From positions 1-39,042 of the IMG/VR virus record IMGVR_UViG_3300046673_000113: a stretch of 39,042 bases of DNA, one strand, 5' to 3'. This document shows positions 1-39,042 of this stretch, one piece after another. The DNA comes from a virus. Positions within the stretch are counted from its first letter, which is position 1. Each line of letters starts with the position of its first letter. The notes under the pieces are model-generated. The model had not been told where the DNA came from. It ran no database searches and was given only the letters and a program-made list of their open reading frames with translations. Made by a program: the position numbers and the translations under genes.

Positions 1-70
1 ACGGGTTCAGGTGACCAAACTCGCCTTCTTCTTGTCTGAAAATATCAAAATCAGCACTTGTAGTTTCTTG

Positions 71-98
71 TTGACAGCATGGCAAGAAATGTTGTAAT
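71..98 (+). promoter_or_regulatory. Sigma70-like promoter for the rightward operon
   Basis: A perfect -35 box TTGACA (71-76) is followed after 16 nt by TGTAAT (93-98), five of six matches to the -10 consensus. Transcription would begin near 105, about 20 nt before the first gene. This is the clearest promoter in the window and it points into the packaging and head genes. Bases 1-70 hold no gene that I can support. Confidence 0.7.
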
Positions 99-125
99 CT
101 GATTTTGTTCATTTAATACCAAGAT

Positions 126-563
126 ATGGTTGAGCACAAAAGCCACGGGTCATGCGGAGAAATCGCCGATGGCGAGACCGTCTATAAATTTGGGAGCGTA
201 GATTTCGATTACGATGCGATAGATAGGGGCAATCCGCTGGTGGCGGTATTGGAAGATGCGCCGGAGGATAAGGTTAAGACTTTGGCGGTTGCATTTGACA
301 GGATTTTGAGGTGGTGCTGGAAAACGCAGACGGACAGATGCAGGCAGAATCGGGCGGCATTTTTTCGGTTTGCAGCTTTGACGGCGGCCATGAGACCGGA
401 CTTGATGGGCAACGTAAGCTACGCGAAGCTGGGGAAGGAATGTGGTGTAACGAAATCGCTGTTGTCAAAACTGGCGGTTGAATTTCAGGACGAGTTCGGT
501 GTGCATTTCAGGCGCAGTATGAAAGTTGGGGCGGTGGAATCTAGGTGGGGAAAGAAAAAATGA
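126..563 (+). CDS. Hypothetical protein with a winged-helix-like C-terminal half
   Basis: This 145-aa protein opens the rightward operon. The N-terminal half is not recognisable. Residues about 97-130 (around KLGKECGVTKSLLSKLAVEF) look like a helix-turn-helix: a 'KLGKECGVTKS' turn followed by a recognition-helix-like segment. The C-terminus is basic (RWGKKK), consistent with DNA binding. It lies just before the terminase genes, so it could be a regulator or part of the packaging-initiation complex; that is inference. The start ATG at 126 has no Shine-Dalgarno and sits in the context AAGATATGG, which recurs before other starts here. It overlaps the next gene by ATGA. Confidence 0.65.
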   Translation: MVEHKSHGSCGEIADGETVYKFGSVDFDYDAIDRGNPLVAVLEDAPEDKVKTLAVAFDRILRWCWKTQTDRCRQNRAAFFRFAALTAAMRPDLMGNVSYAKLGKECGVTKSLLSKLAVEFQDEFGVHFRRSMKVGAVESRWGKKK

Positions 564-706
564 AGATTGTAAGACCGAGATGGAAATATGACGCCGACTA
601 TGAGGCGTGGTGTGTTTGGGCTTTCAATTTTTGGGGCTTCAGATTTGGAATCCAGTGTTATCATCCATATTGGCTTCGCCTTCGGGTATATATTGGCTTA
701 ATCTAA
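560..706 (+). CDS. Small aromatic-rich protein, 48 aa
   Basis: A short reading frame begins at an ATG that overlaps the stop of the preceding gene (ATGA) and ends 5 nt before the small-terminase start. The product is rich in Trp, Tyr and Phe (for example DYEAWCVWAFNFWGFRFG) and I cannot assign it to a family. Tight packing between two genes and the coupled start support translation. It could be a small structural or accessory protein. Confidence 0.5.
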   Translation: MKIVRPRWKYDADYEAWCVWAFNFWGFRFGIQCYHPYWLRLRVYIGLI

Positions 707-711
707 AATCC

Positions 712-1185
712 ATGCCAAAACCAGTTGAACCAGTCCCAATTTTGGTTGATACAACGACAATCTGCCGGATGTTGAACCGGACGGGTCAATCGCTTCGTGT
801 CATTGCCAACAGCGGCAAGTATTTCCCAATACCGGCGGCGGGTCAATGGGACATGGAAAAGACTGTGCGCGGGTTTGTTCAATACTTGGATGACAAGGAG
901 AAGCGGGACAGCGACAAGAAAAAGGAATTTGATGCCGAGCGGGTCAGGAAATTGAAGCTGGCGAATGACGAGACAGAGGGTCAGGTGGTTCGGGTAGAAA
1001 AGCTGGTTGCTCAATCGTCGCCTACGCTGCAAAAGATAAAGGAAACGCTCTACGCCAAGCTGGAGAATGAGATGCCGATTGCTGTGGCTGGGATGGATGT
1101 TCCTCAAAGCAGGATATTTGGGACGAGGCTGGCTGGGGAACTGATTAAACTCTGGGAAAAGTTTTTCAAGGAATGGGAAATCTAG
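712..1185 (+). CDS. Terminase small subunit (Nu1-like)
   Basis: A 157-aa protein placed directly before the large terminase. Residues about 8-40 (DTTTICRMLNRTGQSLRVIA) form a MerR/Nu1-type winged-helix DNA-recognition segment of the kind that binds cos or pac sites. A charged helical region follows (KRDSDKKKEFDAERVRKLKL), then the 'LANDETEG' type linker typical of Nu1-family proteins and a C-terminal helix that would contact the large subunit. The frame stays open upstream to 607, but ATG 712 lies right after the previous stop and gives the family-like N-terminus. It overlaps the large subunit by 13 nt. Confidence 0.75.
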   Translation: MPKPVEPVPILVDTTTICRMLNRTGQSLRVIANSGKYFPIPAAGQWDMEKTVRGFVQYLDDKEKRDSDKKKEFDAERVRKLKLANDETEGQVVRVEKLVAQSSPTLQKIKETLYAKLENEMPIAVAGMDVPQSRIFGTRLAGELIKLWEKFFKEWEI

Positions 1186-3002
1186 GCCAAAAGATAGCCG
1201 ATGCGCTACAGCCAAAAGATACCCGGCCAACCCATGAATGGGCTTCTGATGGAAATGTTGAACTGTTCCCCCCTGTAACCCGAACGGGCATATTTGATTC
1301 TTCAAGCTCGCGCCATTTCATTCCGATACTTGACGCATTGGACGATGAACGGACAAGGGAAGTTAATATCCTGAAACCGCTCCGCTCCGGCGGTTCTTTA
1401 ATTGGGGACATTCATCTATGCTCGGCGATGGCTCGAAATCCCGGCGGCTATCTAAACGTGTTCCAGACCGAGCCGGAGGCCAAGAATTATTTCTTCGACA
1501 GAATTGAAAAGACACTGAAAGGATGTTCACAGGTTGCGATTCATCTTCCTTACAAATACGAGTGGAGCGAATTACGGTTGAATACCGGCGCGACGATTTA
1601 CACTGGCGGCCCCGCATTGAGCAATCTCCAAAGCAAGGGTGTTCGTTATCTTCGACTCGACGAATGTTGGATGTATCCGGCTGGTAGAATTGTGGAGGCC
1701 GAAGGGCGCGTAGGCGATTATCTCAAAATGGAGATGTCGAAGATTTTGAGAATATCACAAGCCGGGCCTTACGAACACCGAACTTTGGACGAGTGCGAAT
1801 GGCATAGGGCTTATACTCGCGGAACGATGCACGAATGGGAAGTCCAGTGTGAACATTGCCAGAAGTATTTCGAGCCGGTGTTTTCCGGCCAGCGCGAGGA
1901 TGGTTCATTTTGGGGAATCACTTGGGAACATTTCAAGAAACAGAATGGCGATTGGGATTTAGGAAAGTGCTGCGCCACGGTTCGCTTTGAATGTCCGCAT
2001 TGTGGCAAGCCATTATTGGATTGTCCGAAAACAAAATCCGAGTGGAACAGGACTGGCCGATATAAGTTGATTGGGGAGGATAATAAGCGGCGCGTATCAT
2101 TTCATTTTGAATGTGTGATAGACTTTCCGTGGGCTGACCTTGTAGAACTTTGGCTGGATGCTGCCAATGCCTATCATCGTGGGGACATAAAACCTAAATT
2201 GCAATTCTACCAGAAACGGCGAGCGATTTTCAAAGACGAATCCAGCCTGTTACGGACAGGACTTCACCTGTCGCGTGTGCCATACGAAATCAATTCGGAT
2301 TGGATTGAGGAAAAATCGCGGTTCGCAACATTTGACCGGCAGGAAGAGGATTTATACTGGTGGACAGTCAGGGCGTGGAGCGAAAATAAATCACGGCGGC
2401 TTGGGTTCGGGCGGTGTTTCGGCGAAGGCGACATAAAAGACGTTGCCACAAAATATAAGATAACACCAAATCACGTCGGAATTGATTCTGGATTTTTACC
2501 GAAAGGCGACAGGGGTGTTTATGCGATGTGCTGTCGAAATGGATGGGTGGCGATGAAGGGGGACAGAGGATATGAATACGCGCACCGGCTCAAAGGCGGC
2601 AGAATAATCCGCAAGAGCTACGCGCCATTAAGCTGGGGCGATCCTGAAATCGGGACAAAAGGCGAAGGCCGAAGATATTCTCCATTGGTGATTTATTCAA
2701 AGGCACAGATGAACCAAATTGTGCAGACATTGATTGACTCAAAACGCTGGGAAGAACCGATTGAAGGCGAGAACAAGGACACCGAGGAAGAATATCAGGC
2801 GCAAATGTCGGCACGGCGGATGGTGGAAGATTTTGACGAGAAAACCGGCCAAAAAAAGTCATTCTGGAAAGAATCGAAGAACGACCACGCTAGAGATTTA
2901 GCGAATGAACAGGTGCTATTCGCTATTCTGTCTGACCTTATTTCTGACCCTGTTATTGAAAAATTGAGTAGGAAAGAGGAACAGGCGGTTGAAGTGAAGT
3001 AA
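1173..3002 (+). CDS. Terminase large subunit (lambda GpA family)
   Basis: 609 aa, the usual size for GpA-type packaging motors, which combine a translocating ATPase with a cos/headful nuclease at the portal. A Walker A-like segment (ILKPLRSGGSLIGD) lies at about residues 66-79 and a Walker B (YLRLDE) ends at residue 164. The family's zinc-binding insertion follows (CEHC at 226-229, CPHC at 274-277). The nuclease domain begins near GIDSG (D438), with a late conserved HARD segment (residues about 572-575). It follows the small subunit with overlapping frames. The Walker A lysine is not in the standard position, which is common in this family. Confidence 0.9.
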   Translation: MGNLGQKIADALQPKDTRPTHEWASDGNVELFPPVTRTGIFDSSSSRHFIPILDALDDERTREVNILKPLRSGGSLIGDIHLCSAMARNPGGYLNVFQTEPEAKNYFFDRIEKTLKGCSQVAIHLPYKYEWSELRLNTGATIYTGGPALSNLQSKGVRYLRLDECWMYPAGRIVEAEGRVGDYLKMEMSKILRISQAGPYEHRTLDECEWHRAYTRGTMHEWEVQCEHCQKYFEPVFSGQREDGSFWGITWEHFKKQNGDWDLGKCCATVRFECPHCGKPLLDCPKTKSEWNRTGRYKLIGEDNKRRVSFHFECVIDFPWADLVELWLDAANAYHRGDIKPKLQFYQKRRAIFKDESSLLRTGLHLSRVPYEINSDWIEEKSRFATFDRQEEDLYWWTVRAWSENKSRRLGFGRCFGEGDIKDVATKYKITPNHVGIDSGFLPKGDRGVYAMCCRNGWVAMKGDRGYEYAHRLKGGRIIRKSYAPLSWGDPEIGTKGEGRRYSPLVIYSKAQMNQIVQTLIDSKRWEEPIEGENKDTEEEYQAQMSARRMVEDFDEKTGQKKSFWKESKNDHARDLANEQVLFAILSDLISDPVIEKLSRKEEQAVEVK

Positions 3003-3076
3003 CGCGTTCCTGCCTTTTTCACTAAAAGCTTCCCCGTGGACGCGAAGCGGACACAGCGGAGCTTCTTCTTCTTTTC

Positions 3077-3113
3077 CCTCTGCCTCTGCCTCTGCCTCTG
3101 CCTCTGCCTCTGC
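3077..3113 (+). repeat. Hexanucleotide tandem repeat CCTCTG x6
   Basis: Six perfect tandem copies of CCTCTG plus one base lie in the 150-nt gap between the large terminase and the next gene. They follow a CTTCTT-rich pyrimidine tract, so 3061-3113 is almost pure pyrimidine apart from the G of each unit. No coding role is evident. It could be a slippage-prone spacer or a strand-asymmetric structure. Confidence 0.85.
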
Positions 3114-3115
3114 AT

Positions 3116-3151
3116 AGCGTTACAAATGCGTTACAAGTGAACAGTAACGCT
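3116..3151 (+). promoter_or_regulatory. Inverted and direct repeat of GCGTTAC, possible operator
   Basis: AGCGTTAC (3116-3123) is the exact inverse of GTAACGCT (3144-3151). A third copy, GCGTTACAA, lies between them at 3128-3136, a direct repeat of 3117-3125. The three half-sites sit directly upstream of the TTGACA of a possible promoter. The spacing suits a repressor or activator binding region. It is seen in sequence; the function is inferred. Confidence 0.45.
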
Positions 3152-3179
3152 TGACAGTTACATGGGATTGATTTACATT
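3151..3179 (+). promoter_or_regulatory. Possible promoter before the replication-organiser-like gene
   Basis: TTGACA (3151-3156), 17-nt spacer, TACATT (3174-3179; four of six matches to TATAAT). Transcription would start near 3186, immediately before ATG 3189, so the transcript would be nearly leaderless. It lies next to the GCGTTAC repeats. Confidence 0.4.
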
Positions 3180-3188
3180 GATTCACCT

Positions 3189-3614
3189 ATGTTTAATAAG
3201 CTATACACGAAAATTCTGGATTCATCAATCTGGCTTGAACCGACACCGACGCGGATTGTTTGGATAACACTACTTGCAGCAATGGACATTGACGGCTATG
3301 CCCATTTTTCAGCCGTTGAGAACCTTGCGTTACGGGCAAGGGTGAGTCTGGCCGAGGCCGAGGAAGCGGTTCGAGTCTTTACCAGTCCAGATCCGTCGTC
3401 TGAAAATCCCGCTAATGATGGACGGCGAATTGAGCGCGTTCCGGGTGGCTTCCTGATCATCAATGCGAAGGAACACCGCGAGACAATGAACCGCGAAATG
3501 CAGCGCGAGCAAACCCGTCAGCGCGTAGAGCGTCACCGCGCTAATAAGAAGCTCGCTGGCTATCGTCCACGAATGAGCAAAACACTTGCCGAAAGGGTGG
3601 AGGAAAAACAATGA
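3189..3614 (+). CDS. Phage replication-organiser-like small protein
   Basis: 141 aa from ATG 3189, or 150 aa if ATG 3162 is used. The N-terminus MFNKLYTKILDSSIW followed by 'TRIVWITLLAAMDIDG' and 'FTSPDPSSENP..GRRIE' is a pattern found in a family of phage proteins of DnaD/replisome-organiser type, where a winged-helix domain decides whether to proceed on DNA. The second half (residues about 100-141) is basic and helical. I prefer 3189 because family members begin with MF.KL and because a promoter-like element ends just before it. It overlaps the HNH gene by ATGA. Its position between terminase and HNH genes is unusual for a replication gene, so the role is uncertain. Confidence 0.6.
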   Translation: MFNKLYTKILDSSIWLEPTPTRIVWITLLAAMDIDGYAHFSAVENLALRARVSLAEAEEAVRVFTSPDPSSENPANDGRRIERVPGGFLIINAKEHRETMNREMQREQTRQRVERHRANKKLAGYRPRMSKTLAERVEEKQ

Positions 3615-4021
3615 GCGATTACTCTGACAAACTCAAAGACCCGCGTTGGCAAAAGAAACGGCTGGCAGTTTTAGAACGTGCTGGCTGGAAGTGCCAAGTC
3701 TGCGACAATGACAAAGACACCTTGCACGTTCATCATCTGGCTTACAAAGGCGAACCGTGGGATGCGCCGGATGAATTGCTCGAATGTCTCTGCGAAAGCT
3801 GTCACAACTGGCGAGAAGATTTTAATACCTTTTGTGGCGCAAGGAGCGAAGCCCCGACAAAACTTTGTTATGCCTTCGTGAGATTTGCCTCTGTGATTTA
3901 TCCTAAACAAAAATCAAAAAAGACAAGCTGTTTTGCCCTATTCAGATTGTATTGGCATTACGTTGGCAAACCTGACGAAAAGGCAGACAATAAGTTTTTG
4001 GAAAAGGCAACCGCCGAATGA
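3611..4021 (+). CDS. HNH-type endonuclease
   Basis: 136 aa. The zinc and catalytic pattern is visible: CQVC at residues 28-31, then LHVHH (39-42), then DAPDELLECLCESCH with CESC at 61-64. This is the beta-beta-alpha HNH arrangement, with H41 or H42 as catalytic base candidates. HNH proteins encoded beside terminase genes often act with the packaging motor in cos phages; that role is inferred from position. Residues after about 75 have no recognised domain and may be a species-specific tail. It starts by ATGA overlap. Confidence 0.75.
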   Translation: MSDYSDKLKDPRWQKKRLAVLERAGWKCQVCDNDKDTLHVHHLAYKGEPWDAPDELLECLCESCHNWREDFNTFCGARSEAPTKLCYAFVRFASVIYPKQKSKKTSCFALFRLYWHYVGKPDEKADNKFLEKATAE

Positions 4022-4035
4022 CCCCACCCCGCGCC

Positions 4036-4049
4036 AGTTGTCAACTAAA
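4036..4049 (+). repeat. Inverted partner of the element at 7366-7379
   Basis: AGTTGTCAACTAAA here is the exact reverse complement of 7366-7379, and AGTTGTCAACT is itself near-palindromic. Both copies flank TTGACAA-type leader elements. A 14-bp match could occur by chance in 39 kb, so confidence is low. Confidence 0.3.
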
Positions 4050-4058
4050 TTCTTTCGT

Positions 4059-4083
4059 TTGACAAATGCCACTTTATGACAAC
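4059..4083 (+). promoter_or_regulatory. TTGACAA-GCCACT leader element, copy 1
   Basis: TTGACAAATGCCACTTTATG lies with its first base 25 nt before ATG 4084. It matches four other copies in the virion operon. The shared core is TTGACAA, two variable bases, then a pyrimidine-rich junction to GCCACT. No Shine-Dalgarno is present between the element and the start. Confidence 0.6.
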
Positions 4084-4371
4084 ATGGCATTTAATCCTTT
4101 TATTGGAAAAGACCTTGTGTGGCTAGAAATCCAAATTTCTGTCGCCCAAGACGATTTAGCAGCCGGGAAAAACATCCAGTCAACAAGCTCTGGCGATGTT
4201 CACAAGGCCGAGCGCATTGAAAAATCAATCGAATCTCGGCTGCGATTGCTTTTAGCTGCGGCTAGCCTTCAAGACCCGGAGAAATATCCGCCAGATTCCT
4301 GTTATCCGATTCAGGAAGCTCGCGTGGTATTTGCGCCATTCCAAAACATTTCAGACAAATACTCGGCATGA
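4084..4371 (+). CDS. gpW-like head-tail joining protein
   Basis: 95 aa. Between terminase and portal is exactly where lambda W lies, and the first helix-rich segment (LEIQISVAQDDLAAGKNIQS) has the 'alternating helix, then GK, then Ser/Thr-Gly' look of gpW-type joining proteins. It is longer than gpW (68 aa), with a Pro-rich tail ending DPEKYPPDSCYP. An in-frame ATG at 4066 exists, but it lies inside the conserved leader element, so I place the start at 4084. It overlaps the portal gene by ATGA. Confidence 0.5.
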   Translation: MAFNPFIGKDLVWLEIQISVAQDDLAAGKNIQSTSSGDVHKAERIEKSIESRLRLLLAAASLQDPEKYPPDSCYPIQEARVVFAPFQNISDKYSA

Positions 4372-6029
4372 GTAAAAAACTTCCAACATCAAAAGAAATC
4401 GTTGGCCGGAATTTGAATGCAGGCCAGCTTCCGTTTAGGCAGGTTGATACCGGCAACACCTACGGATTCAACAACACGCTGATTCAGGCTGCGGTTCAAA
4501 CGGATGAACGCAAAACGGTGACTCTGGTGGATTATGACATTCACCGCACAGTCAGCGTCATAGGTCGCCGGACACTTTTGAGTTTAGCGCGGACAATGTT
4601 TTGGAGAATTCCAGCTTTACAGGCTTCGATTTTGGAACAGGCAAATCTTGCGGCCAATCCTTTTACGCCGCGTTATGCTGGTAGGGATAAAGCATGGGGT
4701 GAGAAAGCGCATCTATGGCTTCACGATTGGCACAAGGTTTTTGATTTAGCAGGATGGCCTTACGATTACGAAACCTATGTGGAGCTTTTAATTGTGGCGG
4801 CGATAGTTGACGGTGATGTTTTCACGTTGCTGACGCAAGACGCAAGCGGCAATCCACGAATTCAAATCATCCCGTCGCATCGTGTCGGCAGCCGGTATCA
4901 GACAGGCGGCTCGGCAAGAGTTAAATACGATGGCAACCAGCTTTTCATTGACAACATTTTGGTGGATGGAAATCTGCCGTGGAGTTATTCGACTCCGATT
5001 GAATGGCTCGCGCCGATTATTGATGGCGTGATTGTGGATGGCCAAACCAAACCCATTGCCTATCGTGTTTATGACGACCCGGTTGTGTCGGCAAAATACA
5101 TGGACATTGGAGCGCGGAATATCTTTCCAACATTTATGCCAGTGTTCCCCGGCCAACTTCGCGGTATATCGCTTTTGGCGACCAGCGTATTCGACTGGCA
5201 GGATTTGAAGGAGTTCAAGGACTTTGAAAAGCTGGCACAAAAGGCGTTTTCAACCCGGACAATCGTTGAAGAAAATGAAACTGGCGATTTAGACCCGGCA
5301 AAATCGTTGGTGACTTCTCCATTTAGAAATCCAGACAACACGATAAAAACTCCAGCCACCACACAGGTCAATGGCGGGGCTTATACAATTTTCAAATCGC
5401 AGACCGGCTCAAAACTGACTGCGTTTGACTGGAATCGGCCAGCGCAAAATTCCCAAAACTTCATGGACACGGTTGTTCGTGATGCGTTTAGGGGCACGGA
5501 ATGGGACTCGTTTTTCTCGCTCGACCCGAAACACGTTGGCGGTGCGCCTATGCGCGTCATTGTGGACAAGATTTGCCGCGTGTTGAAGAAACGCCGCCGG
5601 ATGTTGGCAAAAACAACGTTGCGAGTGGACACTTACGGATTAGCTAAAGGAGCTTTGCGTGATGGTTCTCTGCCGATGGACAATGACTGGTATCGGTGGA
5701 CTTATCAAGGGCCGCCAGACCCGACAGCGGATAGGCGTTATGACGCGCAGACCGACCAGATGGAATATGAGCTTGGTTGGTCAACATTGGCCGATATTGA
5801 AACGCGCAGGAACGGGGACTGGATGTTAAAACGCGAACAGCGCGAGGTTGAGGTCAGGGATTTGTTCACACGCGCACAAAAGATAGCTGATGAATTTGGT
5901 GTTTCGATACAGGAAGCCTGCTCGCAGCTTTCGCTGATTGGTCAGGCAACATTCACACGGCGCGAACAGGAGATGGAAGGAACTCAACCGCAAGAGGACT
6001 CAAAAGGACTCGACCAAAACAAGCCATGA
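4368..6029 (+). CDS. Portal protein (lambda family)
   Basis: 553 aa, matching the size of lambda-type portal proteins that form the dodecameric ring at the capsid vertex. Recognisable family features include the segment of repeated helix turns after 'RRTLLSLARTMFWRIPALQA', the 'VDGDVFTLL' strand, and the 'DLKEFKDFEKLAQKAFSTR' stem-like helix near residues 282-302. The C-terminal tail (EGTQPQEDSKGLDQNKP) is polar and disordered-looking. It is followed by a protease gene with an ATGA overlap, which is the lambda B-C order. Confidence 0.88.
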   Translation: MSKKLPTSKEIVGRNLNAGQLPFRQVDTGNTYGFNNTLIQAAVQTDERKTVTLVDYDIHRTVSVIGRRTLLSLARTMFWRIPALQASILEQANLAANPFTPRYAGRDKAWGEKAHLWLHDWHKVFDLAGWPYDYETYVELLIVAAIVDGDVFTLLTQDASGNPRIQIIPSHRVGSRYQTGGSARVKYDGNQLFIDNILVDGNLPWSYSTPIEWLAPIIDGVIVDGQTKPIAYRVYDDPVVSAKYMDIGARNIFPTFMPVFPGQLRGISLLATSVFDWQDLKEFKDFEKLAQKAFSTRTIVEENETGDLDPAKSLVTSPFRNPDNTIKTPATTQVNGGAYTIFKSQTGSKLTAFDWNRPAQNSQNFMDTVVRDAFRGTEWDSFFSLDPKHVGGAPMRVIVDKICRVLKKRRRMLAKTTLRVDTYGLAKGALRDGSLPMDNDWYRWTYQGPPDPTADRRYDAQTDQMEYELGWSTLADIETRRNGDWMLKREQREVEVRDLFTRAQKIADEFGVSIQEACSQLSLIGQATFTRREQEMEGTQPQEDSKGLDQNKP

Positions 6030-6838
6030 AATCTTTTCCGAACATATTGAGCAAGTTGCTTTATGAGCCGTTGCTGATAACGCAAGCAAAGTATTTCGCC
6101 ATTTGCCGGGTATTGGAATCGCATATGGCCGGCGGCATGATGCCGCAGATTGAGCAGGATGAACCGGACGAGGACGAGGAATATCAGGAAACCAGCAACA
6201 CGGCGATTATTCCTGTTCATGGAGTTTTAGGAAAACATCTTGAACAGATGGACATGATGAGCGGCGGATGCGATTTGGACACCGTAAAAGACGACCTCGA
6301 CATTGCTTTGGCCGATGAAAACATTGAACGGATTGTTTTTGATTTTAGAAGTCCGGGCGGTGCGGTAACTGGCATACCGGAACTGGCCGCAAAAATTGCT
6401 TCAATTCAAGACAAGGAAACGATTGCGTTCACGGATTCGGAATGTTGCTCCGGCGCACTCTGGCTGGCGACAGCTTGTGATTATTTTTATTCCACGGAAT
6501 CGGCCAGTGTCGGGTCAATCGGGGTTTGGTGCGCTTACATGGACATTTCCCGGCAGATGGCGATGGAAGGCGAGAATATGCAGGCCATTAGCGCGGGCAA
6601 ATACAAACTCATGGGTGCGTATTGGAAGCCGTTGACGGACGAGGAAAAGGCATTACTGCAAAAGGATGTAGATAAGATTCATGCCGACTTCAAATCCGCC
6701 GTGAATTTGAACCGTGAAATTGCCGATGAACACATGCAAGGCCAGATTTTCGATGGCGAAGAAGCGGCGGAAATTGGACTCGTTGATGGAATCGTGGATG
6801 ACCTTGAGGAAGTGATTGAGATGGGTCTAAAAAACTGA
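6026..6838 (+). CDS. S49-family head maturation protease (lambda gpC-like)
   Basis: 270 aa with the SppA/ClpP fold signature. 'VFDFRSPGGAV' (104-114) forms the oxyanion-loop region. The nucleophile is S142 in ECCSGALWLA and the general base is K192 or K194 in SAGKYKLMG, with 'SVGSIGV' (161-167) between them. Such proteases cleave scaffold and portal in proheads. Unlike lambda gpC there is no scaffold domain fused at the C-terminus and no nested Nu3-like frame; a separate scaffold candidate lies at 7394. The acidic stretch at residues 43-54 is unusual. It overlaps the portal gene by ATGA. Confidence 0.88.
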   Translation: MKSFPNILSKLLYEPLLITQAKYFAICRVLESHMAGGMMPQIEQDEPDEDEEYQETSNTAIIPVHGVLGKHLEQMDMMSGGCDLDTVKDDLDIALADENIERIVFDFRSPGGAVTGIPELAAKIASIQDKETIAFTDSECCSGALWLATACDYFYSTESASVGSIGVWCAYMDISRQMAMEGENMQAISAGKYKLMGAYWKPLTDEEKALLQKDVDKIHADFKSAVNLNREIADEHMQGQIFDGEEAAEIGLVDGIVDDLEEVIEMGLKN

Positions 6839-6864
6839 CCAGCCAGAAATAAATCCGGCTGGTC
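6837..6864 (+). terminator. Stem-loop just after the protease gene
   Basis: GACCAGCC (6837-6844) pairs perfectly with GGCTGGTC (6857-6864) over a 12-nt A-rich loop. It begins inside the protease stop codon. No U-tract follows, so it may attenuate or protect RNA rather than terminate strictly. The stem core (CCAGCC) resembles the terminator at 9414-9445. Confidence 0.5.
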
Positions 6865-6865
6865 G

Positions 6866-7190
6866 GTGGTTATTCCATGCCTGCCGTGCCCCGCCGTGCC
6901 GGGCCTCGCCACGCCATACCGTTCCTCGCCCGGCCTGCATTACTACTCCAGACTTCTCCCCGTAGTGCTTCTCCCGTCTCGGCCTTACTTGGACTCGCCA
7001 TGCCTGCATGACCAGACCACGCCTCTCCCGGCCACGCCGCGCCGCGCAAGGCCATTCCTTGCCGTTCCTGCATTGCCGCGCCTCTCCATGCCTCGCCGCG
7101 CCTCGCCATGCCATGCCGCGCCAAGCCTGCATTACCGCGCCTCTCCATGCCTCGCCGTGCCGCGCCGCGCCTGGCCTGGCCAGCCATGTC
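6866..7190 (+). repeat. Pentanucleotide-periodic GCCnn array
   Basis: Most of this stretch can be cut into 5-mers ending or starting with GCC (atgcc, gtgcc, ccgcc, tcgcc, acgcc), broken by units such as CCTGCATTAC. A 36-bp block at 7067-7102 recurs at 7126-7161 with 34 of 36 bases identical. The composition (very C-rich on +, G-rich on -) contrasts with the neighbouring genes. Frames open on both strands give only low-complexity Arg/Gly/Ala or Pro/Ala/Arg peptides, so I regard it as non-coding. Confidence 0.85.
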
Positions 7191-7269
7191 TATTTCCGCA
7201 CTTTTTTGATTGCTTCAAATACAGCCGCCAATTCTTTTAGCCGCCAATGAGCTAGGCGAAATACGGGTC

Positions 7270-7319
7270 AATCTGGTTTTGACGAACTTCACGCGCCCAA
7301 TATGGCGCAAAGCCAGATT
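7270..7319 (+). ncRNA. Nested stem-loop in the leader of the scaffold-capsid genes
   Basis: AATCTGGTTTTG (7270-7281) pairs with CAAAGCCAGATT (7308-7319) with one G-U pair. Inside the loop GCGCC (7293-7297) can pair with GGCGC (7304-7308) over CAATAT, sharing one base at 7308. It lies about 75 nt upstream of the scaffold-like gene in otherwise gene-free sequence. The rest of 7191-7370 shows no gene I can support. Confidence 0.4.
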
Positions 7320-7370
7320 TCCGTCAACACCTATTTTCAAGAATCTTTCAGGGCTGGTTTTTCCGTTTAG

Positions 7371-7393
7371 TTGACAACTGCCAAAGGTTAGAT
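7371..7393 (+). promoter_or_regulatory. TTGACAA-GCCACT leader element, copy 2
   Basis: TTGACAACTGCCAAAGGTTA begins 23 nt before ATG 7394; the start context is TTAGATATGG, as before 126 and 11973. GCCAAA replaces GCCACT, making this the most diverged of the five copies. Confidence 0.55.
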
Positions 7394-7927
7394 ATGGCAC
7401 TCAAAATCTTTCGCATTGGTGTAGCCAACGCTCGCATAAGCGAGCTTGAAGCCGAAAATCTCGAACTTACCAAGACCATTGAAGCCAATTCCGGCCCCAA
7501 AGTGAAGGGCGCGAAGGCTTGTCCTGAATGTAAAGGTGAAGGATTGGTTGAATGTGAAGCCTGCGATGGCACAGGCGAAGTGAATGAGGAAGCCAAATCC
7601 AAAGCCATCGCCAAGCAAACTGAACACACACAACTTTCCGCCGATTTAGTAACGGCGAAACAGACCATTGGCACTTTGGAAACCAAAATCAAAACTCTCG
7701 AATCTATGAATACTGACTTGACAGGAAAAGTTGCGGCTGCGGAATCAAAAGTTGACGCGACAGTGGCTGCAAAATTGGCACAGGCGACGGCAGCAATCGG
7801 CGCACCGGCGCAACCGGTTGTTCCGGCAACTGCTGCGACCCCACAAGCCTTGACTGGCATGGCGCGAGTCCGTGCAGCCGCGAAAGCTGACTTGGAAAAA
7901 GCGGGATACGTTGCAAAACGACAATAA
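7394..7927 (+). CDS. Scaffold-like coiled-coil protein with DnaJ-type zinc motif
   Basis: 177 aa immediately upstream of the major capsid gene, the normal place for a scaffold. Residues 11-31 and about 85-130 are heptad-like helices (ELEAENLELTKTIEA; TKIKTLESMNTDLTGKVAAA). Between them are two CxxCxGxG repeats: CPECKGEG and CEACDGTG (about residues 43-62), the zinc-knuckle unit of DnaJ chaperones. The C-terminus is Ala-rich then basic (ADLEKAGYVAKRQ), suitable for contact with capsid protein. A zinc-binding scaffold is unusual. The scaffold role is inferred from order; the motif is seen directly. Confidence 0.6.
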   Translation: MALKIFRIGVANARISELEAENLELTKTIEANSGPKVKGAKACPECKGEGLVECEACDGTGEVNEEAKSKAIAKQTEHTQLSADLVTAKQTIGTLETKIKTLESMNTDLTGKVAAAESKVDATVAAKLAQATAAIGAPAQPVVPATAATPQALTGMARVRAAAKADLEKAGYVAKRQ

Positions 7928-7961
7928 TTTCAAACACACAACAATCAAACACTGAAAATTT

Positions 7962-8957
7962 ATGGCTGACACCTTTTTAACGTTGCTGGACATGACGAAA
8001 ATGAACGGGACTGACCAAGCGGTTGGTATCGTTGAGGAAGTCCGAACCTTTGCGCCGGAAGTAAATGTTATTTCTGGCCGTCCCATCAAAGGCACGACCT
8101 ACAAAGCCCTTGTGCGAAGCGCACTGCCGGGCGGCCCCGCTTTCCGCGAAGTCAATACCGGCGCGGCTGTTGTGGCGAGCCGTTGGGATCAACGTATTAA
8201 CCAGACATTCTTCCTCGACGCGCAGATGCGTGTTGATGAAGCGGTACTGGATGCTTCTGAATTTGGCGCAGACTGGGTTTTGGGAAATGAAGCACTCGGC
8301 GTGGCCAAACAAAAACTCATCACGCTTGGCAATCAATTTTATTATGGCAATCCTTCATTGACTGACGCGGGTTTTGCCGGGTTGGTTTATCTGTATGATT
8401 ATACCAACATGGAAGTTGCCGCCAATGCGGTTGGAAGCTTGGCCTCGACGACTTCAAGCGCGTGGTTGGTGGTTAATCAGCCGGATTGCTGCGAATTCAT
8501 TTACGGCAATAATCAAGGCTTGATGCTCAAGCAATGGGTTCCGCAGTATATCACCGGCACGAACAGCCAATATCGGGCGTTTCTGAATAACCTATCGGGT
8601 TACGTCGGGTTGAGTTTCAACTACACGAAGTCAGTTTGCCGAATCAAAAACCTCGCTCCTCCGGGAACAGCCAGTGTCTTTTCACTGACTGACGGTTTGG
8701 TGGCGAAGGCTTTGGCTCAATTCCCCGTTGGGACTGTGCCGACTCATTTGTTCTGTAACCGCGCACAGCGTTATGCGCTGCAAACATCCCGTGCGCCAGT
8801 TTATACCGCTCCTTCCAGCGGACAGCAGAGCGCAATCACGGCGGCAACGGCGTTGCAATTCCCGTCCATGCCGGTTGAATCCAACGGGATTCCTCTCTAT
8901 GTAACGGATAGCATTACATCGGCTGAAGCTGCGACTGCGGCTGGAACGCCTTATTGA
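7962..8957 (+). CDS. Major capsid protein
   Basis: 331 aa. The order protease, scaffold, this gene, decoration protein identifies it, and the sequence fits a known phage capsid family: 'FREVNTG' in the N-terminal third, 'CCEFIYGNNQGLMLKQW', 'LNNLSGYVGLSF' and 'FPVGTVPTHLFCNRAQRYAL', with a late 'GIPLYVTDSI'. It would form the icosahedral shell in the HK97-like fold. No large cleaved N-terminal delta domain is present, consistent with a separate scaffold. The start lies in the context GAAAATTTATGG with no Shine-Dalgarno. Confidence 0.82.
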   Translation: MADTFLTLLDMTKMNGTDQAVGIVEEVRTFAPEVNVISGRPIKGTTYKALVRSALPGGPAFREVNTGAAVVASRWDQRINQTFFLDAQMRVDEAVLDASEFGADWVLGNEALGVAKQKLITLGNQFYYGNPSLTDAGFAGLVYLYDYTNMEVAANAVGSLASTTSSAWLVVNQPDCCEFIYGNNQGLMLKQWVPQYITGTNSQYRAFLNNLSGYVGLSFNYTKSVCRIKNLAPPGTASVFSLTDGLVAKALAQFPVGTVPTHLFCNRAQRYALQTSRAPVYTAPSSGQQSAITAATALQFPSMPVESNGIPLYVTDSITSAEAATAAGTPY

Positions 8958-8974
8958 TTCTAACAAACCAAACA

Positions 8975-8991
8975 ACGAATAAAAATTTATG
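8975..8991 (+). promoter_or_regulatory. A/T-rich start context, identical copy 1
   Basis: ACGAATAAAAATTTATG, ending in the start codon at 8989, is identical to 12256-12272 before the tube-like gene. No GGAGG is present. Related AATTTATG contexts precede 7962 and 14586. Confidence 0.5.
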
Positions 8992-9393
8992 TCAACTCAA
9001 GTTCAAACGTCAAGACTGATTCGGGATTACACGTTAAGCACGACTCATGCGTGTCCGAATAACACGACCAACGCGACCAGTTACATTGACCTCGGTTCGG
9101 GGCCGTTCAACCCGGAAGAAATCACCATTGAGATTTCTGTTCCGGCGATTGCGCTGCACACAACCGCGAACAACCTGCAAATCCAATTGTTTTCCAGCGC
9201 GACGACTGGCGCGGGCGCGGTTACAAGTCCGCTCATTGAGTGCGACGTGCCGGGTGTTGGCGGGACGGGTTCTGTGGCTGTGGTATTCCGCTACAAGCTC
9301 CCACCGGGAACTCTGCGGTATATCTATTGGACGATGATTGCCACGACCGACAATTGCAGCGCGGCAACGGTGACATTCAGCGTGTTGCTCTAA
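8989..9393 (+). CDS. Possible capsid decoration protein
   Basis: 134 aa between the capsid gene and a strong terminator. The product is beta-rich, with Thr/Ala strands such as EEITIEISVPAIALHT and GSVAVVFRYKLPPGTL, and has no signal peptide. Position and composition fit a small shell-stabilising protein, but I do not recognise a family. It shares a 17-nt identical start context with the tube-like gene, suggesting both are made in large amounts. Confidence 0.5.
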   Translation: MSTQVQTSRLIRDYTLSTTHACPNNTTNATSYIDLGSGPFNPEEITIEISVPAIALHTTANNLQIQLFSSATTGAGAVTSPLIECDVPGVGGTGSVAVVFRYKLPPGTLRYIYWTMIATTDNCSAATVTFSVLL

Positions 9394-9413
9394 TTTTGGT
9401 GGTTCATGTTTCG

Positions 9414-9445
9414 AGGCCAGCCGGCAAAACTGGCTGGCCTTTTTG
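9414..9445 (+). terminator. Rho-independent terminator after the capsid genes
   Basis: AGGCCAGCC (9414-9422) pairs perfectly with GGCTGGCCT (9432-9440), followed by a T-run (9440-9445). The hairpin closes the head module and would reduce read-through into the tail genes, a common way to keep capsid expression high. Confidence 0.85.
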
Positions 9446-9456
9446 ATTAAAAGATT

Positions 9457-9837
9457 ATGAAGAAATTTATTTGCGGACTTTTTCTGGCGGCGACAACGGC
9501 TATGGCGAGCCAATTTCCGCCAGCGTTTGCGCTTAACACCATCAATGCGACACTTTTGACGGCAACGACCAACCAGACCGGCACGGCAATATATGTTGAG
9601 GGTGTTAAAAACCATACCTTCGTTATCGTCAATGCTACCACGCGAACAAACATTGTAACGTTAATGGGCAGCTTGGATGCGACGAATTATGTGACGTTGA
9701 ATTTGACCACGAACACGGCAATCTCCACTAATTCGGTTGTTTTAACCGAACAAAGATGGAGCTATTTACAGGCGCAAGTTTCTGGTTTGACTGGGACAAA
9801 TTGCAACACGGTGGTTGAATATCTTGGAGGCAACTAA
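9457..9837 (+). CDS. Small beta-rich protein with Sec signal peptide
   Basis: 126 aa. Residues 1-18 (MKKFICGLFLAATTAMAS) form a typical signal peptide with a cleavage site near AMAS-Q. The rest is Asn/Thr-rich, with a 'GTAIYVEGVKNHTFVIVNA' and 'LMGSLDATNYVTL' pattern that I associate with small phage virion domains. A secretion signal on a protein encoded between the capsid and connector genes is unexpected. It could be a surface or decoration protein assembled outside the cytoplasm, or a host-surface modifier. It ends in TAATG overlap with the next gene. Confidence 0.6.
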   Translation: MKKFICGLFLAATTAMASQFPPAFALNTINATLLTATTNQTGTAIYVEGVKNHTFVIVNATTRTNIVTLMGSLDATNYVTLNLTTNTAISTNSVVLTEQRWSYLQAQVSGLTGTNCNTVVEYLGGN

Positions 9838-10370
9838 TGAAAAAACTTCTTTTAATTCTGGCGGCATTGATTCCGGCGATTGCTTTTGCTGCCGATCATA
9901 ACGCGACCACTGACACCTACAGGAACGGCGCGAGTATCAGCATTGATCCCAGCGTAAGAATTTACAATGAGGACAAAACTTGGACAAATAATCCGAGCCT
10001 GACATTCGGATATTTAAGCACAGTGACCAGCGACATTCAGGCGCAGCTTAATTCAAAGACCAACAGTGTTATCAGTGGAGCGGCTTTGAATTTAACCAAT
10101 AGAGCAAATGAATTTTATGGCGACCAATTTACAGGAACAAATTTTGTTGGGAAACTAACAGGCGTAGCATCGCAAGCGACTCACGCGACCAATGCGGATT
10201 TAGCAACATTAGCTACCACGGCAATCACTTCGACCAACGTGCAAGGATATTCATTGATGACAAATAATCTTGTCGCTGTTGCTTTGGTTGAACAAACCAA
10301 TGCGCTGGGTTACGTCACTAATACTTATTTGACTTACACAACCAACGCAATACATTATCTTGGCCAGTGA
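9837..10370 (+). CDS. Asn/Thr-rich fibre-like protein with signal peptide
   Basis: 177 aa. A signal peptide (MKKLLLILAALIPAIAFAA) is followed by Asn/Thr/Ala-rich sequence with short repeats such as LATLATTAITSTNVQGY and 'FTGTNFVGKLTGVASQ'. These resemble the repeats of the large fibre proteins at 16938-23814, so it may be a small member of the same group. A strong Shine-Dalgarno GGAGG lies 6 nt before the ATG, inside the preceding gene. The function is unknown; a surface or fibre role is inferred. Confidence 0.6.
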   Translation: MKKLLLILAALIPAIAFAADHNATTDTYRNGASISIDPSVRIYNEDKTWTNNPSLTFGYLSTVTSDIQAQLNSKTNSVISGAALNLTNRANEFYGDQFTGTNFVGKLTGVASQATHATNADLATLATTAITSTNVQGYSLMTNNLVAVALVEQTNALGYVTNTYLTYTTNAIHYLGQ

Positions 10371-10703
10371 ATGAACCGATTATCACACGAAGTGGTGAGG
10401 GGGCTGAAAGACCTCGAAGGCAATCGCGGGTTAGGCAACATGGCGATAGTGTGGAACTCGAACTCCTACGTTACAATCCCACATTCATCCGAGAGTTTGC
10501 GGCTCATGGCCGAAGGCGGATTCAGTTTAAGCAACCATTCTGCGTTTTGCATTAGGACTTTGCTTTTTGGCGGGACATTGCCGGTATCGCGCCAGACAAT
10601 CATAGACCAGAACGGGCTTGCGCTGAAAATAGTTTCCGTGAAGGCTTCATCGGACGGTTCATTTATTGTGCTGACTTGTGAAAATCCTGCGGAAAAGATA
10701 TAA
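10371..10703 (+). CDS. Possible head-tail connector protein
   Basis: 110 aa, starting one base after the preceding stop. It has a cytoplasmic composition again, unlike the two secreted neighbours. The sequence ends in short beta strands (TIIDQNGLALKIVSVKASSD; SFIVLTCENP) like the compact beta-sandwich of head-closure proteins. Its place between the capsid module and the tail completion gene supports a connector role. I do not recognise a specific family. Confidence 0.45.
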   Translation: MNRLSHEVVRGLKDLEGNRGLGNMAIVWNSNSYVTIPHSSESLRLMAEGGFSLSNHSAFCIRTLLFGGTLPVSRQTIIDQNGLALKIVSVKASSDGSFIVLTCENPAEKI

Positions 10704-11449
10704 TGCCAGACGCAGTTTCATTCAAGGTTCTAAACCTGCAAGAATTTCAGGACACGCTGAATAAATATGTCCTCTACAATAAGCGAGAGTTCCCGCGCAT
10801 AATCGCGACGAAGGCCTATCGAATAGCTATTGTTGCTTGCCATGAAACTTATCGTCCGCCAAAAGGTTCGGTTGCCAAAGCCTTGTCAATGACGATTGAA
10901 GATTTCCAGAGGACAAAAAGCGGCAGGACAAAGAGGGTCATGCTAAAAAGCACTTCAACTGCTGGCGGTGTTTTTAATACGGTTGGTGTTCCCATTGGAG
11001 CTTTGCTGGTAAATTGGCGGCGCGGCAAGCGCGGCATGAAGGGACTTTATGGTGCGGACATGAAGGCTGCCGTTCGCAGATTGGAAATGATGGGTGAACG
11101 GGCGCGGGCATATTTGGCTTCCGGTTGGATTCCGGCCATAAAGAAACTTGCGCCACTTGCCGATAGGGGAAGATTTGCTGGACAGAATGTTGGAAGCCCA
11201 GACCCAGAAGCAAGGAAGATTGAAAATCCAAAAGGTAGAGCTTCTATATCATCTTCATCTGGCAGCATTTCAGCAGCAACGATTGTCAATGAGGCTGTTG
11301 CCAAAGTCACCACGACTCCCGACCCGCTTGGCAAATATGGCCTGCCCGCTTTGCAAAAGGCGGTGGATGTTGAAACGGCTTCGATGCTTCAATACATCGA
11401 GGACAAAATGCGTGAAGGGGCTAACCAACTTCGCATAAAGAACAATTGA
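10703..11449 (+). CDS. Possible tail completion protein (HK97 gp10/lambda Z-like)
   Basis: 248 aa. The N-terminal region (LNLQEFQDTLNKYVLYNKRE) with basic residues and a helical middle resembles minor tail/completion proteins that cap the tail tube for joining to the head. The order connector, this gene, tail terminator, tube supports this. Residues about 160-200 form a polar Ser-rich linker (SISSSSGSISAAT). It overlaps the previous gene by TAATG and ends beside a leader element. Confidence 0.5.
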   Translation: MPDAVSFKVLNLQEFQDTLNKYVLYNKREFPRIIATKAYRIAIVACHETYRPPKGSVAKALSMTIEDFQRTKSGRTKRVMLKSTSTAGGVFNTVGVPIGALLVNWRRGKRGMKGLYGADMKAAVRRLEMMGERARAYLASGWIPAIKKLAPLADRGRFAGQNVGSPDPEARKIENPKGRASISSSSGSISAATIVNEAVAKVTTTPDPLGKYGLPALQKAVDVETASMLQYIEDKMREGANQLRIKNN

Positions 11450-11467
11450 CAATTGCCACTAGATGAG
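11446..11467 (+). promoter_or_regulatory. TTGACAA-GCCACT leader element, copy 3
   Basis: TTGACAATTGCCACTAGATG begins 22 nt before ATG 11468 and overlaps the stop of the previous gene. No Shine-Dalgarno is present. Confidence 0.6.
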
Positions 11468-11944
11468 ATGCCAGAGCTTGCCGAAAAAATTGAATCCACG
11501 TGCGCCGCATATCTTGCCTCGTTCACTACTTGGCCGGACTCATTATTGACCGCGCCGGATGCGACCACATACAGAATCTTTGCCGGTGAAGCTGAAACCG
11601 AAAAGACAGGCCAATCCATCATCTGTTATACGAGCGGAGATTTCACAGAATACCCTTCTTGTTCCGGCAACTTTTGGGCTGATGTAACGATTGAACTAAA
11701 AACTCCGGTCAGCATTGATGCAACGGGTGATACAGACCAATTAACGGCTCACCAAGCCGCCGCAACCATTCTTGAGCCTCTTATCATGGCAGCGACCCTT
11801 CCGGCCTCACTAGAGGCCAATGCGAGCGATTTTACCGTGTTTGGGTTGATTGACCGACAGCATATCCGCGAACGAACTGCTGAATACTGGCTGACTGGCT
11901 TCAAATTCAAGCTGTATTGCTGTTCAAGTGCGTTGTCGGCGTGA
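11468..11944 (+). CDS. Possible tail terminator protein
   Basis: 158 aa. The C-terminal segment (TAEYWLTGFKFKLYCCSS) has the 'beta strand plus aromatic' ending typical of gpU-like tail terminators that cap the tube. The order (completion, this gene, small protein, tube) fits. A TTG at 11453 is in frame but lies inside the leader element, so ATG 11468 is preferred. Confidence 0.5.
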   Translation: MPELAEKIESTCAAYLASFTTWPDSLLTAPDATTYRIFAGEAETEKTGQSIICYTSGDFTEYPSCSGNFWADVTIELKTPVSIDATGDTDQLTAHQAAATILEPLIMAATLPASLEANASDFTVFGLIDRQHIRERTAEYWLTGFKFKLYCCSSALSA

Positions 11945-11947
11945 TTG

Positions 11948-11972
11948 TTGACAAACGCCACTTGGTAGAGAT
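11948..11972 (+). promoter_or_regulatory. TTGACAA-GCCACT leader element, copy 4
   Basis: TTGACAAACGCCACTTGGTA begins 25 nt before ATG 11973, with the start context GAGATATGG. It starts 4 nt after the preceding stop codon. Confidence 0.6.
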
Positions 11973-12263
11973 ATGGCCGTCAGCGCATTTTCATTCAGTT
12001 TGCACGTTTTGAAAAATGGTTCATTGGCTGAATTGAAGGGCAAAAAGGCGGGGCCTGACTTGCCCGACCCGGCGGATAAGACGAAGAAAATCGCGGCAGA
12101 CCAGACCTTGATTGAATCGGTGAAAACATTTGCAACTGGCGAAATAGCGATGTTACCGGACAAGTTCAACGCGGCATTGGTGGTTATCACGGGCGAACTT
12201 GACCGGGAAAATGGGCGCAGCCTGTCGCAAATAACGGTTATTGGCGAAACAATACACGAATAA
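11973..12263 (+). CDS. Hypothetical tail-module protein, 96 aa
   Basis: A short soluble protein lying between the tail terminator candidate and the tube candidate. The sequence begins with a beta-like segment (AVSAFSFSLHVLKNGSLAEL), has a Lys/Asp/Pro-rich middle (KAGPDLPDPADKTKKIAAD) and ends TVIGETIHE. I do not recognise it. Tail genes of this size near the tube often encode minor tail components. It ends 6 nt before the next start. Confidence 0.5.
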   Translation: MAVSAFSFSLHVLKNGSLAELKGKKAGPDLPDPADKTKKIAADQTLIESVKTFATGEIAMLPDKFNAALVVITGELDRENGRSLSQITVIGETIHE

Positions 12264-12272
12264 AAATTTATG
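12256..12272 (+). promoter_or_regulatory. A/T-rich start context, identical copy 2
   Basis: ACGAATAAAAATTTATG, ending in ATG 12270, is identical over 17 nt to 8975-8991. The conservation between two unrelated structural genes suggests a translational or transcriptional element rather than chance. Confidence 0.5.
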
Positions 12273-12719
12273 AGTCAAACACTTGTCCCAAACGGAATCG
12301 CCGTTAATTTCGGCTTTCAATCAACTTCAAGCGATTACGGCATCACCGACAGCGGCGCAATCTTAAAGGGCTGGCTGCTCCAATCTGCCGATTACGAAAC
12401 TGGCGCGGACAAGGAAGATATTCGGGCGTTACAAGGTGATATTGTTGCCCGAAATTGGTATGACCTGCACCAAAAAGCAAATTTACGTCTATTCATTAGT
12501 GCGGCGGGTCGCGCAGCCGCCATTGCCGCAACGACGCTTGCCTCACTAACTCCCGGAACTATAATTAGTATTACACATTGTGCTTCACATCCAGACCTTG
12601 TGGCGACAAATTGGGAAGTCGTGGGGTCTGCTAAAATTGCCGGGGACATAACGAAGTCGGCGGAAGTTACATTGCCGATGGAGAAACGCTCCGGAATCAC
12701 CGCTGTTCAACCGGCGTAA
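12270..12719 (+). CDS. Possible tail tube protein
   Basis: 149 aa. Beta-rich, with a repeated 'GTIISITHCASHP' and 'AEVTLPMEKRSGI' pattern compatible with the tube fold shared by siphoviral major tail proteins. Placed immediately before a chaperone and tape measure, as in other siphoviruses. The shared strong start context with the decoration protein agrees with a highly expressed structural protein. The family match is weak, so the call is mainly positional. Confidence 0.55.
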   Translation: MSQTLVPNGIAVNFGFQSTSSDYGITDSGAILKGWLLQSADYETGADKEDIRALQGDIVARNWYDLHQKANLRLFISAAGRAAAIAATTLASLTPGTIISITHCASHPDLVATNWEVVGSAKIAGDITKSAEVTLPMEKRSGITAVQPA

Positions 12720-12726
12720 CCGTGAC

Positions 12727-13410
12727 ATGGAAACGCCCACGCCAACCAGCGCGGCGCGGGACACGAACGCGGCCAGCGAGTTCACGGCGGCTTTCCCGCC
12801 TCAATTCACCATACTTGGCGTTAAACTTTTGCCGCTGTCGCTTGGCCGTTATCGGCTGATGAAATGGGCTGGGGTGGCTTTTGTTGCAGAGGAAGAATGT
12901 AGCGCGACAATCGAGGATTTGTTTTCCGGGATAGCTATTTGCGGGATGCCGTGTTCAGAATTCAAACGATTTCTTGCCGAATCATTGCTTGAAAATGAAT
13001 TGAGTAAGTGGGGCAAAAAACTCCGCAAGCAAATCAACAAGGAAAAAGGCTTCAACATCTTCGAGAAAATAGCCCTATTCAATCGTTACATTCAGGAAGG
13101 GTCAAAGCTTCCGTGGGTTCCGCTTGCAGTTCAATCTGAAAATCCTCCGGATTATACAAACACACATTGGTCAAACAATGTCGAGGTTGTGCTGCGCGGT
13201 CAACTTGGTTGGACAAAAAACGAGATTGAAGAAGAGCCACTGACAAAGGCTTTGGCAGATTATTTCAAGCACATGGAAAATGAAGGCCATGTCAGGCTCA
13301 TGCCGCATGAACTTTATCAGGAGATGGTGGATGAAGGCGAGGCCAACATGAAGGCTTTTGAAAAAATGGCCGAAAGCCAGAAACCGAAGGAGGCGTTATG
13401 CCCGGCCTGA
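12727..13410 (+). CDS. Possible tail assembly chaperone
   Basis: 227 aa between the tube and the tape measure, the invariant place for tail assembly chaperones. The region around residues 32-70 (KLLPLSLGRYRLMKWAGVAF) resembles the tail-protein/chaperone type sequence in which a substrate-length parameter is read. The C-terminal half is charged and helical. Lambda G/GT-type frameshifting was looked for and no slippery site was evident. It overlaps the tape measure by 13 nt. Confidence 0.5.
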   Translation: METPTPTSAARDTNAASEFTAAFPPQFTILGVKLLPLSLGRYRLMKWAGVAFVAEEECSATIEDLFSGIAICGMPCSEFKRFLAESLLENELSKWGKKLRKQINKEKGFNIFEKIALFNRYIQEGSKLPWVPLAVQSENPPDYTNTHWSNNVEVVLRGQLGWTKNEIEEEPLTKALADYFKHMENEGHVRLMPHELYQEMVDEGEANMKAFEKMAESQKPKEALCPA

Positions 13411-14582
13411 ATTTAGCCGCCACGATTAGTCTGGACGGTTCTGGATTTGAGCGCGGGATGCAGCGTGTAGGCTCATCGGTTGCATCTGGGATAAAGAATT
13501 TTGTCGTCGGCGCGGTGGGTATTTATGCTATTCAAGCTGCAATCCGAAAGACCATTGACACGGCGGACGAACTTGTTAATTCGGCTCGTAAAATGTCAAT
13601 GACGACAGACCAGCTTCAAATCATGCGCCGAGCAGCGGAGATAAACGGCAAGTCATTCGACCAGATGACGCTTGCTTTGGAGCGGTTCAATGCCGTGCGC
13701 GAGAACATTTTGAACAAAGGCAAAGGCTGGGCTGAACAAATGGCTGCGATGTCGCGGCTTGGTATTACTCCGGCGGCATTGGCTTCGCAGACTGCGGCAA
13801 CATCGTTCATGGGACAAATTTCAACCACTGCGCGAGGCAGCAACGCGGCGGACATTGCGAATGATTTGAAGCAGATTTTTGGACGGAATGGGATGGAATT
13901 ATTCGGCACATTACAGACTGATTTTACCAGCTTGGGCGCGAAGATGAAATCTATGGGCGCAATAATGGATACCACGACAGCGGTTGCGCTAAAGACGTTC
14001 AAAGATGAGATGACATTGCTGAGCCAGATTATTATTACATCACTTGCGCCCGCCCTTGTTGCGTTTGGTAGGGGACTTATCGCACTGACGTCTCGCTGGG
14101 CACAAACATCACAATTCGTCGGAGCGCAGAGTGCAGAGGGATGGAAATGGTGGATTACCCCAATCACAACTTCATTCAATAATGCGGCAGATGTCGTGGC
14201 TCAAATACAAAGAAAACAAGGCGGTGACTTGCTTACCAAGTTTGATGCAATGATTAAAGAAATAGCAGATGGGCTAAACAACCCCAAACCGCCAGCCGTA
14301 ACAGACGAACCACCAGCAGAAAAAGCCAAGAAAGAACGCGCATTGAAAGGCGATTCAAACGCTTTGATTAAAGTTGGTAATTTTCTCGGTGCATCGCGGG
14401 ATACCATCGGAAGTTTGCAGCAACAAACCGCGCAACACGCGGCTGCGACGGCTTCAAATACGGCTTCTATAAAGACCAGCACAGCGGCGGCGGCAAAAAC
14501 CCTTGACCAATTAACGGCTGAATTATTAAAGGCGTGGCCGACTTGCACACAGGACGCGCCGAGCATTTTCCCAACATCATAA
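13398..14582 (+). CDS. Short tape measure-like protein
   Basis: 394 aa. The N-terminus (TISLDGSGFERGMQRVGSSV) and the hydrophobic segment FVVGAVGIYAIQAAI are typical of tape measure proteins, followed by long Ala/Thr/Gln-rich helices. A second hydrophobic stretch is near residues 210-230 (IIITSLAPALVAFGRGLIAL). By the usual relation of about 0.15 nm per residue the tail would be only about 60 nm. A strong Shine-Dalgarno (GAAGGAGG) sits 4 nt before the start, showing that the host can use this signal. Confidence 0.72.
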   Translation: MPGLNLAATISLDGSGFERGMQRVGSSVASGIKNFVVGAVGIYAIQAAIRKTIDTADELVNSARKMSMTTDQLQIMRRAAEINGKSFDQMTLALERFNAVRENILNKGKGWAEQMAAMSRLGITPAALASQTAATSFMGQISTTARGSNAADIANDLKQIFGRNGMELFGTLQTDFTSLGAKMKSMGAIMDTTTAVALKTFKDEMTLLSQIIITSLAPALVAFGRGLIALTSRWAQTSQFVGAQSAEGWKWWITPITTSFNNAADVVAQIQRKQGGDLLTKFDAMIKEIADGLNNPKPPAVTDEPPAEKAKKERALKGDSNALIKVGNFLGASRDTIGSLQQQTAQHAAATASNTASIKTSTAAAAKTLDQLTAELLKAWPTCTQDAPSIFPTS

Positions 14583-14585
14583 TTT

Positions 14586-15410
14586 ATGTCAACAGCAGTT
14601 TTAACAGGAAGTCCGACGCCGGTTTCACAATTACAACCGCCGTCATTAGATTACACAGAGCGGGGTTGGACGGCTACAATTCCTTACGAGGATGTCGCTT
14701 CAACCTCTGGCATCAATCGCATATTGGCTATTGCCAATGCAGCTTATTTAAGTGGAGCAAGGGTAAGTGTTAAACAGAGTTACGGCAAAGTCAGGGTTGA
14801 AAGTGTCTATCCGTGGGATTTTTCCGGTGGTTCTGGTTCTCCTGCAACCGAGTTCGTTCCACTTTGGGAAATGATTTCAAAGAAGGCCGAGGTGTCAATT
14901 TTTGACTGGAAGAATCCATTGGCGGCGAATGTTGATTTATCAAATATCGCCTATGCTAAAAATGTCATCCAAAACATTTCCACTTACAATATCAATGGCG
15001 GCAATCCGAGTGGAACAGCTTTAGCTTGGCCGGACTCTGGCACTCAAACTGCGGCACTTGAATTGTTAAGTCTTTATGTAAATGATGTAACGAGCTACAA
15101 TTTATTTGTCCCCGAATTACATTTTACACAGACGGTCAATTCACAATATGTTTTTCCAGCATCATTCTCCAACACTGGAAGGATTTACAGTTCAACCACG
15201 CTAAAATCTGTCTTTTCCGTTCCGGGGAATATCTTGTTTGGATTTCCTATTGCCAGTTCAATTCCATCTTACATTTCATCGTTCAATCTTGTTTATGGCT
15301 GGTTCACCAACGGCCCGGAAGTCAAACAAATCTCTGGTTTCAAGTGGCAGATTGTTCAGACTTGGGAATGGGGTCTTTGGTCAACAGATATGTATGGGAC
15401 TTTGCTATGA
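14586..15410 (+). CDS. Tail-tip protein, family unknown
   Basis: 274 aa, immediately after the tape measure, where distal tail proteins lie. Sequence is rich in Ser, Tyr and Trp, with strands such as GWTATIPYEDVASTSG and 'KVRVESVYPWDF'. The terminal segment (ISGFKWQIVQTWEWGLWS) is notably Trp-rich. The start has the A/T context ATAATTTATG. Its role as a tip or hub component is inferred from position only. Confidence 0.5.
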   Translation: MSTAVLTGSPTPVSQLQPPSLDYTERGWTATIPYEDVASTSGINRILAIANAAYLSGARVSVKQSYGKVRVESVYPWDFSGGSGSPATEFVPLWEMISKKAEVSIFDWKNPLAANVDLSNIAYAKNVIQNISTYNINGGNPSGTALAWPDSGTQTAALELLSLYVNDVTSYNLFVPELHFTQTVNSQYVFPASFSNTGRIYSSTTLKSVFSVPGNILFGFPIASSIPSYISSFNLVYGWFTNGPEVKQISGFKWQIVQTWEWGLWSTDMYGTLL

Positions 15411-16615
15411 TAAACTGGCCAGCACCACCAAGCGGAATGGGGAACGAAGCCAACTGGTTTCGGAAGCTGTTATCGGCTTGCAGACAAACTGAAATTCTTC
15501 CCGGCGTTGGTTATCGTGTAAAGGAAACCAGCAATGGCAGGATTTTGGATATTCTAAAACAAACTACGCCGCCATTCACTCAAGTTCCGGGGATGTTTCC
15601 GTTTAGGATTTATCAACCGAAAAAATTACCTGCCGATGGATTTAACAATGCTTATACATTTGATGAAGATGGAAATGCAATTCGAGCGAAAATTGATTCG
15701 ACCAATCCAACTAATTTTACTGCTAGTCCGCCGACGATAAACCCGACTACTGACGCATGGCGATTTTGGCGGGTCAGGGGCGGTGAAGTAGAAGTAAGGC
15801 CATATTACAGCATAATTTTCCCGCAGTATTATTGGGGCGGTATGGAAAATGGAGCTTTAAGAACTTGCTATCCCGATTATACCGACAGCGCATTTCCATT
15901 CACGGGCGGATATCCATACTTGCAATACGATGATTTAACAGATGGCGGTGGATGTGTGTTAATTATACCAAACATTACTGGAACATATAATTCCAATGAT
16001 GATGTGGATTATGTCGGGAACATTCTGTTTTCCATCTGGATTGAAATTATACCGGATGCCTCTGAATATGAATTTGTATCTGTAAGTATTAAAGGAAAAA
16101 GATTTTCTATTCCAGCCAATATGGGAGATATTGTTGGCGCACATCAATTTACACCATTCCCGGCCAATTCGCCATTTGTTATTCCAATCGGAATTGTTGG
16201 CTCAAAAGGAGCAAGTTATATAGGCTCAAGAGACCCTTACAATTTATTGGTAGAACAAATAGTTTCCGCCAATATAATCAATCGTTGGTCTCCGGGAATG
16301 TTTGGTGGGGACATAGATTCTTATGGTTCAATTCCCGGCGCACTATGTTATCGTGGAGATTGGAATATAGACGACAGTATTCAAGACATGGTGTTTTATC
16401 CGGGGGATGTTGTCAGGATTTGCAACACAATTACCGGCAAAGACACAATTTCATATCACGCACTTCAATTTACAGGCACACCCTACGGCGGCACTAGCTC
16501 CTATCTTTACAATTATATGCTTTTTATGGCTACAACCATTTGCTTCACTTCTGACCCGTCAGCAGATAATAATTTTATTTGCATTTCAGCTTGTGGCACA
16601 CTTTTTAGACCCTGA
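15407..16615 (+). CDS. Tail-tip protein, 402 aa, family unknown
   Basis: Starts at ATG 15407 by ATGA overlap with the preceding gene; an upstream in-frame ATG at 15344 lies inside that gene and is not needed. The first part (NWPAPPSGMGNEANWFRKLL) resembles a binding helix, and the middle is rich in Tyr, Trp, Gly and Pro (YYWGGMENGALRTCYPDYTD). Beta-sandwich-like strands follow. It probably forms part of the tail tip or baseplate together with 14586-15410. No catalytic motif was noticed. Confidence 0.5.
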   Translation: MINWPAPPSGMGNEANWFRKLLSACRQTEILPGVGYRVKETSNGRILDILKQTTPPFTQVPGMFPFRIYQPKKLPADGFNNAYTFDEDGNAIRAKIDSTNPTNFTASPPTINPTTDAWRFWRVRGGEVEVRPYYSIIFPQYYWGGMENGALRTCYPDYTDSAFPFTGGYPYLQYDDLTDGGGCVLIIPNITGTYNSNDDVDYVGNILFSIWIEIIPDASEYEFVSVSIKGKRFSIPANMGDIVGAHQFTPFPANSPFVIPIGIVGSKGASYIGSRDPYNLLVEQIVSANIINRWSPGMFGGDIDSYGSIPGALCYRGDWNIDDSIQDMVFYPGDVVRICNTITGKDTISYHALQFTGTPYGGTSSYLYNYMLFMATTICFTSDPSADNNFICISACGTLFRP

Positions 16616-16617
16616 TT

Positions 16618-16908
16618 ATGAAAACACTTACAAACCTAACGGCAACGGTTGCGGATTCAGCAGTCGCTACTCCTGTCATTGCTGGTAAAGTAGTTGCGGC
16701 GGCAAGTCCCGCTGTTGTTCCAAGCGGCGGCATTGTGAATACACAAGCCCAAGAAGGATTCTGGCGGCGGGTGCGCCATGCCAAAGGCGGCAGTTATTAC
16801 GAGTCGTCAACTGGAGCGAGTGTGTTCGTGCCACTTGCAGAAACTTTCAAATTGATTGAAGCCAATGAACCGCTTTTTATTGCGCCAGCAGAAGCACCAA
16901 AGACTTGA
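16618..16908 (+). CDS. Hypothetical small tail protein, 96 aa
   Basis: Starts 2 nt after the previous stop. An Ala/Val-rich N-terminal part (VADSAVATPVIAGKVVAAA) is followed by 'GFWRRVRHAKGGSYYESSTG' and a Pro/Ala-rich end. The 'HAKGGSYYESSTGASVFVP' segment looks like a compact beta hairpin. I do not recognise the family. Position suggests an accessory tail component. Confidence 0.5.
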   Translation: MKTLTNLTATVADSAVATPVIAGKVVAAASPAVVPSGGIVNTQAQEGFWRRVRHAKGGSYYESSTGASVFVPLAETFKLIEANEPLFIAPAEAPKT

Positions 16909-16914
16909 AAGAAT

Positions 16915-16937
16915 TTGACAATCGCCACTAAATGAAG
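16915..16937 (+). promoter_or_regulatory. TTGACAA-GCCACT leader element, copy 5
   Basis: TTGACAATCGCCACTAAATG begins 23 nt before ATG 16938, giving the same spacing as the other copies. It precedes the first large fibre gene. Confidence 0.6.
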
Positions 16938-19535
16938 ATGAACACTCTTAAATTTCATCGCGCCATTTTCGCTGCAATCGCATTGTTTTTATTGCCTATT
17001 TGCGCGGCGGCGCAATCAACGAATTTCAGCCCGACATGGAACATAACGGACTTTGCCGGGAACACCATTATCAAGCAGATTGAAATTGACCCGCTTTTGG
17101 CCTTCACGGTGAATGGCACAAACCTAGTCACTGGCGATTCGCATACCTATTCTTTGACTTCGCCCTACGCGCAAACAAACTCGTTTTACTTTGCGACGAA
17201 CAATTCCATCACGATTTCAAATATGTTGCCCGGCTCATATCGGGTGACGTTCGCCGGACTGACCAGAAACACGGTTGTGACCAATGTTTTTCCGTATGGC
17301 ACAACCGGCAATCCGATTGCTTCACAGACGAATTATTTAGGAACTGGCGGGCAATTTGTTCAAGGCGGCGTGTTCACTGTTCCGTATTTGAAATACACAG
17401 GCATTGTTGCTGGCAGCAACTTGCCAAGTGCCACAGTAGATTTAGAACTAACAACGGCTGGGACAAACACGATAGCTGCGATTGCTTCAACCGTCATTCA
17501 GTCGTCAAACGGGATCACGGCCATTGGGGTCTCAAACATAGTCAATCCGATTGTGTTAGTGGCGAGCAGCGGAGTTTTAGCGACAGCCACAAATTCATTT
17601 GATGCTTTGGGGTCGGCACAATCTGTAACGAATGGGTATAAATGGAGCGGTCTTTACGACACGAATGGATTAGCTTTAGCGGCGACCAATGCAATTGGGA
17701 AATCAAGCGGTTTGGCAGCATTTCAAAATACCAACTTCTTTGACCTTTCGGGTGCTGGAACGGCGGCGGCTTTATCCGCGCTAACAACAGCTTCAAATTC
17801 GTTTTATCCACTGACATCTAATCCGTCCAATTACGTTAATCCAGCCGTTCTAAATTCGGCCAGCAATTATCTCCAATCTTTGATTGTTACCACTACGAAT
17901 GGAATAACAGCGGTGACGGCCACAAACATAGTCAATGCGGCGGTCAATTCTTCTTCCAATGCGCTATTTGGAACTGTTACAAATTACGCGAACACAAATT
18001 CACTTGCTCAAGGCGCGGCCAGCACAAATTACACGACCTCGGTAAGCAATCTGGTTTATGTCAACGCCACAAATTCGGCTGGCTCTATCGCAGGGAATGT
18101 TGCCTATAATGCCACGAACAATTTTGTCGGGACGATGAACGCGGCCATTTTGACGGCGACAAATGCTTTCACGAACAAAGTCAATGCAATGATTCTGACT
18201 GCGACCAATGCGATTGGAACAGCAAGTGGTTTGGCCGCATTTCAAAACACGAACTTCTTTGACTTGGCTGGGGCAGGGACGGCGGCGGCTTTGGCTGCGA
18301 CCAATGGGTTACCGACGATGGCCTTTGCTTCAACGAATCAATTCATCCGAACCAATGCTTTGCCTGCGCTTACAAATGCTTTTGCCACGACCAACTTTGC
18401 CGTTGCGACCACAAACAATCTAGGTAACACAATTCCATTTAACATGACCAACGCGGCGAACCAACTTGCTTTGTCACAGCTTACGGTAGGCGGTTCTACG
18501 CTGGTTTATATCACGAACATTCTGAATAACACGAACACAATTTTAGCTGGTGGGGCTTTGGCAGGTTCTTATTTCTATTCGCCTTACACAAACGCCTTCA
18601 ATGGGTCTTATGTTTCGTCGGTGAATGGGTCTTATTCTTTAACGAATAATGCCGGAATGTTCACCGCAACAGCATCGCTGACGAACATTTATTCTCTTGT
18701 CTCATCCAATTGGATTCTCGGTGGAACACCGCTGACGACCACGGCTTACACTTACTATGCCCTAGTTACGAACTATCCCATTGTCATCAACACGGCCATA
18801 ATCACAAATGGAGTTTATTCTGGTGACGGAAGTCATTTGACGAATATAACTGTAACAGCATCGGCTACAAATATCATCATCAACAATGGTGGAGTCGGAA
18901 CAAACTTGACCGTGTATGGCACTTTGACCTCTACAAATTTAACTGCTGTCATTAACGCGGCAACGCTGGCGGCAACAAACAATCTTGGCAATACAGTTCC
19001 AACATTGATGACCAACTCCGCCAATCAATTCACTGGTATATTTTCTGGCAATGGTAGCGGGTTATCCGGCACAACGGCGACGGCAACCAACGCAATCGGG
19101 AATATCAATGGCAGTGGGACAAACACGACAATCTATGGGACATTAACTTCCACGAATTTGACCGCATCCGTTTGGGTAACGAACTTTGCCCTTCCTAATT
19201 TCAGGACAAATTTTACAGTGGTTCTTCCAACAACCACTAATTCCCTGATAGGCGAAGGACTGTCTCTGGTTGCAACAGAAAATAATCCTTATGGGTTATT
19301 GATGTTATCAAACAACGCGATTTCGACGAAGTATGTTGCGGGTCAATCCTATGCCGGTTGCCCGCCATTTTCTCAATCGTCTGCGGATGGAGGAATTACT
19401 TGGTCGGTAATTTATACAGGGGATAATAGCATATCATTTGCTGACACGAATGGTTCACCAACAACCTTTACTGCAATTCAGTTGACTAATGCCTTCAAAC
19501 TTCAAGCCCGTTATTCATGGGTAAAACATCAATAA
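16938..19535 (+). CDS. Large Asn/Thr-rich fibre-like protein 1 with signal peptide
   Basis: 865 aa (867 if the in-frame ATG at 16932 is used). A signal peptide with a hydrophobic core (IFAAIALFLLPIC) and a likely cleavage after AAA-Q is followed by long low-complexity sequence: many TN dipeptides and motifs such as 'TVYGTLTSTNLTA' and 'YSGDGSHLTNI', the GDGS.LTN unit common in tail fibres. Two later segments (AGSYFYSPYTNAFNGSYVSS) recur in fibre-like protein 2. It overlaps the next gene by 19 nt. Role inferred as host-recognition fibre or exported surface protein; the signal peptide makes export plausible. Confidence 0.65.
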   Translation: MNTLKFHRAIFAAIALFLLPICAAAQSTNFSPTWNITDFAGNTIIKQIEIDPLLAFTVNGTNLVTGDSHTYSLTSPYAQTNSFYFATNNSITISNMLPGSYRVTFAGLTRNTVVTNVFPYGTTGNPIASQTNYLGTGGQFVQGGVFTVPYLKYTGIVAGSNLPSATVDLELTTAGTNTIAAIASTVIQSSNGITAIGVSNIVNPIVLVASSGVLATATNSFDALGSAQSVTNGYKWSGLYDTNGLALAATNAIGKSSGLAAFQNTNFFDLSGAGTAAALSALTTASNSFYPLTSNPSNYVNPAVLNSASNYLQSLIVTTTNGITAVTATNIVNAAVNSSSNALFGTVTNYANTNSLAQGAASTNYTTSVSNLVYVNATNSAGSIAGNVAYNATNNFVGTMNAAILTATNAFTNKVNAMILTATNAIGTASGLAAFQNTNFFDLAGAGTAAALAATNGLPTMAFASTNQFIRTNALPALTNAFATTNFAVATTNNLGNTIPFNMTNAANQLALSQLTVGGSTLVYITNILNNTNTILAGGALAGSYFYSPYTNAFNGSYVSSVNGSYSLTNNAGMFTATASLTNIYSLVSSNWILGGTPLTTTAYTYYALVTNYPIVINTAIITNGVYSGDGSHLTNITVTASATNIIINNGGVGTNLTVYGTLTSTNLTAVINAATLAATNNLGNTVPTLMTNSANQFTGIFSGNGSGLSGTTATATNAIGNINGSGTNTTIYGTLTSTNLTASVWVTNFALPNFRTNFTVVLPTTTNSLIGEGLSLVATENNPYGLLMLSNNAISTKYVAGQSYAGCPPFSQSSADGGITWSVIYTGDNSISFADTNGSPTTFTAIQLTNAFKLQARYSWVKHQ

Positions 19536-22384
19536 CATTATTGGGCTTGCTGTTTCTGGCGATTAGCGGAATGGCACAGCCCATTCCCGCGCCTGCCACG
19601 ACAAGTCAAGCAACGAACTTGGTGGCGCAAGACAGTTATATGTCTCCAGCCAGAGTGGGGGACTTCTGGTATGATGTTGTGATACCGTTTGTGCTTTCAA
19701 ATGGCGGTGGAACAATCGCCTCAAATTCCATAGCTAAAAATAACGGGGTTGGAACTAATCTCACCATTTATGGGACATTGACCTCGACAAATTTTGATTC
19801 TAAAATTAAAAGTGCTACCAATGGGGTTTTAGTCACCGCCTCAAACATTTTTTCAATTAAAGGCAGCGCGGGAGGTGTTGTTCCTGCTCCTGCTACGACA
19901 AGCCAAGCGACGAATTTAGTTACACAAGATGTTTATATGTCTCCGGCTAGAGTCGGGGATTTCTGGAACTATGTCGGAATTCCTTTTGTTCTTGCGAATG
20001 GAGGGAGCGGCGGTGGCAGTGGTTCTGGTAGTGGCACTGGAGTTTATAGTATCTTCGGAATTCTTACAAATGCGGGAACTTTTACCGGCACGTTTATTGG
20101 CACATTCACCAATAGCGGTTACTACGGCAATGGTTTTGGTCTGACCAACCTCCAATCTACGAACATTATCGGGCTGGTGGCTGGTAGTGGAATTGCGACA
20201 TCGAACGGTTTTGGCACGAACCTGACGGTGTATGGGACTTTTACCTCAACGAATATAACGGCTGCGATTAAAGCGGCGACAAACAATCTGGTTATTCCGT
20301 CAACTAACGGGTTGGCCACGACGAACTATGTCAACACGGCCACGAACAACCTCGGCAACAGCGTTGCGGTGAACATGACCAATGCGGCCAATCAATTCAC
20401 TGGCAAGTTCACGAACGGGACTTATTACGGAAATGGCGCGGGCTTAACGAATGTGGCGGGGACTGGCGGGACAACGAATGTAAGTTTTCCAAACATCATC
20501 ATCACGACAAATTATCCTTATGAGATTCTTGCTGGGGGAAATAATTCAACGAGCATATTTTACATACACCCATTCACAAACGCTTTCAACGGTTCATTCC
20601 GCGCACAATACACCGAGAATGGAGGGGGAATAGAATGGTTAACAAATATCGGGGGAATGTTTTGTTTTTTTACAACGGCTTATTCATCAACCATTCCTTA
20701 TGTGACAAATACGGGGGGATTTGTTTCAACGAACTGGATTTTTAACGGGACTCCACTAGGCAGCACGGCTTACACTTATTACGCTTCTAATGGGGTTGTT
20801 AGTTATTCCCTCATCATAACAAATGGAACATACTATGGGAATGGCGGCGGGCTGACTAACCTCCAATCCACAAATATCATTGGGCTGGTGGTGGGCAGCG
20901 GCCTCACCAACACGCAAACCGGCGTAACGCTATCCGGCACGTTCACCAACTCTGCTTTTTACGGCAACGGCGGCGGATTGACGAACCTGAACGGGACGAA
21001 TCTCGTCGGCACGCTGACCAACAACACCCTCGGCAACGCGGTCACGGCAACCACAGCAACCACAGCCGGAACGGCCACCAATTCTCCGCTTGGGCTGTTT
21101 GGCAGCGCAGCCACGAATTCAGCCTCGGCTTTTGACACCAACAACGCCGGGATAGCGGCTGCTTTAACCGCTACGAACAACTTTGGTAATACCATTGCGG
21201 CGACAATGACTAATGCGAATAATGTCTTTTATGGCAACGGAAGTAATTTGACTGGAATTTCTAGCGGCGCGACTAACGCGATTGCGAACCTGAATGGGTT
21301 TGGGACGAATACAACGCTGATGACCACTAACGCTTACACTTATACGACCAACACTACCTATACCACCAATTCTCTTTATTCAACAAATCTTCTTGTTGCA
21401 AATGCCGACGGTTATCTTTATCCAGACGTTACTGGGTTTTACAATCAGTCAACGAATTATGGCGCACTTCCAACTTTTACAAATTCTACAAAATCATTCA
21501 TTCTTTTTCATTTGGGTATTTACTGGATGGTTGCCACAAACATATATGATAATGATTATTTTGCAAATTCTACAAATTACATTGGAACATATTTAGCGCA
21601 TGGTGCAACAGTGGGGACGCTAGGGGTGAGTTATTATTCCACTACTACAAATTCTCCTGTCACAACAAACTATTCAACCACAACGAATATAACTTTCACA
21701 ACCAATTTCAGCCCTACAAACGGCGGGACTTTCATAGGCACGTTCGCCGGCGACGGCTCTGGCCTGACCAATGTAACAGCAACGAATGGCTGGCCTGTGC
21801 AATGGACGTGGGCGAGCATCACGAATCAGCCTACGCTTGGCACAGCAGCAGCGGCCAGCACGAACCAATTTCTCGCTGCGGGTGCGGGCGGGGTTTATGA
21901 TGGGATAGGTGTGACCAACCTAAACGTCACCAACATTACAGGCCAAACTTTCTATCTTCAAACAGCACTCATCATGGAGAATGACTTTAATGCTGGTTAT
22001 CCCCCGTTCAATGGGCTGCAATTTTACATTCCGAAAGGTGGTGCTGGGAATGACCAAATCAACCTTCTGCTTCCACCCATATCTTGGTGGGGATGGAACA
22101 GGAAAACCAACCTTGTGTTGACCAGCACCTTTGCCTGCACCAACAGAGCGATAGCGGAGTTCAACTTGAACTGGCAGTTCATCTCATCGAACGGCATCCC
22201 ATCCTCGTCTACCACCAACGGCTATTGGATAACGAACACAGTAGCCAACACCAACGTAATGTCCATTGTGCTGACCCAAGCCGTGAATAGTTCTACTATA
22301 TCAATTTCATTTGGGCATTATTACATCGCCAATTCGGCCACAAACTCAATCTGGTGGATTGGAGGAACAGTGACGGCACAATGA
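19517..22384 (+). CDS. Large Asn/Thr-rich fibre-like protein 2 with signal peptide
   Basis: 955 aa, the largest product here. The N-terminus (MGKTSITLLGLLFLAISGMA) is a signal peptide with cleavage near MAQ-P. A duplicated module, APATTSQATNLV.QD.YMSP and 'ARVGDFW', occurs at about residues 25-53 and 122-150. At least six Y/F-GNG.GLTN or GDGSGLTN units follow, interspersed with TN-rich filler. The last 130 residues are less repetitive (PPISWWGWNRKTNLVLTSTF) and look like a globular tip. It is a paralogue of proteins 1 and 3. Confidence 0.65.
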   Translation: MGKTSITLLGLLFLAISGMAQPIPAPATTSQATNLVAQDSYMSPARVGDFWYDVVIPFVLSNGGGTIASNSIAKNNGVGTNLTIYGTLTSTNFDSKIKSATNGVLVTASNIFSIKGSAGGVVPAPATTSQATNLVTQDVYMSPARVGDFWNYVGIPFVLANGGSGGGSGSGSGTGVYSIFGILTNAGTFTGTFIGTFTNSGYYGNGFGLTNLQSTNIIGLVAGSGIATSNGFGTNLTVYGTFTSTNITAAIKAATNNLVIPSTNGLATTNYVNTATNNLGNSVAVNMTNAANQFTGKFTNGTYYGNGAGLTNVAGTGGTTNVSFPNIIITTNYPYEILAGGNNSTSIFYIHPFTNAFNGSFRAQYTENGGGIEWLTNIGGMFCFFTTAYSSTIPYVTNTGGFVSTNWIFNGTPLGSTAYTYYASNGVVSYSLIITNGTYYGNGGGLTNLQSTNIIGLVVGSGLTNTQTGVTLSGTFTNSAFYGNGGGLTNLNGTNLVGTLTNNTLGNAVTATTATTAGTATNSPLGLFGSAATNSASAFDTNNAGIAAALTATNNFGNTIAATMTNANNVFYGNGSNLTGISSGATNAIANLNGFGTNTTLMTTNAYTYTTNTTYTTNSLYSTNLLVANADGYLYPDVTGFYNQSTNYGALPTFTNSTKSFILFHLGIYWMVATNIYDNDYFANSTNYIGTYLAHGATVGTLGVSYYSTTTNSPVTTNYSTTTNITFTTNFSPTNGGTFIGTFAGDGSGLTNVTATNGWPVQWTWASITNQPTLGTAAAASTNQFLAAGAGGVYDGIGVTNLNVTNITGQTFYLQTALIMENDFNAGYPPFNGLQFYIPKGGAGNDQINLLLPPISWWGWNRKTNLVLTSTFACTNRAIAEFNLNWQFISSNGIPSSSTTNGYWITNTVANTNVMSIVLTQAVNSSTISISFGHYYIANSATNSIWWIGGTVTAQ

Positions 22385-23814
22385 AAACACTTTCATCAAT
22401 TTTGCTGCTGCTGTTCGCCACGATTTGCAACGGGCAGATTGTCTCTACGAATGGTAACTTGCTGGTCACTGATGCAACAAATACTTCAGGCTGGTATCAG
22501 GGTAACGGCGGGGGTCTGACGAACTTGGTCAATGCTGATACGAACGGTGCTGGGACGGCTGCTGCGGCAGGATTATCAAATCTGCTCGGTAGCGCGGCTT
22601 ATGTTTCGACAAATTCATTCGACACTAATGGAGCGGCAGTTGCGGTGACGAATGGTTATCCGTGGGGCGGCCTTTACGACACCAACAACGCTGGAATTGC
22701 GGCAGCTTTGGCGGCCACGAATGGTTCATGGTTATCTGCAAGCAATTTGACTGTCACGGCCACGAATGGCTCATGGATAAGCGCAAGCAATCTGGTTTTC
22801 AATGCGACGAATAATTATGTCGGCGGTGTGACTCTGGGCGGTGTCACGAATGTTGTTACGAATCTCATCAACAGCGCAACGAACAACCTGACGAATGTTT
22901 TTGCGCCGATTACGACCTTCTCTTATGCCTCGGCCAATTACTCACTCCCACATGGGAACACCTTTACAACGGTAAGCAATCAGACGGCGGTGACGTTGCC
23001 AACTGCTGTCGGTTACACAAATGAAGAACACACCATCAAAAACATCGGAACGAATGTTGTGGGACTAATCACGACATCATCGCAGACCATTGATGGAATG
23101 ACGTATGGCGGCATAGCCGGTTGGACTTTAGTTAGCGGTGGGTCTGGTTATACGGTGGGTCAAATCACCGATGTTCAAGGTGTGTCCGCTCCTGCAATGT
23201 TGCGGGTTGATACGACGAGTGGAAGTCAAATGGCGACTGCCACGATGATGACTCCTGGCCAAGGTTACTCCGTGGCATCGGGGGTTAGCCTTTATAGTCC
23301 GAGTGGCGGGTCGCAAGCTACAATAGACATCACCAGCATTTCGACCTACATCGTTTCGCCGCAGAACAACGTGGTGACGGTAGTTTCTGATGGGGCTAAC
23401 TGGCAAACGAAAGTCAATCGTCCGGCTGGTTTGATACAAGTTGGCATGGCGTGTTATTTCTTTGGCGGAGCGTTCAATATACACGGAACATCAGACCAAG
23501 CTCAACTTACTTTATCGTCTGAGTTTGCCGAAGATAACGGGCAACTAATCACTGATGTTCAAAGCCCAATGTATAATTTGGTGTTACCGGACGTGAACGG
23601 CGCGGGCGGTCAGCCAAGATTCCTTCGCGGTTGCACTATTGCTTCCTATCAAGGGATGGCGCTAGGCGGCCAAGATTCAGTGACGAACGTATGGAGTCAT
23701 CGCACGGGAACGGGGATAGCCAGTGGAACGTATTGGGCGTTTGGCCCGTATACCAATGTGATTTCAACAGTGCCATCGTTTGTCAGCGCGACAGTAGTCA
23801 CCCGAATCAAATGA
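22381..23814 (+). CDS. Asn/Thr-rich fibre-like protein 3 with signal peptide
   Basis: 477 aa, ATGA-coupled to protein 2. A signal peptide (MKTLSSILLLLFATICNG) ends before Q-I. The first half repeats the TN-rich and 'GNGGGLTNL' pattern; the second half contains 'SGGSGYTVGQITDV' and 'TPGQGYSVASGVSLY', glycine-rich beta units found in phage tail proteins. The C-terminus is compact (GTYWAFGPYTNVISTVPSFV). Probably part of the same fibre or surface complex as proteins 1 and 2. Confidence 0.62.
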   Translation: MKTLSSILLLLFATICNGQIVSTNGNLLVTDATNTSGWYQGNGGGLTNLVNADTNGAGTAAAAGLSNLLGSAAYVSTNSFDTNGAAVAVTNGYPWGGLYDTNNAGIAAALAATNGSWLSASNLTVTATNGSWISASNLVFNATNNYVGGVTLGGVTNVVTNLINSATNNLTNVFAPITTFSYASANYSLPHGNTFTTVSNQTAVTLPTAVGYTNEEHTIKNIGTNVVGLITTSSQTIDGMTYGGIAGWTLVSGGSGYTVGQITDVQGVSAPAMLRVDTTSGSQMATATMMTPGQGYSVASGVSLYSPSGGSQATIDITSISTYIVSPQNNVVTVVSDGANWQTKVNRPAGLIQVGMACYFFGGAFNIHGTSDQAQLTLSSEFAEDNGQLITDVQSPMYNLVLPDVNGAGGQPRFLRGCTIASYQGMALGGQDSVTNVWSHRTGTGIASGTYWAFGPYTNVISTVPSFVSATVVTRIK

Positions 23815-24599
23815 GAACATTATTTGCCATTCTGCTGTGTGTATGTTTGGTGGGCTGTAAAACCGCCATGCCGAACACTCCACCCACGAACAAACATCCT
23901 CGCGTGATGGTTGTGGTGGTGACGAAGGATTATGTGCCGCAGCAATGTTGGGATGCTATTCTGGCGCAGGATTACGATGATTATTCGATGATGGTTCATG
24001 TTCTGAAATCGAAGTTGACCAACGCGAATCCCATCAAACAGTTTTCGATGCGGGTTGCGGAGAACAAGGAGATTGCGCGTCAGATGGTGTTGGCATCGAA
24101 GGCAGATGATTTCCTGTTCGTTGATTCGAGCGTGGTGATTCCTCCGAACGCGGTGTCGGAATTTGTGGCACAGTTGACAGTTGGTCACGCCGACACGAAT
24201 TACGAGAGGTTTGTCGAGAAATCCCTGCCCGGAACGAAGTGTGTCTACGAACGGAAACACGCGATTGCGGGTTACGTTCCGTTCAGACCTACGGATGCGC
24301 CGGTCACCACCTACATCATGGGGATATTGGTTGCCAATAATGTCCCAAGCTATTTCCACGCGGTCAAACCTAGCGTTACTCGCATCGCATTTGCATCGTG
24401 CGGCTGCATAATGATTGACCGTGAGACTCTATCAAGGCTGGTTTGGCAATCTGGGATAGACAGTTATTGGTTGGTGGAAGGCCAGCCAGCGTTTTACGAC
24501 GATAGCATTTATTTGTGCGCCGAGATTAGCGACCTGCACATCCAACTTTGGGCTGATGGTTCTGTGGTGTGTCAGCATTTACCGAGGGCGAATCCATGA
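23811..24599 (+). CDS. Glycosyltransferase-like protein with lipoprotein signal
   Basis: 262 aa, ATGA-coupled. Residues 31-62 (RVMVVVVTKDYVPQQCWDAI) and FLFVDSSVVIPPNA (101-114, D105 in the place of the GT-A metal-binding Asp) match the outline of GT2-type glycosyltransferases, with a later FYDDSIYLCAEISDLHIQLW like the C-terminal acidic/His region. The N-terminus MRTLFAILLCVCLVGC is a lipoprotein signal with Cys16 as the lipidation site. A lipid-anchored glycosyltransferase would face away from cytoplasmic sugar nucleotides, which is odd. An internal ATG at residue 20 would give a cytoplasmic form. Confidence 0.58.
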   Translation: MRTLFAILLCVCLVGCKTAMPNTPPTNKHPRVMVVVVTKDYVPQQCWDAILAQDYDDYSMMVHVLKSKLTNANPIKQFSMRVAENKEIARQMVLASKADDFLFVDSSVVIPPNAVSEFVAQLTVGHADTNYERFVEKSLPGTKCVYERKHAIAGYVPFRPTDAPVTTYIMGILVANNVPSYFHAVKPSVTRIAFASCGCIMIDRETLSRLVWQSGIDSYWLVEGQPAFYDDSIYLCAEISDLHIQLWADGSVVCQHLPRANP

Positions 24600-24826
24600 A
24601 CCACGACCTGCTCATCAACATCCTGACGTTAATTGCCACGGCAATCACGTTTCCTGTGCTGTTCATGCAGGGCAGTAAGAACCGCTCTGCGTGGGGATGG
24701 GCAATCGTAGCACAATGTATCTGGTTCATCATCTATCTCTACACGCACATTTGGGTGATGCTGGCTGTCGTGCTGGTGAAACAAATCCTGAACATCAGGG
24801 CATTGGTGAAGTGGAGGAAGGCTTGA
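24596..24826 (+). CDS. Small multi-span membrane protein (PnuC-like pattern)
   Basis: 76 aa, ATGA-coupled. Hydrophobic segments LLINILTLIATAITFPVLFM, WGWAIVAQCIWFIIYL and WVMLAVVLVKQILNI are separated by short loops. The pattern WGW.....Q..WF..Y followed by N..AL.KW resembles small PnuC-like membrane proteins often found in phages. The function is unknown; lysis or transport roles are both possible. It lies at the head of the lysis group. Confidence 0.55.
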   Translation: MNHDLLINILTLIATAITFPVLFMQGSKNRSAWGWAIVAQCIWFIIYLYTHIWVMLAVVLVKQILNIRALVKWRKA

Positions 24827-24978
24827 ACCGCGCCGACATCAAGGATTTTGTGAACCAGCTTTTCGATGAGGGGCTGATTGATACCGAGCAGGAAAAGCTG
24901 GCGGTGGCAAAACTGTTGGAATTGTGGCTGTCGGTCAAGTGCGAACAATGCCGGAAACAAAAGAAGAAAGGGAATTGA
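24823..24978 (+). CDS. Small protein with TTG start, 51 aa
   Basis: A TTG start overlaps the preceding stop (TTGA) and the frame runs to 24978, ending 3 nt before the next gene. The product begins LNRADIKDFVNQLFDEGLID, an amphipathic helix, then WLSVKCEQCRKQKKKG with a CxxC and a basic tail. The only conventional start would give a shorter or unrelated peptide, so the TTG is preferred. A second TTGA case exists at 31425. Unknown function. Confidence 0.45.
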   Translation: MNRADIKDFVNQLFDEGLIDTEQEKLAVAKLLELWLSVKCEQCRKQKKKGN

Positions 24979-24981
24979 TTT

Positions 24982-25275
24982 ATGAGTGATACAAATGACC
25001 ATGATGTTTTGGTGACGCTTGTTGCCAATGTGAGCAATCTCAAGGAGAGCCAAGACAATTTCCATCGTGAGATGAAGGAAAGTTTGGCCGATTTGAAAAC
25101 CAACTACTCGGTCAGGCTTGATGCTCATGCAAACAGATTCGCCGAGCATGAAGCCAGATTCAACCAACTCGAAACCTCAAATACGCGCCAGAACGTGATG
25201 CTAACAATCGGTATTAGTATTTTGACTGCTATGACGGGACTTTTGTTCTATCATATTTTTGGCCTCAAACCATGA
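24982..25275 (+). CDS. Coiled-coil protein with C-terminal membrane anchor
   Basis: 97 aa. Residues about 10-70 are heptad-like (SNLKESQDNFHREMKESLAD; AHANRFAEHEARFNQLE) and residues about 74-92 are hydrophobic (MLTIGISILTAMTGLLFYHI). This topology matches XhlA-type or similar membrane-associated lysis accessory proteins that work with a holin. It starts with the A/T context GATTTATG and overlaps the next gene by ATGA. Confidence 0.55.
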   Translation: MSDTNDHDVLVTLVANVSNLKESQDNFHREMKESLADLKTNYSVRLDAHANRFAEHEARFNQLETSNTRQNVMLTIGISILTAMTGLLFYHIFGLKP

Positions 25276-25424
25276 ACTCGCCCGTTATCAAACTCATTCT
25301 GGCTGGGGTAGGCTTTGGCGTAATGGCACTATTCATTCCGGCCTTGAGCGTCTTGCTTTTCGGGATAGGGTTTGTCATGGTTGCGCTGGCATTTGCGTTG
25401 AACGAAATTAAAAAGGTGTTATAG
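25272..25424 (+). CDS. Small two-span membrane protein, 50 aa
   Basis: ATGA-coupled and too short for most gene finders. The peptide contains two hydrophobic stretches, IKLILAGVGFGVMALFIPAL and SVLLFGIGFVMVALAFAL, and ends in a short basic tail (NEIKKVL). The two-span hairpin and its place between a coiled-coil membrane protein and a holin candidate suggest a holin, antiholin or pinholin component. The sequence alone cannot decide. Confidence 0.5.
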   Translation: MNSPVIKLILAGVGFGVMALFIPALSVLLFGIGFVMVALAFALNEIKKVL

Positions 25425-25450
25425 TAAATCAAAACCAAAAGGAAATCAGT

Positions 25451-25684
25451 ATGATAGCGTTCGTAATGAAATTCGTCACATGGGACATGATTCAAAGTTA
25501 CATTCGCCATGCCCTGACAACGATGGGCGGCGTAATCATCGCCAAAGGTTATGTCAGCAACAGCGATTGGACTGATGCTGTGGGGGCATTGATGGTCTTG
25601 GTAGGTGTAGCACACTCGGCTTACATCAAGTGGAACACCACTCGTGTGGCAACCACTCCAAGCGGAACAATAGTTCAACCATGA
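25451..25684 (+). CDS. Holin (Pam3-gp28-like)
   Basis: 77 aa. The segment IRHALTTMGGVIIAKGYVSN followed by SDWTDAVGALMVLVGVAHSA matches the pattern of the Pam3-gp28 family of putative phage holins (RH.LT..GG.L.AKG, then GAL..L.G). These small proteins permeabilise the inner membrane at a set time so that endolysin can act. A Shine-Dalgarno-like AAGGAA lies before the ATG. It overlaps the barrel-like gene by ATGA. Confidence 0.7.
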   Translation: MIAFVMKFVTWDMIQSYIRHALTTMGGVIIAKGYVSNSDWTDAVGALMVLVGVAHSAYIKWNTTRVATTPSGTIVQP

Positions 25685-26229
25685 AAAAACTAAAATCACT
25701 TCTCGGAGTCGCGGCCATTGGGCTGGCGACATTAACCTCGGCACAGGCGCAGACCAATCTTTTGTCCGGCGACTTGGGCAGGGTCGGCACAGACCTTTGG
25801 AATGACATTGAGACAATCGCGCCATTCACCACGAACGGGCAGGCTACCGTTGCAATGGGATACGGCATGAACACGGCCAGCAAGAACCAGATTGAAGTAT
25901 TGCTGCTCACTGTTCCCGTCAGTCAGAATGTGGCCATCGGCGCAGTCGGCGGTCACATGGGCAGCACATGGTATGAAGGTGGGGCTTCTGTGTCTTACGG
26001 GATAACCAATACAATTCCAATTCTCGGCAAGATTCGCTCCTATGCTGGCGACGGCGTTGTGTATAATCTCAAGGCAAATGAACCCGCTAACTACGCCTTT
26101 GCTGGTATGCAAAAGACATGGGACATCAGTTCAAAGTTTGATGCTGGCATGGGTTACATCGTGGGAAATACTTCTGACCGACCCGGCATGGACATTTTGA
26201 TTGGCGGACATTTGACGTTCAAATGGTAA
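25681..26229 (+). CDS. Outer-membrane-barrel-like protein with signal peptide
   Basis: 182 aa. The signal peptide (MKKLKSLLGVAAIGLATLTS) ends near AQA-Q. Alternating hydrophobic strands with Gly and aromatic turns follow (VAIGAVGGHMGSTWYEGGAS; YAFAGMQKTWDISSKFDAGM), and the chain ends HLTFKW, an aromatic C-terminus typical of beta-barrel outer-membrane proteins. Lambda Lom is a phage-encoded outer-membrane protein located near the tail fibre genes, so a surface role, for example altering phage or serum interaction, is plausible. It could also assist outer-membrane disruption. Confidence 0.6.
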   Translation: MKKLKSLLGVAAIGLATLTSAQAQTNLLSGDLGRVGTDLWNDIETIAPFTTNGQATVAMGYGMNTASKNQIEVLLLTVPVSQNVAIGAVGGHMGSTWYEGGASVSYGITNTIPILGKIRSYAGDGVVYNLKANEPANYAFAGMQKTWDISSKFDAGMGYIVGNTSDRPGMDILIGGHLTFKW

Positions 26230-26402
26230 AACTCCTGACATGGCTGTTTAAGCGCAAGGCCAAGTGTTCGGCTCAACCGAAATACATTCGGCCAGCCCTG
26301 CGAGTGAAGAAAATTAAACGGCCAGTAAAGGTCGGGGTTAAGGACACAGATGATTTTCCTCCTCGTTGCACGGGCGATTTTCCTGTGGAAATTGAACGGT
26401 GA
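26223..26402 (+). CDS. Small basic protein, 59 aa
   Basis: The ATG overlaps the end of the barrel gene (stop at 26227-26229). The sequence is strongly basic (TWLFKRKAKCSAQPKYIRPA, then RVKKIKRPVKVGVK) with an acidic/Pro end. It is the last rightward gene before convergence with the leftward operon. I do not recognise it. The coupled start supports translation. Confidence 0.4.
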   Translation: MVKLLTWLFKRKAKCSAQPKYIRPALRVKKIKRPVKVGVKDTDDFPPRCTGDFPVEIER

Positions 26403-26507
26403 TGTTCTTATTGAGTAGTAAGAATCACGGTTTTCAGTGAAAATCCTGCTCTGATTGCGGGAATATCATGGTATATCCTATTTCGAGTAAATCCCCAAAC
26501 AAGGCAT
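26403..26507. terminator. Convergent intergenic region with short palindromes
   Basis: The two operons end here face to face. TTCTTA (26405-26410) can pair with TAAGAA (26419-26424), and TTTTCAGTGAAAA (26431-26443) is a perfect interrupted palindrome. Neither is a strong GC-rich hairpin, so a bidirectional terminator is only suggested. Confidence 0.3.
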
Positions 26508-26858
26508 TTACCCATAATACCGTGAGTAGAGCCATTTTACCTTTTTGCCCCAAAGCGGGTCTTGGGCGTAGGTTTTGCCCAGAAACTCGATAAAATCGCC
26601 CTTACAGCCGCTTTTAATCCACCGTTTATGCGCTCCACGACACGTTTCTAGGCACTTTGATTTGGCAATGGCACTTGGATAGGGGTAACGCTTCCCGTCA
26701 CGTCCTATGCGCTCTACACCATAGGCAAATCTGGTCTTATTCCCGCCCTCGGCTCGGTAGATGGTTTGGGCAAGCCTGTTAAAATCCACACCCGCCGCAG
26801 GACAGGGCGTGCAACCCCTTAGGCTAAAGGCTAGAAGGATGGGCAGGAAGCGGGTCAT
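26508..26858 (-). CDS. Endolysin candidate with lipoprotein-like signal
   Basis: 116 aa, convergent with the holin gene. The N-terminus (MTRFLPILLAFSLRGCTPCP) is a short signal with a Cys at position 16, although Arg at -2 is atypical for a lipobox. The body has IYRAEGGNKTRFAYGV (E in RAEGG as catalytic candidate), then CLETCRGAHKRWIKSG and 'GDFIEFLGKTYA', the layout of a small phage lysozyme-like family. It would cut peptidoglycan after release by holin or by export. It overlaps the VRR-NUC gene by ATGA. Confidence 0.55.
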   Translation of the reverse strand: MTRFLPILLAFSLRGCTPCPAAGVDFNRLAQTIYRAEGGNKTRFAYGVERIGRDGKRYPYPSAIAKSKCLETCRGAHKRWIKSGCKGDFIEFLGKTYAQDPLWGKKVKWLYSRYYG

Positions 26859-27217
26859 GGTTTATCACGAAGTATTGACAAAAATTCTGCCATATCATGC
26901 ACCACATAGACCGTATGGCCTAGCATTGACATTTCCTTGTGCCACGATAATTGCTCTTTGTCCGGCTTACAACCCTTACGCTTGCACTCAACACAAAGCA
27001 CCTTTTTATCGGGCATGAATATCGTGAAATCTTGCGCCCCAACAGCTATGGTAGAACGCCTATCCATCCTGCCCTCGATATATTTCCACCTCGGCCACTG
27101 GTCTTTGCAATACTCCCGAATCAGGGCATGAAGCATAGACTCAAGTTCCGGCTCTTTTATGGCCTTAACCTGTTGCTTGGCATTAAGCCTGTTCCAATCT
27201 TCAATGGATATTCCCAT
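26855..27217 (-). CDS. VRR-NUC domain nuclease
   Basis: 120 aa. The PD-(D/E)XK core is visible: GAQDFTIF (the first Asp), VLCVECKRK (E and K of the ExK motif) and PDKEQLSWHKEM, ending in the VYVVHDMAEF strand. VRR-NUC proteins are small nucleases of phages and repair systems. It precedes the endolysin with an ATGA overlap and follows the hypothetical gene at 27220-27495 by two bases. The role is not known; recombination, packaging or DNA processing are possible. Confidence 0.7.
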   Translation of the reverse strand: MGISIEDWNRLNAKQQVKAIKEPELESMLHALIREYCKDQWPRWKYIEGRMDRRSTIAVGAQDFTIFMPDKKVLCVECKRKGCKPDKEQLSWHKEMSMLGHTVYVVHDMAEFLSILRDKP

Positions 27218-27219
27218 AA

Positions 27220-27495
27220 TTACTGACAGTTTAATAACACCTGCTGAACTTTCTTGCCAGCCAATGTCGGGCTTATCGTCCAGCCAAATGGGGTTCGGTA
27301 GCTGCTGAACTGCATTTGTGGTTGGTCACGCAGTTTGATTGTAACAACTGCATCGGCCTTCGATCTTGGCCGATAAACATTCTCATTCTCTGGTATCAAT
27401 TCCGACGCAGCTTTGTGGCGATAATACGCCGCGATGCCCTCCCTTCGTCGGGCTTGCTTCATCCTCGCGTATCTCGTTGAGCGATAGTTGGACAT
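27220..27495 (-). CDS. Hypothetical basic protein, 91 aa
   Basis: The N-terminal third is very basic and Tyr-rich (SNYRSTRYARMKQARRREGI). The remainder contains a possible beta hairpin (VVTIKLRDQPQMQFSSYRTP) and ends VQQVLLNCQ. No family recognised. The N-terminal basic helix suggests nucleic-acid binding. It sits 4 nt from the MT-A70 gene. Confidence 0.5.
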   Translation of the reverse strand: MSNYRSTRYARMKQARRREGIAAYYRHKAASELIPENENVYRPRSKADAVVTIKLRDQPQMQFSSYRTPFGWTISPTLAGKKVQQVLLNCQ

Positions 27496-27499
27496 AACC

Positions 27500-28126
27500 T
27501 CAAACCGATTTTCGATGTGGCATATCTGCTTTGTTCGGCGTCATATCGTCGCCGCTCAGTAAATCGTATTCGACCTGGTTTCCGAACACCTCCCAGCCCG
27601 GTCGTTTCAGCCGAGAGAACATTTCGAGTTTTGGCACGTCTGGATACCACGCGGCGATCCAGTCGCGCACTTGGTCGGGCTTCGCGCTGTGCCGCCCACG
27701 CGGGCAGCGGATCACCGACGAGCGGCGCAGTTGCGGCGGCGGCGGCTTCACATTCCCGCGAACTCCAACCATCAGTGTTTCATGCTGGCCGATCCACCAG
27801 AAGCCGATGCCCGTCCGCATTTTGTCCCAGACCGCTTGCGACTTGTAGCTGAAGCCCCACGCCTTCATTACGCGCAGTCCGCTTTCGAGCAGTGGAGAGG
27901 TTGTCCACAGGTAGAGGATGCAGTCTTTCGCCGCCGGTATCTGCATCGCGCATAGCTCGTCATCGGTCATCAGCGGGTATTGTTTCGCCGCCGCGCCTTG
28001 CACGCCTTTTTGCTGATACGTCCAAGGCGGGTCTGCGTAGATCACACCAAAAGACGCCGAACCACCGGATGCAGCGAATGACGCCACGGCGGTCTGGTCG
28101 AGTTCGAGAGTCTTCATAGGCGTCAT
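27500..28126 (-). CDS. MT-A70-family adenine methyltransferase
   Basis: 208 aa. The catalytic DPPW motif occurs in FGVIYADPPWTYQ, followed by 'LYLWTTSPLLESGL', 'WGFSYKSQAVWDK' and 'HETLMVGVRG', and the typical ending RPGWEVFGNQ. These enzymes transfer a methyl group to N6 of adenine in DNA or RNA. The first 20-25 residues are encoded within an attC-like site (28056-28147), and the ATG itself lies in its right arm. By eye the gene is more GC-rich than its neighbours. It could protect phage DNA from restriction or modify regulation. Confidence 0.85.
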   Translation of the reverse strand: MTPMKTLELDQTAVASFAASGGSASFGVIYADPPWTYQQKGVQGAAAKQYPLMTDDELCAMQIPAAKDCILYLWTTSPLLESGLRVMKAWGFSYKSQAVWDKMRTGIGFWWIGQHETLMVGVRGNVKPPPPQLRRSSVIRCPRGRHSAKPDQVRDWIAAWYPDVPKLEMFSRLKRPGWEVFGNQVEYDLLSGDDMTPNKADMPHRKSV

Positions 28127-28147
28127 CGCTGATCCGGGACGTTAGCT
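28056..28147 (+). other. attC-like site 1
   Basis: Ends GCCGAAC (28056-28062) and GTTAGCT (28141-28147). Left arm CCGGAT-G-CAGCGA-A-TGACGCC (28065-28085) pairs with GGCGTCATCGCTGATCCGG (28119-28137) without mismatch except for the unpaired G71 and A78. These two bulges in the left arm, six bases apart, are characteristic of integron attC sites. The site overlaps the start of the MT-A70 gene and the stop of the next methyltransferase gene. Confidence 0.78.
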
Positions 28148-28999
28148 GCCTAGCGCGAGCGTCTCTTGGCTCATGCGCCTTGCAGCGGTTTCACAGAGTT
28201 TTTCGTCGAGTTCAATCATCGTGCATTTACGCCCGATGTCCTTTGCGGCTCGCGCCGTTGTTCCGCTCCCGCCGTGCGGGTCGAGTATTGCATCGCCCGG
28301 CCGCGTCCAGCCCGCCATTATTTTCAGCGGCAGATCGAGCGGGAAGATTGCAGTGTTTCCTTCGACTTCGCCGCTACCACCACGACCGAGCCGCCAGATG
28401 TCAGACATCGTGCCACGCTCGAAGTGACTCACCGCGAAAGCGCGGCCAGCGGTTTGCACGGCCTCGAAGCACATGATGAGTTCGTAGCCGCGATTGATGA
28501 CCGAGCCGTGCATGGCTGGCTGTCCGTCGCCCTTGTCCCAGATGATGATGTCCTTGAGATTCTTTCCCCACGCGCCGATGAGACTGAACCAGGCCTCTTT
28601 GCAGCCGGTAACGATTTGCACATTCCAGAAGGCCATCGGCGCACGTTGCAGCGCGAGCGTCAAGACTTCGTTTTGGAAGTCGTAGTAGTCTTGGACAGAC
28701 AGCGCATCGTGGTATCCAGCATATTTCTTTGAGAAGTGTTCGTCGGTTTCCCGTTCGGTGTATTGACCGTTGCGGATGCGCGTTCTCATGTTGTAGGGCG
28801 GCGAGGTTATCACCGCCGCGAAGCGTCCGAGCATCGGCATGATTTTACGATTGTCGCCGTGGTAGATCGTCACCCATTCGTCAGAGTAGTAGGGACGACC
28901 GGCACTTAACAAATCACTGGAAACAACCGCCCTTACGCCTTGTGATTCGGGCGTTGGTATCGTGTCGTCGCGTTCTGGTTTTTCAATGAGTGTTTGCAT
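28142..28999 (-). CDS. DNA adenine/cytosine-N4 methyltransferase (beta class)
   Basis: 285 aa. Motif order TSPPYN (residues about 66-71) before DPHGGSGTT (about 249-257) is that of beta-class N6-adenine or N4-cytosine methyltransferases; the His in place of the usual Phe/Cys is a variant. The C-terminus (CTMIELDEKLCETAARRM) closes the SAM-binding fold. Residues 1-about 33 are encoded by an attC-like site (28904-29032) and lie upstream of the recognisable domain (GRPYYSDEWVTIY). The stop codon is supplied by the GTTAGCT end of attC site 1. Likely to modify phage DNA; the target sequence is unknown. Confidence 0.85.
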   Translation of the reverse strand: MQTLIEKPERDDTIPTPESQGVRAVVSSDLLSAGRPYYSDEWVTIYHGDNRKIMPMLGRFAAVITSPPYNMRTRIRNGQYTERETDEHFSKKYAGYHDALSVQDYYDFQNEVLTLALQRAPMAFWNVQIVTGCKEAWFSLIGAWGKNLKDIIIWDKGDGQPAMHGSVINRGYELIMCFEAVQTAGRAFAVSHFERGTMSDIWRLGRGGSGEVEGNTAIFPLDLPLKIMAGWTRPGDAILDPHGGSGTTARAAKDIGRKCTMIELDEKLCETAARRMSQETLALGS

Positions 29000-29032
29000 T
29001 TTTACGGGCGGTGTTTCAGTTCTACGTTATGC
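28904..29032 (+). other. attC-like site 2
   Basis: Ends ACTTAAC (28904-28910) and GTTATGC (29026-29032). Left arm ACT-G-GAAACA-A-CCGCCC (28916-28932) pairs with GGGCGGTGTTTCAGT (29006-29020) without mismatch except the unpaired G and A, again six bases apart. The central loop encodes the start of the beta-class methyltransferase. It lies at the boundary between the methyltransferase genes and the small gene 29027-29116. Confidence 0.78.
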
Positions 29033-29116
29033 CGCCTTCTTCCTTTTCTTTCGCAAAGGCACAAACATAGTACCGCGCTTCCTTAGAACCAGCCAGCGTA
29101 ATTTTGTTATGCTCAT
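29027..29116 (-). CDS. Tiny basic protein, 29 aa
   Basis: ATGA-coupled to the upstream gene and ending at the GTTATGC end of attC site 2, which supplies the stop codon. The product is strongly basic (LRWLVLRKRG, then VPLRKKRKKAA). The double coupling, start overlap and stop in the site, argues for real translation. No family recognised. Confidence 0.35.
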   Translation of the reverse strand: MSITKLRWLVLRKRGTMFVPLRKKRKKAA

Positions 29117-29439
29117 AGTTTTCTCTTTAGGTTAGGTGTTGTTGATTTGCACTTATCGTTCTCCGCTACACAATCTAATTCCGTGGTAAATACATCACTG
29201 AACTTAATCGGCCTGCCACAATCCCTGAACATCTTTCCCAGCATTTTGCTATCTTTATCTGGGCAATTCCCGCTTCTATGGTTGCCCCATTTCTTGCACC
29301 ACGCACACCATAGTTCATCTGGTCTGTGCAACGCCAGAATGTCTTTAGCCAGCATTTTGAGTTCGGCTTTACTGCGCTTGGGTTTCTCCATAGCCTTAGC
29401 CTCGAATAATTTGTGAATGCGTTTGGTGCGGGTTTTCAT
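29113..29439 (-). CDS. Small protein with CCHC-like zinc motif
   Basis: 108 aa from ATG 29439, which overlaps the upstream stop (ATGA). Basic N-terminal helix (MKTRTKRIHKLFEAKAMEKP), then WCAWCKKWGNHRSGNCPDK with a C-x2-C-x6-H-x4-C spacing, close to a zinc knuckle. The C-terminal part is Lys-rich (KCKSTTPNLKRKL). Probably a nucleic-acid-binding protein of early genes. A longer form from 29463 is possible but not supported by coupling. Confidence 0.55.
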   Translation of the reverse strand: MKTRTKRIHKLFEAKAMEKPKRSKAELKMLAKDILALHRPDELWCAWCKKWGNHRSGNCPDKDSKMLGKMFRDCGRPIKFSDVFTTELDCVAENDKCKSTTPNLKRKL

Positions 29440-29567
29440 ATCCATTTCAATATCCACGACCATTTAAGCCAGCCAATGCCAAGCTCACGATGTTTGAAGT
29501 TAATTCCCATGCACGGCAATAGAAAACAAAAATCGTCGTTCACTCGTTCTATTTTAATGTGGTTCAT
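29436..29567 (-). CDS. Small protein, 43 aa
   Basis: Both ends are ATGA overlaps: its start with the phosphoesterase stop and its stop with the zinc-motif gene. The product (NHIKIERVNDDFCFLLPCMG, then GIGWLKWSWILKWI) has a Trp-rich hydrophobic C-terminus that could be a membrane-interacting helix. Unknown function. Fully coupled placement is the main evidence. Confidence 0.45.
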   Translation of the reverse strand: MNHIKIERVNDDFCFLLPCMGINFKHRELGIGWLKWSWILKWI

Positions 29568-30424
29568 GTTAAGCAATGGATTTGTGGTTCAACTTCGCTT
29601 CCTTTATGACGTAACGAGATTAAAATCTCCACATGGCCTAGTGACGACGGCATACGACAAGCATCCACATTGTAATTGGATTCGCCAGCCCTGAATGATG
29701 CCAGATATGAGCCGGAACGGATAGCCCATGATTCGCGTTGTTTGACCTTCAATGCTCCGGTCTTGTGGTCGAGGTTAAGAAACAACCTCGGCGTGGTCGG
29801 CATTGCCCCGCGTTTGTGGTCGTGTCCCATGATTGCAATATCGGCTTCTACTCCCTCAAACATCTGCGCCACGCGATTGATTGACCCGCCGATGAGCCGC
29901 GAAGCACCCATGCCGTGATGGGCAAATATGTCTAAGGTAAAAATTCTTCCATGAGCGTTGAATGAAAGCCGAATTAGGGCGCACACACCAAGATATTTGC
30001 AGTCCAGCTTATCCGCTAGTTTTTGGTCGCCGTTGATTCCGCTCTGAAACTCGAAGTAATGGTTTCCGTTCAACAGGCCGATGAGCCTGCCCTTCATAAA
30101 GCTAATTTCATCAGCAAACTTATCAATCTTGGCTTGCTGTAATGCCTGTGTGTCTCTCTTGAATGTTTCGTGCATCTGTTTGGAAATCTGTCCAAGACAT
30201 TCCCGCTCGGTTGTGCTGGTCGAATCAAGGTAGTCGCCCATGCCCAGAAAATAAGTTTCTTTGGGGGGTAGTCCGCGAAAATACTCCAAATCTTCCTGCC
30301 AAACCGCGTCGGCATGATTCGGAGAATCCCAATGGACATCGCCAAAAATACAGATGCGAATAGCTTTCCCATACGAACAGGGAATGTTAAATGAATGGGT
30401 TTCAAAGAGGCCGCTGGTTTTCAC
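29564..30424 (-). CDS. Calcineurin-like metallophosphoesterase
   Basis: 286 aa. All five metal-binding motifs are visible in order: GDVHWD (residues about 28-33), GDYLD, GNHYFE, FAHHGMG and GHDHKR. This is the dinuclear-metal fold of phosphoesterases that hydrolyse phosphodiesters or nucleotides. The N-terminal residues before the motif (SFNIPCSYGKAIRICIF) form the first strand. Phage relatives are sometimes nucleotide phosphodiesterases acting in anti-defence or DNA metabolism; which applies here is unknown. It is ATGA-coupled to the next gene and starts 3 nt after the upstream stop. Confidence 0.82.
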   Translation of the reverse strand: MKTSGLFETHSFNIPCSYGKAIRICIFGDVHWDSPNHADAVWQEDLEYFRGLPPKETYFLGMGDYLDSTSTTERECLGQISKQMHETFKRDTQALQQAKIDKFADEISFMKGRLIGLLNGNHYFEFQSGINGDQKLADKLDCKYLGVCALIRLSFNAHGRIFTLDIFAHHGMGASRLIGGSINRVAQMFEGVEADIAIMGHDHKRGAMPTTPRLFLNLDHKTGALKVKQRESWAIRSGSYLASFRAGESNYNVDACRMPSSLGHVEILISLRHKGSEVEPQIHCLT

Positions 30425-30427
30425 AAT

Positions 30428-30598
30428 TTATCCTTTCCGTTTTCTGGTTTTTTTGCCGTGTAATGGGCAATCCTCTTGCATGACAAATACACCCTTTCTG
30501 CCCATGTAGCCGTCGCCGTGGTAATTATCCAAAACAGGACACAAACAGCCCTTCTTTTGCGCTGCGTCAGAGCCGGGATTGGGGATTTTGTTTTTCAT
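30428..30598 (-). CDS. Small Cys-rich phage protein, 56 aa
   Basis: Starts by ATGA overlap. The sequence PNPGSDAAQKKGCLCPVLDN followed by 'GYMGRKGVFVMQEDCPLH' matches a small phage family with the arrangement GC.CPVLDN...G and a final CPLHG. The Cys and His residues probably bind zinc. The function of this family is unknown to me. Basic tail KTRKRKG. Confidence 0.6.
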   Translation of the reverse strand: MKNKIPNPGSDAAQKKGCLCPVLDNYHGDGYMGRKGVFVMQEDCPLHGKKTRKRKG

Positions 30599-31302
30599 TT
30601 TAGCAATCGTTCAAGATTGTGCTTCTGTCTGATTTCGATATGACGCGCTCGCAGGGCTTCAATGAAAGCCAAGACTGATTCCTTACTTGGTTCAGGCAGG
30701 CCGCGCTTCTTCGAGTCCGCGCCGATGTTCAAAAAGTTGGGATTGATTTCAGCTATCCAGTCGGCTAATTTATTGACATCAAAAGCTAGAATCGGCTCGA
30801 CTGTTACAAATAGCTTAACAAAACCAATGTCGCGGCGCAGTTGCCGCATGGCTTCAAATCGAGCAAATGGGGTTGGTGATTTGCCCATCACTTCTGGAAT
30901 ATATCGGTTTGTTTCAATAGTAGTTCCCAGAATACTTTCGCGTGGCATTTGGGTGATGAAGTAAAAATAACGCTTGGGATTTTTCGTCTGAAAAACGTAG
31001 TGGTTTTCTGGATATTCAAAACAATGGTTTAGCACCCTATGAATTGTCTCGTTTGAAATTCCATCTGCAAACAAATCGTTCATGTGCTCGATGAAGATGG
31101 TTTTGCCTTTGCCATAGTTGACCTTAAATTCATCTTCGATGAGACGCACCACGCCGCCGTAACGCTGGCGCATGGTGTCGAACTTCGCTGCCATTGCGCT
31201 GACGTAGCAGTAAGAACATTCGTGCGGACACTTGCCGCCAAGATGCGAATGGGTGTGCGTTACCCACGGATACATATTTCCGGCTGATTTTTTTAGGCTC
31301 AT
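30595..31302 (-). CDS. DUF5131/phage Gp37-Gp68-like radical SAM-type protein
   Basis: 235 aa. The N-terminal CPHECSYCY (residues about 25-33) has the CxxxCxxC iron-sulphur pattern of radical SAM enzymes, followed by 'IFIEHMNDLFADGI' and 'FQTKNPKRYFYF', 'ILGTTIETNRYIP' and 'LFVTVEPIL', which are features of the phage Gp37/Gp68 and DUF5131 group. The reaction in phages is unknown; suggestions include modification of DNA or anti-defence. It ends in an ATGA overlap and begins 3 nt after the preceding small gene. Confidence 0.78.
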   Translation of the reverse strand: MSLKKSAGNMYPWVTHTHSHLGGKCPHECSYCYVSAMAAKFDTMRQRYGGVVRLIEDEFKVNYGKGKTIFIEHMNDLFADGISNETIHRVLNHCFEYPENHYVFQTKNPKRYFYFITQMPRESILGTTIETNRYIPEVMGKSPTPFARFEAMRQLRRDIGFVKLFVTVEPILAFDVNKLADWIAEINPNFLNIGADSKKRGLPEPSKESVLAFIEALRARHIEIRQKHNLERLLK

Positions 31303-31305
31303 AAT

Positions 31306-31425
31306 TCAGTTATCCTGTTTTTCCGGCATACTTGTTAATGGCGTTTCCTTGCCGCATTTCCAGCAAATACATTTGCCGTCGCCAATGTAAATGTTCTCAC
31401 ACTCACAGCCCCCCCCCCGTTTCAA
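31306..31425 (-). CDS. Small zinc-ribbon-like protein with poly-G start, 39 aa
   Basis: The TTG at 31425-31423 overlaps the upstream stop (TTGA). Codons 3-6 are G-rich because of a run of ten C on the + strand (31409-31418). The product contains CECENIYIGDGKCICWKCGK, a four- or five-Cys zinc motif. The frame depends on the exact run length, so a one-base change would disrupt it. This may be a real contingency site or an assembly-sensitive region. Confidence 0.4.
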   Translation of the reverse strand: MKRGGGCECENIYIGDGKCICWKCGKETPLTSMPEKQDN

Positions 31426-31622
31426 TTATTACAATTATTATTGTGACTGTCATAAGCCCTTGCTTCCGCTATCTTCGCTAAACAATCGCTTTTCATGGAG
31501 CACCATTTAGGAGAACGTCCGCGCATCACCGAGCCTTTTAAGAAAATATAATCAACAGACTTCGCTATCTGCTTATCTATTTCAACCAGCTTCTTTTCCA
31601 GATTTCGGAGTTCGGTGTTCAT
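31422..31622 (-). CDS. Small helical protein, 66 aa
   Basis: Starts at ATG 31622 by ATGA overlap with the winged-helix gene; an upstream in-frame ATG at 31676 is less likely. Residues 1-25 are heptad-like (NTELRNLEKKLVEIDKQIAK) and the rest contains several Cys. It ends in an Asn-rich tail (SHNNNCNN). Unknown; possibly a partner for the neighbouring regulator. Confidence 0.45.
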   Translation of the reverse strand: MNTELRNLEKKLVEIDKQIAKSVDYIFLKGSVMRGRSPKWCSMKSDCLAKIAEARAYDSHNNNCNN

Positions 31623-31840
31623 GCTGCAATCCTGTAAGAATAAACCCTCCTGCCACTGGCCGAATAGCCCTGCCATGATTTTTCTATCGGAACACCATTT
31701 TGGCGGAGTTCTGAAATGTCTGACGATGCTCTGGTGCTATCACAGATTCGATTTAGCTCTATGGGAGTTAAACCGTTGGGAACAGACTTTAACGCAGCCA
31801 TCATCTTTTGTAGTCGGTCTGAATTTAATGGACTTTTCAT
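31619..31840 (-). CDS. Winged-helix DNA-binding protein, 73 aa
   Basis: The compact sequence LTPIELNRICDSTRASSDIS, followed by ELRQNGVPIEKSW and a final SGRRVYSYRIAA, forms a winged helix: recognition helix around TRASSDISELRQ and a beta wing near RVYSYRI. Such small phage proteins regulate early genes or help replication. It lies between the YdaU-like gene (start 2 nt away) and the helical protein. Confidence 0.6.
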   Translation of the reverse strand: MKSPLNSDRLQKMMAALKSVPNGLTPIELNRICDSTRASSDISELRQNGVPIEKSWQGYSASGRRVYSYRIAA

Positions 31841-31841
31841 G

Positions 31842-32609
31842 TTATGCCTTTAATCCCATGCTGGTTTTTAGTTTTTCAATTTCTTCCTTCAAGGTCTTTA
31901 TCTCGGCCAATTCCTTTGAGCCTTTAGGCCAGCCGTTGATTGGCTTCCGGTCTCGTAAGGATTTTAGCGCGGCCTCGTAGCGGTCTAGGTTGCGACGGTT
32001 TTCGATGGCTTGGACATTGGGGCTGATGGTCAGCGCGGGGCTTTCGCCGGAAACAGGCAGGGCGTGGTCTAGACGATTTAGCCAGTTGACAAAAAACCTC
32101 TGGCTCAAAACCCTACCCTTATTCTGTGGCAAACTTATCCAGACTTTAGCCTTTTCAAATTCTCGTTTCACATCAATTCCGGTGTAGGCCGGAGAAGTGG
32201 CAAGTTCCTCAATCCAATCCCCTGATTTAGTGTTTGATTTTGTAACAGATTGAGCCGTCCTTTCCGTTCTGGCTATTGAGGTTTGCGCTTGTCTCTTAAT
32301 CAAATCTTCCTGTTTCTTGAGATAGTTCGCCCTAGCTCTTTTCTGATGCCACTTGCCGTTTTCGAGGTAGAAGAATTTGTCATTGTCGAAAATCATACCC
32401 TTGAGCCTAGCCCATTTTGACAGGTCACATTGACAAAGCTCGCGTAGGCCAGTTTCATCGTTAGAAATTCCCTCGACATGGCAATGATACCAGTAGAACC
32501 GAAGGCAGCGAATGTATTTGTATTTCTCGTCGTCGTTGAACATCGCCGTAGCTTCGTCAAACGGAACGGGGTCAAAGTCCATTACTGGAATTGGTAGTGG
32601 TTCGCTCAT
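31842..32609 (-). CDS. YdaU/DUF1376-like replication protein
   Basis: 255 aa from ATG 32609 (ATGA-coupled). The N-terminal region FDPVPFDEATAMFNDDEKYK, then 'YIRCLRFYWYHCHVEG' and a 'NDETGLRELCQCD..KWARL' pattern, resembles the DUF1376/YdaU domain of phage replication-initiation proteins. Middle and C-terminal parts are basic and helical (YLKKQEDLIKRQAQTSIART), ending in a coiled coil (ELAEIKTLKEEIEKLKTSMG). It is the best replication-initiator candidate in the window. No helicase loader was found nearby. Confidence 0.6.
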   Translation of the reverse strand: MSEPLPIPVMDFDPVPFDEATAMFNDDEKYKYIRCLRFYWYHCHVEGISNDETGLRELCQCDLSKWARLKGMIFDNDKFFYLENGKWHQKRARANYLKKQEDLIKRQAQTSIARTERTAQSVTKSNTKSGDWIEELATSPAYTGIDVKREFEKAKVWISLPQNKGRVLSQRFFVNWLNRLDHALPVSGESPALTISPNVQAIENRRNLDRYEAALKSLRDRKPINGWPKGSKELAEIKTLKEEIEKLKTSMGLKA

Positions 32610-32833
32610 TTCAACCATTCCTCCACTAGCTCCGGCCTGTTAAAGGTTGCAACGCGCACCCATATTTGTTCAGGCGAAGGTTTTTCGCTGAACACGACTT
32701 GTTGCCAAAGTTGATACAATGTTTTATTGCCATCAACAGCAAAATTCTCATCCTTGCTCACAAACCACCCCAACTGCGGGGTCGGCTCATAATCTTCCGG
32801 TGCTACGTCTAAAATTGGTATCCGGCTTAACAT
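32606..32833 (-). CDS. Hypothetical protein, 75 aa
   Basis: A short acidic-aromatic protein (SRIPILDVAPEDYEPTPQLG, then WFVSKDENFAVDGNKTLYQL) ending in a helical segment NRPELVEEWLK. It is ATGA-coupled to the YdaU-like gene and overlaps the upstream zinc protein by 7 nt. Not recognised. Confidence 0.5.
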   Translation of the reverse strand: MLSRIPILDVAPEDYEPTPQLGWFVSKDENFAVDGNKTLYQLWQQVVFSEKPSPEQIWVRVATFNRPELVEEWLK

Positions 32834-33165
32834 GGTTTGCCTTTCTCATATTCCTCAATGATTTTCTGGCCTGCCGCCTTTGCTCGCTCAAGACGCAACC
32901 GAGCTCCGTCGTTAAGTGCTTTCCGTTTTTCGATGCGTTTGGCGATTACCCATTCTTGGATGGTCTGGCCAAAATGTTTTTCGGCACATCCGCAGCAGAA
33001 ATACACTCCGCAATATAGGCATCTATACGCCACTGCCAGTGCGCGGTTTATACCGCACGGACAGACGATGGTTCCCTTTGAAATCGCATCCTGCCATTGC
33101 TGACCGATGATGCCCTTTTTTTCGTCAGTGTCGGCTCGGTCTATGTATTCTTGCGTTGAGTTCAT
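32827..33165 (-). CDS. Zinc-finger protein, 112 aa
   Basis: Starts at ATG 33165 by ATGA overlap. The central sequence CPCGINRALAVAYRCLYCGV followed by YFCCGCAEKHFG has a Cys/His pattern like small phage zinc fingers (C.CG..., C..C, CAE.HFG). The C-terminal third is basic and helical. Probably binds nucleic acid. No wider family assigned. Confidence 0.55.
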   Translation of the reverse strand: MNSTQEYIDRADTDEKKGIIGQQWQDAISKGTIVCPCGINRALAVAYRCLYCGVYFCCGCAEKHFGQTIQEWVIAKRIEKRKALNDGARLRLERAKAAGQKIIEEYEKGKPC

Positions 33166-33398
33166 TTGACGCCCTTGGTCACGAGCCACACGCGGTATCC
33201 ACCGCCGTTTATTTTGTCAGATGTCACTTTGTGGCCGAGACGTTTCCCGGCGGTTATGGCGCAGTTCCGTATCCGCTCGTCCGGCACTTTGAAGCTGTCT
33301 CCATTCTCCATCTTACTCCAAAGCGCGGCATCGAATGTGCGCCTGATGTAGGGGATTGGGATGCCCTTTTCAATTTCGATTTCGATGTTCAGTTTCAT
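33162..33398 (-). CDS. Hypothetical small phage protein, 78 aa
   Basis: Starts at ATG 33398, 7 nt from the ACTTAAC end of attC site 3 (in the minus view the site precedes the gene). The sequence MKLNIEIEIEKGIPIPYIRR and the ending GGGYRVWLVTKGVK, with 'KMENGDSFKVP' between, resemble a small phage family with a 'GDSF' and a final 'YRVW' strand. A longer form from 33413 would translate part of the attC end. It is ATGA-coupled to the zinc gene. Confidence 0.5.
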   Translation of the reverse strand: MKLNIEIEIEKGIPIPYIRRTFDAALWSKMENGDSFKVPDERIRNCAITAGKRLGHKVTSDKINGGGYRVWLVTKGVK

Positions 33399-33404
33399 AT
33401 TCGC

Positions 33405-33494
33405 ACTTAACAAATCACTGCAAGAAACGCCTATTGGACGTTCTCCTTGCAGCCGGACGCCTTGCTTGCGGCGTTCTTGAGTTCACCGTTAGAC
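33405..33494 (+). other. attC-like site 3
   Basis: Ends ACTTAAC (33405-33411) and GTTAGAC (33488-33494). Left arm ACT-G-CAAGAA-A-CGCC (33417-33431) pairs with GGCGTTCTTGAGT (33470-33482). The unpaired G and A lie six bases apart, exactly as in sites 1 and 2. Confidence 0.78.
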
Positions 33495-33754
33495 GGACAA
33501 AAATAGTCGCCACCGGGTTTTCGTTTTGCCCCGCAAACTGGGCATCTAGTCCAGTCATTTGGAATTTGAAACTTGAACGTCTTTCCATTGCCGACCGGAA
33601 TTGTCATGCAGAACCGCTTGATAGTTTCGCCGACCGCGACATAATCACACCGACGAATATGTTCACATGGTAGCGTCCGTCTAACCACCGCATGAAGCGA
33701 ACCCTGATTACGCCGTGGGTTTGCCGCTTCGGATTTTTTCTTTTTGGATGTCAT
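33431..33754 (-). CDS. Small zinc-ribbon protein spanning two attC-like sites
   Basis: 107 aa. The start ATG (33754) is inside the loop of attC site 4, and the 3' part reads through attC site 3, so about one third of the protein derives from attC sequence. The core (CEHIRRCDYVAVGETIKRFC; FQIPNDWTRCPVCGAKRKPG) has a Cys pattern consistent with a zinc ribbon. It is the sole gene of a 291-bp unit between the GTTRRRY ends of sites 3 and 4. No family recognised; a real start within the site is inferred. Confidence 0.45.
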   Translation of the reverse strand: MTSKKKKSEAANPRRNQGSLHAVVRRTLPCEHIRRCDYVAVGETIKRFCMTIPVGNGKTFKFQIPNDWTRCPVCGAKRKPGGDYFCPSNGELKNAASKASGCKENVQ

Positions 33755-33785
33755 AGGTCAGGGTTCGCTTATGCGGACGTTAGGC
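33679..33785 (+). other. attC-like site 4
   Basis: Ends GTCTAAC (33679-33685) and GTTAGGC (33779-33785). Left arm CCGCAT-G-AAGCGAACCCTGA (33688-33707) pairs with TCAGGGTTCGCTTATGCGG (33758-33776). Only the G bulge is present; the A bulge is missing. R ends match the RYYYAAC and GTTRRRY consensus closely. Confidence 0.75.
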
Positions 33786-33789
33786 GAAA

Positions 33790-33924
33790 TCATCGTGATT
33801 TACCCTTTTTCATTTCAACGCGGCGATTTTGTCGGCGATATAGTTGCGCGTATTCACTTTTTCCACCGGCTATTTGCTCGTGGAGTTTCGCCAGACTTTC
33901 TTTTTTCTGTTGTCGTTTTGTCAT
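33790..33924 (-). CDS. Small basic protein between attC sites 4 and 5, 44 aa
   Basis: A short frame (TKRQQKKESLAKLHEQIAGG, then KSEYAQLYRRQNRRVEMKKG) fills the 251-bp unit between two attC-like sites. It is highly basic and helical. The stop is 5 nt beyond the GTTAGGC end of site 4. Unknown function; nucleic-acid binding is plausible. Support comes from its position as the only gene in the unit. Confidence 0.4.
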   Translation of the reverse strand: MTKRQQKKESLAKLHEQIAGGKSEYAQLYRRQNRRVEMKKGKSR

Positions 33925-33937
33925 ATCAAATCATTTC

Positions 33938-34036
33938 GCCTAACAAGTCGCCGGAGCCAACCGCCGTTGGCGCTGTCCGTTCCGCTTTCGCGGTTCACGT
34001 CGCGAGTCGGCGGTGGCTCAGCTTTCATCGTTAGCT
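33938..34036 (+). other. attC-like site 5 (SPEPTAVGA type)
   Basis: Ends GCCTAAC (33938-33944) and GTTAGCT (34030-34036). Left arm G-GAGCCA-A-CCGCCG (33953-33966) pairs with CGGCGGTGGCTC (34008-34019). The + strand translation of the left end reads NKSPEPTAVGAV, a tail I recall from hypothetical proteins of Verrucomicrobiota, which suggests this site belongs to a family interspersed in such genomes. Confidence 0.78.
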
Positions 34037-34396
34037 GCTTACTCGCTTGCGCCACGCATCCATTTCTTCGTGCGCGAATCGGACGCAGTTTTGGCCCATG
34101 ACCATCGCGGCGACTGATGGCCGGATGGCGTTGATGTCGTTGTGGGCGCGGTCGAGAGCATCGCGGAAGTATTTCGCCACCGTGCGCCACTCCTTTACCG
34201 TTCCGCTTTTGATGCCTTCGGACAGGTCGTTGGATAGTTGCAAGATTCGTTCTTCGGACGACGCAGCTAACAACGCGCTGCTGCGAACCTTCGGTTCGCC
34301 CGCAGCTTTGCGTCTGGGTTTCTTGGATGCTGGTTTTGCTTTCATAGTTTGGTTTGAGTTTGACCAGGTCGCAGAGCTTGATTCGTTAGGCATCAT
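34031..34396 (-). CDS. Hypothetical basic protein in attC-bounded unit, 121 aa
   Basis: ATG 34396 overlaps the preceding stop (ATGA), and the stop TAA is supplied by the GTTAGCT end of attC site 5. The N-terminal region is basic and disordered (ASKKPRRKAAGEPKVRSSAL), encoded by attC site 6, and the rest is a helical domain (EERILQLSNDLSEGIKSGTV; YFRDALDRAHNDINAIRPSV). An alternative start at 34345 would skip the site. No family recognised. Confidence 0.5.
   Translation of the reverse strand: MMPNESSSATWSNSNQTMKAKPASKKPRRKAAGEPKVRSSALLAASSEERILQLSNDLSEGIKSGTVKEWRTVAKYFRDALDRAHNDINAIRPSVAAMVMGQNCVRFAHEEMDAWRKRVSS
34265..34391 (+). other. attC-like site 6
   Basis: Ends AGCTAAC (34265-34271) and GTTAGGC (34385-34391). 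Left arm GCT-G-CTGCGA-A-CC (34277-34289) pairs with GGTCGCAGAGC (34067+300 = 34367-34377). The unpaired G and A lie six bases apart. The long loop encodes the N-terminal region of the protein at 34031-34396. Confidence 0.75.
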
Positions 34397-34623
34397 TTGC
34401 GTTGAAACTCTGAATGACATTGAAGTGTTGCTCCACTTTCCACGACCTTGCCCTCAACGTGGATGACCTCTGCGAGTAAGTAACGCCCAACGCGCTTCTT
34501 TACACCGAGTTCAGCAATGTCTTTAACGTCGCTTGGTTTGACTGCATGGTAGTATGAATCTTCTGTTCCCTCGTTTTCGTGGGACAGATATATTTCGTTT
34601 GGATATGTTCGTGGTCTGCTCAT
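34393..34623 (-). CDS. Hypothetical protein in attC-bounded unit, 76 aa
   Basis: ATG 34623 lies 7 nt from the GTCTAAC end of attC site 7, and the stop overlaps the next start by ATGA. The protein (SRPRTYPNEIYLSHENEGTE, then DSYYHAVKPSDVKDIAELGV) looks compact, with a strand ending ERVVEG-like near KVVESGATLQC. A longer GTG-started form from 34680 would translate attC sequence. Unknown. Confidence 0.5.
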   Translation of the reverse strand: MSRPRTYPNEIYLSHENEGTEDSYYHAVKPSDVKDIAELGVKKRVGRYLLAEVIHVEGKVVESGATLQCHSEFQRK

Positions 34624-34629
34624 AATGAT

Positions 34630-34756
34630 GTCTAACAATTCGCCGAAACCAACAGCGAGTGTTCCTGCTGGTTGCGGCACTGGGTTTTAATTTTCTGGTT
34701 CATTTACTTTACGAGCCTTCGCCCCACTCGCTGTGGCTTGGCTCAAATCGTTCGGT
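34630..34756 (+). other. attC-like site 7
   Basis: Ends GTCTAAC (34630-34636) and GTTCGGT (34750-34756, a weak R end). Left arm GCC-G-AAACCA-A-CAGCGAGT (34642-34660) pairs with ACTCGCTGTGGCTTGGC (34726-34742) with one mismatch. The left end GTCTAACAATTCG is the same as I recall from the attC of the aadA1 cassette. Confidence 0.72.
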
Positions 34757-35025
34757 GGCATCGTGCTGTTGACGCGTCGGACTATGACAATGACCTTTCG
34801 CGCTTGTTCCTTCATGGCGGTTCCGACGTTTTGCCGCGATTGAACGACGCGCTGCGCCAAGACGTAGATTTCGCGTATTTCATCGAAGGTAATGACCAAG
34901 TGAATCGGGCGAGCTACCGAACAATGCGTTGCAGATAATTCGCTCTGCGCCGCCAGATTCGTGGCTGTTGCTTTGGTTGGCACGCTTGGATAGCGGTGCG
35001 GTTGTTCAAGTGATTCGTCGCTCAT
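34687..35025 (-). CDS. Hypothetical protein, 112 aa
   Basis: Starts at ATG 35025, 15 nt from the stop of the upstream gene. The centre (IHLVITFDEIREIYVLAQRV, then VQSRQNVGTAMKEQARKVIV) is helical and Gln/Arg-rich. The last 20 residues read through attC site 7. A possible R-type end (CGTTATAC, 35039-35046) lies just before the start, so this gene may once have been in a unit of its own. Not recognised. Confidence 0.45.
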   Translation of the reverse strand: MSDESLEQPHRYPSVPTKATATNLAAQSELSATHCSVARPIHLVITFDEIREIYVLAQRVVQSRQNVGTAMKEQARKVIVIVRRVNSTMPPNDLSQATASGAKARKVNEPEN

Positions 35026-35040
35026 GGCTTAGCTTTCTCG

Positions 35041-35340
35041 TTATACGATTTCTCCATCATATCGGCGGTGGATTAACCGTATTTCACACGCGCCATGCTT
35101 TTGGACGTGTTCCAAATACATCCGGCAGATTTCTTCGAGTATGCGCCGCCCCCATTTCGCCTCCTTTGATTCATCGGACGGGATTGGTGCATGATGAAGG
35201 ACTGCCACCATTTGTTTTGTTTCAAGCGTGATGTAGAGGACTCGTTCATCATCGTTCCAATGAGTTGTAGGTGCAAACGTGCCCAACAAATCACTAGAGG
35301 GAATGGCGTCTACCCCCTCGGTTTTGGAGTCAGTTTTCAT
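35041..35340 (-). CDS. Hypothetical protein, 99 aa
   Basis: The stop TAA lies in the CGTTATAC element. The N-terminal region contains IPSSDLLGTFAPT, like the attC-encoded start of the methyltransferase (VVSSDLLSAG), near a half-site GCCCAAC (35281-35287). The body (LYITLETKQMVAVLHHAPIP, then ILEEICRMYLEHVQKHGACE) is mixed alpha/beta. It overlaps the upstream gene by ATGA. Unknown function. Confidence 0.5.
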   Translation of the reverse strand: MKTDSKTEGVDAIPSSDLLGTFAPTTHWNDDERVLYITLETKQMVAVLHHAPIPSDESKEAKWGRRILEEICRMYLEHVQKHGACEIRLIHRRYDGEIV

Positions 35341-35873
35341 TTCGATATTTCCTTTGGTTTTCTCAATACAAATTCCACCTCGTCAAACATATTCCATAGA
35401 AACCATTTGAGAATGTGGCGTATAAAAATTGGAATCAGGTTGCGAGTTTTATTTTTCCAACGATAGGATGATGACGTCAGCCGCACAGAAATCTTCTCGA
35501 ACTTCGCCCCCTCAAAGCTTGGATACGCCTCCTGACTGCAAACATAATCAAACGACTTTTCCGTGTAGAACGATTTGTGTTCGATTGACAGGAACGCTCC
35601 GTCAGACTTTGCGTAAGGCACGCACCCGCGAAAGATTCCGCCGGGCTTCAATATGCGATGAACCTCGTTCAAATTCTCACAGGTATCCCGCAAATGCTCC
35701 AGGCTGCCGTCCATGCGAATCTCGTCCGCGCTGTTGTCCGGGAACGGCCATGGCCTGACAGAGAGGTCGGCAACCATGTCTGGATTGATTTGTTTGCTGA
35801 AATCAACATTCAGATAACCCGGCAATTTGACGTGGCCGCATCCGAGATTAAGATTGATAGAAGTTTTGCTCAT
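35337..35873 (-). CDS. Class I SAM-dependent methyltransferase-like protein
   Basis: 178 aa from ATG 35873. The motif I glycine loop is INLNLGCGHVKLPGYLNVDF, followed by 'DGSLEHLRDTCENLNEV' and 'HRILKPGGIFRGCVPY', a Methyltransf_11-like arrangement. No DNA-methyltransferase catalytic motif is present, so the substrate is more likely protein, lipid, sugar or small molecule. A five-residue longer start at 35888 exists. It is ATGA-coupled downstream. Confidence 0.68.
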   Translation of the reverse strand: MSKTSINLNLGCGHVKLPGYLNVDFSKQINPDMVADLSVRPWPFPDNSADEIRMDGSLEHLRDTCENLNEVHRILKPGGIFRGCVPYAKSDGAFLSIEHKSFYTEKSFDYVCSQEAYPSFEGAKFEKISVRLTSSSYRWKNKTRNLIPIFIRHILKWFLWNMFDEVEFVLRKPKEISK

Positions 35874-35874
35874 A

Positions 35875-36117
35875 TCATTTCGGAGCACCCATTACTTTCT
35901 CCGCCTCCTCCAACCCTTTCTTCAACCTCTCGTTTTCCTCAATCAGGGGTGTGGCGGCTTCGCGAAGGGCTTGGAGTATCATTTTTCTCATTAAAGTTTG
36001 CACAAATAGTTTTGGGTCGTGAGCGTTAGCACCAATTTGAGCGGTCACCGTATCAACAAATGACTCGGAAAAATTCTTCGCTATCCTCTCCAACTCCGGT
36101 GTTTTGTCAGTGGTCAT
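35875..36117 (-). CDS. Small helical protein, 80 aa
   Basis: A Shine-Dalgarno AGGA lies 5 nt before ATG 36117. The product is helical and acidic-to-basic (ERIAKNFSESFVDTVTAQIG, then MRKMILQALREAATPLIEEN and a heptad end ERLKKGLEEAEKVM). A coiled-coil dimer is likely. Unknown function. Confidence 0.55.
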   Translation of the reverse strand: MTTDKTPELERIAKNFSESFVDTVTAQIGANAHDPKLFVQTLMRKMILQALREAATPLIEENERLKKGLEEAEKVMGAPK

Positions 36118-36143
36118 GGTGTTCCTTTCTTTGAATCATATGT

Positions 36144-36419
36144 TTAGTCCTTTTCAAGCTGTTCATACATTTTATTTTCAGATTCTATCTCATAGTCGAA
36201 CATAACGGATAGACCTTCGTCGTCGCAAAGTTGATACAGTTCTTTTATTTTTGCTTTCACTTCTTTGAGGTATTTCACCAGCTCCTCGTCGTTGTCAAAA
36301 GTCATGCAGGACAAATCTAATGGCAGTTCGATAACAAAATATGTTGACGAAATTCCAACCGAGGGGTCGCCGCCATAACAAACCGTTGCGCTCTTTATGT
36401 TGGTATTTGCTGTAAGCAT
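36144..36419 (-). CDS. Hypothetical protein, 91 aa
   Basis: ATG 36419 has AAAGGG about 8 nt upstream and is preferred to GTG 36425. The sequence begins MLTANTNIKSATVCYGGDPS, continues FVIELPLDLSCMTFDNDEEL and ends in a helical segment VKAKIKELYQLCDDEGLSVM. Not recognised. It precedes a 507-nt gene-free stretch. Confidence 0.5.
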   Translation of the reverse strand: MLTANTNIKSATVCYGGDPSVGISSTYFVIELPLDLSCMTFDNDEELVKYLKEVKAKIKELYQLCDDEGLSVMFDYEIESENKMYEQLEKD

Positions 36420-36425
36420 AATCAC

Positions 36426-36932
36426 CCTTTCACTTGGTTAAATTAGGCTCAAACCATTTACCTTTTTCGCCGCAATCCCTGTCGCCTAATCTTTGCGCCG
36501 CGCAAGTATAGAACTGGTCGGCTGTTGGCCGCTCGCCTCCGTGGACATAATCCATCGCCGGCAATCGTCGGCTTAACTCATTCCTGCAAATCGGAGCAGA
36601 AAAGTATTTACAATCTTTTCACAATCTTGGTTCTTTCATAAAATCAATTCGTTCGCTGGGTTAAAGTGAATCGCTCCGCCGCAACAGTCCGCCGACAAAC
36701 CGGCGGGTTTCGTTGCCCTGTTACGCAAGCCTTGTTGCGTATGGATTGCTCCGCGCAACTCTAACGGCTTGTCCGGCATAGGAACGGAGCAAATCATAAA
36801 CTCATGGCGGGAGTTAGGTATATCCCGCTACCAGATTCCATGAAAGACGCTTCGGCGACTCTCACACTGTATGTAGAGGCGCACCAACTATTGTTGGCTG
36901 CCACAATCGTTGCTACAGAGCAAATCATAAAA
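36426..36932 (-). ncRNA. Gene-free region with several hairpins and direct repeats
   Basis: No frame with coding character is present over 507 nt. A compound hairpin GCAAC-agt-CCGCCG-acaaac-CGGCGG-gtttc-GTTGC spans 36681-36716; TACGCAA/TTGCGTA pairs at 36722-36741; GCGGGA/TCCCGC pairs at 36807-36828. A 19-bp direct repeat GAGCAAATCATAAA-TCAT occurs at 36787-36805 and 36918-36936 (one difference). It could be a structured RNA, an origin or a regulatory region inside the operon. Strand of any RNA is not known; listed on the operon strand. Confidence 0.4.
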
Positions 36933-37148
36933 TCATCGTTTAACGTGCGGTGTTAATAGCAATTCTTCCATGAACCGCTCGGTAACAATTCCGTCGTCCA
37001 CGCTTCTGCTCCTGGGGTTTCTCCTGCCGGTATCCATTGCACAGCCCATCGAATATCCGCCAAAGCTGGCAATGATGTCCTCGGCTCGAATTTCCCTGCC
37101 ATATTTCTGGAGAAACTCCGCATTGCGTTTTTCATCTGATTTTGTCAT
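36933..37148 (-). CDS. Small hypothetical protein, 71 aa
   Basis: Starts by ATGA overlap. Helical and Arg/Glu-rich (KSDEKRNAEFLQKYGREIRA; SFGGYSMGCAMDTGRRNPRS). The Asp/Glu-rich C-terminal region ends TERFMEELLLTPHVKR. Not recognised; the coupling to the membrane peptide upstream supports expression. Confidence 0.5.
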   Translation of the reverse strand: MTKSDEKRNAEFLQKYGREIRAEDIIASFGGYSMGCAMDTGRRNPRSRSVDDGIVTERFMEELLLTPHVKR

Positions 37149-37258
37149 AAATTAGCGCACACTAAACAGGCCAACAATGTCGCAAATATCGCCACGAATA
37201 CGGACAAGGCCACCATGCGAGCCGAGCGGCGGCGGATTGGTTTGCGGGGTTTAATCAT
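37145..37258 (-). CDS. Single-span membrane peptide, 37 aa
   Basis: A very short coupled gene: its start overlaps the end of the upstream gene and its stop overlaps the next start by ATGA. The sequence MIKPRKPIRRRSAR is basic, followed by a hydrophobic segment VALSVFVAIFATLLACLV. This is a positive-inside single-span membrane peptide. Unknown function; such peptides in phages can inhibit host factors. Confidence 0.5.
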   Translation of the reverse strand: MIKPRKPIRRRSARMVALSVFVAIFATLLACLVCANL

Positions 37259-37628
37259 GGTCAAGTTTCTTTTTCACAAACTCAATTAGAGCTTCCATCT
37301 TCTGCAATCGGAACACTTCAAACACGGCATCCTTTGTTAATTGTCCCGTCTCTTGTTCGTGCTTGAACCAAGCGTAGATGCAAGCCGTCAATCTCTGTGA
37401 CGGACTTTTAACATCGCTGCTTCCCTTAATCTCAAATGGAGCGTCCTCGACCTTCAACGGGGTTAGAATCATGTTAAGAATAAGTCTGTTCAGCTGCATG
37501 AGAGCCGTCGTTTCTACCGCATCAAACTCTCTGCTGGTCTGAATCCGTAACGATAGCGAACCGTCAGCCTTTGTGCTGACGCCGTTAAGCGTTACCTCAC
37601 ACGAAATTGGAACTGGCATTTTGTCCAT
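37251..37628 (-). CDS. Hypothetical early protein, 125 aa
   Basis: ATG 37628 lies immediately beside the upstream stop (37630); longer starts at 37637 are possible. The region VTLNGVSTKADGSLSLRIQT then AVETTALMQLNRLILNMILT is a mixed alpha/beta fold; the C-terminal half is helical and ends EALIEFVKKKLDHD. It is the gene directly after the annealing-type protein, so a role in recombination or DNA binding is possible. No family recognised. Confidence 0.5.
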   Translation of the reverse strand: MDKMPVPISCEVTLNGVSTKADGSLSLRIQTSREFDAVETTALMQLNRLILNMILTPLKVEDAPFEIKGSSDVKSPSQRLTACIYAWFKHEQETGQLTKDAVFEVFRLQKMEALIEFVKKKLDHD

Positions 37629-37629
37629 A

Positions 37630-38670
37630 TTAAGCAAACGGCACGTTGTCGCCGTCGTTGTCCGACTTCATCTGTTTAGCTTTGTCCAGCATTTCAGCGC
37701 GGCAGGCGTCTAGTGCGTCGCGAAACAACTGGTCTTTGGCAATCGTTTCGGGTTTCTTATTGTGAATCATCCCATCTTTACCCTTGAACGATGATTCCAC
37801 GGTGAAGTTGTCAATGAACCAGCCAACGGTTTTGTCGCCTAACTCGCCAAGCTGCTTGTCCTTATTCTTCCCAAATGGCACTCGGAAGTTGCGCCAGTCA
37901 CCCGTTTCTTGCGCCTGTGGTTGCGTAGGACGCACGTTTATGGTCGGGGTGGGCTTCTGTGGCGGTGGAGCTGGCGCATCGTCCACCGTGACTGTAGCGA
38001 TTTTTAAGTTTTCAACGAGTTCCTCAACGTCTTGCGTGAATATGTCGCTGGCGGCGGTAGCGGTAAGCGTGGCTGCCACTAAAGCGCGTTTACAGGCCAT
38101 CTTTAGAATCGTGTTGTAGTAATCGGCGGGGTTATCGTGTTCAATCTTTTCGCTTGAACCTTCCGCAATCATCCACTGACCACTGTCGTCTTTCTTCGTG
38201 GAAAATCCCTTACCGCCTAAAAGCTCTTGAGCCTTCGCGGGGTCGGACTGGCGCAAATCCCAATAAGACTTCGGAACGGGCTTGTCGGTGATTGTCTTTG
38301 GAGCTACGCGAAAACGCCATTTAGCCTCCATGCTCGACGCACTTCCCGCACCCTGTCCAACGAATGAACCGCTCCCGATTGTTTTCAGGGTGCAAAGGAC
38401 TTGATATTCCCGGTGGCCTCTGTCCAACATCTTTTCTGTTATGGCGTATTCGGGCGCGAGCCGGAAAGTCACTAACAACTTTTGCGCTCCGGGCTGCAAT
38501 AGTGCGGGTTTATTCCCACATCCCGGAATCTTCCCGTAATGCTCGCCGTCCTTCATCACGGCAGACATAACTTTTTGAATCAGATTGACCTGCCCTATCA
38601 AATCTTCGACGGACAACGGTTTGTCTATTTGGCCGCGCTCCACTGTTTGTAATGCTTGGTTTTCGTTCAT
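37630..38670 (-). CDS. Recombination/annealing-type phage protein with SSB-like tip
   Basis: 346 aa, the first gene of the leftward operon. The segment MKDGEHYGKIPGCGNKPALL followed by QPGAQKLLVTFRLAPEY is a known phage motif in proteins associated with DNA recombination. The middle (GSGSFVGQGAGSASSMEAKW) precedes a Pro-rich linker, then PFGKNKDKQLGELGDKTVGW, an exonuclease-X-C-like short domain. The chain ends SDNDGDNVPFA, similar to the acidic DxxPF tip of SSB proteins that recruits partners. The start has no Shine-Dalgarno (context AATTTTATG). Confidence 0.55.
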   Translation of the reverse strand: MNENQALQTVERGQIDKPLSVEDLIGQVNLIQKVMSAVMKDGEHYGKIPGCGNKPALLQPGAQKLLVTFRLAPEYAITEKMLDRGHREYQVLCTLKTIGSGSFVGQGAGSASSMEAKWRFRVAPKTITDKPVPKSYWDLRQSDPAKAQELLGGKGFSTKKDDSGQWMIAEGSSEKIEHDNPADYYNTILKMACKRALVAATLTATAASDIFTQDVEELVENLKIATVTVDDAPAPPPQKPTPTINVRPTQPQAQETGDWRNFRVPFGKNKDKQLGELGDKTVGWFIDNFTVESSFKGKDGMIHNKKPETIAKDQLFRDALDACRAEMLDKAKQMKSDNDGDNVPFA

Positions 38671-38703
38671 AAAATTATTTCATTCAGCGTAGGTCTCTGG
38701 TTA

Positions 38704-39042
38704 CATTGGAGCTTTCCCGCATCTCACCCACATTGGAGCTTTCACACATCTCACCCACATTGGAGCTTCCCCGCATCTCACCCACTTTGGAGCTTCCCCG
38801 CATCTCACCCACTTTGGAGCTTTCCCACATCTCACCCACATTGGAGCTTTCACACATCTCACCCACATTGGAGCTTCCCCGCATCTTACCCACATTGGAG
38901 CTTTCACACATCTCACCCACTTTGGAGCTTTCACACATCTCACCCACTTTGGAGCTTCCCCGCATCTCACCCACTTTGGAGCTTTCCCACATCTCACCCA
39001 CATTGGAGCTTTCACACATCTCACCCACATTGGAGCTTCCCC
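38704..39042 (+). repeat. 27-bp tandem array, 12 full units plus one partial
   Basis: Twelve consecutive units of 27 bp (CATTGGAGCTTTCCCGCATC plus TCACCCA) run to 39027, with the thirteenth cut by the window end. Units differ at position 2 (A or T) and in a four-way block (TTTCCCGC, TTTCACAC, TTCCCCGC, TTTCCCAC). A four-unit order (T-TTCCCCGC, T-TTTCCCAC, A-TTTCACAC, A-TTCCCCGC) recurs at units 4-7 and 10-13, six units apart. No spacers, so it is not a CRISPR. Two minus frames are open only because 27 is a multiple of 3. Confidence 0.9.

Follow-up and report, generated by a model that had tools for sequence, protein, structure and literature searches.

Evidence for inverted integron cassettes with predicted gene starts inside attC hairpins in phage early operons

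Integrons are known as bacterial gene-capture systems, and the phage cases so far look, to our knowledge, like borrowed bacterial pieces. The IMG/VR virus record IMGVR_UViG_3300046673_000113, analysed here over its whole length of 39,042 nt (39 kb) and referred to as the window, has its early genes on the - strand; genes for terminase, portal, protease and capsid occupy the + strand. A first-pass annotation had placed five attC-like sites of 90-127 nt among the early genes, at 33405-34756, and all five were recovered at these positions. The locus raises the question of whether a phage can hold a genuine cassette array, and whether such an array is a bacterial fragment or part of a system that phages run themselves.

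Scanning the window for the attC plan yielded seven sites, with the arm bearing the extra bases on the left of the + strand in 7/7. The main array comprises, all on the + strand and with extrahelical bases in square brackets, site 3 (33405-33494, 90 nt; ACTTAAC..ACT[G]CAAGAA[A]..GTTAGAC), site 4 (33679-33785, 107 nt; GTCTAAC..CAT[G]AAGCG..GTTAGGC), site 5 (33938-34036, 99 nt; GCCTAAC..GCC[G]GAGCC[A]..GTTAGCT), site 6 (34265-34391, 127 nt; AGCTAAC..GCT[G]CTGCGA[A]..GTTAGGC) and site 7 (34630-34756, 127 nt; GTCTAAC..GCC[G]AAACCA[A]..GTTCGGT). Their common plan reads R'' (7 nt), 5 nt, L'' (3 nt), an extra base, 5-6 pairs, in most cases an extra A, further pairs, the loop, the returning arms, 5-7 nt and R' (7 nt). 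As first described, the extra G is present in 5/5 of these sites and is followed six bases later by an unpaired A in all but site 4, which has no second extra base. The R-type ends ascribed to them were borne out in their strict form (RYYYAAC/GTTRRRY) for 7/10 R boxes, the other three being off by one base (GTTAGCT in site 5, AGCTAAC in site 6, GTTCGGT in site 7). Two further sites of the same kind, site 1 (28056-28147, +; GCCGAAC..GAT[G]CAGCG[A]..GTTAGCT) and site 2 (28904-29032, +; ACTTAAC..ACT[G]GAAAC[A]..GTTATGC), flank a DNA-methyltransferase gene.

A covariance model trained solely on bacterial attC (n = 28, loops trimmed) matched 3/7 window sites at E ≤ 1, all on the + strand: site 4 from 33679 (29.5 bits, E 7.9e-6), site 3 from 33405 (20.7 bits, E 0.0018) and site 1 from 28056 (20.1 bits, E 0.0027); sites 2, 5, 6 and 7 were not detected at this threshold. 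Relatives were gathered with a degenerate attC pattern, which returned 22 further virus loci and biases base counts, because it selects sites with an extra G. In the relatives the bacterial model reached 40.8 bits (E 6e-8), and it matched 13/19 records of the phage set, the matches falling on the non-coding strand of the genes. Among 20 dinucleotide-shuffled copies of the window, the scanner gave one match in total at a score of at least 19, against six of the seven sites in the real window. Among 24 sites of the phage attC family, compensatory changes affected 14/15 inner-helix pairs, and 89.9% of cells were paired, compared with 68.2% in shuffles and 27-37% after sliding. The same scanner recovered five attC of this plan in a class 1 integron, including that of cmlA1 with an extra G, and found no such site in PH101 (first 50 kb) or MW202573 (first 30 kb). 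Single-strand folding with DNA parameters, which the annotation had proposed along with a covariance search, gave a strong score for site 4 (z -5.16) and modest ones elsewhere, three sites being weak (-0.86 to -1.78). Scans of the window for Rfam families and for tRNAs returned no match. The earlier argument that the arms vary while the architecture stays constant is upheld, since the arm sequences covary and the attC plan is kept; by structural criteria, these hairpins qualify as genuine attC of the integron type.

Because the cassette that follows an attC in an integron array completes the R box of that attC, complementary ends are expected across a cassette and not within one site. The R boxes at the two ends of a unit were exactly complementary in 38/58 phage units and in 46/64 units of bacterial arrays. 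For the first set of adjacent phage units, 13/18 were perfect against 2.7 expected from partner shuffling, with 0/100000 shuffles reaching this value, while perfect complementarity within a single site was found in just 5/29 sites of that first phage set. Together with the covariance model, this pattern supports the cassette interpretation.

Between sites 3 and 7, the R'-to-R' distances of 291, 251, 355 and 365 bp agree with the 251-365 bp originally given, and 3/4 units have perfect ends. All four units are read on the - strand, with predicted gene starts. The first (33489-33779, 291 bp; ends 7/7) is associated with a Cys-rich gene of 107 aa (33431-33754) that starts in the loop of site 4 and stops in the loop of site 3. 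The second (33780-34030, 251 bp; ends 7/7) has a gene of 44 aa at about 33790-33924, with its ATG directly past the R box, and the third (34031-34385, 355 bp; ends 7/7) a gene of 104 aa (34031-34345) running from the loop of site 6 to a stop at the R box of site 5. In the fourth (34386-34750, 365 bp), whose ends match at 3/4 variable positions, a 76-aa gene (34393-34623; GTTAGACATCATTATG) starts past the R box of site 7 and ends with a TAA in that of site 6. A larger unit of 885 bp (28142-29026, -) carries an N6_N4 methyltransferase gene (28142-28999) that starts in the loop of site 2 and stops with a TAA in the R box of site 1; its ends are not complementary, so that 2/5 adjacent window units lack fully complementary ends. 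Next to it, an MT-A70 adenine methyltransferase gene (27500-28126, -; 208 aa) starts inside site 1. The two methyltransferase genes adjoin over 27500-28999, both with a predicted start inside an attC, and possibly protect against host restriction.

The genes near the window arrays all lie on the - strand, whereas the attC top strand is the + strand. This polarity recurred across 18 phage arrays, where 28 units had their gene antisense to the attC top strand and 4 along it, 26 of the 58 units being ambiguous by ORF length. The 23 bacterial control arrays gave 2 antisense and 56 along (Fisher p 9e-17), in a control drawn from class 1 integrons, Pseudomonadota and the phylum to which one further MAG belongs (G028, titled Chloroflexi). 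The canonical layout, with the gene along the attC top strand and attC at its 3' end, is therefore not that of the phage set (4:28 versus 56:2); integrons of Verrucomicrobiota or Planctomycetota, outside this control, might have the same inverted format. Three of the four units scored along attC belong to one record (G017), for which an inverted layout is favoured by domain matches, by ATGA chains and by the low complexity of the antisense ORFs. Wherever a cassette gene had a recognisable domain, it lay antisense; these genes included N6_N4 and MT-A70 methyltransferases, DNA polymerase beta, DUF1937, ATP-grasp, radical SAM and sigma-70/AP2 proteins. A 32.4-kb record (G014; loci L140 and L141) carries 14 sites in 32 kb, in two attC arrays at opposite ends and on opposite strands, each antisense to its local genes.

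With this polarity, attC lies at the 5' end of the gene, and the hairpin itself often contains the predicted start. In 41/79 sites an ORF opens from an ATG in the hairpin interior and extends at least 30 codons beyond the site; window sites 1, 2, 4 and 6 have such predicted starts within the hairpin. The motif ATGAA occurs in 26/79 loops in the gene sense and in 0/79 in antisense (p 2.5e-9). For 34/41 loop starts the upstream ORF terminates in the same site, 12 of them with a 4-nt ATGA overlap. Peptides encoded by attC (GWLRRL, VGSGDLL, LAPATC and, C-terminally, PNVES and PNESSS) recur terminally in open frames that are unrelated to each other. Comparing unit ORFs across records at the protein level did not separate the strands and is uninformative in this respect, because attC translate on both strands. 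One phage locus (L002) carries an identical attC twice, at 3563-3654 and 5007-5098, with different genes on both sides; the duplication leaves two predicted proteins with a common N-terminus, MKNTEDAIGGSLHRAGS.

Exchange between phages followed the same unit boundaries. Two different phages (G017 and G014) share an attC at 97.7% identity, the gene after it (641 nt) at 98.9% and the next attC at 91.8%, while identity falls to 50.6% beyond and to 6/25 positions upstream (p 1.7e-4); on this alignment, the cassette common to both is attC plus the gene downstream of it. In a second pair (G002 and L104), identity begins at the upstream R box of the shared attC and extends about 70 nt past the site. 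The same unit was found in different arrays for these two pairs and for none of the window's own units. Over all similar attC pairs, the flanks showed a weak asymmetry (6 versus 4 pairs), the informative cases being the two shared cassettes. Several other phage records contain, amid unrelated flanks, sites 91-95% identical to site 5 of the window, and two other phages contain sites 78-83% identical to site 7. A close relative of the window (TerL 84% identical) lacks this array and has one attC elsewhere. A search for relatives through the window methyltransferase at 35337-35888 and a megablast of the structural half of the window against sequenced phages both returned none. In another locus (L003), a 31-base contig-end stretch (7408-7438) recurs near the start (418-448), and two attC 83% alike lie near both ends, possibly reflecting a circular or repeated assembly path.

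No PF00589 match and no tyrosine recombinase was found in the 39-kb window record, which as it stands has no detected intI gene and is not a complete integron; likewise, no tyrosine recombinase was found in G001, G002 and most array-bearing records. The array of the window may thus be stranded, and since the record may be incomplete, an integrase outside it is also possible. Three records with the same attC family (G010, G012 and G020), all of which carry terminase, portal or head genes, encode integron integrases beside the array and inside the phage operon. These proteins match TIGR02249 at E 1e-68 to 1e-80, yet 1-42 bits below its curated cut-off of 265, and contain the integron-specific patch LPGxLAxKY. 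They form one clade (100/100), separate from 58 other integrases of the groups sampled, and the nearest solved structure to that of G020 is VchIntIA (2a3v, E 5e-41). The 5' end of intI faces the array in 3/3 records, and the cassette genes run towards intI on the same strand. The sequence CTAACAGTTAATT precedes intI in both G020 and G010 and is attI-like by resemblance only. As far as gene content and motifs can tell, the three records have the layout of complete integrons, with a patch-bearing intI beside a putative attI and attC. In G020 (L124), a 34-bp contig-end repeat (6807-6840 and 8587-8620) fuses the beginning of cassette 1 to attC 3, with the junction at G|TTAGAC, which suggests that the sample contained a tandem array or an excised circle. 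A further array-bearing phage (G006) encodes, at 28312-28749, a tyrosine recombinase of a non-integron type (PF00589, 41 bits).

Several explanations can be set against one another on these data. A palindromic repeat (MITE or REP-like) or an RNA hairpin such as a terminator or processing site, with no link to integrons, would account for similar hairpins recurring amid unrelated flanks; this is scarcely credible, because the arms covary around a constant plan specific to attC (R boxes, 5-nt spacer, three pairs, extra base, 5-6 pairs, extra A), complementarity holds between sites and not within one, the bacterial attC model matches, no Rfam family does, and IntI genes stand beside arrays in relatives. 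Neither a target-site duplication nor a transposase for a hairpin element was seen. It is also improbable that the units are ordinary cassettes picked up from an integron of a bacterial host, each with its gene followed at the 3' end by attC, as in the phage arrays of Qi et al. (2023). Some units look canonical in the gene sense, with a TAA stop in the upstream R box and an ATG soon past the next (34393-34623), and phage arrays of canonical polarity are known (TJE1). This origin is disfavoured by the extrahelical bases and model matches, which, for the window as for its relatives, lie on the opposite strand, bacterial arrays going the other way; by the shared cassette of G017 and G014, which stops before and not after the downstream attC; and by the start codons, which would fall in another cassette in about half of the cases.

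A stranded fossil array, made of real attC cassettes left by one past integrase event, now immobile and retained for their genes alone, is conceivable, although we consider it rather unlikely. The missing integrase, the R boxes off consensus and the non-complementary ends of the unit at 28142-29026 would fit such a remnant, but the perfect ends of three adjacent window cassettes, their intact arms and extra bases, and the absence of the array from a close relative point to recent turnover. The window most probably holds an array, with no integrase detected, from a lineage of phage integrons in which inverted cassettes bear the start codon.

The first-pass annotation knew of no clear report of a cassette array inside such a phage. 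Attribution of novelty has to be narrowed here, as integrase-less attC arrays (CALINs) have been published in phages, for example Tetrasphaera phage TJE1, by a study in which 5/6 phage attC assayed worked with IntI1 and some temperate phages had integron integrases (Qi et al., 2023; PMC9892861); phage attC arrays as such are thus not new. Those CALINs likewise lack an integrase and hold methyltransferase genes in cassettes, but the TJE1 attC have normal polarity and genes that stop in attC, whereas the present phages have inverted cassettes, predicted hairpin starts and an integrase clade of their own within phage operons. Class 1 and chromosomal bacterial integrons share with them the patch-bearing IntI, the attI-like site, the attC plan and the rate of end complementarity; their genes, however, share the direction of the attC top strand, point away from intI and have attC at the 3' end, while here they run towards intI with a partly coding attC at the 5' end. 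Treponema reverse integrons, in which intI is transcribed toward attI with the cassettes after it, also have integrase and cassette genes transcribed the same way (PMC3607928); there intI is turned round, whereas in the three phage records with intI its transcription leads away from attI in the usual manner and it is the cassettes that are inverted. Bouvier et al. (2009; PMC2727003) reported that the choice of recombining strand depends on the extrahelical bases, that their inversion switches recombination to the opposite strand and shifts the crossover to the R'' box, and that swapping the first extra base has a minor effect only. Relative to the gene, the phage sites similarly have their extra bases on the other arm, with the other strand and the R'' box predicted; Bouvier's sites were engineered VCR mutants, while those described here are natural and occur in many phages. 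What is new is the attC polarity antisense to the genes, the position of attC at the gene's 5' end with predicted start codons in the hairpin, the sharing of an attC plus its downstream gene between phages and the presence of one clade of integron integrases next to arrays of this family; the first-pass annotation mentioned neither the polarity, nor the hairpin starts, nor the integrase of relatives. No report of inverted cassettes with starts in attC was found in the literature searched, which excluded preprints and most subscription journals.

On this basis, the attC sites probably delimit gene cassettes in the phage early operon. The extrahelical bases would set the strand on which IntI acts and put the crossover in the R box that precedes each gene (AA|C in the gene sense), so that one cassette would consist of an attC followed by its gene. 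The attC loop would be free in sequence, because IntI does not read it, and could hold an A-rich translation start together with the cassette gene's ATG, which in many cases overlaps the preceding stop (ATGA) and would allow translational coupling, while the attC arms would be translated as variable N- and C-terminal tails. A cassette would thereby bring its own start and could be expressed upon insertion into a co-directional phage operon. In the relatives, the predicted IntI gene adjoins the array: it follows the cassettes in the same orientation and is preceded by an attI-like site. Since some related viruses carry the expected enzyme, these phages seem to have a gene-swapping system of their own; the array of the window and those of its closest relatives would rely on IntI from a co-infecting phage or host, or from an uncovered part of the genome. 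We lean slightly towards several phage lineages running their own integrons, with a distinct integrase clade and inverted, largely coding cassettes whose hairpin gives the start and the terminal peptides, these cassettes circulating between unrelated phages and allowing fast exchange of host-takeover and counter-defence genes. The benefit may lie in the turnover of methyltransferase and other small host-interaction genes.

If so, the cassette has been rebuilt for phage operons, with a recombination hairpin that doubles as a translation start, and the arrays illustrate how small early phage genes could be turned over rapidly through site-specific shuffling. Integron layouts would be more varied than is now known; arrays of this kind would be misread by searches and annotations built on the usual gene direction, and the sites offer a natural test case for strand choice by extrahelical bases. 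Elsewhere among the early genes of the window, a run of about ten C on the + strand (31410-31420) lies between two genes and may be an assembly artefact or a slippage site.
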